Shown: positions 1-64,000 of the stretch, piece after piece
How the letters are laid out: every line of letters starts with the position of its first letter
How positions within the stretch are numbered: position 1 is the stretch's first letter
Origin: Thermobaculum terrenum ATCC BAA-798
Lineage (GTDB): Bacteria > Chloroflexota > Chloroflexia > Thermobaculales > Thermobaculaceae
Length of the DNA stretch: 64,000 bases
Assembly: GCF_000025005.1 (NCBI RefSeq)
Contig: NC_013525.1
Location: 682,001-746,000 of the forward strand
Reading direction: 5' to 3'
The notes under the pieces: generated by a model
What the model was told of the DNA's origin: nothing
Databases searched by the model: none
The model's input: the letters and a program-made list of their open reading frames with translations, nothing else
Position numbers and translations under genes: made by a program

Positions 1-402
1 GGCACCCTGCATGGTACGGGCACTGAGGATTACTTCTGTACTTCCTGGTCTCCAGCCGAGGAATATCAGCATCCCTATTTCGGTTATGCGCACGTCGATC
101 ACAGCTTCGGGTGGTTGGGCAGGGCCCATGCATATAGATTCCATATAGAGGACCCTATTCACTTCCAGGAGTCAATTAGGGCCTCTATAGAACATGGACA
201 CGCCAACAACCTAACTCTTGATATATGCACTGTTGCCTATTGGTATCAGACAGAGCCTCACAAGCCCTTCCCACAGCTACCTCCCAGCGAGGCTAGACAT
301 CCTATGCCCGCCATATCAGTTACAGATGTTCACAGGTGGAGACATGCGTGGAGACAGTCAATGGGAGGGGGTAAACTTTGGGGGAACGAGCGTCCAAGCT
401 AG
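1..402 (+). CDS. GH172/DUF2961 family protein, C-terminal part
   Basis: The reading frame is open from base 1, so the gene begins upstream of the window and about 133 residues are visible. It starts with GTGTEDYF, the hallmark motif of DUF2961, now glycoside hydrolase family 172, and continues with the family's HSFGWLGRAHAYRFHIEDPI-type strand and a WYQTE stretch. Characterised GH172 enzymes act on difructose anhydride or arabinofuranosides; the substrate here cannot be told. The last 40 or so residues, after the WYQTE strand, are low in recognisable motifs. No neighbour indicates a pathway, because the adjacent genes are on the other strand. An ATG at 115 is internal, not the true start. Confidence 0.85.
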   Translation, partial: GTLHGTGTEDYFCTSWSPAEEYQHPYFGYAHVDHSFGWLGRAHAYRFHIEDPIHFQESIRASIEHGHANNLTLDICTVAYWYQTEPHKPFPQLPPSEARHPMPAISVTDVHRWRHAWRQSMGGGKLWGNERPS

Positions 403-470
403 CTACTCATGATGCATCGACTATGTGCTAACCCTGGCTGGTAAGCATGATAATTACTGTTAGGAGTATC

Positions 471-521
471 AAGGTAGGAGCAGCCTGTACGAGGATATGG
501 CCTAAGTGCTGCTCCTACCTT
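471..521. repeat. 14-bp inverted repeat between convergent genes
   Basis: AAGGTAGGAGCAGC (471-484) and its exact reverse complement (508-521) flank a 23-base spacer. It lies between the end of the GH172 gene and the end of the opposing secreted-protein operon, so a bidirectional terminator is the simplest reading. There is no clear T-run on either side and the loop is long. The rest of 403-666 shows no convincing gene. Confidence 0.5.
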
Positions 522-666
522 GCTTATGTTGCACACGTGGTGACGTTCATTCTCCTGAAAGTGAGCAAGTGCAGGGTTGTACATTTGGAAGTAGCATCCT
601 GATCCTTGCTCGTAGATCAGGGAGATAGGATGACGTAGAATGTTGTCTCTTAGTTGTTCTTACTAG

Positions 667-1212
667 TTATGGGTTAGCATCAGAGGACTCTATGTATCCT
701 ATCCTTAGTGTGTATCCGGTTTTGGCATCGATTATCATATGCATAACTCCCGGTACAGGGGTTGCATCTACCGCACCTATACTGTGATATGGCTTGAACT
801 TGCCTTTCATACGCAACACGTATACAGGGTGATCGTCTGGAGGGTCTGTAGGCTGAGGATGAAGACCTAGCAGCTTCAATGCTCCAGCAAACGTTGTTTC
901 CCTTACATCTACTAGTGAAGGACTAGGCTCCCCCATAGATTGTGCAGTCTTTTTAGCCCATTCTATTAGTGCTTCTTGGGTAGTAGCTTTGGCCACCTGG
1001 GTCGGATCAGGAGTGGGAGGTATCCACTCGGGGCTGCTGGTGGATGCTGGGGGTGTCCTTGTGGGCTCGGCTGTGAGCTCTATTGAAGCCCCTAGCTGAC
1101 CTGCCTGCTGTCTGGCGTCTTGAGTCCCTGAGGAAGTCACGATCGCGATGGCAGCTATCCCAGCCAGTACCAATGCTATTATCACTAACCCGTGCTCTGG
1201 CGTTCTTCCCAT
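667..1212 (-). CDS. membrane-anchored hypothetical protein, paralogue of its upstream neighbour
   Basis: A 181-residue protein. Residues about 7-27 form one hydrophobic segment, either an uncleaved signal or an anchor. A Thr/Pro/Ser-rich linker follows to about residue 75, then a compact C-terminal domain containing VYVLRMKGKFKP and MHMIIDAKTGYTLRIGY. That domain is clearly related to the one in the preceding gene (VYLVRMGGKFQP, MYVIVDVNTGQSIGYG), so the two arose by tandem duplication. GGAGG precedes the ATG at good spacing. The start lies 28 bases inside the upstream gene, which implies translational coupling. The domain is not one I recognise; an extracytoplasmic location is inferred. Confidence 0.75.
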   Translation of the reverse strand: MGRTPEHGLVIIALVLAGIAAIAIVTSSGTQDARQQAGQLGASIELTAEPTRTPPASTSSPEWIPPTPDPTQVAKATTQEALIEWAKKTAQSMGEPSPSLVDVRETTFAGALKLLGLHPQPTDPPDDHPVYVLRMKGKFKPYHSIGAVDATPVPGVMHMIIDAKTGYTLRIGYIESSDANP

Positions 1213-1844
1213 TTGAGCACCTCCGCATGCACCCTGTAGTAGATGAGTTGAGAACGTAGGAAGCCATATGGTGTTCTATAAGGTGTGGGAGTGGGATAGG
1301 GCTCAAGCCCCGTGAACCCGTACCCTATGCTCTGTCCAGTATTGACGTCTACGATGACGTACATTATCCCCCTGATCCTGGGGGGCAGTTTGCCTCCAGG
1401 AGCGCTGGTTGGCTGGAATTTTCCGCCCATCCGCACGAGGTACACGGGATAGGCTGCCAACGGCTGGGTGTGGTGCTCAGGAGGGAGCAGGCTCTCTAGG
1501 TTCATATCCTCGGGGGATTCTCCGATGAGGATAAGGGCCTGCCCTATTGTCGTCTGCTGCACATCCAGAAGCTCTGGGTCGGTCTCACCCATGAGCCAAG
1601 CCACATGTCGCGCACGCTCGACCAACTCTTCTCTGGAGGTCAGCTTCTCGACGACGGCAGTGGGAGGCAGCACATCCTGAGGCAGAGGAGTGGGTTGTTC
1701 TGCCGTGGGCAGGGTGGGCAGGACTGCCCGTAGCGAACCTGGAGATGGGTCCTGATCCTGCCGAGCCCAGGGGCTGAGCGTTGAGAGCAAGAGCATCCCC
1801 AAGATCGCGATGAGGATGGTGAAGGCTATTGCAGGGCTCTTCAT
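1185..1844 (-). CDS. membrane-anchored hypothetical protein, tandem paralogue
   Basis: A 219-residue protein with an N-terminal hydrophobic segment (about residues 7-25) followed by a Pro/Thr/Gln-rich linker and the same C-terminal domain as the next gene. Here the domain carries the inserts GGKLPPRIRG and a Tyr/Pro/Thr-rich run (YPTPTPYRTPYG) near the end. AAGGGG lies upstream of the ATG. It sits 16 bases after the interrupted gene 1861-2691 and overlaps the next gene by 28 bases, so the three form one operon of exported proteins. The helical stretch before the C-terminal domain (ERARHVAWLMGETDPELLDVQQTT) is also shared by both paralogues. Function unknown. Confidence 0.75.
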   Translation of the reverse strand: MKSPAIAFTILIAILGMLLLSTLSPWARQDQDPSPGSLRAVLPTLPTAEQPTPLPQDVLPPTAVVEKLTSREELVERARHVAWLMGETDPELLDVQQTTIGQALILIGESPEDMNLESLLPPEHHTQPLAAYPVYLVRMGGKFQPTSAPGGKLPPRIRGIMYVIVDVNTGQSIGYGFTGLEPYPTPTPYRTPYGFLRSQLIYYRVHAEVLKWEERQSTG

Positions 1845-1860
1845 TGATTTGACCCCTTAC

Positions 1861-2691
1861 CTAGCACCAGGTGGTGCGGTTCATGTGATAACAGGCCGAA
1901 TCACCACTCGGGTACAGGCCGATATGTGCTGGCGGCTCGTTCAGATTTGAGGGAATGCTAGGGTTCACTATCTGGTGAAGCTGGTTCTCATCATCTGTCC
2001 AGCACCAGCTATTGGTGTAGATAGGAGCAACATAGTTATAGTAAGAATCGCCATCGTTGCCATCATAGTACTTGCTCTCCAGTCCTAGATAGACACGATA
2101 GGCATTGGGTCTGTTGATGTGAGCCGTGTTCAAATGATAATTCGTACTATCGCCTTCGATCCTTAGCCCTATATCATAGCCGCCATCGGCATCTGCATTG
2201 GGGTTCCACTGGATCTTGTACCGATACATCGTGCCGTTGCTCTTGGGCAGAGGATAGGAAATGTACCACATCCTGAAAAATGGAGAGCTTCCTTCCTTTG
2301 CACTCCTTCCCCAATAGAAGTGATCATGGTGAGTGTAAGCGCTGTTTACATCATCCCAATCATAAGTCCGACCCAACTCGATCCAGTACAAGCCATCTGT
2401 GCCCTCTACGGAATCTGTAGCTAGCCACACCGCGCTATTGATGAAACTTAGCTGTTGATCTACGAAGTCGGCGAATAGAGGCTGCTCCTCGATCTAGGCT
2501 ATGACTCCCCTGCCAGGATCTCCAGACGCACCAATGCTCTTGGTCCATTGTGCGGTAATCCGTACCCTCGGATCCATCTCTGTATCCTGCCAGGTATCGC
2601 AGCCTGTGTGGGCGAGGGCCTTGTGTGCTCTTTGGGGCCATAAGACTAGGACACAGACGAGCACCAGAAGAAGCGGTAACTTGAGTTTCAT
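1861..2691 (-). pseudogene. secreted protein gene interrupted by an in-frame TAG
   Basis: The frame starts at an ATG at 2691 with AGGTGG upstream. It encodes a signal peptide (MKLKLPLLLVLVCVLVLWP), then about 65 residues ending in PGRGVIA, where TAG occurs at 2496-2494. The same frame stays open afterwards (IEEQPLFADFVDQQ) and runs to 1861, giving a 277-codon gene with one stop. The second part is rich in Tyr, Trp and Asn (DGLYWIELGRTYDW, YRYKIQWNP, YRVYLGLESKYY) with a Cys-containing end, typical of secreted beta-rich proteins, but matches no family I can name. A recent nonsense mutation, readthrough or a sequencing error are all possible. Confidence 0.65.
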
Positions 2692-3351
2692 ATGCACCAC
2701 CTCATTCACCCTAGCCCTGTGGGGTGATAGAGTAAGCATACACCTGTGCTTCCTGCCTGTCAATAGCTCTATGCAAATGAATTCAGCAAATGGTGGCGAG
2801 CTCAGGAAACGCAAGTGCCCAGCAAGTGCTTAGAGTGCTTTAGGCGTGTGGCAACATTTGGATTCGAAGTATTTGCGTGCGACCTCTCGGAGTTCTTAGA
2901 GCTTATCCTGAAATCGGGATAACGAACAAATGAGGGCGGTATACAGAAGTTGAGGAACCAAGTCGTTGGGTGAGCAAAGAGTTCTGGGCTATAGTGAGGG
3001 TACTGGTGCCACCTGATTTGCCCAATCCTAGGGACAGCAGGCTCCGGATGATAGTGGATAGGAAGGACTTCGAGGCGATAGTGTTGCACCAGGCAATGGG
3101 TGGACCATTCCAGGGCATAAAGCAGCAGGTATCGAGAAGCATGACACAAGGCAGAGCGTGATGATGTACGGGAAGTAATTTTGCTGGCTATGGCAATGAT
3201 GAGCGAATAGATGCAACCTTATGCACTAAAAGGTGAAGATATCGGCACCATATCCGAGAGCTTGGGAGAAAAGGGATCAAAAACTTACCTCACTTTAGTG
3301 CACCTAGATAGTATCTAGTTCACATCCGCTAAGGTAAGAGTTCAGGATAAT
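2692..3351. other. 660-base region without a convincing gene; possible transposase-like remnant
   Basis: No intact gene is seen. On the plus strand a frame open from 2934 to 3161 reads coherently (EFWAIVRVLVPPDLP, MIVDRKDFEAIVLHQAM). Its layout is reminiscent of the N-terminal region of IS5-type transposases, where a W-x-LLPP segment is followed by a RPR-D-R-lead helix. No catalytic core, terminal inverted repeats or target duplication can be found, so this is at best a decayed fragment. The remainder, including the stretch before the potassium transporter terminator side, shows nothing. Confidence 0.3.
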
Positions 3352-4026
3352 CTATAGGGATATCTGCAATTCATCCAGTCGGCTTTCGCGACATATTATG
3401 GCAATGGTATCTCCCTCTGCGAGTACCTCTTCTGGTCCAGGAGTAGTGACGATCTCATCCGTCCGAATAATCACCAACACTGCAAATAAGGGATCGTGTA
3501 TGCTCTTATAGAGCTGACTAAGTCTTTTACCTGTCCACTCCTTGGGTACCTGCAGCTTATATATTCCCGCATCTTCTCCCATGGAGATGTATTCTCCTAC
3601 TCCAGGTACGCGGAGCTGATGTGCCAATTCTACGCCTAGCTGTACTTCTGGATATATCACGTGATGAGCACCTACTTTTCGCAGGATAACTCCATGTAGG
3701 TCAGTGGAAGCTCTTGCAACTACATATTTTGTGCCTGCTTCCACCAGCATGGCGGTGATTAGAATGCTTGCTTCTATATTCTCCCCTATAGCTACGACAG
3801 CTACATCGGCCTCGCTAAGACCTAGCTCGGATATCGTTCTTTCATCCAGGCTTTCTACCTGCACGGCGTGTGTTATTAGATCTCTCGCCTCCTGTATCCT
3901 GTTTTCGTCTTGATCAATGCCAAGCACATCATGTCCCCAGTCAGTTAAAGTCTTGGCTAAGGTTAGACCGAACCTGCCAAGCCCTATAACCACGAATTGT
4001 CTGGATGCCCTATCTCCTTTTGGCAC
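3352..4026 (-). CDS. ktrA: Ktr/Trk potassium uptake regulatory subunit (RCK domain)
   Basis: A 224-residue cytoplasmic gating subunit for a Ktr/Trk potassium channel. Residues about 10-130 form the RCK_N Rossmann domain with the nucleotide motif VIGLGRFG and the acidic GIDQDE that contacts the ribose. Residues about 140-222 form RCK_C (TrkA_C). In this family the RCK_N domain binds ATP/ADP or NAD(H), and in some bacteria RCK_C binds cyclic di-AMP. It starts 12 bases after the membrane subunit gene in the same operon. The length fits single-RCK KtrA rather than the double-length TrkA of enterobacteria. Confidence 0.9.
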   Translation of the reverse strand: MPKGDRASRQFVVIGLGRFGLTLAKTLTDWGHDVLGIDQDENRIQEARDLITHAVQVESLDERTISELGLSEADVAVVAIGENIEASILITAMLVEAGTKYVVARASTDLHGVILRKVGAHHVIYPEVQLGVELAHQLRVPGVGEYISMGEDAGIYKLQVPKEWTGKRLSQLYKSIHDPLFAVLVIIRTDEIVTTPGPEEVLAEGDTIAIICRESRLDELQISL

Positions 4027-4038
4027 TCTAACCCTCCG

Positions 4039-5292
4039 TTATCCTATTCGCACCGACTCAATCGGGAATCTGTACTTGCTTTGTGATCGATGAGACAATG
4101 ATGTCGCTAGGGTTACTGGGCCAAGCCTTCCTACAAACATCGTGATGATCAGTAAAATTTGGCTTGGAGCTGATAGCTCTGGAGTGATGCCCGTAGATAA
4201 TCCTACCGTACCGAATGCGGATGTAACCTCAAATAGTACTTTGATAAAGTCGTCTCTGAATCGTGCCCTCTCCAGCAGGCTGATGGTTAGCGCAATCGTA
4301 ACTATAAGCAAGACTCCCAGAAGTGCTACCGTCAGTGCCTGCCCTACTTGCTCTTGCGGAACTCTCCTTCTCATTAGTTCCGTATCCCTACGACCAAGTA
4401 TATTGCTCCAAGCAACTGCCAGGATAATCGCCATGGTAGTGATCTTGATTCCGCCTGCCATGGAACCTGGAGCACTACCTATGAACATAAGGCCGATTAC
4501 AAAAAACAGCGTACGGTCGTCAGAGAGTCCGAAGTTCCATGTTGTGAAACCGGCTGTGCGTGCTGCAGATGAGTGGAAAAATGAGTTGAGCAGCTGCTCC
4601 CCTAACGGTCTATTGCCAAGAGTGTTTGGGTTCTTGCTTTCGATCAGCATTATAAACACAGTACCTAGAATGAGTAATGTTGGTATGCCGATAACTATGA
4701 TCTTAGTGTCGAGCGTGAATTTCCTCCAACTCCTATGCCTCCACAAGTCCTCCGCTACCAGAAGGCTAGTGCCTCCAGCTATTATGAGCATTGCGATGGT
4801 TAGTAATACCAATGGATCGGACCTGTAACCTGCCAAGCTACGATAATCACCAAACAGATCAAAGCTGCCGTTGGTAAAAGCAGCCACCGAGTGGAATATG
4901 GACATCCATATGCCCCTGATCAAGCCAAACTCTGGAATAAATCTTATGAGGAGTAAAATCGCGCCTGCTAACTGCCCAACTAGCGCCAAGGTCACTGCCC
5001 TGGTAACGAAAGAGCTTTGTCCACCGAGGATAAGGGTAGTCCCAGTTTGCCTGACTATCTCTCTTTCCTGAAATCCCAGTCTACCCTTACCCAGAAGTAC
5101 CAGTGCTGTTGCCCCTACTACAAACCCTAAGCCTCCAACCTCCATCAACAGAAGTATTACTAACTGGCCAAACGGGGACCAATATGTGCCGGTATCAACC
5201 ACCACCAGGCCGGTCACACATACGGCTGATGTCGATGTAAATAGAGCTACTAGGGGGCTCGTCCAGCCATGATTTGAGCTTACCGGAAGCAT
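4039..5292 (-). CDS. ktrB: Ktr/Trk potassium uptake membrane subunit
   Basis: A TrkH/KtrB-type potassium translocating subunit, with four M1-P-M2 repeats forming the pore; the first filter region is recognisable at TSAVCVTGLVVVDTGTYW. The start given is the first standard codon, but it is internal. The frame remains open upstream to a TAA at 5448, and that extension encodes the family's first helix (LPAQRLVIGFLAVITLGT) leading directly into LLMLPVS. No ATG, GTG or TTG exists in the extension, so translation must begin at a rare codon, for example ATA at 5439 about 9 bases after AGGGAG, or the reading is disturbed. It is followed by ktrA after 12 bases. Confidence 0.88.
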   Translation of the reverse strand: MLPVSSNHGWTSPLVALFTSTSAVCVTGLVVVDTGTYWSPFGQLVILLLMEVGGLGFVVGATALVLLGKGRLGFQEREIVRQTGTTLILGGQSSFVTRAVTLALVGQLAGAILLLIRFIPEFGLIRGIWMSIFHSVAAFTNGSFDLFGDYRSLAGYRSDPLVLLTIAMLIIAGGTSLLVAEDLWRHRSWRKFTLDTKIIVIGIPTLLILGTVFIMLIESKNPNTLGNRPLGEQLLNSFFHSSAARTAGFTTWNFGLSDDRTLFFVIGLMFIGSAPGSMAGGIKITTMAIILAVAWSNILGRRDTELMRRRVPQEQVGQALTVALLGVLLIVTIALTISLLERARFRDDFIKVLFEVTSAFGTVGLSTGITPELSAPSQILLIITMFVGRLGPVTLATSLSHRSQSKYRFPIESVRIG

Positions 5293-5527
5293 TAATAGGA
5301 GGGTACCTAGGGTTATAACTGCTAGAAATCCTATTACCAGTCTCTGTGCTGGGAGCAGAGGCCGCTCCGTCAGGCTCTTATCATTCCCTGTAAGCAGCTT
5401 GATATGAGAAGATATAGTTCTGGCTCTCTTGACCCTTATGGGTAATTACTCCCTGAGGTATGAAGTTATAATCTAGGATAATTGTAAAGAGTTATATACT
5501 CAAGCTGCTGAGAATTAGGTACTCAAA

Positions 5528-6088
5528 GTGAATGAGTCTGAGAAAAGTAAGATCATATATACCATAGGACATTCCTCTCGGAGTCTTCAGGACTTCATAA
5601 GGCTCCTGCAAGTATACGAAGTGAGATTGCTGTGTGATGTGAGGGTGGCGCCGGGTTCAAGAAAGTTTCCTCAATATAATAAAGATCATCTGTCTAACGC
5701 CTTGCGAGAAGTAGGCATACAATACGTTCACTTACGGGATCTAGGCGGCTTTCGTAAACCGAGTGAAGCATCCCCCAATACTGGTTGGCTCAATGATTCG
5801 TTTCGAGGATATGCCGATTACATGATGACGGATCAGTTCAGGCAAGCTCTTGACTACCTAATAAGTATGGCAGAGGAATGGACTACGGCTATTATGTGTT
5901 CGGAAGCACTGTACTGGCGCTGCCACCGCAAGCTTATCTCAGATGCTCTAACTGTAAAAGGTTTCAAGGTGAGGCATATATTGAGTGAGGGAGACGCTCC
6001 TATGCATACTCTTACCGAATTTGCCCATGTGCAGGGTGATCTTCTTATATATGAGAAGGTCGAGCATCCGAAGTTACCTGGCTTGTAG
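5528..6088 (+). CDS. DUF488 family protein
   Basis: A 186-residue soluble protein with all the marks of DUF488: YTIGHSSRSL near the N-terminus, LLCDVRVAPGSRKFPQYN, LRDLGGFR and the C-terminal MCSEALYWRCHR block. The conserved Cys-Glu and Cys-His pairs suggest a catalytic or metal-binding site, but no biochemical role is established for the family. It is transcribed away from the ktr operon and has a 234-base upstream region shared with it. A single-gene unit; full family length. Confidence 0.88.
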   Translation: MNESEKSKIIYTIGHSSRSLQDFIRLLQVYEVRLLCDVRVAPGSRKFPQYNKDHLSNALREVGIQYVHLRDLGGFRKPSEASPNTGWLNDSFRGYADYMMTDQFRQALDYLISMAEEWTTAIMCSEALYWRCHRKLISDALTVKGFKVRHILSEGDAPMHTLTEFAHVQGDLLIYEKVEHPKLPGL

Positions 6089-6102
6089 GTTGGAGAGAAA
6101 CA

Positions 6103-6560
6103 TTACAAAGCTTTGCGATTAGCCTTGGCCTGAGCAAGTGGCTTAGCTGCTTTTTCCAACTTGGGTTGTAGGATTTTTCTTTCATCTGCTACTGATCTGT
6201 TGATTTGTTGTAACCTATGTATCCCCTGAATAAGATCTTGTTCCAGTTTTATTCGCTCTCTGTTAAGCTTACGGTCAATTTCGGACGCGATATCTGAATT
6301 AGCCTTTCTTTGGTACCTAAACTGCTTTTCTGCATCCTTTCAAAACCTTGGCCGAGCGTATGTGACACGCAGATATCACCTTGACACTGCAGCCTACTCC
6401 CATATGCTGCCCATGATGCAGAGGACATCCGCCAAGAGGTTGGACAGGCTGTTGTTTGCGGACAGTAGCTAGCAGAAGTGGCTTCCAAAGTGGTTCCCAC
6501 AGTCCTTACAGGAGGGGTTGCTTGCAGGGGCTGTGCTTGTAACTCCAGGTATTTTCTAGT
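6103..6560 (-). pseudogene. frameshifted coiled-coil gene remnant downstream of tRNA-His
   Basis: The last 80 codons (about 6342 to 6103) form a convincing charged coiled coil (KQFRYQRKANSDIASEID, KLNRERIKLEQDLIQGIH, ending AKANRKAL) but have no start codon and are preceded by TGA. The frame immediately upstream, open from near the tRNA (RKYLELQAQPLQATPPVRTV, then GTTLEATSAS), reaches the same point in the other phase. Adding one A at the GAAAGG run near 6342 joins them into a single frame of about 150 codons. I read this as a gene broken by a one-base deletion, possibly the decayed remains of something once inserted at the tRNA 3' end. The family is not recognised, and the upstream half reads less like coding sequence than the tail. 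Confidence 0.4.
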
Positions 6561-6569
6561 TTTTCTTGG

Positions 6570-6644
6570 GGTGGCTGATGGGACTCGAACCCACGACCTT
6601 CTGTTCCACAGACAGACGCTCTAACCAACTGAGCTACAGCCACC
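6570..6644 (-). tRNA. tRNA-His (anticodon GTG)
   Basis: On the minus strand a cloverleaf can be drawn: acceptor GGTGGCTG pairing with CAGCCACC, D-arm GCTC..GAGC, anticodon arm TCTGT-CTGTGGA-ACAGA with anticodon GTG, and T-arm GTGGG-TTCGAGT-CCCAT. The eighth acceptor pair (G at -1 opposite C73) is the feature specific to tRNA-His. CCA is not fully encoded; the genome continues CC. Confidence 0.96.
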
Positions 6645-6724
6645 AAATGCTCTAGAAAAGTCTAGCGTTAAGGATTTGGCTAAGTCAACTGCCATCCTAG
6701 TGAATCGATAACTTGAAACGCTCA

Positions 6725-6916
6725 CTAGGTAGATCTCCTGCTCCAGGACCAGTAGGCTATCACAGCTCCCACTATTGCCGTTATTATGCCCGCAAATATC
6801 CAGAATGTTTGCCCTGTCATGGGACTACTGCTTTGAATTATTCCAGCTCCTTGCAACGCCCATATAACGCCCGCTATAAGTAGGATTATTCCGAACACTG
6901 TGCCAGCTGTTCTCAT
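6725..6916 (-). CDS. small two-helix membrane protein
   Basis: A 63-residue protein with two transmembrane segments (about residues 5-25 and 36-57) separated by a short loop containing SPMTGQTFW and ending in a positive WSRRST tail, which suggests both termini face the cytoplasm. Small proteins of this pattern (short N-terminus, GxxWALQG at the end of helix 1, SGQTFWxxxG at helix 2) are widespread in Chloroflexota and Actinomycetota with no known function. It starts 12 bases after the dynamin stop on the same strand, so it is probably cotranscribed with the dynamin-like gene. Confidence 0.75.
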   Translation of the reverse strand: MRTAGTVFGIILLIAGVIWALQGAGIIQSSSPMTGQTFWIFAGIITAIVGAVIAYWSWSRRST

Positions 6917-6928
6917 ATGGCTATACCT

Positions 6929-8698
6929 CTACGCGCTTATTCTCGGTGCTCCGATCTGGATTCTCAGATCTTCTACCTCTTTCTTGATCTCGGAGAGTAC
7001 GTCCCTTGCTTTCGACATCTTTTGATACTCCGATCGCACGAAACGTGTATACGGAGCGATAGCTTCTCTGATGCGCTCTATCGACCTTTGTAACTCTAAT
7101 CCGAACTGCCTGGTGAGCACCTCTATCAGCTTTTGGCGCAGTTCCTCCGTCCGGCTTCTAAATTCATTACGAGCCTTGCGTCTTTTATTGGGGATAACGA
7201 ATAGTCCAAGTACTGCTATTGTGCTGGCTGCTAAAAGTCCAGTGACATCTACAGCAGTAGCTGTGGCTAACATAGCCACTAGTGTTCCCAACCCTACTGC
7301 ACCCACTTCCATTGCCACAGTTTGTGCTACTGCGGACTGAATGGATAGGGCTAACTTGCTGGCTTCATATTCTCTGTCGTAGCTTTGGACCACCTTGTTA
7401 GCATCTTGGGCTATAGATTGCAGTAGTTGGTTACGGTTGTACTCGAAGTTACCGCCTATCTCACCGATGAGGTTGTGATCATAGGTCGCTTGCCTTCTCC
7501 GATTGACGTAATCTACTATGGACTTCCACTGTCTTAGATCACGATCAACCATCCAGTCGACCAGCTCCTGGATATGGCGGTCGATAACTTCTGTGGTATC
7601 TCCTACTACCTCCTTTTGGAATCTCTGCTGCACCTCGTTTTTCTTCACCAGCTCAAAGAACCTTCCTATCCTGATGTTCTCCTCGAACCACTTATCGCCC
7701 CTTTCGTTCAGCTGGTGTATCAGGTTCTCTATCTCGGCTCTTCGGCTACTGAAGTCTCTCTGCATGTCCTCTTTGTAGATCTCCAGCTGGGCATCTATGT
7801 TCTCAGTCATCCTGAAGTCGTCTTCAAGCAAAGACATTCTCTCGTTGATTCCTAGAGTGTATCTGGATACCAGCTGATCAGCTACCCCCAGAGGGCTCTC
7901 TAGCTTTAGCCTTATCCTGTTGCTTTCTTCTAGTATGCCTAATATGTATTCTTCTAGCTCCTCGAAACCGCTGGCTTTATATAAAGCATCCCTTTCGATC
8001 TGGCTGTCAGCTACCTTGGCTCGTCTAGCAAGCTTGGACGATACCAGGAAGATTGGTGGGGTTATACCCAGTAGGGATTGCATGTTGCTCTGTATGAATT
8101 CCTTGATGTTCTCTGCATCTTCCTTCGTACTAAGAAGATCCGTCTTGTTGACGATTACTATGAGCTTCTTTCCCCACTCCTTGATGATCTCCAGATACTC
8201 TCTTTCGCTCTCGGTAAAAGGTCTATCAACAGAGGTTACAAACAGTACCAGATCAGATCTGGGTACAAAACCCTTAGATAGCTCCTCATGATGCCTGATA
8301 ATAGCATTAGTCCCTGGTGTATCTACTATGGCAACTTCCCTCAAAAGATCGATGGGTTGACCTCTCTCGAGTACACCGTCTCCACGCACTCTTTCGTAGT
8401 TTTCGTGAGCCCATCTCAGCAAGGTGATCCTGTCGGTGGTGGGGGTGACGCCCTCAGGCTCTATATCTCGACCAAGTAACGAGTTGATGAAGGCGGATTT
8501 GCCGGAGTTGAACTCACCAACTATAACCAGTAGAAAGAGTTCTTCAAGATCACCTAGCGTCTGTTCGACTAATTCTATGTCGTTTCTAGGAGCATCAAAA
8601 GATCTAAGGAACTCCAGCAGTTCTGAAAATAGCTGGCGCTCCCTTCTAAGAAGCTCATTTTGCTCTTCGTTAAGTACAGTATGCTTAGTATTTGTCAT
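6929..8698 (-). CDS. bacterial dynamin-like GTPase
   Basis: A 589-residue large GTPase from the chosen start. G motifs are in order: GEFNSGKSAF (G1, about residues 61-70), GVTPTTDRIT (G2), VDTPGTNA (G3) and NKTD (G4). Long helical stalk segments follow, then a pair of hydrophobic segments (VGAVGLGTLVAMLATA and LLAASTIAVLGLFVI) that would be the membrane-inserting paddle, and a final helical return. Bacterial dynamins bind and remodel membranes. A start 26 codons further upstream is open, but a TATAAT box ends 6 bases before this ATG, so the upstream codons would not be transcribed from that promoter. The 2-TM protein gene follows. Confidence 0.88.
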   Translation of the reverse strand: MTNTKHTVLNEEQNELLRRERQLFSELLEFLRSFDAPRNDIELVEQTLGDLEELFLLVIVGEFNSGKSAFINSLLGRDIEPEGVTPTTDRITLLRWAHENYERVRGDGVLERGQPIDLLREVAIVDTPGTNAIIRHHEELSKGFVPRSDLVLFVTSVDRPFTESEREYLEIIKEWGKKLIVIVNKTDLLSTKEDAENIKEFIQSNMQSLLGITPPIFLVSSKLARRAKVADSQIERDALYKASGFEELEEYILGILEESNRIRLKLESPLGVADQLVSRYTLGINERMSLLEDDFRMTENIDAQLEIYKEDMQRDFSSRRAEIENLIHQLNERGDKWFEENIRIGRFFELVKKNEVQQRFQKEVVGDTTEVIDRHIQELVDWMVDRDLRQWKSIVDYVNRRRQATYDHNLIGEIGGNFEYNRNQLLQSIAQDANKVVQSYDREYEASKLALSIQSAVAQTVAMEVGAVGLGTLVAMLATATAVDVTGLLAASTIAVLGLFVIPNKRRKARNEFRSRTEELRQKLIEVLTRQFGLELQRSIERIREAIAPYTRFVRSEYQKMSKARDVLSEIKKEVEDLRIQIGAPRISA

Positions 8699-8704
8699 TA
8701 GCGG

Positions 8705-8710
8705 ATTATA
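8705..8710 (-). promoter_or_regulatory. -10 box of a leaderless promoter for the dynamin gene
   Basis: TATAAT on the minus strand ends only 6 bases before the ATG at 8698. A transcript starting at the usual distance would begin at or next to the A of the ATG. No strong -35 match is visible at 16-18 bases, and no ribosome binding site fits between. Confidence 0.5.
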
Positions 8711-8778
8711 ACAGAGTAAATAGCCACAATAGAATTTGACGTCTGGACTCGTGATTTGTAATAATAAGCTCGTCACGA

Positions 8779-8852
8779 GGAACCGTGGTGTAGTGGCCTA
8801 ACATACGTCCCTGTCAAGGACGTGATCGCGGGTTCGAATCCCGTCGGTTCCG
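8779..8852 (+). tRNA. tRNA-Asp (anticodon GTC)
   Basis: Acceptor GGAACCG pairs with CGGTTCC, followed by discriminator G. The anticodon arm is CGTCC-CTGTCAA-GGACG, giving anticodon GTC, and the T-arm is GCGGG-TTCGAAT-CCCGT. CCA is not encoded. A strong terminator follows directly. Confidence 0.96.
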
Positions 8853-8854
8853 CT

Positions 8855-8896
8855 ATAATTGCCATAGCACCAAGTGCTATGGCAATTATATATTTT
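8855..8896 (+). terminator. rho-independent terminator after tRNA-Asp
   Basis: ATAATTGCCATAGCAC (8855-8870) pairs perfectly with 8874-8889 across a CAA loop, giving a 16-bp stem, followed by ATATTTTT. It begins three bases after the tRNA. Confidence 0.9.
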
Positions 8897-8922
8897 TAGG
8901 ACATGGCACTTCGTATGTATGA

Positions 8923-8928
8923 TATACT
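8923..8928 (+). promoter_or_regulatory. -10 box of a probable leaderless promoter
   Basis: TATACT ends 6 bases before the ATG at 8935, with no Shine-Dalgarno sequence between. This is the same geometry as the dynamin gene on the other strand, and it lies just after the tRNA-Asp terminator. Confidence 0.45.
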
Positions 8929-8934
8929 CACGAC

Positions 8935-10092
8935 ATGATCGCCTCACCTTCTGGTTCGTGTTACTTTCTCTTTGGATCAGGTTACAGCAACACATTTGAT
9001 AGCTGGTCTCTCGAAGGGCTATGCCCTCAATCTGGTAATCTCTTTCTGGATACTGCTACTGCCCGTGAAGAACATGACCCTTATCCTCTTGGTGGATATT
9101 ATGGTCATAATTACTACAACGGGGGTAGATACCTAGTTGGTGAGGCCGTTAGCCCGATCCTAAATGTTGACGGCGCCCAACAAGCTATAGTTTCTTGGAA
9201 CATCGAGACTCCAGCAGGGACCTGGATTGAGGTCTTACTCAAAGTACGATTGAATGAGCAATGGATGCATCCAGTCAGCATGGGGGTGTGGTCTTCGGAT
9301 ATAGCGTTCGCAAGCCACTCAGTGCCCTTTGAGGATCAATATCTCAGAGTGGATACCGACGTACTGAAACTAAAGACGCCTTATAAAGCTGATGCCCTGC
9401 AGATAATTGTGCGCTTATTCTCGACAGGTACTGATTCTCCCTGTCTCAAGTCAGTAATGCTGACTCTCTCCGGTAGTAGTTCTTTCTCAGGTTATACTTC
9501 TGCCAGTCGCACCTGTGTTGAGAGGGTGCTAGATGTACCTCTATGCTCCCAGATGGTCTACCCTAATGGAGGGAATGTCTGGTGCAGCCCGACCTGCATC
9601 GCTATGCTGCTCGGATACTGGGGAATAGGAGGACAGAATTGTAGTGATCGAGTTAGGGATGCAGTGCAGGGCGTTTTTGACTGGATGTATGGAGGTTACG
9701 GGAATTGGTCTTTCAACGTCGCCTATGCAGCTTCCAAAGGGTTGGAGGCATATTTGGTACGTATGAGATCTTTAGCAGATGCAGAAAGATGGATAGATAT
9801 AGGTGTACCCTTGGCTATTAGCTACGCCTGGGGGAAGGGGGAGCTGACTGGAGCGCCGATAGAATCAAGCGATGGTCATATAGTGGTGCTGGCTGGCTTT
9901 GATTCTAATGGAGATCCAGTAATAAATGATCCTGCAGCTTCTTCAGATGAAGCAGTTCGTAGAACCTACAAACGGGATGAAGTAGAAGGGCTATGGCTAG
10001 GGCACTCTTATGGAACAACCTACGTTATATTCCCTAGTGATCATAGGCTAGCAAGGAGGCTAATCGAGGAAGCTAGTCATATGCGCAGTTAG
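8935..10092 (+). CDS. C39-like peptidase family protein
   Basis: A 385-residue protein with two parts. Residues 1-190 are beta-rich and resemble a carbohydrate- or ligand-binding jelly-roll without a clear match. Residues about 200-370 form a C39-like (peptidase_C39_2) papain-fold domain: VPLCSQMVYPNGGNVWCSPTC supplies the nucleophile Cys, and the SSDGHIVVLAGFDSNGD and VINDPAAS segments supply His and Asp. No signal peptide is visible, although the family often works outside the cell. Bacteriocin-maturing C39 domains sit on ABC transporters; this one does not, so general peptidase or amidase activity is as far as one can go. Its start follows a TATACT box by 6 bases. Confidence 0.82.
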   Translation: MIASPSGSCYFLFGSGYSNTFDSWSLEGLCPQSGNLFLDTATAREEHDPYPLGGYYGHNYYNGGRYLVGEAVSPILNVDGAQQAIVSWNIETPAGTWIEVLLKVRLNEQWMHPVSMGVWSSDIAFASHSVPFEDQYLRVDTDVLKLKTPYKADALQIIVRLFSTGTDSPCLKSVMLTLSGSSSFSGYTSASRTCVERVLDVPLCSQMVYPNGGNVWCSPTCIAMLLGYWGIGGQNCSDRVRDAVQGVFDWMYGGYGNWSFNVAYAASKGLEAYLVRMRSLADAERWIDIGVPLAISYAWGKGELTGAPIESSDGHIVVLAGFDSNGDPVINDPAASSDEAVRRTYKRDEVEGLWLGHSYGTTYVIFPSDHRLARRLIEEASHMRS

Positions 10093-10181
10093 CTTTTGCT
10101 CGCACTTATTAGACAAAAGTACTATTGTAGTTGCGTCAATTATATGACATAATTTTGTTAGTGCTTTTGAGGAGCTTCGGA

Positions 10182-11357
10182 GTGCACCTGGAGGATAATT
10201 ACTTCGCGGGAAATGAGATAGTAAGAATTGGCTCAGATAAGCTGGCCAGCATTCGTCCTGTTTCCGCAGACTCACTCCAGATTGACGAACAAGACGACCT
10301 TAATCCTTGGATATCGCGTGATGAGAATCTCAGGCTATTGTCTGACGTAGTGGGCATAGATCTCGCCTCTAGAGAGGTCAACCTTCACGTAGGCGAGTAT
10401 TTGATAGATGTTTTGGCTGTAGACAGAGATTCGGGCAACATCGTTCTGATAGAGAATCAGATTGCGACCTCGGATGATACCCACTTAGGAAAACTGATGA
10501 CCTGCGCTGCTTTGCTTGGTAGCAGGGTGCTGATATGGGTTTGCACTGAGCTGAAGGATCAACATAAGAAAACTCTTGATTTCCTAAATGGATCTTCCCC
10601 TGATCTAATGATATTCGGAGTGGAGATGCAGTTCCTGCGTATAGGTGATAGCCTGCCTGCACCTGTTTTCAGGTTGACGGTCAAGCCAAGCTCGAAGACA
10701 GGATATAGCCTCAGGTCTCATCGTCTAGTAATCGAGGAGGAGCAAGATCAAGGATTGCTTCCTGCCAGAGATCGCCCTGCCCTCGCACAGCGAGAACGAT
10801 ATGATCATTCTTCTGAGTCAGAGCACACATACGAAGAATCAAATCAGTATGAACAGTTGGATTATCAGGGCTTCTGGATGGAGTTCAATGAGTATTGCAG
10901 GCAGAGGGGAGTACCCTTTACGCTACAGGATACGCGTACTCGAGAATATTCTATCCCATTGGATCGGGATGGCTTTGAGATATGCTTGATTGCCAGTCCA
11001 TCTAGAGGTCGTTGTATCTGTGAGCTACGGATAAAGAAGGAAGATGCTTGGAAAACCTTCCAGCTACTTCAGCAGGACAAGGGCTTGATAGAACGTATAG
11101 CTGGTGCTTTGGAGTGGAACCTTGCCTCGGGAGGGACCGAAGCCAGAATATCGATCGAGACAAAAGACGTCCAACTTGAAGAGAGAGATAGATGGATAGA
11201 GGCTCATGCATGGCTCAGGCACCATTCCGAGGTGTTCTATAAGATCTTTGCTCCCAGAGTCAAGATGCTAGCTTTTCTTGAACAAAAGATGAACCAGCCA
11301 CCCGACTCGGCAACTGGTTCATCTCAAGATGATATGCAGGAAGAAGCTTCCTACTGA
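10182..11357 (+). CDS. NucS-like nuclease-fold protein with C-terminal DUF4268
   Basis: A 391-residue protein. Residues about 40-170 look like a PD-(D/E)XK nuclease fold close to the archaeal NucS/DUF91 type: VGEYLIDVLAVDRDSGNIVLIENQI provides the Asp and Glu-x-Gln of the active site. A charged linker (about 200-250) leads to DUF4268 (about 255-385, starting FWMEFNEYCRQRG). Such proteins occur near restriction and defence genes, but a defence role here is only suggested. The frame is open back to a TTG at 10131. I chose GTG at 10182 because AGGAG sits 7 bases before it, and the residues upstream are not conserved-looking. Confidence 0.78.
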   Translation: MHLEDNYFAGNEIVRIGSDKLASIRPVSADSLQIDEQDDLNPWISRDENLRLLSDVVGIDLASREVNLHVGEYLIDVLAVDRDSGNIVLIENQIATSDDTHLGKLMTCAALLGSRVLIWVCTELKDQHKKTLDFLNGSSPDLMIFGVEMQFLRIGDSLPAPVFRLTVKPSSKTGYSLRSHRLVIEEEQDQGLLPARDRPALAQRERYDHSSESEHTYEESNQYEQLDYQGFWMEFNEYCRQRGVPFTLQDTRTREYSIPLDRDGFEICLIASPSRGRCICELRIKKEDAWKTFQLLQQDKGLIERIAGALEWNLASGGTEARISIETKDVQLEERDRWIEAHAWLRHHSEVFYKIFAPRVKMLAFLEQKMNQPPDSATGSSQDDMQEEASY

Positions 11358-11380
11358 GTCCAGCATACCCTTTGCTGGAC
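11358..11380. terminator. hairpin between convergent genes
   Basis: GTCCAGCA (11358-11365) and TGCTGGAC (11373-11380) form an 8-bp stem with a 7-base loop directly after the stop of the DUF4268 gene and before the end of the XRE gene. T-rich sequence follows on the plus strand at 11391. Probably a shared terminator. Confidence 0.55.
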
Positions 11381-11389
11381 CTTAGCTAG

Positions 11390-11755
11390 TTATTCTTTTA
11401 CCTCTTTCAGCTCAGATATAAAGTTGGTAACTAGCTTGCGTACCTCGGGTGGGAGATCTGACCATATGTTATCTAGAGTTTCAATTGCCATCTGCAGATC
11501 TGCTGGTCTGTTTTCCTTAGGTGGCTCCTGGTGCCCTGCTATCACCATCAAGTACTGGAATGGTAGACCAAGAGCCTCAGCATACCTCTTCAGAGTAGAT
11601 GGTTCTGGGATACTACGCCCGAGCACGTGCTGCCCAACAGCAGCGGGCGAGATGCCGGCAGCCTCTGCCAGCACTCTGTAGGACCAGTGCCTCCTCTGAA
11701 GTTCCCTCCGAATGACCTCACTGATGGTTTCTTTTTGTTCTACTTGATTCGCCAT
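11390..11755 (-). CDS. XRE-family helix-turn-helix regulator
   Basis: A 121-residue protein. Residues about 10-70 are an XRE/Cro HTH: ISEVIRRELQRRHWSYRVLA, then AGISPAAVGQHVLGRSIPEP as the turn and recognition helix, then LKRYAEALGLP. The C-terminal 45 residues are acidic and helical (DNIWSDLPPEVRKLVTNF), possibly for dimerisation. It faces the NucS-like gene tail to tail, so they do not share a promoter. An AT-rich 300-base upstream region would be the place for autoregulation. Confidence 0.85.
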   Translation of the reverse strand: MANQVEQKETISEVIRRELQRRHWSYRVLAEAAGISPAAVGQHVLGRSIPEPSTLKRYAEALGLPFQYLMVIAGHQEPPKENRPADLQMAIETLDNIWSDLPPEVRKLVTNFISELKEVKE

Positions 11756-12065
11756 GATTGCCTATGCCTCCCCGCTTTACTTTGTTTTTACTGTATTCTC
11801 TATAGCTTTATAGTGTAGTTCAAACATCCCCAATCAAGTTGAACACACTAGTGTAAATTACAGTATATACAAAGCTAATATAGAAAGTCTAATTCTAATC
11901 TGTAGATTTTTTATCGTAAGTGCTATATTTGCCACCAGATTATCTCACATACAAGTAACACGCGTAAATTCTGATGGCATATTTATTACGCATTATTTAT
12001 ACAGAAATGTTCCCAAGAGGATAGGACAAAATTCTCTAAAATTGGCTAACTAAGTGCTATCGTAA
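11756..12065. other. AT-rich intergenic region
   Basis: About 310 bases with markedly higher A+T than the neighbours and no gene. It is upstream of the XRE gene and downstream of the TIGR00300 gene. The 10-mer TAAGTGCTAT occurs twice, at 11917-11926 and 12051-12060. The region probably holds the XRE promoter; no terminator for any gene is evident. Confidence 0.4.
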
Positions 12066-13418
12066 TCACTGAACTTTCGTTGGTGAATCAATGGAAGACT
12101 TCTCTCTCAGCCCTAGCTGATAACATAGCTCTCTTAGAAATCCTCCAGCATCGATTACTAGACCAGCTGTTTGGAGGCTACCTCTATCCAATAGTTTCGT
12201 AACTACCGATGGGTTTATATCGACACAGACAGTAAGTACGTTGGCGGGAAGCAGATTACCTACGGCTATGGAGTGCAAAGTGGTACCTATCAGCAGCGCC
12301 AAATCCACTCCTGCTTGAATATGCCTCCTCATAGCTCGCTGTGCTTCGATTACATCGGTAATGACATCTGGAATAGGTCCATCATCACGGATTGATCCAG
12401 CCAGTACGTAAGGCACATTGTTTACTATGCATTCGTACATGATGCCTTGTTTGAGCACTCCTGCTTCGACTGCCTGTCTTATACCACCATAGTATCTGAT
12501 CTTATTTATGGCTCTTATGTGGTGCTCGTGCCCATGTTCGTAGGTTGCACCTTCGCTATTGGCATCAAGAGAAACTCCTAGACTGGTGTTAAAGAATGCG
12601 GATTCTATATCATGGGCTGCCAATGCGTTCCCTGCAAACAATAGATGTACGAAACCATGTCTGATCAGAGCAGCCAACTGAGGTCCTGCTCCCGTATGCA
12701 CGATTGCTGGCCCACCCACCACTAGCGTTGTACCACCTGAATCTCGGATTTCTCTCATCCTCTGTGCTATCTCGGCTATAGCCGCGGCCTTAGGACGCTC
12801 AGTGCTTACAGCACTGCTCATGAAGCTAAAGACGTGCCCTTGTGAAGCTCGGGACGGTGAACCAAGGAGTGCGGGGCTTCTTGGACGTTCTATAGGGGAA
12901 ACTTTGATGCCTTGATGTCCTACGACTATAGGGGTTCCTTTCCGCACGTCGGACATTGGCACAGTGTAGGCGCCTATTGGCTTGCCCTCTTCGTTTAGCC
13001 TTATCGCTATAGCCACATCCATCTCGATGTTCTCGACTGGAAACCATTTCCCGTCTATCCTGACTTCAGTAGGCATATTGGTAGTCGAGTAGAAATCTTC
13101 GGGCAAGACACCGTCTTTGGGAGCAGGCTCGGTACGGGCATCTACCTCTTCGCTCTCCAGTAGCTGAGCTCCGAGTTTGGTAACAGCCTCCATTAGTTCG
13201 TCTAGGGTTTCTGGAGTAGGGGCATAAAGTATCAGTCTTGCGTAGCTGGGATCATATTTATGTTTACCTACTTCAAACTGCTCTATATAGAACTCAGCGT
13301 TATAGTCCATCACCAGATCCATGACCTGGGACAGGATGTGTGAGTCTATTATGTGTCCTCTGAGCTCTATGGTTTTATAGAATGGCAGAGAGCTTCGACC
13401 GTTATTTTGCCCTTGCAT
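12066..13418 (-). CDS. TIGR00300/LOR-SDH family protein, probable ornithine cyclodeaminase
   Basis: A 450-residue protein of the family once called LOR/SDH bifunctional enzyme conserved domain (TIGR00300). The N-terminal ferredoxin-like part begins KTIELRGHIIDSHILSQVMD and contains DGVLPEDFYSTTNMPTEVRI. The C-terminal part has a Rossmann-like glycine-rich segment (TTLVVGGPAIVHTGAGPQLA) and GHEHHIRAINKIRYYGGI. Members from methanogens and the cyanobacterial ArgZ/AgrE C-terminal domain have been shown to convert ornithine to proline, releasing ammonia, with bound NAD. That activity is a family inference here. The gene stands alone with no arginine or proline genes nearby. Confidence 0.82.
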   Translation of the reverse strand: MQGQNNGRSSLPFYKTIELRGHIIDSHILSQVMDLVMDYNAEFYIEQFEVGKHKYDPSYARLILYAPTPETLDELMEAVTKLGAQLLESEEVDARTEPAPKDGVLPEDFYSTTNMPTEVRIDGKWFPVENIEMDVAIAIRLNEEGKPIGAYTVPMSDVRKGTPIVVGHQGIKVSPIERPRSPALLGSPSRASQGHVFSFMSSAVSTERPKAAAIAEIAQRMREIRDSGGTTLVVGGPAIVHTGAGPQLAALIRHGFVHLLFAGNALAAHDIESAFFNTSLGVSLDANSEGATYEHGHEHHIRAINKIRYYGGIRQAVEAGVLKQGIMYECIVNNVPYVLAGSIRDDGPIPDVITDVIEAQRAMRRHIQAGVDLALLIGTTLHSIAVGNLLPANVLTVCVDINPSVVTKLLDRGSLQTAGLVIDAGGFLRELCYQLGLREKSSIDSPTKVQ

Positions 13419-13476
13419 GCTTCCTCCAATTAGTTGAGGCGACTTATGTGTTAAATCTTGCTGCTGTTAGCCTCTG

Positions 13477-14697
13477 CTAAGTGTGTTCCGAAAACTGTTT
13501 GGGGTCAGTTACCGCAGTCTTCAATCCTGAGAACGCTTTCGTAAGATGTTTTCTGCCAACTAATAGTGCTACGAGCGAGCATAGCACGTAGACGAAAACC
13601 ATCTCCATATGAATATTAGGATAAGCAAACTGCGCTGCAAATAATACGAATAGTGCTCCTGCACCAACGAGAGATAGTCGCAGGTCAAGAAGCAGTATTA
13701 TCGCAAGTAGGGACTGAGCTGCTGTCAACAGTATCTCTTCCACCTGCCTGTGATCGAGAGGTAACGAGTCAGGCCTACCGGCAGATACTGAGTAGATAAG
13801 AGGCAACATGGCTATTAGAAGGGTCCACTGATTGACCTTAGAAGATACCAACGCGCCCAAAGCTGCAGCTGCAGCCCCCCTCCAAGCGAATATGGATACC
13901 ACAACAAATTCTGGAGCTTCTGATGCTAGGGGGGCTAGCCACTGGACAAGCAGGAACTCGTCGATACCCAGCAATGTGCCAGTTTCTACCAGGGAGTGAG
14001 CGAAAGGCTCTGCAACCAGCAGTATGCCTATTGCGGCAATAACTCCAAGGACGCCCGTGATCAATCGGCGCCTAGCTTTGGGCAGACTACCAATCATTGC
14101 TGCAGGGCCCACGAGCTCAGGATGCTCAGCTGGCATCCTGGTAAGCTGCCACATATAGACTCCAAATATGGCTATCAGTATGGCCATATCTATCAGTCCT
14201 ATAGAGCTGTTGAGAGGTATGATGAAAGCTATTGCGGTAGCTACGAGAAGGGTTATTATCTCTACCCCATGGCTAGGCTCCAGCGAAACGCTCTTTCGCC
14301 GGCTTCGGAGCCATACAAGTAGCACCACCAAAGGCCATGCCACACCTATAAGCAGCCTGTTAGCACCCGTCATGTTAGCGACTGCATAGCTTGCGTATGA
14401 AGGCTCCCTAGCAGCCAGCCAAGCGAACGTGGCATCTACTACGTACTCGGGCAATATAGCAATCAATGCTAGTAATGCTAGTGCCAAACCCTGAGATACA
14501 TCCATCTGCAGTACCTCAGCTGCCCATGAGAGCAGGAACGCAGCTCCCACTATCGCAATACCATATATGAGTGCTTGCAGTGGGGCCGCACCTTCAAGAT
14601 GCAAGAATCTAAGTATCACCCCGGGGACAACTACTGCTACAGCGATAATAACCGCCAACCACTTAGACAAACTTATCCCTCCTATAGATCTTCCCAT
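13477..14697 (-). CDS. CaCA-family cation exchanger (sodium/calcium or calcium/proton type)
   Basis: A 406-residue integral membrane protein with 10-11 hydrophobic segments. Two alpha-repeat motifs are visible: ALIAILPEYVVDATFAWLA followed by ANMTGANRLLIG in the first half, and LAPLASEAPEFVVVSIFAW followed by GALVSSKVNQWTLLI in the second. The acidic residues in these helices line the ion path in the CaCA superfamily. A cytoplasmic loop with basic residues (SLPKARRRL) divides the halves. The transported ion cannot be decided from sequence. It lies downstream of nothing in its operon and 58 bases before the TIGR00300 gene, with which it may be cotranscribed. Confidence 0.85.
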   Translation of the reverse strand: MGRSIGGISLSKWLAVIIAVAVVVPGVILRFLHLEGAAPLQALIYGIAIVGAAFLLSWAAEVLQMDVSQGLALALLALIAILPEYVVDATFAWLAAREPSYASYAVANMTGANRLLIGVAWPLVVLLVWLRSRRKSVSLEPSHGVEIITLLVATAIAFIIPLNSSIGLIDMAILIAIFGVYMWQLTRMPAEHPELVGPAAMIGSLPKARRRLITGVLGVIAAIGILLVAEPFAHSLVETGTLLGIDEFLLVQWLAPLASEAPEFVVVSIFAWRGAAAAALGALVSSKVNQWTLLIAMLPLIYSVSAGRPDSLPLDHRQVEEILLTAAQSLLAIILLLDLRLSLVGAGALFVLFAAQFAYPNIHMEMVFVYVLCSLVALLVGRKHLTKAFSGLKTAVTDPKQFSEHT

Positions 14698-14828
14698 TTA
14701 AGAGTGTGAGTGCTTATGCATTATAGCTTTACGTAGCCTAGCAGAACAACAGCCTTTACTAGGGTTACTATACATAAAGCTGATGTGGTCTTATAATTAC
14801 CCAGAACTATCCTCTCCAGGTGCCTAAG

Positions 14829-15197
14829 ATGAATATCCTATCGAGATCTAGGGTATATTCTCTCACCAAGGTCAAAGCGATTGTATTGTGCTATCTTCTA
14901 TGGCTAGTTCTTGTGGTTCTGTCCTTTTTCTGCGGCATACAGATATGGCGTCCATCGATCGCCCTCTTGTTGTACCTAATATTTCGTGATAGCGATGCAG
15001 GCCATTTCTTCTATCTGTCAAGCGTAGTAGTAGTTGCGATTATAACCTTTAGCTTTATGATGTTATCTGAGTACTACTTACGAGAAGGTATACCCAAAGG
15101 CTTACTTTGGAGCAGGTTTCTTTCCTTATTTCTGTTTGTGTCGATACTAGTACTGGTTGGTCTTACACTACAGTACGTTCTATGGATGCTTATCTAA
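14829..15197 (+). CDS. hypothetical membrane protein
   Basis: A roughly 122-residue hydrophobic protein with about four membrane segments (near residues 15-40, 42-54, 58-78 and 95-118) and very short loops. No family is recognised. The frame also opens at a GTG at 14820; I prefer the ATG at 14829 because AGG lies 8 bases ahead of it. It is upstream of ispH with a 44-base gap and might share its transcript, but nothing links the functions. Confidence 0.6.
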   Translation: MNILSRSRVYSLTKVKAIVLCYLLWLVLVVLSFFCGIQIWRPSIALLLYLIFRDSDAGHFFYLSSVVVVAIITFSFMMLSEYYLREGIPKGLLWSRFLSLFLFVSILVLVGLTLQYVLWMLI

Positions 15198-15241
15198 CTG
15201 TGCTCAGTCCTTACTAAATGGTAGACTAGCGTAGGTATTTT

Positions 15242-16141
15242 ATGTCCAGGAGGTGGGTCTTGCAGGTCAAGCTAGCAAGAGAATTAGGATTCTGCTTTGG
15301 TGTCAAGAAGACATTGAAGCTATTTGATGAGATGGGATCCGATAGTAGAGGTGTAAAAACTCTGGGAACCCTCGTACATAACCCACAAGTAGTTAGTGAG
15401 CTCAAAGCAAGGGGTGTGGGTGTTGCTTACAGTGTTGATGAGGTGGATAGCGGCACTCTTACTATAACTGCTCATGGAGCTGGTCCCGACGCTTATGCCG
15501 AAGCCCAGCGGAAAGGACTTCGCCTTCTGGACACGACCTGTCCTCTCGTGACGAAGGTTCAAAAGATTGCTGAGTCGCTACACAAAGATGGCTACCAAGT
15601 GGTGGTCTATGGGGACCCCAATCATCAAGAGGTCCGAGGAATAGTGGGATGGACTGAAAACACTGCGTTAGTGAGTACAGATGCTAAGGAGCTTGTGCCA
15701 CGTCTTAAGGCTTTGACTAGCTCTAAGAAGCGAGTTCCTAAGAAGCTGGCTGTAGTATCACAGACAACCCAACCTGCTGAAAGATTCAAGAGCTTTATAG
15801 CCGAGCTTGTATCTCTTCTCCCAGACGACTTCAATGAGTTCCATGTGCATAACACCATATGTCAGCCTACGCTTGATAGGCAAAGTGCTGTGGTAGAGCT
15901 TGCCAATGAGGTAGATGTAATGGTGGTCGTAGGCGGTAGAGATTCGGCCAACACTAAGCATCTAGCTGAGCTTGCAAGCGAGGAGGGAGTTCCTACCTAC
16001 CATATAGAGTGGCCAGAGGAGATAGACCCGAATTGGTTCAAGGGTGCTAAGGTTGTGGGTGTTACAGCTGGTGCTTCAACGCCAGATGCTGTGATTGAGA
16101 AGGTTGTGAAAACGATCGAGGCAATCGAGCCAGAAGAGTAG
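15242..16141 (+). CDS. ispH: 4-hydroxy-3-methylbut-2-enyl diphosphate reductase
   Basis: The last enzyme of the MEP isoprenoid pathway, reducing HMBPP to IPP and DMAPP with a 4Fe-4S cluster. All three cluster cysteines are present: GFCFGV (C18), LDTTCPLV (C100) and HNTICQPT (C207). The substrate-binding His residues are visible at TLVHNP and GDPNHQE, as is the Glu-region after TAHGAG. Its 299 residues are the normal length. It is the only isoprenoid gene in the window, so the pathway is scattered. Iron-sulfur delivery and a redox partner would be encoded elsewhere. Confidence 0.95.
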   Translation: MSRRWVLQVKLARELGFCFGVKKTLKLFDEMGSDSRGVKTLGTLVHNPQVVSELKARGVGVAYSVDEVDSGTLTITAHGAGPDAYAEAQRKGLRLLDTTCPLVTKVQKIAESLHKDGYQVVVYGDPNHQEVRGIVGWTENTALVSTDAKELVPRLKALTSSKKRVPKKLAVVSQTTQPAERFKSFIAELVSLLPDDFNEFHVHNTICQPTLDRQSAVVELANEVDVMVVVGGRDSANTKHLAELASEEGVPTYHIEWPEEIDPNWFKGAKVVGVTAGASTPDAVIEKVVKTIEAIEPEE

Positions 16142-16161
16142 GCATAAGTAGAAACTCTAGA

Positions 16162-16713
16162 TCAGTTCTTCTGGATATCAGCTTTGGCTAGTACGGCGTA
16201 TCCCACGCAGATCCAGAGTAGCCCTGCTATTATTAGTCCCCTACCTAGGAAGTAAGATGTTATTGACTGTAAGGGCATCCAGAAGATACCTGTCATTATC
16301 GGAATCAGTCGCCAGCCTTCCTTTATACCCGTGCTTGTTACATGGGCCAACCCTATCAGTAATAGGGCGAATAGAGTTCCCATCAGCGAGGCGATAGTGC
16401 TTACTCCTATAAGCGAAGGTTCCTGTGGAGAAGCAGGCGGTCCTCCCAAAGCTATATAGAAGATGTTGAACACGGATGCTAGTACTGCGATATAAGCCAG
16501 TGCAAGTCCTAGTTGTGCAATAGCTTTGTCTCTAGGTTGTAATCTCCAGTATAGACCCACAACACACAGGCTAAGAAGCAACATTACAAGCGGGCTAAGA
16601 TTGATATTGGCTCCTAACAGGAATAATAGGTCGTTGACTATGAGGATTACACCTCCGAGTATCCCTAAAGCTCCCAATACTCTAATTGCCCTTTCAGACA
16701 CTTTTACCCCCAT
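16162..16713 (-). CDS. hypothetical six-helix membrane protein
   Basis: A 183-residue protein made of about six hydrophobic segments: residues 12-33, 37-55, 65-87, 101-125, 133-152 and 157-177. The short positively charged N-terminus points to a cytoplasmic start. No motif identifies it; the layout resembles small DUF4386-like membrane proteins, but I would not assign it. It converges on ispH with only 20 bases between the stops and no obvious terminator, and diverges from the giant sensor gene across about 125 bases. Confidence 0.65.
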   Translation of the reverse strand: MGVKVSERAIRVLGALGILGGVILIVNDLLFLLGANINLSPLVMLLLSLCVVGLYWRLQPRDKAIAQLGLALAYIAVLASVFNIFYIALGGPPASPQEPSLIGVSTIASLMGTLFALLLIGLAHVTSTGIKEGWRLIPIMTGIFWMPLQSITSYFLGRGLIIAGLLWICVGYAVLAKADIQKN

Positions 16714-16840
16714 AGATTTCGTCCATACAGTCCATACAAAGGATAGCAGGTTTTGTTTTTATTTTGGCTTGCCCAATTAGCTCACTGCTTTTATACTGTC
16801 AAGTAAGCTGATGTTTCCCTCCTTCGGCAGGAGAAAGGGG

Positions 16841-19800
16841 ATGGATAGTTCAGATCCCATGGGCACCGGGATTGGTTCAGAAAGTCATTTGCCTTGGCAA
16901 TCGGCTTACATACCGTTATTAGTTATAGAAAGCCACTCTAACAAAGTTATATTTGCTAACAGGGCTGCTCTCGATCTAATAGGTAAAAACGCCGATGATG
17001 TCATAGGTAAGTCTGCTTGCCAAGTCTTGCATGGTTCTCATCCCGAACGCTCAGAGCCATGCCCAATTGAGCGTTTAGGTACCAGTATTGATGGGGATTA
17101 TTTGACCTTTATAGATCGGATCTTCCTGCGCAGCGAATTCCCGACCGAGGTTAGGTTTTTCGCTTCCCCCATAAATATGCAAGAGGAGGAAGGTCAGTTT
17201 GGTCCTCATAATGCTATATTGCTGCTAATAGATACTCCTTCCTCTACGCCTTATGTGGACAGCTCCCAATTTGCAGCTCTCTACAAGATGTCTGCTGGGG
17301 TGATTATTGCGGATGCTGACGATAATGTTCTCTATATCAATAGCACAGCTTTAGAACTACTAGGTTTTGAAGGTAAAGAAACTGACATTAAGGTCCAGGA
17401 TGTGTTCTTGGGCTGCGAATTGTTTTCTTTGCAGGGCGAAAGTATCAGCTTGGACAAGCTGTTAGATGATTTCTCACCGGATAGCTTGTCCATCGACAAC
17501 ATAATTGGACTGAGGAAGTCGGGCGTAGAGATTTGTGTTCAATTTACCATCTTGCCTGTCAAACTGCGGGATACTGAGTTGCGGTTTATTCTTCTAAACA
17601 ACATAACCTATGTCCGAGATCTATATAAGTCCCTGCTCAGTCTTCGAACCGAGAACAGTGCAATCCTGGAAGAGTCTCCCTTTGGGATAGCTGTTTTTGA
17701 TCCCGACGGTCGTCTTATTAGAGTCAACAAGGCCTGGGAAAAGATATGGCTTACCGATAGAAACAAGATAGGTTATTACAACATATTTTCTGATAGACAG
17801 CTTCTTGAAAAGGGTCTGATGCCCTATATACGGCAAGCTTTTCAGGGGATATCTGTATCAGTTCCACCCATCAGATATGAGATCCAGCTTGAAGATAGCT
17901 ATGCTAAGACTATCAATAAATATGTGAAAGGTGTGATGTTTCCTGTGCAGCTCGGAAATGAGCTGCATGAAGTGGTGTTTGTACAGGAAGACATAACCTC
18001 GCAGCAGGAGGCTGAGCAGCAGTTAGCGGCTCAATACGGTGTAAACAGGTTGCTAGTGAGCGCTTCTTCTCTTGAAGAGGTGTGTGAGAGGATATTACGG
18101 ATCGTAGGTCCTGCATTCAAGTGGGATTATGCCTCCATATGGATTAAGCAGGGTGATCAGGATTCCCCTCTATGCTTACATAGTTGGAGATCGGCGCGTA
18201 TAGCTGTTGATAAACAGATCGATTTCAGACACTTGTTAGGTGCTGATTATAGGATCATTGATGACGTAAAGGATGGCTCTCCCGTTTGGGCCGTCCACTC
18301 AATCGGCGCTAATGGTCCTAATACAAGAGATGAGATCTGGACTGGAGTGGCTATTCCCATCACTGTAGGGGGTAAGGTAACAGGAGCTCTTGAGTTCTGG
18401 AGAGAGGGCAACCACGGTAGAGATTCCAGAAGCCTAAGAGTGCTTCAGAGAATAGCCGACGAGATAGGGGCGTTCGTTCACAATCGATGGCAGGAGCAAG
18501 CCAGAAGAGAAGCAGAGGAAAAGTACAGGCGTATATTTGAAAACTCCGTTGAGGGTATGTTCCAGCTATCTGCGAAAGGTAAGCTGGTGGCGGCTAATCC
18601 TGCTTTCGCCAGAATATTGGGTTACTCCGGTGTTGAGGATGTTATTGGTTTGGAGGCAGATAGTCTGCAGAGAGTCTGCGTCGACGGTGATTGCTTTGAT
18701 GACCTCAAGCAAGAACTGCGTGCCAAAGGATACGTCAAGGATTACGAGGCGAAGATAACCAGAGTCGATGGAGCTGCTATATGGGTGCTTATTAGTATTC
18801 GGAAGATTTTAGACGCCTCTGGAAATGCCATTGCTTACGAAGGCACCGTACAGGACATAACCGATAGGAAGCTATCGGAAGAGGCTTTACTTGAGAGCGA
18901 AGCTAGATTCCGAATGCTGTTTGAGCAATCTCCTGATGCCATTCTCCTTATAGATCCTCATGATGACCAGGTTTTTTGGAAGATAGTGGACTGTAATGAA
19001 GCCGCTTGCAGGATGAATGGCTACTCTAGAGATGAATTAGTGGGTCAACCATTGGATATTCTGCACCCAGTACCTATGAGTCCAGAAGAGTGTGAGCAAC
19101 ACCTACATTCCTTAAGGACTAACGGTCCTGATAAACTGGAGGCTCTGCACAAGAGCAAGGACGGAAGACTGATATTAGTTGAGTCTTCATCTTCCTTAAT
19201 AACCGTCAATGGCCGAGAACTTATACTCGGTATCGATCGAGATATTAGCGAAAGAAAGCGCGCTGAGGAGAACCTGCGCGAGAGCGAGCTGCGCTTTCGA
19301 ACGCTCTTTGAGCATTCCCCTGACGCCATATTACTTCTGGATCCATATGACTTAGAGGTTCCCTGGAGGATAGTGGATTGCAACGATGCTGCCTGCCAGA
19401 TGAATGGCTATTCTAGAGACGAGCTTATAGGTTCACCAATTTCCATGCTTGATCCAAGCATGGACGACTTGGATGAGAGGAATAGGCATCTGGCGCAGAT
19501 AAGACGAGAGGGTGTGGTAAAGGGGGAGGATTGGCATCGAAGGAAGGATGGTACTCTCTTCCCAATCGAGTTTACTACTTCGCTGATAATGGTGGGAGGA
19601 AGAGAACTTGTACTCGGTATAGACAGGGATATAACCGAGCGCAAGAGATCCGAAAACTTGTTAGCCCTTCAGGTAAAGAGACAAGACATGTTGGCAGAGC
19701 TGGGCCAAAGGGCCTTGGCTCATATGAACCTGGATGATCTGCTAGAAGATTCTCTATCTGTCTCTGTTCAAGCACTAGGACTTACAGGCATCGGATACTA

Positions 19801-21787
19801 TGGGTTTGATCGAGATAAAAATCAGCTTATACTGAGGTCTTCTCTTGGGTGGGATGTTAGCCTTACTCCGAATCATCTTGAGGTCCCAGATATCTCGCAA
19901 TGGTGGAGAGCACTCTGGAGTAGCGATAATCCTCCAAATGCACTAGGCGGGGGAGGTAGAGATGAAGATGCAAACTATCTAACAATGATAGTGCATGGCA
20001 GGGATGAGCCTTACGGGGTGTTAGTCGCTCGTAGGAAAGAGAATAGAGGCTTCGATGAAGCGGATCTTCATTTCTTGCGCTCTGTTTCTAACGTCATAGC
20101 TAACGGTATCGAGAGGATCAACCTTGAGGCTCAGATATCTGAAAGTCATCTTAGAGTGCTTGCACAGAGCAAGTCTGATGTTCTTCTTATCTGTGATCCC
20201 TCAGGAGCTATAAAGTATGTAAGCCCATCAATTGAGGATGTGCTTGGATATGCAAAAGATAGCTTGTTTAGTGTCAATGTAGAGGATATTCTGCATCCCA
20301 ACGATATAGACAGGTATAAGGATTTCCTTGGTAATTTGTTGCCTACGAATGGGCAGCCTTCTACCACGGAGCTCAGGTTCAGGCGGCAGGATGGCACATG
20401 GCGATACATGGAGGTTATAGGTACTAATCTCCTCGATGACCCTACTATTAAGGGCATTTTACTGAACTTTAGGGATGTAACTGATCGTCGCGAGGCTGCT
20501 ATTAATCAGGAGAGAGCGCGTATTGCCAGGGAAATGCACGACACGTTAGCCCAAGTTCTGGGGTATGTTAACACCAAGGCTCAGGCCGTGTATAGAATGC
20601 TATCTCACGGAAGTGTGGAGGAAGCTGTTGTTCAGCTAGAGCAGTTGGCAAGCGCCGCTAGATCCGCTTATGCGGATCTCAGGGAAGATATACTCGGCTT
20701 GAGAACCTCTGTTGACTCCGAACGTAGATTGAAAGACTCTTTGCTTGATTACATCCGCACTTGGGAGCAGCAGAGTTCAATCAAAGTAGAGCTGGAAATA
20801 GATCCAGATGTGGACCTAGATGCCATTCCGTCTTCTGCTGAGATCCAGCTTTTGAGGATTATCCAAGAATCGCTGGCCAATGTCCGAAAGCACTCTAATG
20901 CCTCCTCTGCTAAGGTGAAGTTTGAAGAAGTCGACAACTGGCTGCAAGTAACTATAGAAGATGATGGACAAGGATTTGATGTTCATGATCAAGGTCGTAG
21001 TGATTTTCCGAGATTTGGAATCTCTATGATGAAGGAAAGGGCAGAAGCCATTGGTGGGTTATTATGCATCAACTCAGAACCTGGAGTTGGTACTACGGTT
21101 ATAGTAAGGGTACCCATCTCTCATGAGATAGAAGATATGACTAATAAGACCGGCCTTAGAGTTGTCATCGCCGATGATCACGCGCTATTTCGTGATGGTA
21201 TTAAGAGCTTATTAGAGTCTGAAGGTTTCCAAATGGTAGGGGAGGCCAGTAATGGTCAAGAGGCAGTAGAGCTCGTACATAACCTAAGCCCTGACCTAGT
21301 TCTCATGGACCTCTCTATGCCTGTAATGGGTGGCCTGGATGCAATCAGACTGATCAGCGCAGATAAACCTAGTGTAAAGGTCATAGTGCTTACAGCTTCC
21401 GAGGAAGACAAAGATCTATTCGAGGCTATCAAGGCTGGAGCGCAAGGCTTTATCCCTAAGAACCTGGAATCCGAGGAGTTCTTCCAGTTGTTACGGAACG
21501 TTATCCGCGGAGAACCAGCTATTACTCCTCGATTGGCTGGCAAGTTGATCGACGAGTTCTCAAGGCCTGTAAGGAGTTCTTCGTTGCAGATGTTGACAGA
21601 TAGGGAGCAGGAGATACTCCAATTGCTGGTAAATGGGGTCACTTCTACTAAGGACTTATCCAGACAACTTGGGGTTAGCGAGCATACCGTGAAGTATCAC
21701 TTAAGGAATATTCTATCCAAGCTCCATCTCCAGAGTAGAGCACAGGTGGTTGCTTGGGCAGTACAACATGGCCTAAGCAGCAAGTAA
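16841..21787 (+). CDS. multi-PAS/GAF NarX-type histidine kinase fused to a NarL-type response regulator
   Basis: One 1648-residue frame without internal stop. In order: three PAS domains (about 25-390), GAF (about 400-555), three PAS (560-940; the last two are near-duplicates sharing SPDAILL and GYSRDEL), GAF (945-1095), PAS (1105-1225), HisKA_3 with the phosphoacceptor in REMHDTLAQ (H1233), HATPase_c (1335-1430, DDGQGFD), a receiver (1443-1560, D1490 in LVLMDLSMP) and a LuxR/NarL HTH (LTDREQEILQLLVNG, 1583-1648). No transmembrane segment is seen, so it senses cytoplasmic signals. AGGAG lies 7 bases before the chosen ATG; another ATG 30 bases upstream lacks this. Kinase and regulator are normally separate genes. 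Confidence 0.93.
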   Translation: MDSSDPMGTGIGSESHLPWQSAYIPLLVIESHSNKVIFANRAALDLIGKNADDVIGKSACQVLHGSHPERSEPCPIERLGTSIDGDYLTFIDRIFLRSEFPTEVRFFASPINMQEEEGQFGPHNAILLLIDTPSSTPYVDSSQFAALYKMSAGVIIADADDNVLYINSTALELLGFEGKETDIKVQDVFLGCELFSLQGESISLDKLLDDFSPDSLSIDNIIGLRKSGVEICVQFTILPVKLRDTELRFILLNNITYVRDLYKSLLSLRTENSAILEESPFGIAVFDPDGRLIRVNKAWEKIWLTDRNKIGYYNIFSDRQLLEKGLMPYIRQAFQGISVSVPPIRYEIQLEDSYAKTINKYVKGVMFPVQLGNELHEVVFVQEDITSQQEAEQQLAAQYGVNRLLVSASSLEEVCERILRIVGPAFKWDYASIWIKQGDQDSPLCLHSWRSARIAVDKQIDFRHLLGADYRIIDDVKDGSPVWAVHSIGANGPNTRDEIWTGVAIPITVGGKVTGALEFWREGNHGRDSRSLRVLQRIADEIGAFVHNRWQEQARREAEEKYRRIFENSVEGMFQLSAKGKLVAANPAFARILGYSGVEDVIGLEADSLQRVCVDGDCFDDLKQELRAKGYVKDYEAKITRVDGAAIWVLISIRKILDASGNAIAYEGTVQDITDRKLSEEALLESEARFRMLFEQSPDAILLIDPHDDQVFWKIVDCNEAACRMNGYSRDELVGQPLDILHPVPMSPEECEQHLHSLRTNGPDKLEALHKSKDGRLILVESSSSLITVNGRELILGIDRDISERKRAEENLRESELRFRTLFEHSPDAILLLDPYDLEVPWRIVDCNDAACQMNGYSRDELIGSPISMLDPSMDDLDERNRHLAQIRREGVVKGEDWHRRKDGTLFPIEFTTSLIMVGGRELVLGIDRDITERKRSENLLALQVKRQDMLAELGQRALAHMNLDDLLEDSLSVSVQALGLTGIGYYGFDRDKNQLILRSSLGWDVSLTPNHLEVPDISQWWRALWSSDNPPNALGGGGRDEDANYLTMIVHGRDEPYGVLVARRKENRGFDEADLHFLRSVSNVIANGIERINLEAQISESHLRVLAQSKSDVLLICDPSGAIKYVSPSIEDVLGYAKDSLFSVNVEDILHPNDIDRYKDFLGNLLPTNGQPSTTELRFRRQDGTWRYMEVIGTNLLDDPTIKGILLNFRDVTDRREAAINQERARIAREMHDTLAQVLGYVNTKAQAVYRMLSHGSVEEAVVQLEQLASAARSAYADLREDILGLRTSVDSERRLKDSLLDYIRTWEQQSSIKVELEIDPDVDLDAIPSSAEIQLLRIIQESLANVRKHSNASSAKVKFEEVDNWLQVTIEDDGQGFDVHDQGRSDFPRFGISMMKERAEAIGGLLCINSEPGVGTTVIVRVPISHEIEDMTNKTGLRVVIADDHALFRDGIKSLLESEGFQMVGEASNGQEAVELVHNLSPDLVLMDLSMPVMGGLDAIRLISADKPSVKVIVLTASEEDKDLFEAIKAGAQGFIPKNLESEEFFQLLRNVIRGEPAITPRLAGKLIDEFSRPVRSSSLQMLTDREQEILQLLVNGVTSTKDLSRQLGVSEHTVKYHLRNILSKLHLQSRAQVVAWAVQHGLSSK

Positions 21788-21791
21788 TCCA

Positions 21792-21831
21792 GATAGGGGG
21801 TACCTACACTTAAGTGTAGGTACCCCCTATC
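21792..21831. terminator. perfect 40-bp palindrome after the sensor gene
   Basis: GATAGGGGGTACCTACACTT is followed immediately by its exact reverse complement, with no spacer, 4 bases after the sensor stop. CCCTTTT follows on the plus strand. The extreme stem and T-run suggest a terminator; the loop-less symmetry would also suit a protein-binding site. Confidence 0.65.
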
Positions 21832-21851
21832 CCTTTTAGCGTGGTGGCCCG

Positions 21852-21947
21852 TTTCCTGCTATTGCTATTATCGTTCCTGATGATCCTGTAACTTCTCTAT
21901 TTGCCTCCCCGCAGGATCGTCAGGTGCAGGAGGAGGGAGGCAGGAAA
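21852..21947 (+). promoter_or_regulatory. leader with alternative hairpins that hide the ribosome site
   Basis: Three inverted repeats lie in under 100 bases. TTTCCTGC (21852-21859) pairs with GCAGGAAA (21940-21947), enclosing GATCCTG (21882-21888) with CAGGATC (21912-21918). TGCCTCCC (21902-21909) pairs with GGGAGGCA (21935-21942). The last overlaps the first pair, so the folds exclude each other, and both involve the purine-rich ribosome binding region of the next gene. No known riboswitch class is recognised. Confidence 0.4.
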
Positions 21948-21964
21948 TTCTTTTGGGGGTCAAG

Positions 21965-22645
21965 ATGACACCACTTGGTATTTATCATTGCAGATTACAG
22001 AAGTTGTTAACTGAGCTGGAGGTTGAGACTGGTCATATACGCAGGTCAAGGGAACACTATCTCAGGTTGTTGGAAACCTGCAAAACTCCTCATCTGCACG
22101 AAGCCATAGTTCTAAGTTGGTGGCCTCACCTTCAGCAGATCAGTTGTAGAGCTAAGGATCTGGTTGTCAGAGCTAAGTCTATAGCTAGGGCAACAATTGA
22201 TGGACTGAAGGATGCGGGAGTCGCCCTTAGCCCTAATGACATGCTGGTGGCCGCTAGCCGCAAGGAAGATATTATTAGGCAGATAAGCGCTCTCGATCCT
22301 GAATCCCTTATAGCTAACATGCAAGATTCAATAGATCGTTGTGATCGAGTAGGTATGTACCTTTATTCGCTCTATGGTTATGAAGCGCTGCAATCAGTTG
22401 AAACTGATAGCAGCATTCCTGAGGCTCTCAGAGCAGATCTGGCAGATGTGCTTTCGCAGATAGCTGCTAAGCTCCAGGACAAATTGGTAACTACTATATT
22501 CAACGACGCAGAAGAAGTATTAGATAAAGCTGAGGATCTGGAGTGGGAAGTAGAGAAGGTCATGGCGTTAGGTGCTTCAGACCTGCACAGAGATTCAAGA
22601 GAGGACGCAGGTAATCATACCTACTCCAGCAGGATCATACACTAG
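21965..22645 (+). CDS. hypothetical helical cytoplasmic protein
   Basis: About 226 residues, almost entirely predicted helix, with two charged halves separated near residue 110. There is no signal peptide, membrane segment or recognised motif; a few Cys and His residues are scattered (YHCRL, ISCRAKD, RCDRVGMY) without a metal pattern. The C-terminal EEVLDKAEDLEWEVEKVM is coiled-coil-like. The frame opens at a TTG at 21953 as well. GGGGG five bases before ATG 21965 and AGGAGG further up make both plausible. It follows the sensor gene's terminator and has a structured leader, so it is probably a separate, regulated unit. Confidence 0.6.
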   Translation: MTPLGIYHCRLQKLLTELEVETGHIRRSREHYLRLLETCKTPHLHEAIVLSWWPHLQQISCRAKDLVVRAKSIARATIDGLKDAGVALSPNDMLVAASRKEDIIRQISALDPESLIANMQDSIDRCDRVGMYLYSLYGYEALQSVETDSSIPEALRADLADVLSQIAAKLQDKLVTTIFNDAEEVLDKAEDLEWEVEKVMALGASDLHRDSREDAGNHTYSSRIIH

Positions 22646-22650
22646 TTTCC

Positions 22651-22688
22651 TACTCTAAAGTGTAGGACGAAAACTCTACTTTAGAGTA
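22651..22688 (+). terminator. hairpin after the helical protein gene
   Basis: TACTCTAAAGT (22651-22661) is the exact reverse complement of 22678-22688; the 16-base loop contains ACGAAAAC, which can itself pair with GTTTTC at 22691. ATCGTTTTC follows. It lies 5 bases after the stop, so termination is likely. Confidence 0.6.
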
Positions 22689-22723
22689 TCGTTTTCTAGA
22701 TCAATGTTGTTTAAGCTTATGGT

Positions 22724-22789
22724 AGGACAGTAGCAGACATCCCTCCGTTGCAGGGGGTGGAAGTGGTGAGCCACCCCCTCTACTGTCCT
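22724..22789 (+). ncRNA. structured RNA element upstream of a small gene
   Basis: A 10-bp outer stem (AGGACAGTAG at 22724 with 22780-22789) encloses a 19-base single-stranded stretch and an inner 8-bp stem (GGGGGTGG at 22753 with CCACCCCC at 22771). Only a single T separates the two stems on the 3' side. TCCTGTTTTATT follows, then the ribosome site of the 63-residue protein. It could be an attenuator, a terminator or a small RNA; it does not match a riboswitch family I know. Confidence 0.4.
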
Positions 22790-22815
22790 TCCTGTTTTAT
22801 TAAGAGGTGAGGATC

Positions 22816-23007
22816 ATGGATATCTCTACTCTCGAGTATGAATCAAGAGAGGAAATGATCAAAGGCATAGAGCTTATGGTGAGGGATGGCTGGGTGGTAC
22901 AGTCCATCTGCTATCTAGTTACAGATAAGTACAAGGTAGAGTTCATTCGCGAGTCTCTGACCTCTGAAACTTCCATGAGCGAACTTGAAGCTACATCCAG
23001 CGCCTGA
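22816..23007 (+). CDS. small hypothetical protein, 63 residues
   Basis: MDISTLEYESREEMIKGIEL opens the protein, followed by MVRDGWVVQSICYLVTDKYKVEFIR, which would make one helix then two strands, the pattern of a tiny alpha-beta domain. The rest is a Ser/Glu-rich tail. The pattern of a helix followed by GWVVQSI and a Tyr-rich strand is seen in many small bacterial proteins of unknown function. AGAGGTGAGG precedes the ATG; a GTG 9 bases upstream is part of that ribosome site. The gene lies between a structured RNA and the thiamin promoter, with no terminator before the latter. Confidence 0.6.
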   Translation: MDISTLEYESREEMIKGIELMVRDGWVVQSICYLVTDKYKVEFIRESLTSETSMSELEATSSA

Positions 23008-23033
23008 TGTCTGCTTTGCTCTAGCTTGCTCTA

Positions 23034-23062
23034 TTGACAAAGGTTATCAGCGTTGCTATAGT
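23034..23062 (+). promoter_or_regulatory. sigma-70 promoter of the thiamin operon
   Basis: TTGACA (23034-23039), a 17-base spacer and TATAGT (23057-23062) match the housekeeping consensus closely. The expected transcription start, near 23069, lies about 15 bases before the TPP riboswitch. Confidence 0.85.
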
Positions 23063-23083
23063 CTGGTGGCAAGTGAATATTGA

Positions 23084-23186
23084 GGATACGGGAGCTCGGG
23101 TCAGCCGGGCTGAGAGGGTGGACAATCCCCAGGGAGCTCCACCGACCGTTGGAACCTGAACCGGGTAATGCTGGCGCAGGGAATCA
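23084..23186 (+). promoter_or_regulatory. TPP riboswitch (THI element)
   Basis: The two conserved blocks are present: GGGCTGAGAGGG in the pyrimidine-sensing arm and ACCTGAACCGGGTAATGCTG followed by GCGCAGGGA in the pyrophosphate-sensing arm. A terminator follows 14 bases later, so thiamin pyrophosphate binding should end transcription before tenA. Confidence 0.96.
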
Positions 23187-23200
23187 TACAGATCTCTTTG

Positions 23201-23228
23201 GCCGTCGGCTTCTACCCGACGGCTTTTT
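23201..23228 (+). terminator. riboswitch expression-platform terminator
   Basis: GCCGTCGG (23201-23208) pairs with CCGACGGC (23216-23223), loop of 7, then TTTTT. It is placed between the TPP aptamer and tenA. Confidence 0.9.
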
Positions 23229-23263
23229 GTTTATCTATAAAGAATTGAGCTTAGGAGAAGCAA

Positions 23264-23956
23264 ATGGGTGAAGCTAAGCTGAAAACTGGCTCTACTTCCA
23301 TACACCTGTACGAGCTTGCAAGGCCAATCTGGCAGAAGCAGTTTGAGCATCCTTTCGTAACCTCCCTAGGAGATGGGAGCCTTCCTCAAGAGAATTTCAG
23401 GTTCTATATATGCCAAGATGCCTTGTTTCTCAACGAGCTTACTAAGATATTTGGATATGCAACCACCAGATCTCAACAGCTGGCTCATATGGAGAGGTTC
23501 GGAGAACTCCTCCTCAACACCATAAGAGTGGAGCAGGAGCTACATCGTTCATACGCTCAACGCTTCGGTATGTCTCCTGAAGAGATGTTGAGCGTGGAGA
23601 TGGCACCTACTAACTACGCATACACCAGCCACTTGCATGCTGTAGCTTCCGTTGGTACTCTGCCAGAGATCATCACAGCCATCCTGCCTTGCGCCTGGAT
23701 CTATGCCGAGGTAGGCAAGTACTTTAGCTCGCAAGGAACACCCGCTAGTGATCATCCCTACAGGGATTGGCTGTTGACTTACTCTTCGGATGATTTTGAA
23801 CAGGTGGGTGCATGGTTACGCCAAGTACTGGACGAATCCACGATCCATGCAGATGATATGGAGATAAGTAGACTGGAAAAGATATTTATCACAAGTAGCA
23901 GATACGAGTGGATGTTCTGGGATATGGCTTGGAGACAGGAACAATGGCCAGTTTAG
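23264..23956 (+). CDS. tenA: thiaminase II / aminopyrimidine aminohydrolase
   Basis: TenA hydrolyses formyl-aminopyrimidine and related thiamin breakdown products to recover HMP. The 230-residue all-helical protein carries the family's key residues: QDALFL (D52), the catalytic Cys in LPCAWIYAEVG (C143), a Tyr-rich YTSHLHAVAS helix and the C-terminal YEWMFWDMAW with its Glu. It is the first gene after the TPP riboswitch. GGAG lies 8 bases before the ATG. Placement at the head of an operon with thiM and thiD and without thiC or thiG points to salvage. Confidence 0.94.
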   Translation: MGEAKLKTGSTSIHLYELARPIWQKQFEHPFVTSLGDGSLPQENFRFYICQDALFLNELTKIFGYATTRSQQLAHMERFGELLLNTIRVEQELHRSYAQRFGMSPEEMLSVEMAPTNYAYTSHLHAVASVGTLPEIITAILPCAWIYAEVGKYFSSQGTPASDHPYRDWLLTYSSDDFEQVGAWLRQVLDESTIHADDMEISRLEKIFITSSRYEWMFWDMAWRQEQWPV

Positions 23957-24594
23957 ATCTTAGGCTATACGTAATAACAGATAGAAAAATATCAGGTGGC
24001 AGGTCTCACGAAGAGATAGCAGCTGCCGCGATCGAGGGAGGGGCTACGGTAGTTCAGTTCAGGGATAAGGAGTTAAGTGGCAGGAAACAAGTAGAGACTG
24101 CGCTGCGCCTTAGAGATATTGCTCGTGCCTCTGGGGTAACGTTTATAGTCAATGACAGGGTGGACGTAGCGTTACTTTCAGATGCAGATGGAGTCCATCT
24201 TGGGCAGGACGATATACCAGCTTCTATGGCCAGGAAGATTATGGGGAATAAGATAATCGGTGTCTCGGCATCAACTGTTGAGGAGGCATTGTTGGCTCAA
24301 CAGCAAGGAGCGGATTATTTGGGGGTTGGTCCTGTATTCCCTACTGGTAGTAAAGCTGATGCTGCTCCCCCAATAGGTTTGACTGGGCTCGCAGAGATAG
24401 TAAGATCTGTGGATATTCCTGTTGTGGCTATTGGCGGCATATCTCAGGAGAATTTGGTGGATGTGCTTGAGACGGGTGTGAGTGGCGTTGCGGTGATATC
24501 GGCTGTAGTAGCAGCCTCTGATATAACCCAGGCGGCTCGCAATCTGAGGGCTGTAATAGATGCTCATAGTTCATATGGGACCACACATAGATGA
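23944..24594 (+). CDS. thiE: thiamin phosphate synthase
   Basis: ThiE couples HMP-PP with hydroxyethylthiazole phosphate to give thiamin phosphate. A TIM barrel of about 216 residues: LYVITDRK, VVQFRDKELSGR, FIVNDRVDVAL, DGVHLGQDD, IIGVSAS, YLGVGPVFPTGSK and the phosphate-binding VVAIGGIS are all present. The frame is open a further 12 codons upstream, but the ATG at 23944, preceded by ACAGGAACA, gives the usual N-terminus and a 13-base overlap with tenA. It overlaps thiL by 4 bases. Confidence 0.95.
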   Translation: MASLDLRLYVITDRKISGGRSHEEIAAAAIEGGATVVQFRDKELSGRKQVETALRLRDIARASGVTFIVNDRVDVALLSDADGVHLGQDDIPASMARKIMGNKIIGVSASTVEEALLAQQQGADYLGVGPVFPTGSKADAAPPIGLTGLAEIVRSVDIPVVAIGGISQENLVDVLETGVSGVAVISAVVAASDITQAARNLRAVIDAHSSYGTTHR

Positions 24595-25595
24595 AGCTGA
24601 ATGAGCTTGGAGAGTTTGGCCTTATAAAACGTCTAGTGGATAAGTTGCCCGAATATGGCCGGGATGTGATCGTAGGGCCAGGTGATGATGTGGCAGTTTT
24701 GAGAACTAGCTCAGATAAATATTTGCTTGCCACTATTGATTCGCAGGTGGAAGGAATCCACTTTCTATTTGAATACACAGGAGCCAGGCAGCTGGGTGAA
24801 AAAGCGATAGCTATTAATGTCAGTGACATAGCATCGATGGGTGGTCAGCCCAGACACGCTTTGGTAAGCCTTGCGCTCCCAGATTCATGCCAGCTCAAGC
24901 TCGTCGAAGAGCTCTATGAAGGTATATACTCGGCCTCTCATGCGTATGGTCTGGATGTGATAGGCGGGAATATATCTAGCTCCAGGAGCGGACTCCTTGT
25001 GGATGTCTGTCTTCTTGGCGAGGTTGAGCCAGAACACCTTGTACTCAGATCTGGTGCTGCTCCGGGAGATGGTATCTATGTAACTGGGTGGCTGGGGAGC
25101 TCTGCTGCCGGTTTTGAGCTGCTGTGCAGCAAACTGAGGAATTGCGATGAGCGTATTTGGGAAGAGCTTACGAGTTCTCATCTTACACCTAAGGCAAGGC
25201 TGTACGAGGCAAGATCTTTAGTTGCTACCGGGGCGGTATCTGCAATGATCGACATAAGCGACGGCCTCATAAGTGACCTCGGGCATATTCTGGAGGCTAG
25301 TGGAGTCGGAGCTGTTGTGTATACCGATCGATTGCCTATAGCGACCGCTGTCAGAGAGGTTGCATCCACGCTAGGGAAGGACGCGTTACGTTGGGCTCTG
25401 TCTGGAGGTGAAGACTACGAACTGTTGCTAACAGGAGACAGGCGCGTCTTGGACGGTATAGCTTCTGATAATGGTCTGGGTGGTACTCCTCTTACATTGA
25501 TAGGAGAGATATTGCCGCAGAGTGCAGGACTGCAGCTGGAAGGCTTGAATGATGCAAGCATACTTAGCAAGGGATGGGATCACTTCAAGAGGTGA
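24591..25595 (+). CDS. thiL: thiamin-monophosphate kinase
   Basis: ThiL phosphorylates thiamin phosphate to the active cofactor TPP with ATP. The 334 residues show the AIRS/PurM-like kinase layout: GEFGLIKRL at the start, [10 protein letters not shown] (metal-binding acidic pair), [41 protein letters not shown] and [13 protein letters not shown]. The length is normal. The ATG overlaps the thiE stop (ATGA), which indicates coupled translation, and thiD follows after 6 bases. Confidence 0.96.
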
Positions 25596-25601
25596 TTAAT
25601 C

Positions 25602-26396
25602 ATGAAGCGTACTATGACTATTGCTGGATCTGATTCTGGTGGTGGTGCAGGCATACAGGCCGACCTTAAGACCTTCTCTGCTATGGGCACATTTGGTACT
25701 TCTGTGATCACCGCAATCACTGCTCAGAATACTTTGGGCGTTACTGATGTTTATGGTTTGCCGGCTAAGATTGTCGAGTCGCAGATTGATGCTGTGATGA
25801 GTGATATAGGTACCGATGCTGCCAAGACTGGGATGTTATTTAGCGCTGAGATCATTGAGGCTGTAGCCAATAAGGTCAAGAAGTGGGAGATAGAGAACCT
25901 GGTTGTGGATCCAGTGATGGTAGCTAAGAGCGGCGATAGACTCCTGAAAGAGGATGCCATTGAGGCCATGAGACGGAAGTTAATTCCCCTGGCTCTGGTA
26001 ATAACCCCCAACATACCCGAGGCCGAGGTTCTGACTGATGTTAGCATCAAGAGTGAGGAGGACCGCCGAATAGCTGCCAGGGTATTGCACTCAATGGGCG
26101 CCCGATATGTGATCGTAAAAGGGGGGCATCTCGAGGGTGATCCGGTAGATCTGCTATTTGATGGTCAGCGGTTTCACGAGTTCAGGGGCGAGCGTATACA
26201 TACAAACAACACTCACGGGACTGGATGTACATTCTCTTCCGCTATAGCTGCCCAGATCGCCAGAGGTAGAAGCGTTTACGAAGCTATCTCCATAGCTAAA
26301 AGGTACGTGAGCGAGGCCATAAGGCAGGCTCCTCATATAGGGGCTGGACATGGTCCACTACAGCATTTTCCTAAATGGGAAGCAGATCTTGATTAA
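25602..26396 (+). CDS. thiD: hydroxymethylpyrimidine / phosphomethylpyrimidine kinase
   Basis: ThiD phosphorylates HMP twice to give HMP-PP for ThiE. A ribokinase-fold protein of 264 residues: [30 protein letters not shown], the substrate Met region, [33 protein letters not shown], and the anion-hole motif [15 protein letters not shown] with the catalytic Asp position replaced in the usual GxGC manner of ThiD. AGAGG precedes the ATG. It receives HMP recovered by TenA. Confidence 0.96.
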
Positions 26397-26413
26397 AAGC
26401 AAGGAGGGTAGGA

Positions 26414-27214
26414 TTGAATTACGAAGTCAAAGCTGTTGAGACTCTAAGGATAGTAGCCAGGAATAAGCCTCTGGTCCATCATATAACCAATATAGTTGTG
26501 GCAAACGATACTGCCAATCTTACTCTGGGCCTGGGAGCTCTCCCCGTTATGGCTGATGCGGTTGAAGAGGTGGAGGAAATGACGGCATCAGCAAAGGCGT
26601 TGATACTCAACATAGGAACTCTTTCTGGAGAGTCTATTGAGGCTATGATGCGTGCTGGCAGATCTGCCGCAGCACACAATGTCCCCATAGTTCTTGACCC
26701 TGTTGGAGCAGGTGCCACTAAACTGCGCACTGAGACGGCCTTGCGCATTCTGGAGGAGCTGCCGGTGACTGTTGTTAGGGGTAACAGAGGGGAGATAGGG
26801 GCGCTCGTAGGCTCAGGCCAAGTCAGGGGGGTGGAGGCTGTAGGCGATGAAGACCCTAGAGATGTAGCCAGAAGGTTCTTTGAGCGTTTTGGAGTGGTTA
26901 CCGCCGTTACAGGTGTGTTCGATGTGATTGTTGGTAAGAATAAAGTCTTTGAGGTCCATAATGGTCATCCTTTGCTCGCAAGGATCACAGGCTCAGGTTG
27001 TATGGCTACTACGGCTGTGGGTGTTTTCCTTACTACCGGCGAAGATCCTGCTCTACAGACGGCCCTGGCTTTAGGATCTTACGGTGTAGCTGCGGAGCGT
27101 GCTGCCAAACATGAGCCAGGACCTGGAACTTTCAGGAGCAAACTGTTGGATGAGGCTGCCGCCCTGCTCACTAAGGGAGTGGATGGAATAGATATTCGCG
27201 AGGTGGAGGATTAA
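26414..27214 (+). CDS. thiM: hydroxyethylthiazole kinase
   Basis: ThiM phosphorylates hydroxyethylthiazole, the salvage route to the second half of thiamin. The 266 residues include PLVHHITNIVVANDTAN, ALILNIGTL, VLDPVGAGAT, VVRGNRGEIGAL, AVTGVFDVIV and ARITGSGCMATTAVG, in family order. The start is TTG, placed 6 bases after AAGGAGG; no better codon lies nearby. Last gene of the TPP-controlled operon. Together the five genes make TPP from recovered pyrimidine and thiazole; no de novo genes (thiC, thiG, thiS) are in this unit. Confidence 0.95.
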   Translation: MNYEVKAVETLRIVARNKPLVHHITNIVVANDTANLTLGLGALPVMADAVEEVEEMTASAKALILNIGTLSGESIEAMMRAGRSAAAHNVPIVLDPVGAGATKLRTETALRILEELPVTVVRGNRGEIGALVGSGQVRGVEAVGDEDPRDVARRFFERFGVVTAVTGVFDVIVGKNKVFEVHNGHPLLARITGSGCMATTAVGVFLTTGEDPALQTALALGSYGVAAERAAKHEPGPGTFRSKLLDEAAALLTKGVDGIDIREVED

Positions 27215-27218
27215 CTTC

Positions 27219-27254
27219 CATCGGTACAGGGAATCTAATTTCCCTGTACCGATG
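27219..27254 (+). terminator. long hairpin after thiM
   Basis: CATCGGTACAGGGAA (27219-27233) pairs exactly with 27240-27254, a 15-bp stem with a 6-base loop, 4 bases after the thiM stop. There is no T-run after it, so it may work as an RNA 3' end stabiliser rather than a classical terminator. Confidence 0.6.
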
Positions 27255-27628
27255 AATTCCAAGAAGACAAAAATAACTGAGTGATTAACAATGCATTGCA
27301 CCCTGTGGGGCCGTCAAAGCTAGAAGTAAGAACAGAAATGGCGCCAGGGGTGCAGAGACTCATAGGACTTCAATATTCGTCGAAAAACCTTACTTAAATT
27401 CTTGGTACGAACAAAAGGCTGCATTTTAAAGCGCTGATAAGTTCGAGTTCTCCCACCTTTGATCCTCAGGCTTGTCTTAGTTTGTCCCTGCAGACTTACC
27501 TCTATAGGGTTGATTACGTTGCTTGATAGGAACATCCTTTGTAGCTTCTTCGTTTGATACTTGGCTGGGCCAAAAACTATCGTTCAGCACCATATTCCTT
27601 AAAATTCTTCTACTACCTGGAGGGTGTC
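27255..27628. other. intergenic region upstream of the glycosyltransferase operon
   Basis: About 370 bases with no gene I can support. A minus-strand frame at 27320-27535 has an unnatural composition and no ribosome site. The region presumably holds the promoter for the next operon, but no clear -35/-10 pair stands out. Confidence 0.35.
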
Positions 27629-29485
27629 TTGATCATCGGTGAGTTATCTATACTTCTTATCGCCCTAGTAGTACTGATCCTAAGATACTTATCTTGTCGT
27701 ACAAATGCTTCATCAACACCTACTGTACGAAATGAAGGCAAGCCGATTGCAATTATTCTCACCGCCTCTGTTGGTGGTGGACATGAGGCTATAGGACAAG
27801 CAGTTAGAGCAGAGCTTGAAAGGAATGGCTACACCGTACATGTTGAAGATGGATTGAGACTGATGGGAGATCTCATCAACTGGATAATGGTAGGCTCCTA
27901 CGCCAGAATGCTCAGGCATATGCGCTGGTCCAGAAAATCTCTTGGATCGCTAATGTGGGATGTGACTTTCAAACTGACTGCATTTGGTTGGTCTGCACGC
28001 CTAATTCGTCTGCTTGTGGGGGTATTCTTTTCTCGAAGGTTACTGCCTGTAATAGAAGAGAGTAAACCAAGCATTGTAATATCGACCTATCCATTGGTCA
28101 CTGCTGCGTTAGGATATCTCAGAAGGACTGGTAAGCTGGAAGTGCCCGTGGTTGCGGTTATACCAGATTACGGTGTGCATGCACTATGGGTATCTCCATA
28201 TGCGGATATGCATCTAGTAACCTCAGAGCAATCTGCTAGGCTGGTGGAGTCTGCTGGAGGGAAAGCTTGGGTAGTCCGAATGCCAGTCGATCCTTCTTTT
28301 GATAATCTGCCTCCTAAGAGTATTGCCCGTACTAAGCTGGGAATTCCACAGGCGGCCTTTGTAGCATTAGTAGTTGGTGGCGCTTGGGGTATTGGCGATA
28401 TACGAGGAGCGGCCGAGCATGCAGCTGCAGCAGGAGCATTTACTATAGTTGTAACGGGTAAGAACGTTGGTCTAAAGAAACACCTAGAAGCCTGTCTTGG
28501 GAATACACCTAATATCAAGATCTTAGGTTGGACTGATAACATGCCTGATCTCATGGCAGCTTCTGATTGTCTCATACAGAATGCGGGTGGAGTTACCTGC
28601 CTGGAGGCCCTACATGTGGGGCTGCCAATCATAATGTACAATCCAGTACCTGGGCACGGAGAGATGAACGTACGCGTCATGGAGCAAGCGGGAGCAGTCT
28701 GTTGTGCCCGTACACCTCAAGAACTTACTAATCTATTGACTGAGGTCATGAGCGGACAGAGATCATTACATACGCCGATACCCTCCTCTCTTACACCCTC
28801 TGTGGTAGATGCTGTAGATAGCACAATTGCTCGACCTGCACGTGCAACCGTTGGTGTAAGTAATGCTACAGACTGGTTGCGCCGAGTTGGGTATGGCATC
28901 ATAGCTGCCAGTGTGTTCCTGTGGCTATCACTTACTCCAACAGGATTAGTGCTTGCTTCAAGGGCATTGAAATTGCCGGTGGTTGGCTATCATGCTCCTA
29001 AAGGTAGGGTGTCTATAGGGGTGAGAGTAAGCGACCCTCTAACTGCCAGGGCTATAGAGCAAGCCGCCTGGAATACTGATGGATGCATAACGATCTTTGC
29101 CGATGACAAGGCTGCGATTGGTCTGTACCCTAGTAGAAAAGTGCAGTTTGGTGTGTCTGAGCCCTCATATCAAGGTAGACTGCACTCTCCATTCAGCGAA
29201 CGGAGACATGCAGCTTTGATAGCTCATGAGATCCAGGATCATACCGGTGAATATCCTCATTATTTTCTCCCTGCAGGGAGTCCGAACATTACCGAATTGA
29301 TCGAAATGCCTAAGCATACACATCTTGCCACCTGGCATAAAACAGGCAGACATTTTCCAGATAAAGGTCTTATCATTGTTGATGCTAGGGGATTATCTCC
29401 ATCAGAAGCTGTTCATCACCTGCATTCGACAATGGACGCTATCAGGCTTAGGGGATTGACGTGCACAGCTATAAATGGTTTATAG
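27629..29485 (+). CDS. GT28-like glycosyltransferase (MGDG-synthase type) with C-terminal extension
   Basis: A protein of about 618 residues. After one N-terminal membrane helix (GELSILLIALVVLILRYL) comes the MGDG-synthase-like N domain with LTASVGGGHEAIGQAV, then the GT28 C domain with LVVGGAWGIGD and the nucleotide-sugar motif NAGGVTCLEALHVGLPIIMY. A second membrane segment lies near residue 440 and a 165-residue C-terminal domain follows that I cannot name (FADDKAAIG, LIAHEIQDHTGEYPHYF). GGAGG sits 5 bases before the TTG chosen; the frame also opens at TTG 27554. It overlaps the deacetylase gene by 25 bases. Likely adds sugars to a membrane lipid. Confidence 0.78.
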   Translation: MIIGELSILLIALVVLILRYLSCRTNASSTPTVRNEGKPIAIILTASVGGGHEAIGQAVRAELERNGYTVHVEDGLRLMGDLINWIMVGSYARMLRHMRWSRKSLGSLMWDVTFKLTAFGWSARLIRLLVGVFFSRRLLPVIEESKPSIVISTYPLVTAALGYLRRTGKLEVPVVAVIPDYGVHALWVSPYADMHLVTSEQSARLVESAGGKAWVVRMPVDPSFDNLPPKSIARTKLGIPQAAFVALVVGGAWGIGDIRGAAEHAAAAGAFTIVVTGKNVGLKKHLEACLGNTPNIKILGWTDNMPDLMAASDCLIQNAGGVTCLEALHVGLPIIMYNPVPGHGEMNVRVMEQAGAVCCARTPQELTNLLTEVMSGQRSLHTPIPSSLTPSVVDAVDSTIARPARATVGVSNATDWLRRVGYGIIAASVFLWLSLTPTGLVLASRALKLPVVGYHAPKGRVSIGVRVSDPLTARAIEQAAWNTDGCITIFADDKAAIGLYPSRKVQFGVSEPSYQGRLHSPFSERRHAALIAHEIQDHTGEYPHYFLPAGSPNITELIEMPKHTHLATWHKTGRHFPDKGLIIVDARGLSPSEAVHHLHSTMDAIRLRGLTCTAINGL

Positions 29486-30162
29486 CTCTGCCCGCAGGGA
29501 TTATAATTGCCCATGCACTGCCTGCTGTTTCTCGTCTTGGTATGGGCGGATTATTATTTCCTGTGATCAGAAGGGTAGACAGTAGCGATTCTGTTGTGCT
29601 CACTTTTGATGATGGTCCAGATGTATATACGGTAAAGATCTTGGACGTTCTTTCAAGATATGACACTAAGGCGGTATTCTTCGTGGTGGGTGAACAGGTC
29701 GAGCGCCATCCCAATCTGCTGAGAGAAGTGGTTGCCGCAGGCCATGAGATAGGCATACACGGATACAGGCACGTGAGCCATCTCCTGCGTGCCCCATTGA
29801 CGACTATAGAGGATGTGCGTAGGTGCAAAGTAATCATCGAGGACACAACAGGCGTTTCTCCAAGATATATACGTCCTCCTTATGGTGTGTTTTCTTTGGC
29901 CTCTTGGGTAGAGAGCGTCAGACAGGGATGGATGCGTGTGCTATGGTCACGGTGGGGCAAAGATTGGATGCCCGAAGCCACGCCATTACAAATAGCTCAG
30001 AATATCGGAACTCCAGAGGCTGGTGATATCATACTCTTGCACGATTCTGATAGGTATTCCTATCCAGGCGCACCGTTGCGTACGATCGAGGCAATTCCGA
30101 TCATTCTGCAACATATTGCGGATAAAGGGATGCATACCACCCTCCTCTGTGATCTAGTCTAA
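29461..30162 (+). CDS. polysaccharide deacetylase (NodB homology domain)
   Basis: A 233-residue carbohydrate esterase 4 protein. An N-terminal hydrophobic segment (about 6-22) anchors or exports it. Catalytic motifs are intact: VVLTFDDGPD (base and metal Asp), EIGIHGYRHVSH (metal His pair), the RPPYGVFS motif 3 and ILLHDSDR near the end. The enzyme removes N-acetyl groups from a sugar polymer or glycolipid. The start is GTG inside the preceding glycosyltransferase gene, so the two are coupled; the partner's lipid-linked sugar is a natural substrate guess. Confidence 0.88.
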   Translation: MHSYKWFIALPAGIIIAHALPAVSRLGMGGLLFPVIRRVDSSDSVVLTFDDGPDVYTVKILDVLSRYDTKAVFFVVGEQVERHPNLLREVVAAGHEIGIHGYRHVSHLLRAPLTTIEDVRRCKVIIEDTTGVSPRYIRPPYGVFSLASWVESVRQGWMRVLWSRWGKDWMPEATPLQIAQNIGTPEAGDIILLHDSDRYSYPGAPLRTIEAIPIILQHIADKGMHTTLLCDLV

Positions 30163-30174
30163 GGAATAGGGTCG

Positions 30175-31038
30175 ATGTTGTTAGGTATACTGTTTATTCT
30201 TCTATCTAGCCTGGCCTACAATTTTGCCACAGTTGTATTGGCGGCTCTCGTAAGGACGCACTTGCCAGGTATCAGGTTTATATCTAGATCCTGGCTTTTA
30301 AATCAGGCTAATAGCGTGATCCTCATAGTCTTAATGAACGCTCTTGGCTGGGTGTTCGAAGTTCTATCCTTGAGGCTTATCTCCCTGACGTTGGCTAGAG
30401 TGCTCAGTGTAGCTGGTGTTGGATTCCTGTTAATCATGGCACGTTGGAGCCTAAGAGAGATGATTGGCAGGCGGGACCTTGCTCTTGTAGGCGTATTGTT
30501 GCTAGGAACAATGCTAACAGTTATAGCATCTCCACCTATGGGGAATATTACACCTAGCTTGGTGCAATGGTTTCTTCTGTGCATTCTGTTTTTAAGCCTG
30601 GCTACGCTTCCATATCTGCTTGAAATATTTCAATTGTCTAAGAGGGTGTCATTGGAAGCTATAGCCTCAGGATCTGCATATGCATTTAGCGGGGTGTGTA
30701 ACAAGGCTATAGCCATCTATATATCAAGTAAACACTTATTACCACTAGCATTGCTTCTAATTGGCCTTGTAGTCACTAGCCTGTGGGGTTTTTGGGAAGA
30801 GGTAAGAGCTTTAAGATATGGATCCGCTTCAACTGTATCCCCTATCATTCTGGCTATAAGTAACATGTTACCCTTGGCGGCAGCACCTATATTATTTGGT
30901 GAGACATGGCCAGCAGACAACTTCAAGAGAGTTTTGCTCATGCTGGGAATAAGTATGAGCATGGTTGGCACCTTGATGCTTTCTGTATCTTCAAATATAT
31001 CTCGAATTGGGGCCTCAACCGCCTCTACAAAAAAGTGA
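30175..31038 (+). CDS. EamA/DMT-like membrane transporter
   Basis: A 287-residue protein with nine to ten hydrophobic segments in two halves, the layout of the drug/metabolite transporter superfamily. Family-like patterns include LRLISLTLARVLSVAGVGF in the first half and YGSASTVSPIILAISNMLPL with APILFGETW in the second, which correspond to the EamA signature helices. The substrate is unknown. As the last gene of the three-gene operon, starting 12 bases after the deacetylase, it may flip the glycolipid or a precursor across the membrane; DMT proteins do this in the lipid A aminoarabinose system (ArnE/F). Confidence 0.72.
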   Translation: MLLGILFILLSSLAYNFATVVLAALVRTHLPGIRFISRSWLLNQANSVILIVLMNALGWVFEVLSLRLISLTLARVLSVAGVGFLLIMARWSLREMIGRRDLALVGVLLLGTMLTVIASPPMGNITPSLVQWFLLCILFLSLATLPYLLEIFQLSKRVSLEAIASGSAYAFSGVCNKAIAIYISSKHLLPLALLLIGLVVTSLWGFWEEVRALRYGSASTVSPIILAISNMLPLAAAPILFGETWPADNFKRVLLMLGISMSMVGTLMLSVSSNISRIGASTASTKK

Positions 31039-31044
31039 AAAAGT

Positions 31045-31070
31045 GAGGCCCTGGAATATCCCAGGGCCTC
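31045..31070. terminator. terminator between convergent genes
   Basis: GAGGCCCTGG (31045-31054) pairs with CCAGGGCCTC (31061-31070), 6-base loop. On the minus strand it is followed by CACTTTTTCACTTTTTT, so it is the terminator of the oxidoreductase gene and probably blocks both strands. Confidence 0.85.
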
Positions 31071-31074
31071 GATT

Positions 31075-32076
31075 CTAAGCGGTGACAGCTCCTAGGGAGA
31101 CGATTCTTTTCTCCTCTGCAGACTTGTAGGCTCCGAGTATAAGCTCTAGTACTCTGATACCATCTTCCTCGTTCTGAAGCGGACGCTTACCCTCAGCAAT
31201 TACCTTCGCGTACTCGCCCATCTCTATGTGGAAAGTGTTGACTGCTGGAAACTCATAAACCTGAGGTTCTTGCCCATCAAGGGCGAGGACTAGGTTGTTA
31301 TCTTTGCGGTAAAGTTGGCCATTCTCGCCTATCACTAGAAACTGAGACCACCCTTCGGGTTTATCGTAAGCCCAGCTGGTCACGATGTTACCGACTGCGC
31401 CATTTTCAAAGCGTACAAGTACCTGTGCTGAATCCTCACCCTCTATGTTCAGCCTGTGCCTGCTGAGCATAGCGACTACCTCTACAGGCTCACTGGCAGC
31501 TAGATAGAGAAGGAGATAGGAAGGATGATACCCAGTATCTATGAGTTCACCTCCGCCCACTAACTCGCGAGAGGCCCTCCACCCAGCATTAGCATTCACC
31601 CACTTATTAAAGAAAGTGTCCACGGTTCGAATCTCGTAGATCTTTCCCAGTAATCCCTGATCCAGGATCTCCTTGGCTTTCTGGACGGAAGGATAGAACA
31701 GCTGGTTGTGGGCACACATGAGGGTAACACCGTTCTCACGTACTACTTGACGTATCTCCTCAGCCTCCTGCATGTTCAAGCATAGCGGCTTCTCACACAT
31801 GATGTATTTGCCAGCTTTCGCGGCCGCAACGATGGCATCTTTGTGCAGATGGTGTGGTAGGAGTATATCTACGCCATCTATATCTGCTTCTTGCAGCATC
31901 TTGTGGTAATCACTGTACTGTTCTGCTCCACCAACGATGTCTGCTATCTCCTGCCTGTTACCCTCTACTATGTCGCATACCGCTGTTACTTTGACTAAAT
32001 CTGGGTACTTTGTATACCCTCTCGCATGTTGATGAGCGATTCCTCCACAGCCGATTAGTCCTATCTTAACAGTCAC
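31075..32076 (-). CDS. Gfo/Idh/MocA family oxidoreductase
   Basis: A 333-residue NAD(P)-dependent dehydrogenase of the glucose-fructose oxidoreductase family. The Rossmann motif is KIGLIGCGGIAHQHARG, the cofactor-stacking EKP is in YIMCEKPLCLN, and the C-terminal domain carries GGGELIDTGYHPSYLLLYL, where Asp and His sit in the active site. GTG start with GGGAG upstream. Substrates in the family are inositols and sugar derivatives; there are no neighbouring sugar genes to narrow it. Single-gene unit with its own terminator. Confidence 0.88.
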   Translation of the reverse strand: MTVKIGLIGCGGIAHQHARGYTKYPDLVKVTAVCDIVEGNRQEIADIVGGAEQYSDYHKMLQEADIDGVDILLPHHLHKDAIVAAAKAGKYIMCEKPLCLNMQEAEEIRQVVRENGVTLMCAHNQLFYPSVQKAKEILDQGLLGKIYEIRTVDTFFNKWVNANAGWRASRELVGGGELIDTGYHPSYLLLYLAASEPVEVVAMLSRHRLNIEGEDSAQVLVRFENGAVGNIVTSWAYDKPEGWSQFLVIGENGQLYRKDNNLVLALDGQEPQVYEFPAVNTFHIEMGEYAKVIAEGKRPLQNEEDGIRVLELILGAYKSAEEKRIVSLGAVTA

Positions 32077-32257
32077 CTTTCAACTCCCTGATATGTTATT
32101 TTGTGTGCCCAGTGGATTTTACCCTCTGCCATGATTAGAAGGTCAAGGTTATAAGTAAGCACTACATCTTATTGCTTATGCTTGTGTGTAATAGGTATTG
32201 ATCGATATCATTTGTTATGACCTTTCCTTTTACATCCGTTGCTTCTGAGGTTACGGG

Positions 32258-33742
32258 GTGAACGCTTTAGTTGAGCTCAAGGGGATTTGTGCTTCTCTTC
32301 AAGGGGAAAGAGTTCTGCACTATATTAGCTGGACTATCGAGCGTGGACAACAATGGTTGCTGGTTGGCCCGAACGGTTCTGGAAAAAGCACTTTGATGAG
32401 GGTCTTAGGGGCTGAGCTATGGCCAGAACCTAGGGTTGGGACCCGTACATATAACTTCACAGGTACCCCTAGCAGGAGCCCGATAGATGCCAAGCGGCAC
32501 ATAGCTATTGTCTCTCCTGAACTACAAACTAAATTCAAAAATCTGGAGTATTCTCTCACAGGCTGGCAAGTGGTACTGTCCGCCTTCTCAGATACCTTCC
32601 TACTATACAGTCCCTTGAATACTGACCAGATATCTCTCGCTAGTTGCTGGGTGGATCGTTTAGCTATCCGTAATCTGATGGACGTACCGATTCAAGAGAT
32701 GTCGTATGGCGAGTTACGTAAGGTGCTGATAGCTAGAGCTGTGGTTAGACAACCTGCTCTTCTGTTGCTTGATGAGGTGTGTTCTGGCTTGGATCCAGCT
32801 GCCAGGAGAGATATTCTAAATATGCTTGACCAAATAGCCTTATCTGGAGTGTCGATAGTGATATCCTCACATAGAGATGAGGATGTCTTTCCATCTATAA
32901 CCCATGTGATCCGCTTGCAGGATGGCAGGGTAGTCTGGCAGGGGAGGATATCCGAATACTATCATTTGCTTCAGGAGGTTGAAACAGAGAACGAACAGAC
33001 TAATGTCTGGAGGGAAAGTCTTCATATCCACAATGAACAGCTGACTACCGAAGGCCCATCCTTAATAGAGATTCAGGGAGCAGATGTCTACTTAAATAAT
33101 CGTCAAGTGCTGAAGAGTATAAACTGGATGCTCCATCCTGGTCAGCACTGGATTATCCGTGGAGGCAATGGCGCAGGTAAGAGCACGTTCCTCCGACTTA
33201 TTCTGGGAGATTATCGCCCCGCATTGGGCGGAACCATCAGCAGGTTTGGTCTAGATAGGCTCGGATTGTGGGAGATCAAGAAGTATATTGGCTATTATTC
33301 TCCTGAGATGCAGGAGATTTTCAGAAGAGATCTTATTGTAGAAGAGGTCATAGCTTCGGGTTTTGAGGCTTCTTTCGAACCCCAAAGACCTTTTTCCCAG
33401 GAGCAGATGCTCAGAGTTAGGGAAGTTATGCGCTTTATGGAGATTGGAGAGCTAACTGGTAAACCTTTAGGGCGAATGTCGCATGGTCAGCTAAGGAAGG
33501 TGCTTCTGGCTAGGGCATTCGTCAATAGTCCTAAGATACTTCTGCTTGATGAGCCTTTCGATGGCTTGGACTTCAGATCGCGATCAAATGTATCGAAGAT
33601 ACTTGGTTATATCGCTAGAAATGGGACAAGCCTGGTACTCACCAGTCATTATAATGAGGATATACCGGTCTTTATAACTCATCAGATGCTGATGTCCGAT
33701 GGTAGAATTGTGGAGCAAGGAGCACTGGTGGCTAACGATTAG
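32258..33742 (+). CDS. ABC ATPase with two nucleotide-binding domains (ModF-like)
   Basis: A 494-residue protein with two complete ATPase domains and no membrane part. Domain 1 (about 5-235): Walker A GPNGSGKST, signature MSYGELRKVLIARA, Walker B LLLLDEVCSGLD. Domain 2 (about 265-490): GGNGAGKST, MSHGQLRKVLLARA, ILLLDEPFDGLD. The signature is SYGE/SHGQ rather than LSGGQ, which is typical of the ModF/PhrA branch. Without a permease nearby it may not be a transporter at all. GTG start with GAGG 6 bases ahead. It is isolated between divergent and convergent neighbours. Confidence 0.88.
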   Translation: MNALVELKGICASLQGERVLHYISWTIERGQQWLLVGPNGSGKSTLMRVLGAELWPEPRVGTRTYNFTGTPSRSPIDAKRHIAIVSPELQTKFKNLEYSLTGWQVVLSAFSDTFLLYSPLNTDQISLASCWVDRLAIRNLMDVPIQEMSYGELRKVLIARAVVRQPALLLLDEVCSGLDPAARRDILNMLDQIALSGVSIVISSHRDEDVFPSITHVIRLQDGRVVWQGRISEYYHLLQEVETENEQTNVWRESLHIHNEQLTTEGPSLIEIQGADVYLNNRQVLKSINWMLHPGQHWIIRGGNGAGKSTFLRLILGDYRPALGGTISRFGLDRLGLWEIKKYIGYYSPEMQEIFRRDLIVEEVIASGFEASFEPQRPFSQEQMLRVREVMRFMEIGELTGKPLGRMSHGQLRKVLLARAFVNSPKILLLDEPFDGLDFRSRSNVSKILGYIARNGTSLVLTSHYNEDIPVFITHQMLMSDGRIVEQGALVAND

Positions 33743-33755
33743 TAATTAGTGCCTT

Positions 33756-34739
33756 TCACCTGCCAAGTCTCTCCTGTAACTTCTCTCGTAGAAGCCTTAG
33801 TAGCTCGACAGCGTCGCCAACAATCCCCACATCAGCCATACGCATGATAGGTGCATCTGGATCTTTATTGATGGCTATTATGCTTTTGGATCCCCGCACA
33901 CCTTTCATATGGTGCACGGCGCCAGATATACCACAAGCTATATACACATCGGGTCTGATGCTAGCGCCTGTCTGCCCTATTTGCTCAGTGTAGGGTCGCC
34001 AACCAGCGTCGACGGCAGCTCTTGTAGTGCCAATAGCCCCATCTAGCATGGCTACCAGTTCCTCTATGAGCCTGAAGTTATCAGCACTACCCATACCTCT
34101 TCCACCAGCTATGACCAACCTGGCGTTCGTAAGAGTAGGACCTGGTTTTCTTTCCACTGTACTTCTGATAACGCGTGGGAAGGTTTCGTCCGGCTCGAAC
34201 ATGCTTATGTACCTGGTTATACCCCCCACGTTATTTGCATTTGCCATCTTTAGGGAGTGGTCTGAAAATGCGCCTTGCCTTATCAGAAGTATGTGAGGAT
34301 TTTTACCTTTGAGTCTGCACTTGGCAGTGTAGCTCCATCCCCATTGGACAGCAGCCACCGTAAGGCCATCTTCTTCACTAACATCCAGCACGTTGGAGAG
34401 CGCACCCGTCCCCAACTTTGAGGCTAGTCTGGAGGCGATGTCTCTTGAGGGCGGATCGAATGTGAACAACAGAATTCTAGGGGGCGTACCTTGATCTATT
34501 AACCTGTACAGGGTTCTGGCATGTGGCTCAGCCAAATATTCATCGTATCTAGGGTCAGCGTCTACGATTATCTCAGAGGCTCCTGCTTCACAGGCTTCAT
34601 CTACCACTCTATCTGCTTCTCTCCCAAGTAATATCAGTGACGTGCGCCCCATACTGGAGGCTTTGCTTAGAATGTCCCGTGTATTTTCGGCAAGTCTGCC
34701 ATTACTGTGTTCTCCATATATCCAGATATCGTTGCTCAT
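33756..34739 (-). CDS. etfA: electron transfer flavoprotein, alpha subunit
   Basis: EtfA carries the electron-transferring FAD. Of 327 residues, the N-terminal half is the ETF nucleotide-fold domain and the C-terminal half the FAD domain: VIAGGRGMGSADNFRL, GQTGASIRPDVYIACGISGA, HHMKGVRGSKSIIAINKDPD and APIMRMADVGIVGD are near-invariant. It overlaps etfB by 4 bases (ATGA). The pair shuttles electrons from acyl-CoA or other flavin dehydrogenases to a quinone oxidoreductase; neither partner is in the window. Confidence 0.95.
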   Translation of the reverse strand: MSNDIWIYGEHSNGRLAENTRDILSKASSMGRTSLILLGREADRVVDEACEAGASEIIVDADPRYDEYLAEPHARTLYRLIDQGTPPRILLFTFDPPSRDIASRLASKLGTGALSNVLDVSEEDGLTVAAVQWGWSYTAKCRLKGKNPHILLIRQGAFSDHSLKMANANNVGGITRYISMFEPDETFPRVIRSTVERKPGPTLTNARLVIAGGRGMGSADNFRLIEELVAMLDGAIGTTRAAVDAGWRPYTEQIGQTGASIRPDVYIACGISGAVHHMKGVRGSKSIIAINKDPDAPIMRMADVGIVGDAVELLRLLREKLQERLGR

Positions 34740-35512
34740 AGCAGTCCCCTCTGAGTCAGTATGGTAAGTATACGCTCCACTCCTTCATTGATATCTGTAA
34801 TTATTTGAGGCTCTGCTTTAACTTGGGGTTCTACAATCTCTATGACCTCTTCTATATTCTCAAGGTCATCTGAGGATAGTCCTATCTCGCTGATGCTCAA
34901 TATCTTTATCGGTTTGTTCTTTGCCTGCATGATACCCCGCAAAGTTGGGTACCTTGGTGTGTAAGCCCCACTGGATATAGTGAGCAGCGCCGGTGTACTG
35001 CTCAAGACTTCTTGATAACCATCTGCTGTTAGTCGCTCTATACCTAGGCTGTTGTTATCCATGGACAGTTTTCTTACCAGAGAGATGTGAGGCACCCCTA
35101 GCAGACCGGCCAGCATACCAGGTACTAACCCACTTGAGGCGTCTGAGCTCTCAGTTGAGGTCATTATCAAGTCATAGGGCATAGTAGATATAACTGATGC
35201 TAATACTCGTGCTGTGACGAAAGCATCCGCACCTTCCAGAGCTTCGTCCGAAACTAATACTGCAGCATCTGCTCCCATAGCAAGACCCATCCGCAGAGGC
35301 TCTACAGCGCTCTGCGGTCCCATGGATACCAATGTTACTTGGCTATCTGGAGTAGCTTCTGCTAGGCGCAAAGCCCCTTCCAGGGTTACCTCGTCTCCTG
35401 GATCCATGACGTTAGGTACTCCTTCTCTAACTACCCGGAGTGTATGTTTATCTACCTTTAAATCCACCTTAGAAGGATCTGGTACTTGTTTCACACATAC
35501 AACAATTCGCAT
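34736..35512 (-). CDS. etfB: electron transfer flavoprotein, beta subunit
   Basis: The start at 35512 gives the standard N-terminus MRIVVCVKQVPDPSKV and has GGAG 6 bases ahead; the frame is open 20 codons further but those residues are not family-like. 258 residues. Family marks: NVMDPGDEVTLEGALRLAE, VSMGP, MGLAMGADAAVLVSD and the AMP/signature region around TADGYQEVLSSTPALLT. EtfB forms the heterodimer with EtfA, encoded immediately downstream. The C-terminal tail (EEVIEIVEPQVKAEP) is the arm that wraps onto EtfA. Confidence 0.95.
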   Translation of the reverse strand: MRIVVCVKQVPDPSKVDLKVDKHTLRVVREGVPNVMDPGDEVTLEGALRLAEATPDSQVTLVSMGPQSAVEPLRMGLAMGADAAVLVSDEALEGADAFVTARVLASVISTMPYDLIMTSTESSDASSGLVPGMLAGLLGVPHISLVRKLSMDNNSLGIERLTADGYQEVLSSTPALLTISSGAYTPRYPTLRGIMQAKNKPIKILSISEIGLSSDDLENIEEVIEIVEPQVKAEPQIITDINEGVERILTILTQRGLL

Positions 35513-35576
35513 ATGAGTCTCCAAGCAGTTGTACGGGGGTATTATACGCTGATAAACAGCTTTATAAAGCAATAAA

Positions 35577-35598
35577 GGGCGGGAGTTATCTCCCGCCC
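35577..35598 (-). terminator. terminator of the small hypothetical gene
   Basis: GGGCGGGAG (35577-35585) and CTCCCGCCC (35590-35598) form a 9-bp GC stem with a TTAT loop. On the minus strand TTTATTGCTTTAT follows, so it ends the gene at 35626-35925 before etfB. Confidence 0.8.
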
Positions 35599-35625
35599 CT
35601 CGAGTCTTATCTACAGGGATTACTA

Positions 35626-35925
35626 TTACTCGGATTGTTGTTGTGGCTTACTGCTCTTATAAGAAGGGCCGTACAGCATTTGTCGAGCCTCTTCGCCCAC
35701 ACCTGCCGCGTCGCAGTCCAACAGGGTGGAGAAGATGGCTCTCTTGAGTGCGCTTACCTTGTAGTCCTCAATGTTGCCCGAATCTATCTGTTCCCTAAGC
35801 AGGCAAAGTCTGTGCAATCTATCCAGGAAGAATAGCTGCCAACGGTCATAAGTCTTGACCTTGGGCTGCTGCCTCTGGGTCTCGCTGGCCTGGTTTTCCT
35901 TGACTTCCCTTATCTCACTCTGGTT
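35626..35925 (-). CDS. small hypothetical helical protein
   Basis: A 99-residue soluble protein. A Gln/Glu-rich N-terminal third precedes a conserved-looking helical core, TYDRWQLFFLDRLHRLCLLR, then GNIEDYKVSALKRAIFSTLLDCDAAG and a Gln/Ser-rich tail. The start at 35925 has GGAG upstream; an ATG 23 codons earlier is less likely because the extra residues are Tyr/Arg/Gly noise. No family assigned. It is monocistronic, with its own terminator, and diverges from the DUF1015 gene. Confidence 0.6.
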   Translation of the reverse strand, partial: NQSEIREVKENQASETQRQQPKVKTYDRWQLFFLDRLHRLCLLREQIDSGNIEDYKVSALKRAIFSTLLDCDAAGVGEEARQMLYGPSYKSSKPQQQSE

Positions 35926-36123
35926 CATAACTCCAACTCCATTTCCGGGCCTGCGGCCTACTTGGCTTTCATAATAAGTATAACAGCTTGGCAATTCAAG
36001 ACATAGTACCTACACAGGTAGTTACCAAGAGTGTATAGCAGCTAGCATGCCAAAGGTTGCGACTGGACATCAGCTCTTTGCGATTACTACAATTGACCTG
36101 AGAAACAACTAGAGGTAGTCCCT

Positions 36124-37434
36124 TTGGCAGAGCTGAGTCCGATTCTCCCATTTATATATAACGCCAAATTGGTTGGAGATGTTTCTTCTGTAATTACTCC
36201 ACCTTATGATGTGATTAGCGCCGAAGAGTGTGCTCTTTACAGGGCAAGGCACCCTTATAGCGCCATACACATAGAGTTGCCCTCTGCCCGCAGTAATTCT
36301 AACCCCTACGAGGAAGCCGCTAAGCTCGTTCAGGAATGGGTGGCTTCTGGGGTTTTACAGCCGTTTCCTGAACCTGCTATGTTTGTACATCAGCAGACTT
36401 TTACCTGCCACGGCAAGAACTACACTCGCACTGCGTTGGTAGCAGGCGTTCGCCTGGAGCCTTGGGAAGCCGGCGTGGTGATCCCTCACGAGCGTACTTT
36501 TGCCGGCCCTAAGAAGGACAGGCTTGAACTCCTGAGGGCCACCCATGTAGCTCCCAGCTCTATATTTGGACTTTATGAGCAGAAGCCGCCAGTAGCTGAG
36601 GTAATAGCCTCGGTGGTATCTGCGGGTGAACCCCTGATTGTAGCCTTTGAACCTGATGTTGAGCATAGAGTCTGGGCAATTACCGATGCTAAGCAACTGG
36701 CTACAATCCATAGTGCTATGAGAGACTCCAGGATCTACATAGCAGATGGCCATCACCGCTATGAAACAGCGCTGGCCTACAGAGATGAGCGTAGGCTTCA
36801 GGATGGTAACTACGATAATGCTGCCTATAACTATGTTGCTATGAGCCTGGTTGCTTTCGATGATCCTGGCCTCGTAGTGCTGCCTACACACAGACTTATA
36901 AAAAATCTGGCTCCGACTCTGGTGGACGAACTTCCTGGTAGAGCAGGTAAGTTCTTTAGTGTTGATAACGTTGAGTTGATTTCGACCAGTGAGGGAGCTG
37001 TACAACAGATACTTCGTAATGACTGGGATTATGCTTTCTTAATATACGGCCGTCGAGGAGCTTGGCTTTTCACGGCAGACCACGAGGTTGCTGCTTATCT
37101 TCCAGAGGATAGGTCCGAAGCCTGGAAGAAGCTGGACTTGGCCGTTCTGCACGAGCTAGTGTTCCGGAAATTACTGGATATGGACCTTGGAAATATTGAA
37201 GAATACGTGCAATACACTAGAAGCATTGAGTATGCAGTTGCTGCAGTTAATGATGGTGATTTCCAATTGGCTGCATTTGTCCGACCTACAGGGGTCGATC
37301 AACTGAGGGCAGTAGCTGATGCTGGTGACAGGATGCCTCATAAGAGCACTTACTTCTATCCCAAGTTCCCAGCAGGGTTGATAATCAATAGGCTGGATGT
37401 GCGTTTGCCGCGAATAGCGGAGGTTATGCGTTAA
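36124..37434 (+). CDS. DUF1015 family protein (SerK/SbnI-like kinase family)
   Basis: A 436-residue soluble protein with the full DUF1015 pattern: ITPPYDVISAEE at the start, IPHERTFAGPKKDRLELLRAT, and YIADGHHRYETALAYRDE in the middle. The family includes ADP- or ATP-dependent free-serine kinases (SerK of Thermococcus, SbnI of Staphylococcus) in which the HERT and DGHHRYE segments form the active site; that activity is a family inference. The start is TTG with GAGGT upstream. The next gene starts inside its stop codon (TAATG), so it heads the transcript that continues into the his operon. Confidence 0.85.
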   Translation: MAELSPILPFIYNAKLVGDVSSVITPPYDVISAEECALYRARHPYSAIHIELPSARSNSNPYEEAAKLVQEWVASGVLQPFPEPAMFVHQQTFTCHGKNYTRTALVAGVRLEPWEAGVVIPHERTFAGPKKDRLELLRATHVAPSSIFGLYEQKPPVAEVIASVVSAGEPLIVAFEPDVEHRVWAITDAKQLATIHSAMRDSRIYIADGHHRYETALAYRDERRLQDGNYDNAAYNYVAMSLVAFDDPGLVVLPTHRLIKNLAPTLVDELPGRAGKFFSVDNVELISTSEGAVQQILRNDWDYAFLIYGRRGAWLFTADHEVAAYLPEDRSEAWKKLDLAVLHELVFRKLLDMDLGNIEEYVQYTRSIEYAVAAVNDGDFQLAAFVRPTGVDQLRAVADAGDRMPHKSTYFYPKFPAGLIINRLDVRLPRIAEVMR

Positions 37435-37535
37435 TGGGCAAGGGTAGAAGAAACTGGTCTCAGATAACCTTTGTCATCTTGGTGGTTTTGATTGTGGTCT
37501 CTCTGCTACTACAAACATGCGGTCCCGCTTTGTAA
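37434..37535 (+). CDS. 33-residue single-pass membrane microprotein
   Basis: ATG overlaps the previous stop (TAATG) and the frame encodes a basic head (MGKGRRNWSQ), one hydrophobic helix (ITFVILVVLIVVSLLL) and a short Cys-containing tail (QTCGPAL). The positive-inside rule puts the N-terminus in the cytoplasm. The stop codon leads straight into AAGGAGG, the ribosome site of hisG, leaving no room for another function of these bases. Such a tiny gene is easily missed. Codon phasing, coupling and the clean amphipathic layout support it; the role is unknown. Confidence 0.65.
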   Translation: MGKGRRNWSQITFVILVVLIVVSLLLQTCGPAL

Positions 37536-37546
37536 GGAGGTAGGCT

Positions 37547-38425
37547 TTGGGTACCGGCGAAGAGCGCAGGCTTCGGCTGGCTATGCAGAGGCAGGGTAGG
37601 TTGACGGAAGGAACTACCTCGCTCCTCCGAGGTATAGGGCTGCAATTTGAGAGCTATCAACAACGCCTGTTGACTCCTTGCCGCAATTTCCCACTTGATA
37701 TACTTTTCGGTCGCGATGATGATATCCCTGAGTATGTAGCCGATGGCACCGTAGATCTAGGTATTGTCGGCCGCAACATGATAGTCGAGAAAGAGGCTAG
37801 GGTTGAAGAGCTCCTTCCTTTGGGATTTGGATACTGCTCCTTGGTAGTAGCTGTGCCCAATGATTCCAATATTGAGTCTCCTGAACAACTGCATGGTAAA
37901 AGGGTTGCTACCTCCTATCCGAACTCTACCAAGCGATACTTTCAGAACTTGGGAGTAGAGGTGGAATTGGTAGTGCTATCTGGGTCGGTAGAGGTAGCAC
38001 CTTCGCTCGGAATAGCCTCGGCTATCGTAGACATAAGTGCCACCGGTAGCACTCTGGTACTAAATGACCTAAGGACTATAGCCACCGTTTTGGAATCCGA
38101 GGCCGTGTTGATAGCTAATCCTGAGACCGTTGAGTCATCTGATGTAAAACCCAACATAGACAGGCTGCTTCTCAGGATCAAGAGCCTACTTGCCGCCAAG
38201 CAATACAAATACGTGATGATGAACGCCCCTAGATGGGCACTGCCTGCGATCCGTAAGATCACACCGGGACTTAAATCTCCAACGGTTGTACCGCTGGCTG
38301 ATCCAGATTGGGTGGCGGTACACACCGTTATCCAAGAGAGCGAGTTTTGGGAAGTTATCGAGAAACTAAGGGAAGCTGGAGCTTCCGAGATACTGGTCAA
38401 TCCTATAGAAAAGCTTTTACTCTAA
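37547..38425 (+). CDS. hisG: ATP phosphoribosyltransferase, long form
   Basis: First enzyme of histidine synthesis: ATP plus PRPP gives phosphoribosyl-ATP. The 292-residue length, with a C-terminal regulatory domain from about residue 215 (VMMNAPRWALPAIRKITPGL), identifies the long, histidine-inhibited form that needs no HisZ. Catalytic parts include FGRDDDIPEYVADGTVDLGIVG, RVATSYPNSTKRYF and the PRPP loop SAIVDISATGSTL. The start is TTG, 6 bases after AAGGAGG. Head of hisGDCBHAFI. Confidence 0.94.
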   Translation: MGTGEERRLRLAMQRQGRLTEGTTSLLRGIGLQFESYQQRLLTPCRNFPLDILFGRDDDIPEYVADGTVDLGIVGRNMIVEKEARVEELLPLGFGYCSLVVAVPNDSNIESPEQLHGKRVATSYPNSTKRYFQNLGVEVELVVLSGSVEVAPSLGIASAIVDISATGSTLVLNDLRTIATVLESEAVLIANPETVESSDVKPNIDRLLLRIKSLLAAKQYKYVMMNAPRWALPAIRKITPGLKSPTVVPLADPDWVAVHTVIQESEFWEVIEKLREAGASEILVNPIEKLLL

Positions 38426-38442
38426 CTGAAAGGAGTCCCGTT

Positions 38443-39744
38443 TTGAACAGCGTAGCTCCCGTACGCACTATAAGGCTAGCAGATCTATCACCTGAAGAGC
38501 GTCGAAGGCTAACACATAGATCTGGGGCCATTTCTATGGATGTGACTTCTGTCGTACGTCAGATAGTGGAAGATGTGCGCCAGAAGGGTGATGAGTCAGT
38601 TCGGGAGTATACAGAGCGCTTTGATGGGGTAAAACTTGATTCCCTAGAGGTGCCCCGCGTAGAGATCGAAACTGCTTTGGATCGTATAGACCAGCATCTG
38701 GCAGAGGCTATGTCCATCGCCGCATCTAATATCAGGGCGTTTCATAGTGCTCAGATACATCCTGAACCTGTAGTAGAGACTTCACCGGGAGTAAAGGTGT
38801 GGCGTGTGTGGCGCCCTATTGAGAGGGTAGGGGTGTATGTGCCGGGTGGTGGAGCTAGATATCCGTCTACCGTCCTGATGCACGCTGTACCAGCATCGGT
38901 AGCAGGCTGTAGTGAGATAGTATTGTGCACACCCCCAGGACCTGATGGCAAGGTGCCAGAAGCGACTTTAGCGGCGGCAGCGCTTTCGGGCGTCACCAGG
39001 GTGTTCAGTATCGGTGGTGCGCAGGCTATAGCTGCTATGGCATACGGTACTCAAACCATACCGCCAGTTCAGAAGATCTTTGGACCAGGTAATGTGTACG
39101 TTACTGCTGCCAAGATGCTTGTGTTTGGTGATGTGGATATAGACAAGCCTGCGGGACCTTCTGAGCTAGTAATTATCGCGGATGATACGGCTGATCCTAG
39201 AGAGACGGCTGCGGATCTTATAGCGCAATCTGAGCATGCTCCTGATAACGCAAGCGTACTGGTTACCACCTCCGAAAGCCTCGCGGAGGCGGTACTATCT
39301 GAGCTGACGAGGCAGCTGGAAGACTTGCCAAATAGGGACAGGGTCATCAGCTCGTTCAGGAGCAATGGTTTCATCCTCCTAGTAGAGGATCTTGCTCAGG
39401 CTGTAGGGTTTGTCAATGAGTATGCTCCAGAACACCTTCAGATAGTTACTGTTTCTCCTAGAGAGATTCTGGAAGGTATCAATAACGCAGGGTCCATATT
39501 CCTCGGAAGGTACTCACCTGTTCCTGCCGGAGATTATGCGGTGGGTAGTAATCATGTGCTGCCCACCAGTGGGAGCGCACGCACATTTGGTCCTCTGTCG
39601 ACCGAGGAATTTGGTAAGTGGGTACAGGTGCAGGAGCTTACACAAGAAGGCTTAAGATCTATATCAAATGCTGTAACAGCTATGGCACGTGCTGAGAACC
39701 TGGAAGGACATGCTAGAGCTATTGAGGTGAGGTTTTCTGTCTGA
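38443..39744 (+). CDS. hisD: histidinol dehydrogenase
   Basis: HisD performs the last two oxidations, histidinol to histidine, with NAD and zinc. 433 residues from TTG 38443, which follows AGGAG by 7 bases; the frame is open 45 codons further, but that part lies within hisG. Motifs: [54 protein letters not shown] and the zinc residues in [11 protein letters not shown] and EYAPEHLQ. The stop overlaps the hisC start by one base. Confidence 0.95.
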
Positions 39745-40856
39745 TGAGTTCAAAGCAGGATGTAAGGAAATATCTTAGGCAACATCTGGAAGTTCTCGAG
39801 CCCTATAGGGGAGTGGAGACCATAGACTCCCTGGCGGCGAGGTATGGGTTGGATGTATCTCAGATAGTTAAGTTGGATGCTAACGAGAACCCCTATGGGC
39901 CATCTCCTTTGGTGTATCAGGCTCTTGCCAACCTGCAGGATATCAATAGGTATCCTGATCCGTTATCGACATCCCTTAGGAGGAAGATAGCTGAATATGC
40001 GGGTGTAACTACTGAACAGGTGTTGGTAGGTGCGGGGGCTGACGAGATCATAGAGCTACTGATCCGCCTGTTCGTTGGGACGGGAGAAGCTGTGGTGGAT
40101 TGTCAGCCTACGTTCAGCATGTATTCGTTATTTACTCTACAGAATGCTGGCGAGGTCATAGATGTTCCTAGGGGTGACGATTGGAACATTGATTTGCAGT
40201 CCATACTCAAGGTTCTAGCAGCCTGGCCGGTAAAACTGGTATTTATTTGTTCGCCTAACAACCCTACTGGTAATCTCGTATCAGAACAGGATGTTGTACG
40301 CTTGCTAGATACTGGCATCCCCGTGGTAATAGACGAAGCTTATTATGAATTCGCCGGTAAAACTTTCGTAGGATTGTTGCCTAGGTATCCCAACCTGTTT
40401 ATAGTAAGAACCTTCAGTAAGCTTGCGGGTCTTGCTGGCTTGAGAGTGGGGTATCTATTAGCGTCCGAGATCATAGTCAACGAATTGCTGAAGATCAAGC
40501 AGCCATATAACGTTACAGTTGCAGGGCAGGCTGCTGCTCTAGCTTCCCTACAAGACATTGACAGGTTACAGGACAACGTGCGCAGGCTTGTAGAGGAAAG
40601 AGAGCGTATGTTCACTAAGCTCAGGGAGCAAGGTGTACTTCAGCCTTATCCTTCCAAGGCTAACTTCCTCCTGTGTAGAGTCAATGGAGATGCAAAGCTT
40701 GTGAGAGAAGAGCTCGCGAAGAGAGGTATTTTTGTACGACACTTCTCCAAGCCTAGGATACAAGATTGCCTACGCGTATCCGTTGGACTGCCTGAGCATA
40801 CTGATCGCCTGATCGAAGCTTTGGATGATATCAAGAACTCCGTGTTGATAGGATAA
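39744..40856 (+). CDS. hisC: histidinol-phosphate aminotransferase
   Basis: A PLP-dependent class II aminotransferase, 370 residues, converting imidazole acetol phosphate to histidinol phosphate. Landmarks: KLDANENPYGPSP, GAGADEIIELL (phosphate-binding), CSPNNPTGN, VVIDEAYYEF, and the PLP lysine in FSKLAGLAGLRVGY. A C-terminal substrate Arg is in LRVSVGLPEH. It is tightly packed between hisD (1-base overlap) and hisB (3-base gap). Confidence 0.95.
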   Translation: MSSKQDVRKYLRQHLEVLEPYRGVETIDSLAARYGLDVSQIVKLDANENPYGPSPLVYQALANLQDINRYPDPLSTSLRRKIAEYAGVTTEQVLVGAGADEIIELLIRLFVGTGEAVVDCQPTFSMYSLFTLQNAGEVIDVPRGDDWNIDLQSILKVLAAWPVKLVFICSPNNPTGNLVSEQDVVRLLDTGIPVVIDEAYYEFAGKTFVGLLPRYPNLFIVRTFSKLAGLAGLRVGYLLASEIIVNELLKIKQPYNVTVAGQAAALASLQDIDRLQDNVRRLVEERERMFTKLREQGVLQPYPSKANFLLCRVNGDAKLVREELAKRGIFVRHFSKPRIQDCLRVSVGLPEHTDRLIEALDDIKNSVLIG

Positions 40857-40859
40857 ATC

Positions 40860-41450
40860 ATGATAGCGAGCAGGACTGGCAGCTTTCATAGAAAAACTCT
40901 TGAAACTGATATAAGGGTCGAGTTGACTCTTGATGGGGAAGGACGTGCCGAGGTAGATACAGGAATCCCCTTCCTGGACCATATGTTAATCTCACTTGCC
41001 CGCCACTCCGGTATGAATGTTTTGGTCCAAGCCAAAGGTGATCTGCATATAGATGATCATCATACTACCGAGGATGTTGCATTGGTTATGGGCAAAGCTT
41101 TCAGAGCAGCTGTGGGCGATCGAGTTGGTATAGCCAGGTTTGGTTATGCCTACGCTCCTATGGACGACTCGTTGGCGCGGGCAGTAATAGATATATGTGG
41201 AAGGCCCTACTCAGTGTACAAGGCTTCTGGTCTGGAATCTCATGTGGGTAGATTTCAGACCTACCTGGTGGGGCATTTCTTTAGATCCTTTGCACAGGAA
41301 GCTGGCGTTACCCTGCATGTAGAACTGCTATATGGACATGATCCTCATCATTCCATAGAAGCTATGTTCAAGGCCCTTGCCCTGGCTATTCGCCAGGCTA
41401 TTACCATACATGGTAGTGATGTTCCTTCTACTAAAGGAGCTCTGGATTAA
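40860..41450 (+). CDS. hisB: imidazoleglycerol-phosphate dehydratase
   Basis: A monofunctional HisB of 196 residues that dehydrates IGP to imidazole acetol phosphate using manganese. The duplicated metal motifs are DHMLISLARHSGMN with DDHHTTED in the first half and GHFFRSFA with GHDPHHSIEAMFKALA in the second. There is no fused histidinol-phosphate phosphatase, so that step must be served by another gene outside the operon. Confidence 0.96.
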   Translation: MIASRTGSFHRKTLETDIRVELTLDGEGRAEVDTGIPFLDHMLISLARHSGMNVLVQAKGDLHIDDHHTTEDVALVMGKAFRAAVGDRVGIARFGYAYAPMDDSLARAVIDICGRPYSVYKASGLESHVGRFQTYLVGHFFRSFAQEAGVTLHVELLYGHDPHHSIEAMFKALALAIRQAITIHGSDVPSTKGALD

Positions 41451-41455
41451 GCTGT

Positions 41456-42097
41456 ATGAAAGATTCATCGCCTTTAATAGCAATAGTTGATTACGGGGCA
41501 GGTAACCTGCATAGTGTGACGAGGGCAGTAGAGAAAGCAGGGGGGACTCCTCTTATAACTGATGTCCCCGAAGATCTAGCAAAAGCTGATGGCATAATAC
41601 TGCCGGGCGTCGGGTCCGCTAAATCCGCTATGGATTTTCTAGTGGAGAAGCATATTGATCAAGAGATCCTTAATCAGGTAGATCGGGGCAAACCACTGTT
41701 TGGTATATGCCTTGGTATGCAACTGTTGTTTGGAGAGAACGAAGAGGGACCTACCAAGGGGTTAAGTATACTTCCAGGGAGAGTGGCTCTTCTTCGAGGA
41801 CGCACCAAAGTGCCTCATATGGGGTGGAATAGTTTGAACATAATACGGCAAAATCCTCTGTTAGAAGGGGTTGAGGAAGGCTCGTATGTGTATTTCGTGC
41901 ACTCGTATCATGTTGTAGTAGATCAAGAGCCGGATATAGTTGTTAGTACTACCGATTATGAGGGCGCGATAGTGTCCACTGTGGCTAGAGGCAATGTGCT
42001 TGGCACCCAGTTTCACCCGGAGAAGAGCGGCGATATCGGGATTCACATGTATGAAAACTTTATGCGTATCGTTAGAGGAGAGGTACCTATTACATGA
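41456..42097 (+). CDS. hisH: imidazole glycerol phosphate synthase, glutaminase subunit
   Basis: HisH supplies ammonia to HisF from glutamine. Class I amidotransferase triad: Cys in LFGICLGMQLLF, His and Glu in GTQFHPEKSG. The N-terminus IVDYGAGNLHSVTRAVEKAG and the oxyanion strand GIILPGVGSA are standard. 213 residues. Its stop overlaps the hisA start by 4 bases. Confidence 0.96.
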   Translation: MKDSSPLIAIVDYGAGNLHSVTRAVEKAGGTPLITDVPEDLAKADGIILPGVGSAKSAMDFLVEKHIDQEILNQVDRGKPLFGICLGMQLLFGENEEGPTKGLSILPGRVALLRGRTKVPHMGWNSLNIIRQNPLLEGVEEGSYVYFVHSYHVVVDQEPDIVVSTTDYEGAIVSTVARGNVLGTQFHPEKSGDIGIHMYENFMRIVRGEVPIT

Positions 42098-42825
42098 TCG
42101 TAATCCCTGCGATAGATATCCTAGAAGGTCAGCTGGTCAGACTCACCCAAGGTGATTACTCAAGAAAAAAAGTTTACTCCTATGATCCTGTTGTCGTTGC
42201 ACGAAAGTGGAAGGCTATCGGAGCACAATGGTTACATGTTGTCGATCTAGACGGTGCTCGTCAGGGCCATCCCGTAAATGTCGATGTGATCAAATCTGTA
42301 ATCATGGAGTTTGGCCCCCAGGTGCAGGTAGGAGGAGGACTAAGGACTTTGGAGGATATCCAGAGTATAGTCGAGCTAGGAGCCAGCAGGATAGTGCTTG
42401 GTACCTCTGCTGTAAAAGATCCTGAGTTCCTTAGGGAAGTTTGTGCTAAATACCCTGATATGGTCGTGGCAGCTCTGGACACTCGCAATGGTGTTGTTGC
42501 GATCGATGGTTGGACTAAGTCCTCGGGATTAGACGTCCTGGAAGTAGCGAAATTGGTAGAGGATGCAGGTGTTGGCTACATTCTCTTCACTGCTATCGAG
42601 ACCGATGGCACAATGACAGGTCCTGATATCGCCGCCGTGCAGAGATTGATGAGCCATGTTTCCGTGCCGGTTATAGCAAGTGGAGGAATAAGTGAGCCAG
42701 AGGACCTAGAGGAACTTAGCAAAGCTGGAGTCTATGCTGTGATAGTAGGCAAGGCATTATATGAGGGCAGGCTCCCTGAGGAAGTCATAACCACATATTC
42801 TGCGCCTAAGGAATATATGGAGTAG
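42094..42825 (+). CDS. hisA: phosphoribosylformimino-AICAR phosphate isomerase
   Basis: HisA opens and isomerises ProFAR to PRFAR. A half-barrel-duplicated TIM fold of 243 residues with the N-terminal catalytic Asp in VIPAIDILEGQLVRL, the phosphate site VGGGLRTLEDI, the second catalytic Asp region near TAIETDGTMTGPD, and VIASGGISEPEDL. The family resemblance to hisF two genes on is the classical one. Confidence 0.96.
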   Translation: MIVIPAIDILEGQLVRLTQGDYSRKKVYSYDPVVVARKWKAIGAQWLHVVDLDGARQGHPVNVDVIKSVIMEFGPQVQVGGGLRTLEDIQSIVELGASRIVLGTSAVKDPEFLREVCAKYPDMVVAALDTRNGVVAIDGWTKSSGLDVLEVAKLVEDAGVGYILFTAIETDGTMTGPDIAAVQRLMSHVSVPVIASGGISEPEDLEELSKAGVYAVIVGKALYEGRLPEEVITTYSAPKEYME

Positions 42826-42831
42826 CCGGTC

Positions 42832-43587
42832 ATGCTCACGAAGAGAGTAATACCTTGTATGGATGTGAAAGATGGTAAGGTGGTGAAGAACTACCAGTAC
42901 TTCACCCCTTTGCCGGATGCGGGAGACCCGGTAGAGTTAGCATCTATATACAACGCTCAAGGTGCAGACGAACTCATGTTTCTGGACATAACAGCCTCAG
43001 TGGAGGGCAGAAAACTCATAATCGACCTTGTCAACCGCACTGCAAACGAGATCTTCATACCGCTTACCGTTGCTGGTGGAATTTCTTCGGTAGAAGATAT
43101 GCACAGGGTCTTGCGAGCTGGTGCGGATAAGGTAGCTATAAACACTGCGGCAGCCTGGAATCCTGACCTCATCACGGCCGGTGCTGAGCGTTTTGGTAGC
43201 CAGTGCATAGTGGTGGCGATTGATGCCAAGAAAGAAACTGATGACTGGTATGTGTATACCCATGGCGGACGAAAACCCACAGGCAAAAGAGCTGTAGACT
43301 GGGCGCGTGAGGCTCAGGATAGAGGTGCGGGTGAGATCCTGCTGACTAGTATCGACCGTGACGGCACGGGAGAGGGCTACGATCTGGATCTACTTGACAT
43401 TGTTGCCTCTGCTGTTTCGATCCCAGTTATAGCTTCTGGTGGAGCATCAACTCCCGACCACTTTGTAGAAGCGATTCAGCATGGAGCAGACGCGGTACTG
43501 GCTGCATCTATGTTCCACTATGGTCACTATACCGTATCCCAGGCAAAAAAGAGGATGAGTGAATGCGGGATACCAGTAAGGCTGTAA
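42832..43587 (+). CDS. hisF: imidazole glycerol phosphate synthase, cyclase subunit
   Basis: HisF closes the imidazole ring, using ammonia channelled from HisH, and releases AICAR. 251 residues with [16 protein letters not shown] (catalytic Asp), [31 protein letters not shown], the second catalytic Asp in [15 protein letters not shown], and VIASGGAST. The HisI start lies 25 bases inside its end. Confidence 0.96.
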
Positions 43588-44465
43588 ATCTTGTTGATAT
43601 GCTCCAGTATGATGAGCATGGTCTACTACCGGTGGTAGTACAGGATGCTGCTACCCTCAAAGTGTTATTGGTAGCTTTTATGAACAGAGAGGCGCTAGAA
43701 CGCACCCTATCAACAGGTTTGGTGCATTTCTGGAGCCGCAGCAGGAAGAAAATTTGGCTTAAGGGCGAGACCTCGGGTAGAACTCTGCATGTCAGGGAGT
43801 TAAGGCCAAACTGCGAGCTAAACTCTCTTTTAATCCTAGTAGACCAGCGTTTGCCAGGGGCATGCCACACAGGTCATTTCTCCTGCTTCTATCGCCGTCT
43901 TGAGGATGGAGAACTCGTCGAGATCGAGCCGCCATTATTTGATCCTGAAGATGTATATTCTGACCTGTCTGTGCTGTTAGGAGCCTATGATTGGCTTAGT
44001 AGACAGCCTACCATAGATAGCTCGAGTACCTCCAAGATATTGCATGGTGCTGGGCCTGATCCTTGGGCTAGGTTACTGGAAGAGTGGCAAGAGCTTCTAG
44101 GTGTGCTCGAAGGTACTCATGTACACAAAGGCTACTATGAGGATGCTAAGTTAGAGGCCTACCAGGTGCTCTATTGGACTTGTCTATGCTACGTGCTCTT
44201 AGATGATCGTCCTTCAATTGAAGAGATCCATGGTGCTTTTATCGATTCTGAGAAACAGGAGGTTTCCCAGATAGAGCACCTCATTGCCATTGGTAACAAG
44301 GAACATAACAGAAAGAACAAATTACTAATTTATTGGCGTGCTCTGGGAACTGCATGTCGTTTGGCTGGGTTAGATCCTATGGAAGTAGTTAGATCTGATC
44401 TTCAAGATCTATTATCAAAGGATTACATGGCGGCTTTTATAGGTGAGGCTTCTGCCCCAAGATGA
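43563..44465 (+). CDS. hisI: divergent phosphoribosyl-AMP cyclohydrolase with HisE/MazG-like tail
   Basis: Residues 1-125 are His[18 protein letters not shown] and the zinc cysteines C84, C101 (GACHTG) and C108 (SCFYR) are in place. The metal motif normally written D-C-D-x-D reads N83-C84-E85-L86-N87, so all three aspartates are replaced. Residues about 165-235 look like a HisE/MazG all-helical pyrophosphohydrolase ([14 protein letters not shown], then [19 protein letters not shown] and SIEEIHGAF). Another 65 residues follow, ending in [20 protein letters not shown], which echoes the same helix. No separate hisE or hisI occurs in the operon. Activity as a bifunctional HisIE is inferred from position; loss of one activity is possible. 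Confidence 0.82.
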
Positions 44466-44471
44466 TATAAT
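44466..44471 (+). promoter_or_regulatory. -10 box before the tat gene
   Basis: TATAAT ends 18 bases before the ATG, and GGAGGT at 44479-44484 fits the ribosome site. The -35 region would be within the end of hisI and is not clear. It suggests that the tat gene can be expressed apart from the his operon. Confidence 0.5.
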
Positions 44472-44489
44472 GCCGCATGGAGGTAGCCT

Positions 44490-45134
44490 ATGTTCGGTAT
44501 CGGCCCGATGGAGATGTTGGTAATAGTTATAATTGCGCTTATCGTTCTTGGCCCAGAGAAATTTCCCGAGGCCGGTAAGACCGTTGCGCGTATGATAAGA
44601 GAGTTTAGGAGCGCTACCGATAGCGTGACACGCGAGCTCAGCCTCTCTCTGAATGATGAGCCAAGGTATAGCGACAATAACTATAACCACTCCAACAGTT
44701 CTGTGCTCGACGAGGATATAGATACACAAAAGGTGGAAGCTGAGCTAATTGAAGAGGAGAACCCCATATACCAGGAGTCTTCCTTCCAGTCTGGTTCTGA
44801 GGAGCTTGCCTCTCAAGATGCTCCTGCGGACATATATTCTTCAGCTAACGAAGAGGCAGCATCTACTGAGAGTTCTGAGGATGAGGTCGAGAAGGTTCTT
44901 AGAGAGATCGAGAGGCAGCAATCAGTTGGATCTAATTCTCTTGATGGGGAGATCAAGATCAAGCCCGCTGAGGGGCATGTAGCTTGGGGTGACCATTACC
45001 GTCGTTTGCCAGATACTTCTACTCCTGAGTTCCACGAACCAGATGTTACAGAATCTACCGATGTAGCCTCTACCTCGGAGGATTACGAGAGTAATCTTGA
45101 CTTGCCTAGTAGGCCCAAGCTTCCTCCTATATAG
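44490..45134 (+). CDS. twin-arginine translocase TatA/TatB-family protein
   Basis: The N-terminus MFGIGPMEMLVIVIIALIVL followed by GPEKFPEAGKTVARMIREFR is the standard Tat hinge: one short helix, a GP turn, then an amphipathic helix. The Glu at position 8 favours TatB over TatA, but a single bifunctional protein is common outside proteobacteria. The remaining 160 residues are acidic, Ser/Glu-rich and likely disordered, longer than usual. No tatC is next to it. Confidence 0.85.
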   Translation: MFGIGPMEMLVIVIIALIVLGPEKFPEAGKTVARMIREFRSATDSVTRELSLSLNDEPRYSDNNYNHSNSSVLDEDIDTQKVEAELIEEENPIYQESSFQSGSEELASQDAPADIYSSANEEAASTESSEDEVEKVLREIERQQSVGSNSLDGEIKIKPAEGHVAWGDHYRRLPDTSTPEFHEPDVTESTDVASTSEDYESNLDLPSRPKLPPI

Positions 45135-45140
45135 CCCAAA

Positions 45141-45191
45141 CTAAAACACGGGCAGGGTAATTTGATTCTATTTACCCTGCTCGTGTTTTAG
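45141..45191. terminator. bidirectional terminator
   Basis: A 20-base arm (45141-45160) pairs with 45172-45191, with one G-T pair, around an 11-base loop. T-runs (GTTTTAG) occur at the outer end on both strands, so it ends the tat gene and the doxX gene. Confidence 0.9.
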
Positions 45192-45194
45192 AAT

Positions 45195-45737
45195 CTATTC
45201 GGCAGCTTGCTCTTGCTTAGCCTCTTGAGCTTGTTGTCCACTTTGCTGGCTAGCTAGCATCTCGCTGGTAATCTTGGCATAAACGACGGTGCTGAGTATG
45301 CTTGCAAGTCCTGCAGCAAACATCCATCTGGGGAGCTTTATCCCTAGAGCGTGATCTAGTGAGTATTTGCCCGGACCTGCAAGGGCTATAGCAGTAGCTA
45401 CTGCTATATTTGTGACTGGTAGTTCTGCGCCTCCTGCTGTAACCCAGATGGGCTTGCCCCAGTGAGCTTTGGCTGTCGCCATAGACATGGCACCTATGAT
45501 TCCTAATGGTCCTAGGGGATTCATTAAGCCTAGCGCTGTGAGTGCACCTCCACCAAACTCAGCAAGCCCTGCGAGCCAAGCCCAAGCATTGCCTGGCTTT
45601 AGCCCCATAGACTCCAACCAACCGGAAGTGCCTTCAAGTCCGGGGCCCTCAAACAGACCAAAGAGCTTCTGGGCACCATGACCGGCTACCAAGGACCCAG
45701 TGGTGAGACGTAGTATCAGTTTGGCGGCATCCTCCAT
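45195..45737 (-). CDS. DoxX family membrane protein
   Basis: A 180-residue protein with four membrane segments. DoxX signatures: LRLTTGSLVAGHGAQKLFGLF, GLAEFGGGALTALGL, GPLGIIGAMSMATAKAHW and the final helix. The C-terminal tail is Gln/Ala/Glu-rich and cytoplasmic. DoxX proteins are linked to thiosulfate:quinone reductase in archaea and to thiol/oxidative stress in bacteria; the role here is open. AGGAGG precedes the ATG, and a palindrome 23 bases upstream of it may be a repressor site. Confidence 0.88.
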   Translation of the reverse strand: MEDAAKLILRLTTGSLVAGHGAQKLFGLFEGPGLEGTSGWLESMGLKPGNAWAWLAGLAEFGGGALTALGLMNPLGPLGIIGAMSMATAKAHWGKPIWVTAGGAELPVTNIAVATAIALAGPGKYSLDHALGIKLPRWMFAAGLASILSTVVYAKITSEMLASQQSGQQAQEAKQEQAAE

Positions 45738-45759
45738 ATGTGATCCTCCTTTATATTAG

Positions 45760-45774
45760 TTAGTTCGTAACTAA
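45760..45774. promoter_or_regulatory. operator-like palindrome upstream of doxX
   Basis: TTAGTT-CGT-AACTAA is a perfect 6+3+6 palindrome located where the doxX promoter must be, 23 bases before its start. Such short TTAGTT-type palindromes are common operators of MarR and HxlR repressors, which often control doxX genes. No such regulator is encoded nearby. Confidence 0.45.
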
Positions 45775-45817
45775 ATATTAGCAAGAGCCGTGCCTGGAGG
45801 ATAGCCGATATCGACTG

Positions 45818-46306
45818 TTACTTTTGGATTTCGGACAACAGGCTGTCTACATTGAGTGGTCGAGTGTAGAAGTGTATCTTACCGTTAGTCGTTGGCCACT
45901 CGCTTCGATCACGATCCCATGCCAGCTCAATGCCGTTCATGTCTGGATCGTGGGTATATATAGCTTCGTGGGTGCCATGATCCGAGGCGCCGTCTATAGG
46001 CCAATTATACTGCAGTAGTCTGTCAAATATAGTTGCCAGATCTTTCCGAGTGGGATAGTTGATAGCGAAGTGATAAAGCCCTGTAGATCCTAAAGGCGGT
46101 GGAGAGCCGCCTAAGCTCTCCCATGTATTTATGGCTATGTGGTGGTGATATCCACCTGCAGAAAGAAACGCTGCACTTGATCCCATCTTGGCTATAACTT
46201 CGAAGCCTAGTACTTCCTGATAGAACCAGAGAGACCTCTCAAGGTCTGAGACCTTGAGGTGAACATGTCCTATTTTCGTAGCTGGGGGTACTATATAGTC
46301 TGACAT
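45818..46306 (-). CDS. VOC-fold protein (glyoxalase/extradiol dioxygenase superfamily)
   Basis: A 162-residue protein with paired beta-alpha-beta-beta-beta modules. Metal ligands appear as His in TKIGHVHLKV, His in YHFAINYP, and Glu in NGIELAWDRD. The SAAFLSAGGYHHHIAINTW block is typical of CatE-like catechol dioxygenase half-proteins. Reaction unknown; it could be a dioxygenase, a lyase or a resistance protein. It is followed by doxX after 80 bases on the same strand, but the doxX palindrome suggests separate promoters. Confidence 0.82.
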   Translation of the reverse strand: MSDYIVPPATKIGHVHLKVSDLERSLWFYQEVLGFEVIAKMGSSAAFLSAGGYHHHIAINTWESLGGSPPPLGSTGLYHFAINYPTRKDLATIFDRLLQYNWPIDGASDHGTHEAIYTHDPDMNGIELAWDRDRSEWPTTNGKIHFYTRPLNVDSLLSEIQK

Positions 46307-46353
46307 TATTGATTTATCCTTAGGTTCCCTACATGTATCATGAATAAGAAGTT

Positions 46354-46381
46354 GCAGGGCATCCTCACATGGATGCCCTGC
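46354..46381 (-). terminator. terminator of the subtilase gene
   Basis: GCAGGGCATCC (46354-46364) pairs with 46371-46381, an 11-bp stem with 6-base loop. On the minus strand AACTTCTTATT follows. It lies 20 bases after the subtilase stop. Confidence 0.7.
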
Positions 46382-46401
46382 GCTATTTTATGCTATAAGC
46401 C

Positions 46402-48588
46402 TCACTTTATTACAGTAAGTATCTCAGCGTGTGCTATCTCAGTACCGTTTGAGTATATTCGGAGCGTAGCTTCGTGGAAGCCAGTAGGAGCTCCTTTGCT
46501 AGCTTTCATGTTCACCCTAATGGTGTCCTGCTCTCCATTTGCCAGTGTAGAACTGGAGATGCTGGCATTATAAGTCACTCCACTGCCAGTTACATCGGTG
46601 ATCTGTACGCTGAGACCTGTCAACGTAGTACCGCTTATATTAGCTACAGTGACTGTCCTGCTGCTGCTTTGCCCAGATCCTGATGGTATGAGCCCAAAGG
46701 TTATGCTTACTGGATCCAGAGCTACCTTGGCATTTACAGCAGCCAGCAGGTCTTCGCGACCAGCGCCCCGGATCAGGGAATCTCTAATTATAGTGGTACC
46801 GTCTCTATAATCCTTCAGTACATCATCATTAGCCGTGTTTGTGATGGCGGATCGGATCTGCCATGAGCTCCAATCTGGATGCTGGCTCTTGATCACAGCC
46901 GCAGAGCCTGCTAGATGCGGAGCCGACATTGAGGTCCCCTGATAGAAAGCCCAACAACCCAGCTCTCCACAGTCACCCGGTATAGAGCTTAGTACGTTCA
47001 CGCCGGGTGCCACAACATCTGGCTTAATTCTGTAATCTACGCGGGTAGGCCCCCATGAGCTAAATCCTGCCATAATATCCACACTATTCGTAAGGAAGTA
47101 GCTTAGGGAAGCCGATATGGTAGTGCTATTACCATCAGCATCCAGAAGCTCTTGGCCAGCATCTCTAGAGATCATGTAGGCAGGTATGGTTGGCTGGTTG
47201 GGTGTGCCATCCTGTCCCATAGCTGTCGGGTCACCAGCAACGTTGTTTGCTACCAAAGCCGCTATAGCTCCAGCCTGTTGTACGTTTCTGATCTTGGTAG
47301 AGAAGGAGCATACTCCTCTGGATATCAATGCTATGTGGCCTGATAGATCGCGCTGAGGAACCGTGCATGCAGTATCTAGACTGTCATTGGATGTGACTAC
47401 GGCCAATGGTGCGGTAAGGTTCTCTGAAACTGTGGCGAAATCGCCTGCGGCAGCACCAAATGTCCCCTTACCATCTACGGTCACAGGTGCACCTACAAAG
47501 TGAGGCACAGTGCTGGCTCCTGCTGTGAGAGCTCTTTCAGCAGAGCCTGGAGAGCCACCTGTGAAGTATCCTGGCCCATTATTCCCCATCGATACTGTTA
47601 TCACCATATTGGCGCGATCCAGATTATCAACTGCTTGGGTCAGCAGGTCCTGAACTCCTCGGTAACCTCCCCCAAGGCTCATGTTGGCTATGTCGAAGCC
47701 ATCCTTATATGCCTCTTCAAGAGCATTCAGGATGTCTTCTGATCTGGCACTACCAACTGTACCAGGGAATACATTGTAGTTGCCTAGAAGCGCTCTAGGA
47801 GCCACACCGGATACTCTATAGGGAATATCGACACCATTAACGTTTGCAGGTGTGTCCAGGTTACAGGCTACGGTTCCAGCTACGTGTGTGCCATGAGTAT
47901 CAATAGCTTCTGGTGTGAGGCCCTGTACCTTAGCCTTGTTATAAAAGACCTTGGCTACGATGACCTTGTTGTTGGTGAATCTTGTATCACCTAACTGTCT
48001 TTGCTGTGGGTATCCTGAATCATCAAAGCATGGGTGATTCACATCTATCCCAGAGTCAATTATGGCTACCTTGACTCCCTTGCCGGCATTAGCAGGTCCA
48101 CCGCCCTGTGCCCATGCCTGCAGTGCGTTGATGATGTTGAGGTCCGGATCGTTAGCATCTGTGGGATAATAAAGCCCCTCATACTCAACAGTCTTGACTA
48201 GGGGAGATTTACGTAACGTGTCAAGGCTCGTCCCATTTAATTTCACAGACACTGCGTTGAGTGCAAGATCATATTCTCCCGTAACTCTAGCATTAGGTGC
48301 ATTCTCTCGTAGCCAGCTCTTGAATTCGTTCCTTCTCTCTGCCAGCAAAGCTCGGTATGATTTGACTTGCGAACTGTTGAAGTCTATCTTCTTTCCCTGG
48401 AGTGGCTTAGTCTTTGAATAGGTTGAGAGAGGGTCTCCAACTAACTGAACCAATGCGTATTCGGTGGTGTAACTCGGTTTACTAGTAGTGCTATCCGAAG
48501 TTTGTTTCCCGTATGAGATCGAAAAACCGGACAGCGCTATGGCTAGGCATACTACTAACCAAATCCACAACCTTGCTTTTGTTTTCAT
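46402..48588 (-). CDS. secreted subtilisin-like serine protease (S8) with PA insert
   Basis: A 728-residue precursor. A signal peptide (about 1-27) is followed by an I9 inhibitory propeptide (about 40-140) and the S8 domain with D178 (VAIIDSGID), H232 (DTHGTHVAGT), oxyanion N336 (SMGNNGPG) and S553 (GTSMSAPH). A PA domain is inserted at about 385-490 between the oxyanion Asn and the Ser, as in lactocepin-type subtilases. A C-terminal beta-sandwich (about 645-728, SSSRTVTVANISG) of the Fn3-like kind ends it. No sortase motif or anchor is seen, so it is released. Single-gene unit with own terminator. Confidence 0.93.
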   Translation of the reverse strand: MKTKARLWIWLVVCLAIALSGFSISYGKQTSDSTTSKPSYTTEYALVQLVGDPLSTYSKTKPLQGKKIDFNSSQVKSYRALLAERRNEFKSWLRENAPNARVTGEYDLALNAVSVKLNGTSLDTLRKSPLVKTVEYEGLYYPTDANDPDLNIINALQAWAQGGGPANAGKGVKVAIIDSGIDVNHPCFDDSGYPQQRQLGDTRFTNNKVIVAKVFYNKAKVQGLTPEAIDTHGTHVAGTVACNLDTPANVNGVDIPYRVSGVAPRALLGNYNVFPGTVGSARSEDILNALEEAYKDGFDIANMSLGGGYRGVQDLLTQAVDNLDRANMVITVSMGNNGPGYFTGGSPGSAERALTAGASTVPHFVGAPVTVDGKGTFGAAAGDFATVSENLTAPLAVVTSNDSLDTACTVPQRDLSGHIALISRGVCSFSTKIRNVQQAGAIAALVANNVAGDPTAMGQDGTPNQPTIPAYMISRDAGQELLDADGNSTTISASLSYFLTNSVDIMAGFSSWGPTRVDYRIKPDVVAPGVNVLSSIPGDCGELGCWAFYQGTSMSAPHLAGSAAVIKSQHPDWSSWQIRSAITNTANDDVLKDYRDGTTIIRDSLIRGAGREDLLAAVNAKVALDPVSITFGLIPSGSGQSSSRTVTVANISGTTLTGLSVQITDVTGSGVTYNASISSSTLANGEQDTIRVNMKASKGAPTGFHEATLRIYSNGTEIAHAEILTVIK

Positions 48589-48667
48589 CTTCTATCCCCT
48601 CGCTTTTTATTAATTCCCCTTATCTAGCTTGAGAATAGTTAGTAGCATACAACATTTATGAAATAAA

Positions 48668-48715
48668 TCAATAGATGAAGGTAGCTTATGACATTTGGCT
48701 ACCTTCATCTATTGA
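48668..48715 (-). terminator. terminator of the flavin oxidoreductase gene
   Basis: TCAATAGATGAAGGTAGC (48668-48685) pairs perfectly with 48698-48715, an 18-bp stem with 12-base loop. On the minus strand TTTATTTCATAAATG follows. It lies 24 bases after the stop at 48740. Confidence 0.8.
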
Positions 48716-48739
48716 TTAGGAGAATAGAAATGGAGGGGA

Positions 48740-49696
48740 TTACTGTAATCTTGGAAGAACGTGCTGCTGATAGAATCTTATAAATCCATCTTGATTAGGG
48801 CCCACTTGATGTACATATACATGGGTATAGCCCGCGTCCAACATTTGTTGTATAGCCGCTAAATGGTCATCTGGATTTGAGCTGCACGTTATAGACTTAG
48901 CTACATCCTGTTCTGTTACCATGCTAGATGCTTGCTCAAAGTGAAGTGGTAAGGGTAGTTCTTGGTTCAAGTCGCCTTTCAGAGCTCCATTAGGCCACCA
49001 TTCATAGGCTGTTTTGACGGCCTCTTCAGTGCTCTCTGCCCAGCAGACAGTCAATTGCCCATACTTAGGTTTGTCTGCGCCGCCATTCTTGTTAAAGGCG
49101 TCAATGGGGTCGCCACTAGGGCCAACACCTATAAAGCCATCGCCTATGCTAGCTGCTACTTGTGCACTATGAGTGCCGGATGCGGCGATCATTATCGGAG
49201 GTAGCTGTTCGGGCAAGGTATAGATACGTGCATTTTCTACCTTAAAGTACTTCCCGTAGTGGCTTTTGTATCCTCCTTCCCATAGCTTTCTTATGATCTC
49301 TACGGCCTCCTGGAGCATATCCAGCCTTATCTTTGGTTCAGGCCAGTGCTGTCCAAGTATGTGTTCGTTCAGGTTCTCTCCTGTGCCCAATCCCAGGAAA
49401 AACCTACCTGGCATCATATCGGCTATTGTGGCTGCAGCTTGAGCTATGATTGTGGGATGGTATCTCACGATGGGACAGGTAACTCCAGTACCAAGTATCA
49501 ACTTGTCTGTTACCTGCGCTATCCCCCCAAGTACGCTCCACGCAAAAGGGCTTTGCCCCTGCTTATCCGTCCATGGGTGAAAATGGTCGGATATAAGGGC
49601 GAATTCAAATCCTGCCTCTTCTGCCATCTTGGCATATTTTATTAGGTCGTTAGGTCTGTGCTCCTCGCATGAAAGAGAATAACCAATACTTGCCAT
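48740..49696 (-). CDS. F420-type LLM flavin-dependent oxidoreductase
   Basis: A 318-residue luciferase-like TIM barrel. The pattern matches the TIGR03557 subfamily of F420-dependent enzymes: IGYSLSCEEHRPNDLIKYA, ALISDHFHPWTDKQGQSPF, LGTGVTCPIVRYHP, ATIADMMPGRFFLGLGTGENLNEH and ESTEEAVKTAYEWWPNGAL. Relatives include F420-dependent glucose-6-phosphate dehydrogenase. That implies the cell makes F420, for which no gene is in this window. Substrate unknown. Confidence 0.88.
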   Translation of the reverse strand: MASIGYSLSCEEHRPNDLIKYAKMAEEAGFEFALISDHFHPWTDKQGQSPFAWSVLGGIAQVTDKLILGTGVTCPIVRYHPTIIAQAAATIADMMPGRFFLGLGTGENLNEHILGQHWPEPKIRLDMLQEAVEIIRKLWEGGYKSHYGKYFKVENARIYTLPEQLPPIMIAASGTHSAQVAASIGDGFIGVGPSGDPIDAFNKNGGADKPKYGQLTVCWAESTEEAVKTAYEWWPNGALKGDLNQELPLPLHFEQASSMVTEQDVAKSITCSSNPDDHLAAIQQMLDAGYTHVYVHQVGPNQDGFIRFYQQHVLPRLQ

Positions 49697-49823
49697 TTCG
49701 AATCCTCCATGTACCTCACTTACCGACTGTCAAGGGATGTTGTAAAGGAAGATGGATGGCTGTAAGTTTTGCAATATACGTGCCATTGTCTTGAGCGCTA
49801 ATGTAGAATGCCTGAGCGTATGT

Positions 49824-50486
49824 CTAGTTGGGGACCTTTTCGAGGATCAGTATGTGTGCAAGGCTCTTGTTGTTTTGCCGCGTGATGCGCCTGCCTACGA
49901 AATACTTTCTATAAGGGACTTTATCGTAGATATGGGCTGGACATGTGTTGTATCCGAGGATACTAAATACCTTGATAAGTACCTTGTTGTACCAATTCGT
50001 TGGCAACAACTCTCCCGAGAGCACTATCACATATCTGCCATTTTCTCTAAGGACGCGATGAACTTCTCTGAATGTGTCTTCCTGCAGGATATATTCTGTA
50101 GGGAAAGTACTGATTACTGTGTCAAAAGATGCATCAGGAAATGGCATCTTTTGCACTCTACAGACTATAAGTCTAGATTTAGTGAGCTCTTCAGGCAGCC
50201 TCTTTTTAGCCAGAGCATGCATTCTAGTGGAAGGATCAATACCTGTTACGTAGTAGCCAAGCGAGTACAAAGCAGCAAGCAGCCTGCCCGTGCCAAAACC
50301 TATCTCCAAGACCTCTTTGCCTCGTATGTAATCTAGAGCATATAGTCGCCAAGTATTCCACTGTCCAGCGGATACTAAGAAACTGATCGGATCATATATA
50401 ACAGCCAGACAGTTATACAGCGCGGGAAATATTACCTGCCTTAGTGCTGCTCCGAAGATACGTTGAACTGCGTTCATTTGAGGCAA
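49824..50486 (-). CDS. class I SAM-dependent methyltransferase
   Basis: A 220-residue methyltransferase. Motif I is EVLEIGFGTGRLLAALYSLG, the acidic loop GIDPS follows, motif IV is PFPDASFDTVISTFP, and the post-motif VLRENGRYVIVLSG completes the Methyltransf_11 core. A 50-residue N-terminal helical cap and a basic C-terminus surround it. It resembles UbiE-like quinone or lipid methyltransferases, but the target is not identifiable. A long plus-strand frame overlaps it; the minus-strand reading with intact motifs is the real one. Confidence 0.88.
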   Translation of the reverse strand: MPQMNAVQRIFGAALRQVIFPALYNCLAVIYDPISFLVSAGQWNTWRLYALDYIRGKEVLEIGFGTGRLLAALYSLGYYVTGIDPSTRMHALAKKRLPEELTKSRLIVCRVQKMPFPDASFDTVISTFPTEYILQEDTFREVHRVLRENGRYVIVLSGELLPTNWYNKVLIKVFSILGYNTCPAHIYDKVPYRKYFVGRRITRQNNKSLAHILILEKVPN

Positions 50487-50532
50487 GAAGATTACCTTAG
50501 GTCAAAGGATTTTCAATGTACAGCAAGGACTT

Positions 50533-50970
50533 TCAATGCACAGCATCGTGAGAGAGCTCTCGTGCGGCTTCCTGTAGCCTTTGCCATAATTCGGGCATAC
50601 GGTCCAGTCGAAGTATTTTGTTATCTCTGCTTATAAAGGGATGTACAGTATAACCTGTGACTAATGGGTCATTTTGTTCGGCCACAGTAATTCGGTAGTC
50701 AAATCTAATTCTAGTCCGGGTAAGTTCTCCTACATAGGTCCAGATATCGAGTAGCTGTTCATATACAGCAGGCCTATGGTAACGCGCGTAGACCTCTATT
50801 ACGGGCAGTAGGATGCCTAAGGCTTCTATTTCACTATAGGGCATACCATGCTCACGCATTGCATCGGACCTGCCTGCCTCAAACCATTCTATATAACGTG
50901 TATGATATACAACACCACTTTGATCAGTATGTGCGTATCTTACCCTTACTTGAGTCTTGTGTGCGGCCAA
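50533..50970 (-). CDS. acyl-CoA thioesterase, 4HBT/YbgC type
   Basis: A 145-residue hot-dog fold protein that hydrolyses acyl-CoA. The YbgC motif is RVRYAHTDQSGVVYHTRYIEWFEAGR with the catalytic Asp in HTDQSG. LTRTRIRFDYRI is the central strand. The start is TTG, with GGAGG 11 bases upstream; no ATG gives a better N-terminus. It follows rpoD by 26 bases, and the same transcript probably extends from rpoD. Confidence 0.85.
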   Translation of the reverse strand: MAAHKTQVRVRYAHTDQSGVVYHTRYIEWFEAGRSDAMREHGMPYSEIEALGILLPVIEVYARYHRPAVYEQLLDIWTYVGELTRTRIRFDYRITVAEQNDPLVTGYTVHPFISRDNKILRLDRMPELWQRLQEAARELSHDAVH

Positions 50971-50996
50971 CTATGCCTATACCTCCAGATTGAGTA

Positions 50997-52088
50997 TCAA
51001 CGTTCCTCCATATATTCGGCAAGCTTTCTTATAGCGGGGCCTCTACGGAGTTTCTCAAGTGCCTGCTTCTCTAATTGCCTCACTCGCTCGCGGGTGACTC
51101 CTAGTTCTCTCCCCACTTTTTCTAGCGAATAAGTATGACCATCACCAAGCCCATATCTTAGCTGCAAGACGCGTTTCTCGCGAGGGGTAAGCACCTCATC
51201 CAGTACTCTATCCATCTCGGTTTTGAGTACCTCATCAGTAGCTTCTTCCTCAGGATTGGCTCGAACGTCAGGGACGAACTCCCCAAGAGTACTATCTGCT
51301 TCCTCCCCGACAGGCGTATCGAGAGATACAGGTTGCTGTAAGTACCCAAGGAGTTCTCTTACCCGCTCTGGACTAGTGCCAGCCTTTTCCGCGATCTCTT
51401 CAGGTGTGGGTTCACGATTTACAGTCTGTGAGAGCTGCTGTCTTATCCTGTTGATTCTATTGAGCTCTTCATTTATATGAGCTGGAAGCCTGATTTCTCT
51501 GGACTTATCACCTATAGCACGTGTAATGGCTTGCCTAATCCACCAAGTAGCGTATGTGCTGAACCTGTGCCCTTTGCGCCAATCGAACTTTTGGACCGCT
51601 CGCATCAAGCCGATATTACCTTCCTGTATTAGGTCCAACAAAGGCAGACCTCGTCCTACATATCTCTTGGCTATACTTACCACTAGACGAAGATTTGCCA
51701 GGACGAACCTTTGTAGGGCTTCGGTATCGCCCTTCTCTATTCTCTTAGCTAGCTCGACCTCCTCCTTAGGAGTAAGAAGAGGAACAGACCCTATCTCTCG
51801 AAGGTAAATCTTGACAGCATCGGTGAGATAACCGTCGTTCTCCAGTTCTTCTAGGGTCTGGTCCAGATCTTCCTCTGGTCCGGCTTCTGCTTCTGTGGTT
51901 TCCTCAGGAAGAACTTCTATTCCTTCCCGAATGAGAGCATCACTGACCTGATTAAAGCAGTCAATGTTATCTTCGGCCTCGGGAACAAGCTCGAAGACAT
52001 CTCTTTCAGTTACATGACCCTTGCTCTTCCCAAGGGTGATCAATCTTTTTATGGCCTCTTCAAGCTCGGTATTCGTCTTTTGCGCCAT
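50997..52088 (-). CDS. rpoD: RNA polymerase primary sigma factor
   Basis: A 363-residue sigma-70. Region 1.1 is at about 8-55 ([20 protein letters not shown]), region 1.2 near [16 protein letters not shown], region 2 with [20 protein letters not shown] and the -10 helix [20 protein letters not shown], region 3 [15 protein letters not shown], and region 4 with the -35 helix [20 protein letters not shown]. The presence of region 1.1 and the RpoD signature marks the housekeeping factor. TTGACA/TATAAT promoters seen in the window are what it should read. Confidence 0.96.
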
Positions 52089-52296
52089 GGTCGACCCCTC
52101 CTAATGCTATGGGTCATAGGGTTACAAAACTAGGCCTAGTTCTGCAAGAGATGTACCAATTGGGGTTGAAGCAACATGCTTAATCCCTCGTAATCAACAA
52201 TTGAATTGTAACTTATTAGTTTATCACCATGTACGTGTAAGGTCTGGCTGTTAGCGTATATATCCTGCCTGCCTCCAATGCAAGCACATATCAGGA

Positions 52297-53376
52297 CTAG
52301 ACCTCTATAAGCTCTCTTGTTGCCAGGTTTAAACGCTCGGCACCCTGTTGTGTTACTACCACTATGTCCTCTATTCTGACTCCAAACTTGCCGGGGATAT
52401 ATACCCCGGGCTCAATGCTGAAGACCATTCCTTCTTGAAGTTGTAGATCACTATCAGGAGTTATGTATGGCGGCTCATGCACATCCAATCCTAGCCCATG
52501 CCCAGTACGGTGTATGAAGAATTTGTCTAGACCTAGCGATCCAAGGTGATCCCGAGCAGCCCTATCTACCTCTCTCGCTGGAATCCCAGGCTTCACTGCC
52601 AGGAAGGCTAGTTGCTGTGCTTCCTTAACAGCTTTGTAAACCTTCAGCTCTTCTTCATCAGCTCTCCCAACATGTAGGGTACGAGTTATGTCTGAGTTAT
52701 AGCCCATCAAAGGACCGCCGTAATCAAATATGACCATGTCCCCTTCTGATATTGTCCTGGAAGAAGGAGAGTGGTGTGGGGAAGCACTGTTAGGCCCAGA
52801 GGCTACTATGTTAAAGGCTATATCCTCGGCACCTTCTTCTAAAAGCAAGTCGGATACTATCTGAGCCATCTTACGTTCGGTGAGTCCCCTGGGATCAATC
52901 GTCAAGATCCTTTCCCATACACGGTCCGCCACCTTGCTCGCCCGTTTCATGAACTCTACCTCTTCGGCGTTCTTTATCAGTCTCATCGGTGCGAGTATTG
53001 TGCTTGCAGGTATCCACCTGACATGCTTTATATCTTCCTGTAATGTTAGGAGGAAGATGCTCCACAGCTGGTCTCCTACTGCTATCGTCTGTACACCCTG
53101 TGCAGCTAGCTCTTTTGATATCAGTTTGGTAGGAGACTCTGATTCCTTCCAAATTACAAGGCTTAGTGATGGGTCAGTGACTCTGCTTGCCTCTAGCTCG
53201 GGGATGTATAGCCTATGGTCGGCGTGTGCAAAGACCAGCAGAGCGGTCAATCTCTCGCTTGAATGAATGTTGTAACCAGTGAGGTATAAGAGGTCCGATC
53301 CTGGCCCCAGGATCAGAGCATCTACTCCTCGCTCTCTCATTATCTGTTGAGCTCTTTCTATCCTATTCCTGTACAC
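52297..53376 (-). CDS. Xaa-Pro peptidase (M24 family)
   Basis: A 359-residue aminopeptidase that removes residues ahead of proline. The N-terminal creatinase-like domain (1-120) precedes the pita-bread domain with all five metal ligands: D and D in MVIFDYGG and YNSDITRT, H in RTGHGLGLDVHEPP, E in VFSIEPGVY and E in VRIEDIVVV. Similar to PepQ/YpdF. Divergent from folP across 105 bases. Confidence 0.94.
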   Translation of the reverse strand: MYRNRIERAQQIMRERGVDALILGPGSDLLYLTGYNIHSSERLTALLVFAHADHRLYIPELEASRVTDPSLSLVIWKESESPTKLISKELAAQGVQTIAVGDQLWSIFLLTLQEDIKHVRWIPASTILAPMRLIKNAEEVEFMKRASKVADRVWERILTIDPRGLTERKMAQIVSDLLLEEGAEDIAFNIVASGPNSASPHHSPSSRTISEGDMVIFDYGGPLMGYNSDITRTLHVGRADEEELKVYKAVKEAQQLAFLAVKPGIPAREVDRAARDHLGSLGLDKFFIHRTGHGLGLDVHEPPYITPDSDLQLQEGMVFSIEPGVYIPGKFGVRIEDIVVVTQQGAERLNLATRELIEV

Positions 53377-53481
53377 CTGTTACCTCCTTGTGGAGCAATT
53401 ATTGGTCTATAGCTTATAGTTAGTCAACCGAGTGCATGTCTGTCATTTAGTTATGGTATACTGCCCGCCAGAGGAAGACTG

Positions 53482-54627
53482 ATGAGATTTATTGTTCGTA
53501 GGATAACCCCAAGACCAGATATCATTAGAGCTGAAGCTAGCAGGCTGGGAGCAACGATTAGTACAGACGAAGATTACCAGCCTGTGGTTCTTAGGGTATC
53601 GTCGGAAGAAAGCTTAGACGATGCTATTCTCAGATATGCTGAGAATGAAGGACTCGCTGTCTTGAGTGGAAAAGAAGGAGCCCTGGTGATAGGCAGCTCT
53701 CAGAGATGTGAGTGGTGGGCTGGGCGTTTGGCCAGTTCCTATAAAGACCTTTCAAGACAGATTCGTAATGTCCTAAGGATGAATACCCCTAGTGTGCTAT
53801 ACGCCAGGGACAAGACTATAGAGCTGGGATCTCGGACTCTAGTTATGGGGATTGTCAATATAAGCCCCGATTCGTTCTCTGGCGATGGCCTGGAGGATAT
53901 ATCGGCGGCGGTATCTCGGGTGGAGACCTTCCTCGATCAGGGAGCAGATATCATCGATATAGGCGCAATGAGTACCAGGCCGGGATCAGACCCTATCCCG
54001 GAGGAAGAGGAAGCAAGTAGGCTCAAAGACCTGATATCTCGGATTAGGCCTATGACTGATGTCCCTATTTCAGCGGACACCTACCGCTTGGGTCCAGCAC
54101 AGGCTGCTCTGGAAGCGGGAGCGGATATCATTAACGATGTGTCTGGCCTGCGCGATCCAGAAATGGCTAAGCTAGTAGCTGCTTATGAAGCTGGTGTGGT
54201 TGTGATGCACATGAAGGGAACACCAAAAGATATGCAGGACAATCCTCAATACGATGACCTCATCAGCGAGATCTATTCTGAACTAGAGGCCGGGGTGAGT
54301 AGGGCGCTGGATTCAGGGGTGCGTAGAGAATCCATAATTATAGACCCTGGTATAGGTTTCGGAAAGACTATTGAACATAATTTAGAGATAATCGCTCGTC
54401 TTGGAGAGTTCAAGTCAATGGGTTATCCCGTGCTGATAGGTACTTCCAGGAAGGGGTTTATCGGCAGGATAACCGGGAAAGATCCTCAGGAGAGAAAGTT
54501 TGGCACGGCCGCAACTGTAGCACTTTCCGTGGCTGCTGGAGCTGATATAGTGCGAGTGCATGATGTTGAGCAGATGCTTGACGTGTGCCTTGTGGCTGAT
54601 GCAATAGTGCGAAGGGAATTCCTGTAG
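53482..54627 (+). CDS. folP: dihydropteroate synthase with N-terminal extension
   Basis: FolP joins para-aminobenzoate to the pterin diphosphate in folate synthesis. Core motifs from about residue 115: LVMGIVNISPDSFSGDG, DIIDIGAMSTRPGSD, SADTY, ADIINDVSG, VVMHMKGTP, IIDPGIGFGKT, GTSRKGFIG and IVRVHDV. About 110 residues come before the core, roughly twice the extension of typical bacterial FolP; the extension has an alpha-beta pattern (TPRPDIIRAEASRLG) seen in some deep-branching bacteria. GAGGAAG precedes the ATG; TATACT at 53457-53462 is the likely -10. Confidence 0.93.
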   Translation: MRFIVRRITPRPDIIRAEASRLGATISTDEDYQPVVLRVSSEESLDDAILRYAENEGLAVLSGKEGALVIGSSQRCEWWAGRLASSYKDLSRQIRNVLRMNTPSVLYARDKTIELGSRTLVMGIVNISPDSFSGDGLEDISAAVSRVETFLDQGADIIDIGAMSTRPGSDPIPEEEEASRLKDLISRIRPMTDVPISADTYRLGPAQAALEAGADIINDVSGLRDPEMAKLVAAYEAGVVVMHMKGTPKDMQDNPQYDDLISEIYSELEAGVSRALDSGVRRESIIIDPGIGFGKTIEHNLEIIARLGEFKSMGYPVLIGTSRKGFIGRITGKDPQERKFGTAATVALSVAAGADIVRVHDVEQMLDVCLVADAIVRREFL

Positions 54628-54643
54628 GAGTACACCTTCTGTC

Positions 54644-55459
54644 ATGCAAAGCTGGCGTCTGATATTAGATCGTGCTTGTGATGGTGCTACCAATATGGGC
54701 ATAGATGAGGCCATGCTAGCGGCCGTAGATGAAGGCAAGGCTCCTCCTACTATACGGCTCTATGGTTGGTCACCTGGTTGCTACTCATTAGGAAGATTTC
54801 AACCATATTCTGACTTAAACGAGGATGCAAGATCTATTCCTGGTATAACTTGGGTAAGACGACCTACCGGAGGTAGGGCCCTTTATCACAGCACAAGTGA
54901 GGTTACCTACAGTATAGCAGCGCCTCTGTCTGATGAACGAGTGAGCGGTTCAGTAACTGAGAGTTATAGGAAGATATCCTCCTGTTTGGTTGCTGGTCTA
55001 AGGCTTCTGGGGGCAGATGTACAGCTTGCTCCAAAGGGGGATGCCAGGTTGCTCAGGACTAATCCTGCCTGCTCTACAATACCTTCACAATACGAGCTAA
55101 CTTACATGGGTCGTAAGCTGATAGGTAGTGCTCAGACTAGAACAAGGAAAGCCCTCCTCCAACATGGTTCAATACCACTAACGGATCCTCAATATAAGCT
55201 GTTTATGGGGCTGAGTTTTCCAGATAACGACACCAGACTGTTAGCATTTCAGTCCAGCAAGAACAAGGCAACCTGCCTGCAGGAGGCTCTTGGTTTTGTA
55301 CCGGAAAGAGAAGACGTGGAAAAAGCCCTGATTGAGGGGTTTAGTCTTGTCTGGCAGTTACAGTTGTGTGTAGGTGATCTCACCAGTTACGAAAGACAGC
55401 TTGCAGGGCAACTGGCAAACGATAAGTATAGATCCCTAGAATGGTCCTGTAAGAAATAG
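54644..55459 (+). CDS. lipoate/octanoate transferase family protein (LipM/LplA-like)
   Basis: A 271-residue BPL/LplA/LipB-fold protein. Motifs: NMGIDEAMLAA, RRPTGGRALYH (lipoyl-binding), Cys in NPACSTIPSQYEL, and the lysine motif GRKLIGSAQTRTRKALLQHGSI. The Cys placed before S-x-yEl is as in LipM, the octanoyl-ACP:GcvH transferase, which uses it as a nucleophile; ATP-dependent LplA lacks it. Therefore LipM is preferred, though the two families are easily confused. It follows folP by 16 bases and precedes fabZ, whose product's pathway feeds octanoyl-ACP. Confidence 0.82.
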   Translation: MQSWRLILDRACDGATNMGIDEAMLAAVDEGKAPPTIRLYGWSPGCYSLGRFQPYSDLNEDARSIPGITWVRRPTGGRALYHSTSEVTYSIAAPLSDERVSGSVTESYRKISSCLVAGLRLLGADVQLAPKGDARLLRTNPACSTIPSQYELTYMGRKLIGSAQTRTRKALLQHGSIPLTDPQYKLFMGLSFPDNDTRLLAFQSSKNKATCLQEALGFVPEREDVEKALIEGFSLVWQLQLCVGDLTSYERQLAGQLANDKYRSLEWSCKK

Positions 55460-55474
55460 CTTTTGGAGGTTACT

Positions 55475-55915
55475 GTGCTTGAAGCTGAAGAAATACAGAA
55501 GATAATCCCTCACAGGTATCCTTTCATACTAGTGGATAGAATCATCGAGATAGAATATGGGGTACGTGCAGTAGGAATAAAAAACGTGAGCGCTAATGAA
55601 CCTTACTTTCAGGGGCACTTTCCTGGTATGCCCATAATGCCTGGTGTGTTACAGGTGGAAGCTTTGGCTCAGGTGGGTGCTGTAGCCATACTTGGCATGG
55701 AGGAAAATCGAGGCAAGCTTGCCTACTTCGCAGGTATAGATGATGTAAGATTCAGGAAACCAGTTAAGCCCGGGGATGTACTTACTCTTGAAGTGGTCCT
55801 GGATCGGGTCAGAGGTAAGATCGGCACAGGTAAAGGAGTAGCCAGGGTGGGTGATACTGTCACTACTGAGGGGAGATTCATCTTTGCTCTAGGCGACTGG
55901 CCTGGGAGTGAATAG
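55475..55915 (+). CDS. fabZ: 3-hydroxyacyl-ACP dehydratase
   Basis: FabZ removes water from 3-hydroxyacyl-ACP in the fatty acid cycle. 146 residues from GTG 55475, which has GGAGG 5 bases ahead; an in-frame TTG at 55463 overlaps that ribosome site and is rejected. Motifs: [33 protein letters not shown] (catalytic His) and [10 protein letters not shown] (catalytic Glu). Located 15 bases after the LipM-like gene. Confidence 0.95.
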
Positions 55916-55918
55916 TAT

Positions 55919-57016
55919 TTGAGCAGGCGCCTACTTATTGTCAAACTAGGGGACCTGGGCGATGCAGTTATATTGACTGCGGCTGTGGATGCAGCTAGCT
56001 CCTGCCTGCCTGAATACAGTATAGATGTTTTACTCGGCAGTGCCGGAGGTGAAGTATTCGCCTGTGATGAAAGAGTCAACAAAGTAATAACATTTGATCG
56101 GAAGCTCATAGAGGGCATTAGGGCTTTCACACCTCGGTCGATCATCGCTTGGATAAAGCTCCTATGGTCCGTATACAGACGACACTACGATATCGTCATT
56201 TTTGCCCATCATATGACTACTTTTCTGGGTACCCTTAAGTTGTTCTCCATAGCACTTGCATCGGGCGCACCTCTTAGGGCTGGTATTGATAATGGTAGAG
56301 GGTGGTTTCTCAACGCTTCCCTGCCTGACCAGGGTTTTGGAGCCAAATGTGAGGGAGCTTACTGGCGGGATATAGTACTAGCATTAGCGCCTTGTGCAAG
56401 TGGTGGCAATTTGGGCATAAAGGTCTGTCCCGAGTCCTACGCCAAGGTTGATAGCTTATTGGGAAATAACATAGCTAGACCATTAATAGCTGTGCACCAT
56501 GGTCTAGGAGGATGGATCCCAGGACGCGCATGGCGTGCGGAGCTTTACGCCAAGGTTATTGATAGACTACATCAAGTTTTGGGTGGTAGCTTCATCCTTA
56601 TTGGAGGACCTGAAGAGGTAGGAGGGGCTGAGGAGGTAATCAAAGCCTCAAGGACAGAGCTGGTAAACTTAGTTGGTAAGACTAGCGTGCAAGTTCTAGC
56701 TGCAGTGCTTTCTAGATGTGACCTTTATATAGGTCCCGATTCCGGTCCTATGCACGTAGCCGAGGCAGTGGGCACCAAGATAGTCTCACTGTGGGGACCC
56801 ACCAATGAGCGGGCTTGGGGGCCATGTGAAGAAATAGGTGCACCACCCTCTGTATGCATAAGGGCACCTAACAGACCGAAGCCTTCTCTATATGTGGGGC
56901 ATAAAATGGGTAATGTTTCTCAAGCCTGTGATCTTGGAGATATAGATCCCGAATCTGTGGTGGATGCTGCCATAAGATTATTGAGGAGCGGAGGTAAAGT
57001 TGGCTGTAAAAGGTAA
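55919..57016 (+). CDS. glycosyltransferase family 9 (heptosyltransferase-like)
   Basis: A 365-residue GT-B enzyme of the ADP-heptose:LPS heptosyltransferase family. Start MSRRLLIVKLGDLGDAVILT is the standard family opening; the nucleotide-sugar domain contains ILIGGPEE, LVNLVGKTS and DLYIGPDSGPMHVAEAVG. A Cys-rich segment near the C-terminus (PPSVCIRAPN) is unremarkable. In organisms without lipopolysaccharide, such enzymes act on other envelope glycans. TTG start, 3 bases after fabZ. It overlaps the pfk gene by 17 bases. Confidence 0.85.
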   Translation: MSRRLLIVKLGDLGDAVILTAAVDAASSCLPEYSIDVLLGSAGGEVFACDERVNKVITFDRKLIEGIRAFTPRSIIAWIKLLWSVYRRHYDIVIFAHHMTTFLGTLKLFSIALASGAPLRAGIDNGRGWFLNASLPDQGFGAKCEGAYWRDIVLALAPCASGGNLGIKVCPESYAKVDSLLGNNIARPLIAVHHGLGGWIPGRAWRAELYAKVIDRLHQVLGGSFILIGGPEEVGGAEEVIKASRTELVNLVGKTSVQVLAAVLSRCDLYIGPDSGPMHVAEAVGTKIVSLWGPTNERAWGPCEEIGAPPSVCIRAPNRPKPSLYVGHKMGNVSQACDLGDIDPESVVDAAIRLLRSGGKVGCKR

Positions 57017-58214
57017 CCTGATAGTAGGTCAATCCGGTGGCTGTACGGCGGTTATAAACTCCAGTTTGGTCGGAGTGGTTCAGACTGCCCTGAAGAGTCC
57101 TGCTGTGGGTGAAGTTTACGGTATGTTGCACGGTGTGGAAGGTTTGTTCCGTAGCGAGGTAGTAGACTTGCGAGCTGAGCCTGACGGTGTATGGGAAGAA
57201 ATCAAGAAAACACCATCTGCTGCACTAGGCTCCAATCGTTACAAGCTCTCTGATGATGATATAGATCGAGCTCTACAGATCCTGCGCTCTCTGGATGTAA
57301 GGTACTTTATTTATATAGGTGGTAACGATTCCGCAGATACAGCCCATAGGATAGCCTTAGCAGCTCAAGCAGCAAATTACGAATTATATGCGGTAGCTGT
57401 GCCGAAGACCATAGATAACGACCTTCCATACACAGACCACTCTCCCGGCTATGGAAGCATAGCTCGATTTATCTCCACAGTCACCCAGGAGATTGGTCTA
57501 GACACCGAAGCCATGCGTAGGGTAGATCCAGTCAAGATCCTAGAGGTTATGGGTAGGGATGCTGGATGGGTAGCTGCCTCATCGATCCTTGGTAAGGTCA
57601 GAGAGACGGATGCGCCACATCTTATATATGTGCCTGAGCGGCCATTAGTTAGGGAGAAGTTTCTGGAAGACGTTGAGAATTGCTATCGGAAGTACGGCTA
57701 TGTGCTGGTTGTAGTTGCCGAAACAGTGCGAGATGAGAACGGCAACCATATAGCTAGGGTTGATCCGGTATTTAGTCAAGACGCTTTCGGTCACAAGTAT
57801 ATCTCAGGCACCGCAGCTTATCTTGCTGATCTTGTTAGCCGTGATCTGGGACTACGAGCTCGGTACGATAAGCCGGGCACCATCCAGAGGATGTCTATGG
57901 CAATGGCTAGCCAGGTGGATCTGGAAGAGGCTTATATGGTGGGACGATATGCTGTAGAAGAGGTTACCAAGGGTACTACCAACCGCATGGTAACCATAGA
58001 ACGGATATCAAACGACCCCTATATGAGTAAGCCTGGTCTGGTAGAGCTGGAGAAGATAGCCAACCAGCAAAAACTTTTACCTGAGGAATACATCTCGCCA
58101 GAGGGCAATTTCGTTACAAAGGCGTTTGTGGAGTACGCAATGCCACTTATTGGTGGGAGTGCCGTGAGCTTTCCGCGCCTGCAAGGCAAGAGAATAGCCC
58201 TGAAGACAATCTAG
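57000..58214 (+). CDS. 6-phosphofructokinase, probable PPi-dependent type
   Basis: A 404-residue PfkA-fold protein. The start is TTG with GGAGG 5 bases upstream. G-rich loop GQSGGCTAVINSS, then GGNDSADT, where Asp at position 110 takes the place of the Gly seen in ATP enzymes, and PKTIDNDLP, where Lys136 appears. That Asp/Lys pair is the recognised mark of pyrophosphate-dependent PFK. MGRDAGWVAA and PERP are also present. Catalyses the reversible phosphorylation of fructose 6-phosphate. Last gene of the folP operon; the next gene overlaps by 4 bases on the opposite strand. Confidence 0.88.
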   Translation: MAVKGNLIVGQSGGCTAVINSSLVGVVQTALKSPAVGEVYGMLHGVEGLFRSEVVDLRAEPDGVWEEIKKTPSAALGSNRYKLSDDDIDRALQILRSLDVRYFIYIGGNDSADTAHRIALAAQAANYELYAVAVPKTIDNDLPYTDHSPGYGSIARFISTVTQEIGLDTEAMRRVDPVKILEVMGRDAGWVAASSILGKVRETDAPHLIYVPERPLVREKFLEDVENCYRKYGYVLVVVAETVRDENGNHIARVDPVFSQDAFGHKYISGTAAYLADLVSRDLGLRARYDKPGTIQRMSMAMASQVDLEEAYMVGRYAVEEVTKGTTNRMVTIERISNDPYMSKPGLVELEKIANQQKLLPEEYISPEGNFVTKAFVEYAMPLIGGSAVSFPRLQGKRIALKTI

Positions 58215-58489
58215 GCTTTTTGGTAGGTGGAGTCTGCGTGCTCATCTCTTTCTCTACGCTGGGTAGATGTCAAGCCGCACTCCGAGAGAAAATCTCCTAG
58301 ATGCCTCCATCGGCAGAAGTAAAATACATATCTGCCTTGATCATCTATCTGTGACCTGCTAAGTCTCTGAGGGGTTATGTGGCTGCTCTCTACCTCACTC
58401 TTGCTCCAGCGCTCCTCGATGTAGAAGTGATCTTCGGGTAGAGGATGTCCACATATTGCGCACTGTCGGGAGGTGTCTGTGTTATGCAT
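58211..58489 (-). CDS. small zinc-ribbon-like hypothetical protein
   Basis: A 92-residue protein with CAICGHPL near the N-terminus and a second pair of metal candidates in YVFYFCRWRHLGDFLSECG, probably one zinc site. No family known to me. ATG 58489 is chosen because GGAGG lies 7 bases before it; the frame is open 19 codons further. It ends inside the end of the pfk gene, tail to tail, by 4 bases. Confidence 0.6.
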   Translation of the reverse strand: MHNTDTSRQCAICGHPLPEDHFYIEERWSKSEVESSHITPQRLSRSQIDDQGRYVFYFCRWRHLGDFLSECGLTSTQRRERDEHADSTYQKA

Positions 58490-58576
58490 AATGTGACCTC
58501 CGGCCTTGGGAATAGATACGCTATGTGGACAATAATTATAAGACATAATGTAACTTATTTCTATATCACAGACTTG

Positions 58577-59017
58577 TTAGGTTTCTAGGTCTTCAAGCTG
58601 ATGCCCACAGTAAGGGCATATGTTCCATGTAATTCGGACCGACCGTCTGCAGTTTGGGCAAGTGCTCTTAAGATCTAATCCGCAGATCGGGCAGTATTTG
58701 AATTCTGGTTGTGCGCGCGTCTTGCACCTTGGGCATAGTTCTACTTCAGAGGCTTTAGCGAGTGATTCTCTTTCTCTGAGCTTTATTAGGCGTACCTGCT
58801 CAAGGGTATAACTGGGGCGCAGCATTAGATATATCAACCATCCTATAAAGAAAGTGGCTGCTACCAGGATGGTTGAGAGTATAGGGACTAGAATGTTGTT
58901 TGATCTGCTCTGCGAGTCCTTGTACGTCCAAAGGGCTAATGCTATCCATATCATGGCTATAAATGCCCCAGCAAGAGCCAGCCCCAGCCGTACAAGCTCG
59001 TATAAGCTGGTGTTCAC
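58577..59017 (-). CDS. zinc-ribbon membrane protein
   Basis: A 146-residue protein with two membrane helices (about 10-30 and 43-66) and a cytoplasmic double zinc ribbon at the C-terminus: CPRCKTRAQPEFKYCPICG and CPNCRRSVRITWNICPYCG, each with two CxxC knuckles. The ribbon could bind RNA, DNA or a partner protein at the membrane. Many double-zinc-ribbon proteins are of unknown role. It starts 9 bases after darA ends, in the same strand group. Confidence 0.8.
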   Translation of the reverse strand: MNTSLYELVRLGLALAGAFIAMIWIALALWTYKDSQSRSNNILVPILSTILVAATFFIGWLIYLMLRPSYTLEQVRLIKLRERESLAKASEVELCPRCKTRAQPEFKYCPICGLDLKSTCPNCRRSVRITWNICPYCGHQLEDLET

Positions 59018-59026
59018 TTTCGGTAC

Positions 59027-59356
59027 TTATATGCGCACGTATCTTTCTACGGGCAGGACGAATATAGTTGCGCCGCCCACCTCTACTTCTATAGGCCCGG
59101 TAGGTAAGTATTCGCCGGATTCAATGGCCGGGATTGAGGGGCTTACTAATCGAGTTCGGGTTTTACAAGTCTGCGACAGAATGGTGATGACTCTATTTAC
59201 TCGCTCGTCTTCCACTCCAATAAAGACGGTAGCATTACCTTCTCGGAGGAATCCTCCAGTTGAGTTGATGAGCGTTGCTCCTATCTCCTCACGGTTGAGT
59301 GCATCTAGCAGTGCATTGGTATCTCGACTGCTGATAATTGCAATGACTAACTTCAA
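59027..59356 (-). CDS. darA: cyclic di-AMP receptor, DarA/PstA type
   Basis: A 109-residue PII-like protein (DUF970). MKLVIAIISSRDTNALLDAL opens the fold; TGGFLREGNATVFIGVED is the loop-strand region that in PstA/DarA lines the c-di-AMP pocket; the C-terminal EVEVGGATIFVLPVERYVRI closes it. Family members bind cyclic di-AMP as trimers. The start overlaps the tmk stop by 4 bases; tmk-darA adjacency is also seen in Firmicutes. Confidence 0.9.
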   Translation of the reverse strand: MKLVIAIISSRDTNALLDALNREEIGATLINSTGGFLREGNATVFIGVEDERVNRVITILSQTCKTRTRLVSPSIPAIESGEYLPTGPIEVEVGGATIFVLPVERYVRI

Positions 59357-60003
59357 ACCTTCCCTCCTATGCGCGATTGTAGCTTCTTGTTGACGATCTC
59401 GATTATAGTCCTGTGAATATCTTCGATGCGCCCTGCGGCATCTATTACATAGAATCTTGAACTGTACTCCTTAGCCAGGGATAGATAGGCTTCTCTAACT
59501 CTCTGATGAAACTCTAACTCTCTGGCATCCATGGAGTTCCAGCCGCTCTCTGCCCCTCTGGCCGAATCGGTTCTGCGTCGTCTTAGTCCTTCTTCCGGGC
59601 TTAAGTCTAGGTAGAAAGTTATGTCCGGCTCCAAGCCTTCAGTCCCTAGCTGTATGGCTCTTTCTACTTCGTCCCTTGGTATCCCATCACCCCCCCATTG
59701 ATAAGCCCTGGTGGAGTCAGCGTATCTGTCGCATATGACTATCTTACCTGAGTCTATTGCAGGCTTGATGATATGCCTGACTAACTGTGCTCTTGCGGCA
59801 GAGAATAACAGGAGAATGCACTTAGGGTCAAGATCTTTGCCTAAAGGTCCGAGCAGTATCTTTCGAATCTCTTCGCCTACGAGTGTGCCCCCAGGCTCGC
59901 GGGTTAGTACTACTTTACATTGCAGTGTTTCAAGGGCAGTGGCAAGCATTCTAGCTTGAGTAGTTTTGCCACTGCCCTCCGGTCCTTCGAAAGTTATGAA
60001 CAC
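59353..60003 (-). CDS. tmk: thymidylate kinase
   Basis: Tmk phosphorylates dTMP to dTDP. 216 residues: Walker A FEGPEGSGKTTQ, TREPGGT, the DRY motif in VICDRYADSTRAYQ, DLSPEEGLRRR (LID start). The Arg in the LID and absence of an Arg in the P-loop put it with class II. It follows the R3H ATPase by 1 base, and darA overlaps its end. Confidence 0.96.
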   Translation of the reverse strand: MFITFEGPEGSGKTTQARMLATALETLQCKVVLTREPGGTLVGEEIRKILLGPLGKDLDPKCILLLFSAARAQLVRHIIKPAIDSGKIVICDRYADSTRAYQWGGDGIPRDEVERAIQLGTEGLEPDITFYLDLSPEEGLRRRRTDSARGAESGWNSMDARELEFHQRVREAYLSLAKEYSSRFYVIDAAGRIEDIHRTIIEIVNKKLQSRIGGKV

Positions 60004-60004
60004 C

Positions 60005-61660
60005 CTACTCCCCTTTGAAGAGGGTCACGCTTCGAAAAGGTTCTTTGCCGCTGCTACGCGACTGGAGATTATATCTCTCAGCTATCTGGTGCTGCATTCT
60101 CCTTATGGAATGTGTTTGAGGAGATAATTTGACGGCTGGAACCTCATCGTTCAGGATCTTCTGTGCTGCCTCCTCGGCTTCGTATTGAGCCGACAGTACT
60201 GGGTCTACTGGAATCGGTATGTGAAACAAGCTGGACAGCAGGCGCTCTATATGTGTAGCACTATTGGTTCGCAGTACGTATACGGATTTGCCTCTCGTCC
60301 CAGCATCCTTTATAGCTGGAGGCGCTTTTCTGTAGTAGTTATCTACTGTAATAACTACTTCTGCCTCGTCAAGATTCTTGACTATTATGATAGGGACTCC
60401 CATCCTGATAGCTGCCTGCTCCAGCTTGTTGCGGCTTACACCGAAAGGATAGACCTTCTTCGGCTTGATTATAGGCTCCTGAGCCTCGGGCAGTGTTTCC
60501 TCACTTTCCTGCTTGGTGTTTCTCGGGATGTTCTGTGTCTCAGTAGTTACTGGGACACTTTTTCTATCGATTCCGCTGTCCATCCTGTTTTCGAGGCGTC
60601 TGGAGGGACGCTCCTGGAAATACGAGGCTACGCCTCTCTCGATATGTACTTTGCCAGTAGCGTCTCTCCATCTGACCTCTGGCTTGATCTCATAGCCACG
60701 AAGGATAGCGTCTACCGTTTCAGCCACATCTGGGTGTATGGCTACCCTATCCCTATCTTGTATCTCTACAAGGATATTAAATGTCGGAGGAGCTTTGCGC
60801 TCGAGGATACTCTTCTGGGTGCCCCTGCGCTTAGCCTCTTCGTCGCCTAATGTGACGGACTGTATACCGCCTATTAGGTCCGACAGGGTAGGGTTCATCA
60901 TCAAGTTCTCGAGCGTATTACCGTGTGCTGTACCTATCAGCTGTACGCCTCGCTCAGCTATAGTACGCGCTGCTGCTGCCTCAAGCTCAGTCCCGATCTC
61001 GTCGATTATGATGACCTCGGGCATGTGATTTTCCACGGCCTCTATCATCACAGCATGCTGCATGCTAGGTGTGGGTACCTGCATTCTTCTTGCACGTCCA
61101 ATCGCTGGATGTGGTATATCACCATCACCAGCTATTTCGTTGCTAGTGTCGACTATTATCACGCGTTTTCTCAGGTCTTCTGATAGTACCCTTGCGACTT
61201 CACGCAGCATGGTGGTCTTACCAACACCAGGACGGCCAAGTATCAGGATGCTCTTGCCGGTCTCTACTAGGTCACGAATGATATTTATCGTGCCCATAAC
61301 CGCCCGGCCCACTCGGCATGTGATACCAATCACATCTCCCTTACGATTGCGTATAGCACTTATACGATGCAGGGTTCTCTCGATTCCCGCTCTGTTATCG
61401 TCCCCGAAGCTTCCGATCCTGCTTATGACATAGCGTAGATCCTCATGGGTTACCTCATTATCCCCTAGGGTAACCTCTCTATGTGGAAACCTAGCTTCAG
61501 GTAGCCTGCCAAGGTCCATTACCACCTCGATTAAATCAGGTAGGTCAGGCATCTCCTTGAGAGGCCTGCTGATACGAGGTGGAATAGCCGCAAGCATGGC
61601 ATCCAGATCATCTGTTACTGTGTATTCTTCGTTGTGTTCGTATCTCAGTTCGTGCACCAT
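60005..61660 (-). CDS. R3H-domain AAA ATPase (Ycf45/SpoIIIAA-like)
   Basis: A 551-residue ATPase. The N-terminal part (to about 110) leads to a secretion-ATPase-like core with Walker [13 protein letters not shown] and Walker [10 protein letters not shown] charged linker (about 355-410) follows, then a segment with [25 protein letters not shown] and a C-terminal R3H motif, [17 protein letters not shown], which binds single-stranded nucleic acid. Proteins of this layout occur in cyanobacteria, plastids and Chloroflexota. Function unknown. ATG 61660 has GAGG 5 bases upstream; the ATG 7 codons earlier has none. Confidence 0.85.
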
Positions 61661-61683
61661 AAGCACCTCGTTTATTGACATAA

Positions 61684-62688
61684 CTAAATTATAGCGTCTT
61701 TTTGTGTAGTATCTTTCTTCTGGAAGAAGCCTGTCTGGAGAGCTGCCGGGTTTGTTTCGACTGACGGTACTGTTTGGTTGTCTTTGGATTTGACGAATGC
61801 TGTAGTGTACAGGACAAGCCGTAATTGGTTATGTAGGAGAGAGAACCCTTCATCATTTAATAAACACTCCAATTCGTCCTGATGTTCCCTGACTGTACAA
61901 TAAACCTGAACATGTCCTATTTGCGATATCTTGTTGATACCCAGGTTTAGGGCTAGGCGCAGGCTCTGCTCTAACTCTGGGATATCTGGGTCATAGAAGA
62001 AATTCAGAATATAATTCCTTTTCCCACTTTTCAGACTACCGTATACAGCAAGGTTACCTTCCGGGTTTCGCACAATCCATTCCTTGCGCTGGGTCTTCTC
62101 CATATGATTACGCTTCCACATGCTCGGAGTCAGACCATCAGCCCTTCTTATCGTTGCGGGTTCTGTGTGGTTATATAGCCTCCATGCATCCCATATGTCC
62201 TGCTCAGCCAGGCTAGTTTCAGGTGTAGCCGGACCGGATCCTGCATTGAATATCTCGCGGCTAAATACTTTTTCCTCAGTGACTCTAGTGAAGCCTAGAC
62301 TTACCAGTACCTCAACAAGAGGGTCATCCTCTGCCACTTTAGCTACTACCTTCTGTTTGCCCTCCCTCACAGCCCAAGCGCACACAGAAGACAACAACTT
62401 CTCTCTGTAGATTTCTGTCTTAGGAGAATAATTTCCAAACTCTCCAAGGGCTACAAGGTGCAGTGTGTCCTCGTTCTGAGTTGTATGGGTATAGCATATG
62501 CTTCTTATATGGGTTGGGGTAGTATAGGCGAAAGCTCGGTAGTGCTTTCTCATGGGATAAAGTGAAGACTTGAGAGCAAAAACTACTGGAGAGAAGCCTC
62601 TAACCGAGGTTTCTGGCATATCTAGCGACGTGAGTCGCTGCCGCCTGATTAGATACGGTAGGTCCGTGATATGAATGGGCCTTATCAA
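61684..62688 (-). CDS. putative GNAT-family acetyltransferase
   Basis: A 334-residue protein with two GNAT-like halves. The first contains [23 protein letters not shown] followed by [20 protein letters not shown], the motif A/B and LGF signature of N-acetyltransferases. The second ([20 protein letters not shown], then [20 protein letters not shown]) looks like a degenerate copy. The acetyl-CoA loop is not obvious, so activity is uncertain. The last 35 residues are Gln/Thr-rich. Located 23 bases before the R3H ATPase, perhaps cotranscribed with it. Confidence 0.6.
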
Positions 62689-62817
62689 TCCTGCCCCACT
62701 AAATATTTACCTAACACTAGAGTGTATATGAATAAGCTATCCGCTTTCAAATTTTAGCTAATAGTAATTCCTCTATACAGTATTTTATGGGAACTCTGAT
62801 GCTACGTTGTAGAGGTT

Positions 62818-63324
62818 CTAGTTATTTTCTGGTTGTGGATAGCAATCTTCTTCATCTCCTGAGAGCTTTTCCAGCGCGTGCACTAAAGCTGGTATGATGG
62901 CAGAAAGAGATTCCCTTACGCCCTTGGGGCTGCCTGGCAGATTTATAATTAGGGTGTCAGATCTTACTCCAGCAACTGCTCTCGAGAGCATGGACATGGG
63001 GGTATGCTTCAATCCCTCCAATCTCATTGCCTCTGCTATACCTGGTACCTCATAGTCTATGATCTGTAGTGTTGCATCAGGTGTAACGTCTCTGGGTGAT
63101 AGTCCTGTGCCTCCAGTGGTCAATATGAGATGAACGTCCTCACGGGTGGATAGTGTCAACAAGGTTGAGGCTATCTTGTTTAGATCGTCTGGCACTACTT
63201 GATACGAAACGATTTCGATTGGCAGGTCCTTTAACATATCGCGTATAACTTCTGCGCTCTCGTCCTTCTCTCTGACTCCTGCAAAACCTCGATCCGATGC
63301 AGTTACTATTGCGGCTCTAAACAT
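62818..63324 (-). CDS. molybdenum cofactor biosynthesis protein, MogA/MoaB family
   Basis: A 168-residue MoCF-biosynthesis domain that adenylylates molybdopterin. FRAAIVTASDRGFAG at the N-terminus, LILTTGGTGLSPRDVTPDAT (nucleotide binding) and LIINLPGSPKGVRE are the family motifs. MogA versus MoaB cannot be decided. ATG 63324 follows GGGAGG by 9 bases and gives the usual N-terminus; a further 24 codons upstream lie in plsC. It overlaps plsC by 8 bases. No other molybdenum genes are near. Confidence 0.88.
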   Translation of the reverse strand: MFRAAIVTASDRGFAGVREKDESAEVIRDMLKDLPIEIVSYQVVPDDLNKIASTLLTLSTREDVHLILTTGGTGLSPRDVTPDATLQIIDYEVPGIAEAMRLEGLKHTPMSMLSRAVAGVRSDTLIINLPGSPKGVRESLSAIIPALVHALEKLSGDEEDCYPQPENN

Positions 63325-64000
63325 TACTCTGTTCCTCCCTAGAGGATAGATCTCTCTCAGATTCTTTCTCGAATTTTTCTTCAGAGTATACCCCACGCAT
63401 ATCTGGTGGAAGCATTTGAGCTATTCTGCTCATGATATAGTCTGTTACAGCTTTGGCATTTCCTAATTGCTGTATCTCTTCGGGAGAAATAGGTTTTCCT
63501 ATGATCATCTTTATTCTAGTTCTTGGGTGGAATTTGCGCCCCTTGAAAACTTGGTTAGTACCTATAAAGGCTATTGGAACCACAGGTACCTTAGATCGGA
63601 TCGCTAGCATCCCTACTCCTGGTAATCCTGGTTGTAGCTTGCCTGTTCTGCTGCGGGTACCTTCGGGGAAAATACCAAAAGGTCTTCCTGAAGCCAACAC
63701 CTCTTCAGCCTCCCGAAGAGCTCTTCTATCGTATCCTTCACGCTTGATAGGAATGGCTTCAACCCAGTTGAAGAAAGCTGCGGCTATTGGAAACCTCCAT
63801 AGCTCCCTTTTGGCCATTACTCTGGGAACACGTGGCAACTGCGACATCAGTAGTGGAGGATCAAGGTTGCTCAGGTGATTAGCAGCGGCTATGAATGGAC
63901 CCTCCTTGGGGATGTTTTCCCTACCTATGACCTCTAGTTTGACCATTAGAGGGGTAATTATGTGGACTATAATCCACCTGGCTATTATATGTGAGAGTCG
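63317..64000 (-). CDS. plsC: 1-acyl-sn-glycerol-3-phosphate acyltransferase, 5' end beyond the window
   Basis: PlsC adds the second acyl chain in phosphatidic acid synthesis. Catalytic ANHLSNLDPP (H-x4-D) and the glycerol-phosphate motif FPEGTRSRTG are present. An ATG exists at 63946, but the frame is open to the window edge, and those 18 codons (RLSHIIARWIIVHIITPL) are exactly the family's N-terminal membrane helix, so the gene continues past 64000. The C-terminal 40 residues are highly charged. Confidence 0.92.
   Translation of the reverse strand, partial: RLSHIIARWIIVHIITPLMVKLEVIGRENIPKEGPFIAAANHLSNLDPPLLMSQLPRVPRVMAKRELWRFPIAAAFFNWVEAIPIKREGYDRRALREAEEVLASGRPFGIFPEGTRSRTGKLQPGLPGVGMLAIRSKVPVVPIAFIGTNQVFKGRKFHPRTRIKMIIGKPISPEEIQQLGNAKAVTDYIMSRIAQMLPPDMRGVYSEEKFEKESERDLSSREEQSNV

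Follow-up and report, generated by a model that had tools for sequence, protein, structure and literature searches.

The 33-codon frame lying between the DUF1015 gene and hisG in T. terrenum is almost certainly a real coding gene, and its product is probably a genuine, free-standing small membrane protein, with probably one membrane crossing, that appears to be undescribed. It fits the general kind of small single-helix membrane protein: a conserved short frame, one hydrophobic helix and a charge bias between the ends.

Layout of the locus

The window that we analysed is a stretch of 64,000 nucleotides, positions 682001-746000 of contig C1, in a genome of 3.10 Mb that comes in two contigs. The following parts of the window are referred to below:

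36124..37434, + strand, DUF1015 gene, 436 aa (PF06245, E 9.8e-79)
37419..37423, + strand, GGAGG, likely ribosome site of the microprotein, within the 3' end of DUF1015 (sequence reading)
37434..37535, + strand, microprotein gene, 33 aa (frame, and homologues in five further genomes)
37535..37540, + strand, AGGAGG, ribosome site of hisG (sequence reading)
37547..38425, + strand, hisG with TTG start, including the HisG_C domain (TIGR00070, TIGR03455)
38443..39744, + strand, hisD (order kept in 6/6 family genomes that reach the locus)

The initial annotation had described a start codon that overlaps the upstream stop as TAATG, and its coordinates, frame and peptide are exact: the start ATG (37434-37436) shares 1 nt with the DUF1015 stop TAA (37432-37434), and the GGAGG lies 10 nt upstream of this ATG. 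It had also been noted that the stop of the microprotein leads straight into the ribosome site of hisG; the final base of this TAA (37533-37535) is indeed common to the AGGAGG, which is placed 6 nt ahead of the hisG TTG. Translation of 37434-37535 gives MGKGRRNWSQITFVILVVLIVVSLLLQTCGPAL, which is made up of a basic head (residues 1-10), a hydrophobic stretch (residues 11-26) and the tail QTCGPAL (residues 27-33). The six frames of the window contain 480 ORFs of 25-60 aa; ranked by their most hydrophobic 17 residues, the microprotein comes first (3.02), and a single runner-up reaches 2.8. In a single-sequence model (pLDDT 82.5), the predicted helix covers residues 8-29.

In a scan of 35900-37700, the sole terminator-like site falls before DUF1015, at 35947; on the + strand there is none in 36124-37700. 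The same region holds four promoter-like sites, compared to 1.7 (sd 1.4) in shuffles; the + strand has two of these, one ahead of DUF1015 (36064) and one within it (36354), and the scan found none between DUF1015 and hisG. From this distribution of predicted sites we infer that the microprotein would be placed in the first stretch of the his transcript.

Two other genes of the region deserve a comment in their own right. Upstream of DUF1015, a divergent gene (35626-35994) encodes a product of 122 aa, ..KTYDRWQLFFLDRLHRL.., that has no Pfam match; this gene adjoins DUF1015 in the five other family genomes too, with 49-58% identity. The hisI product (43563-44465, 300 aa) has a Pfam match confined to residues 37-110 (PRA-CH), and its C-terminal 190 residues, in which one might look for a HisE domain, have none at E <= 0.1.

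Conservation in the Thermobaculaceae

We looked for DUF1015 and hisG in 61 genomes, of which seven are from the family. The order DUF1015, microprotein, hisG, hisD is found in 6/7 family genomes, representing five genera; the locus is missing from the seventh, G006, because its contig ends within hisD (the match starts at residue 186, and there is no flank on that side). The initial annotation had proposed looking for the small frame in related genomes, and held that a lack of conservation there would speak against it; the frame is present in all six family genomes that contain the region. These frames are 33 to 43 codons long and all start within the DUF1015 stop, with an overlap of 4 nt in five genomes (ATGA in four, GTGA in one) and of 1 nt in T. 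terrenum. The view of a coupled membrane microprotein thus holds up across the family as far as its place and overlapping start are concerned.

All six likewise keep the three parts that had been read from the T. terrenum peptide: a head with basic residues, a hydrophobic helix and a tail with Cys. The head carries a net charge of +2 to +4 and the tail a charge of 0 in each peptide, the hydrophobic stretch spans 15-19 residues, and the distance from Pro to stop is 2 to 7 residues. Invariant are the initial M, the Cys and the Pro, the last two as Cys-x-Pro; the GTG start of G004 was counted as M in this alignment. Based on the positive-inside rule, we suggest that the topology is quite likely N-in/C-out, with the head in the cytosol and the Cys-x-Pro tail outside the cytoplasmic membrane.

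The presence of the frame in the family is more than chance would give. We considered any hydrophobic frame of 22-70 codons that starts between -60 and +150 nt from the DUF1015 stop, at 103 loci of which 2 were unusable and 101 were counted. Such a frame is found at 6/6 family loci vs 1/95 outside loci, which are not all independent because two pairs, L019/L023 and L021/L024, each represent fragments of one gene; the single outside match is an unrelated 69-aa frame. Likewise, no short hydrophobic frame of the microprotein type precedes hisG at the 12 nearest outside-family loci (L111-L122); two of them have hydrophobic frames, each about 150 aa long.

Tests of the coding frame

The coding frame was assessed on an aligned 24-codon block, whose BLOSUM score was compared to 2000 randomisations in which the same base changes are scattered over other places. 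Similarity in the microprotein frame is higher than in all 2000 randomisations, with z 18.3 for the six sequences and 16.3 without G001, a z that is not a probability because the six sequences share kinship. The other two forward frames fall under the null, and the reverse frame is slightly over it (z 2.1 and 1.6). With G001 left out, mismatch at codon positions 1, 2 and 3 is 0.56, 0.30 and 0.62; as codons for hydrophobic residues have a T in common at position 2, the low mismatch there has the look of a conserved membrane helix.

A synonymous-to-nonsynonymous analysis had been suggested as a further check. Its per-site counts give weak support, being either saturated or based on too few changes; the frame-aware substitution test is strong (z 16-18). 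The ratio pN/pS ranges from 0.41 to 0.99 over the 15 pairs, whose synonymous sites are close to saturation. Five of these pairs have pN above pS in the core block, and the nearest pair differs by 4 synonymous and 4 nonsynonymous changes.

Similar microproteins elsewhere in the Chloroflexota

Against Pfam and NCBIfam, the six family peptides reach the cut-off of no model; low-scoring matches to NF010228, CGP-CTERM, SNARE, MmpB, DUF4044 and others fell under their cut-offs and were discarded. Among the papers listed on DUF1015, COG4198, free serine kinase, hisG, T. terrenum, Prli42 and Chloroflexi small membrane proteins, we found no description of the microprotein; the frame may already carry a hypothetical-protein annotation in the deposited record.

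A search of the class (158 genomes) gave some match at E <= 1 in 145 genomes, which is the level of noise. Among the matches listed, at least three outside the family reach E <= 1e-3. They lie in open frames of 559 and 303 aa and in a frame of 44 aa that is interrupted by one stop; two of the three were ruled out for having no Cys-x-Pro. A search of the phylum (400 genomes) gave a match in 60 genomes at E <= 0.003. We read 18 of these loci outside the family: 16 are long frames with lipoprotein-like starts, and two are microproteins.

Stand-alone microproteins with a TC-x-P tail occur in two other Chloroflexota families:

L183, 4003-4095, minus strand, stand-alone TC-x-P microprotein
L165, 1242-1415, minus strand, stand-alone TC-x-P microprotein

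The one in genome G279 has 57 residues, the last of which are ..ILSTCAPVAGPP, and its neighbour is a divergent MscS-type channel gene; the one in G237 is a frame of 30 residues ending VLSTCLPALS, after a Band_7 gene. In both, Thr precedes the Cys. Neither DUF1015 nor hisG adjoins them, and hisG is on other contigs in these genomes. Among the short-frame matches read in relatives of the two (81 genomes each, largely one common set) there were no more TC-x-P microproteins, and no close relative of either genome was found to carry one.

Single-helix microproteins that have no Cys are also present in the phylum. In one family they lie between response-regulator and release-factor (prfA) genes. In two further families the gene that follows them encodes PG-binding and VanW domains; Pfam was run on one locus each for these neighbours. 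A profile built from eight Cys-less microproteins matched 48 of the 400 phylum genomes at E <= 0.001. We read 27 of the 30 Cys-less loci (three long-frame loci were left out, and five of the 27 had gone into the profile). At these 27 short-frame loci (L262-L289), the neighbours are a regulator and a release factor in 17, a regulator only in one, VanW-like in six, and none of these in three. The prfA- and VanW-linked microproteins resemble the family one in their basic head, in a Leu-Ser-x-x-Leu-like turn that ends the helix, and in their short tail; they differ from it in having no Cys-x-Pro and other neighbours.

The eight-sequence profile, which contains no family sequence, nonetheless has the family microprotein as its best match in G000 (E 0.0032), G001 (0.0092), G002 (9.4e-5) and G005 (0.012), and the TC-x-P look-alikes as its best match in G237 and G279. 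It found no match in G003 or G006; in G004 it picked up lipoprotein starts only and missed the microprotein. An hhalign comparison of the family alignment with the Cys-less alignment gives a probability of 95.6. This reverse profile search is partly circular because its eight members came from the family microprotein's own profile, and helix composition inflates scores between short helices such as these. A common origin of the family microprotein and the other Chloroflexota microproteins nevertheless seems likely, though short of proof, as judged from this partly circular comparison of short helices.

The DUF1015 neighbour

The DUF1015 protein has no match in the PDB by sequence. Its predicted structure (23 sequences, pLDDT 94.3) aligns with the free serine kinase SerK (5x0k) with Z 15.0 and rmsd 4.1 over 221 residues, within model residues 104-426; superposition by Foldseek is lower overall, with a TMq of 0.36. 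The nine leading fold matches comprise five SerK, three SbnI and one uncharacterised Pyrococcus entry; sulfiredoxin is a weaker match of the model. It is thus likely, going by the model, that DUF1015 has the SerK/SbnI fold; a shared fold does not show serine kinase activity. We take DUF1015 to be equivalent to COG4198. COG4198 genes are reported behind glycine riboswitches (PMC2211319), and SerK is assigned to the ParB-CTPase fold in a recent survey (PMC12704722).

Possible functions

We tentatively suggest that the basic head docks a cytosolic protein at the membrane, much as Prli42 does with RsbR; we would rate this as a fair way short of established, and slightly under an even chance. Prli42 tethers RsbR via basic residues of its cytosolic tail (PMC6614362). 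This Listeria stressosome miniprotein has about 30 residues, a basic cytosolic head, one helix and nearly no tail, as seen here, and it is the head of Prli42 that binds its partner. The heads are basic in 6/6 family peptides and comprise 10 to 17 residues; with the helix and tiny tail, this design is closest to Prli42, and binding here would be by analogy. Unlike Prli42, the family microprotein has a Cys-x-Pro tail and sits in a his operon setting. The Prli42 model NF033880 has no match at E <= 10 to any of the six family peptides, and its match to one look-alike from another family amounts to 18.6 bits, under the cut-off of 27.5.

For its synthesis, we propose that the microprotein would be translated by re-initiation on the DUF1015 message. 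As the start and stop codons overlap, its synthesis would be tied to that of DUF1015, and re-initiation on a housekeeping transcript would in turn supply a steady dose, which may be set by the his operon. The partner would more likely be a general one than DUF1015 or HisG because similar peptides adjoin different genes in other families; DUF1015 itself is an unlikely candidate for it. The initial annotation saw no known link to histidine, and we too found none; the look-alikes beside other genes make such a link less likely.

The fixed place of the gene in six genomes is equally expected from a function bound to its neighbours, which counts against docking of a general partner. In that case the microprotein would be a dedicated membrane partner that anchors or tunes DUF1015 (SerK-like) or HisG, as its overlap with the DUF1015 stop and its position before hisG, kept 6/6 over five genera, would suggest. 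We nonetheless consider this unlikely: 94 of the 95 outside DUF1015 loci are without a small hydrophobic frame and the remaining one has an unrelated frame, and the look-alikes elsewhere adjoin other genes.

The microprotein could also be a minimal lipoprotein, with the helix acting as a signal peptide and the Cys lipidated and cut, so that a lipid-anchored remnant of 5 to 10 residues is left. Its basic head, hydrophobic core and Cys followed by x-Pro are shared with Chloroflexota lipoprotein signal peptides, and 16/18 of the outside loci read from the phylum search turned out to be long lipoprotein-like starts. In the lipobox, however, Gly, Ala or Ser stands directly before the Cys. This residue is Ala in 15 and Ser in one of those 16 starts, and Ala in 12/12 family lipoproteins scored (30 loci, of which 14 were scored and L198 and L207 dropped as not being lipoprotein starts), whereas it is Thr in five and Leu in one of the six family microproteins and Thr in both look-alikes. 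The family microproteins are unlike Chloroflexota lipoproteins also in that just 4 to 9 residues follow the Cys. With Thr or Leu ahead of the Cys in 6/6, the microprotein departs from the lipobox rule for Lgt/LspA substrates, and we regard a lipoprotein as quite improbable.

If translation of the frame served mainly to pass ribosomes from DUF1015 to hisG, with the peptide itself secondary, the tight placement of start and stop in all six genomes would be accounted for; the hisG ribosome site lies at the microprotein's end in T. terrenum and probably in or near the last codons in the relatives, and it is covered by a predicted pairing. Such a role would need no conservation at the amino-acid level, as is seen here, and the predicted folding of the junction RNA is weaker than in shuffles (z +1.95); we thus think that a mere coupling frame has a poor chance of being the explanation.

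Known his leader peptides have a run of His codons and an attenuator hairpin before hisG, and a regulatory leader that controls hisG by arrest or attenuation is very improbable here, despite the short frame with its hydrophobic helix and invariant Cys-x-Pro right before a biosynthetic gene, since the six peptides have no His, there is no terminator-like site ahead of hisG and no Rfam match, the spacing between Pro and stop ranges from 2 to 7 residues, and the microprotein, unlike such leaders, is inside the transcript and has a conserved membrane helix.

Implications

Docking of a cytosolic partner through the basic head is the reading that we prefer, and it can be carried further, in a form that we hold to be rather doubtful. 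The Chloroflexota microproteins might constitute a phylum-wide, undescribed set of single-helix docking proteins of common origin that came to lie in various housekeeping operons, among them those of the release factor, of the VanW-like gene and of DUF1015-hisG, with the outside Cys-x-Pro tail gained in this family; the set would then be the Chloroflexota counterpart of Prli42. If this is true, these microproteins would serve as posts in the membrane to which a cytosolic complex is held and perhaps signals are passed.

In a lineage in which such genes are hardly catalogued, the locus provides a small membrane protein that is conserved and apparently undescribed, and DUF1015 gains a likely fold identity. 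With T. terrenum, a cultured organism is on hand for studying the expression, topology and partner of the microprotein, whose single-helix design recurs across the Chloroflexota beside unrelated genes.
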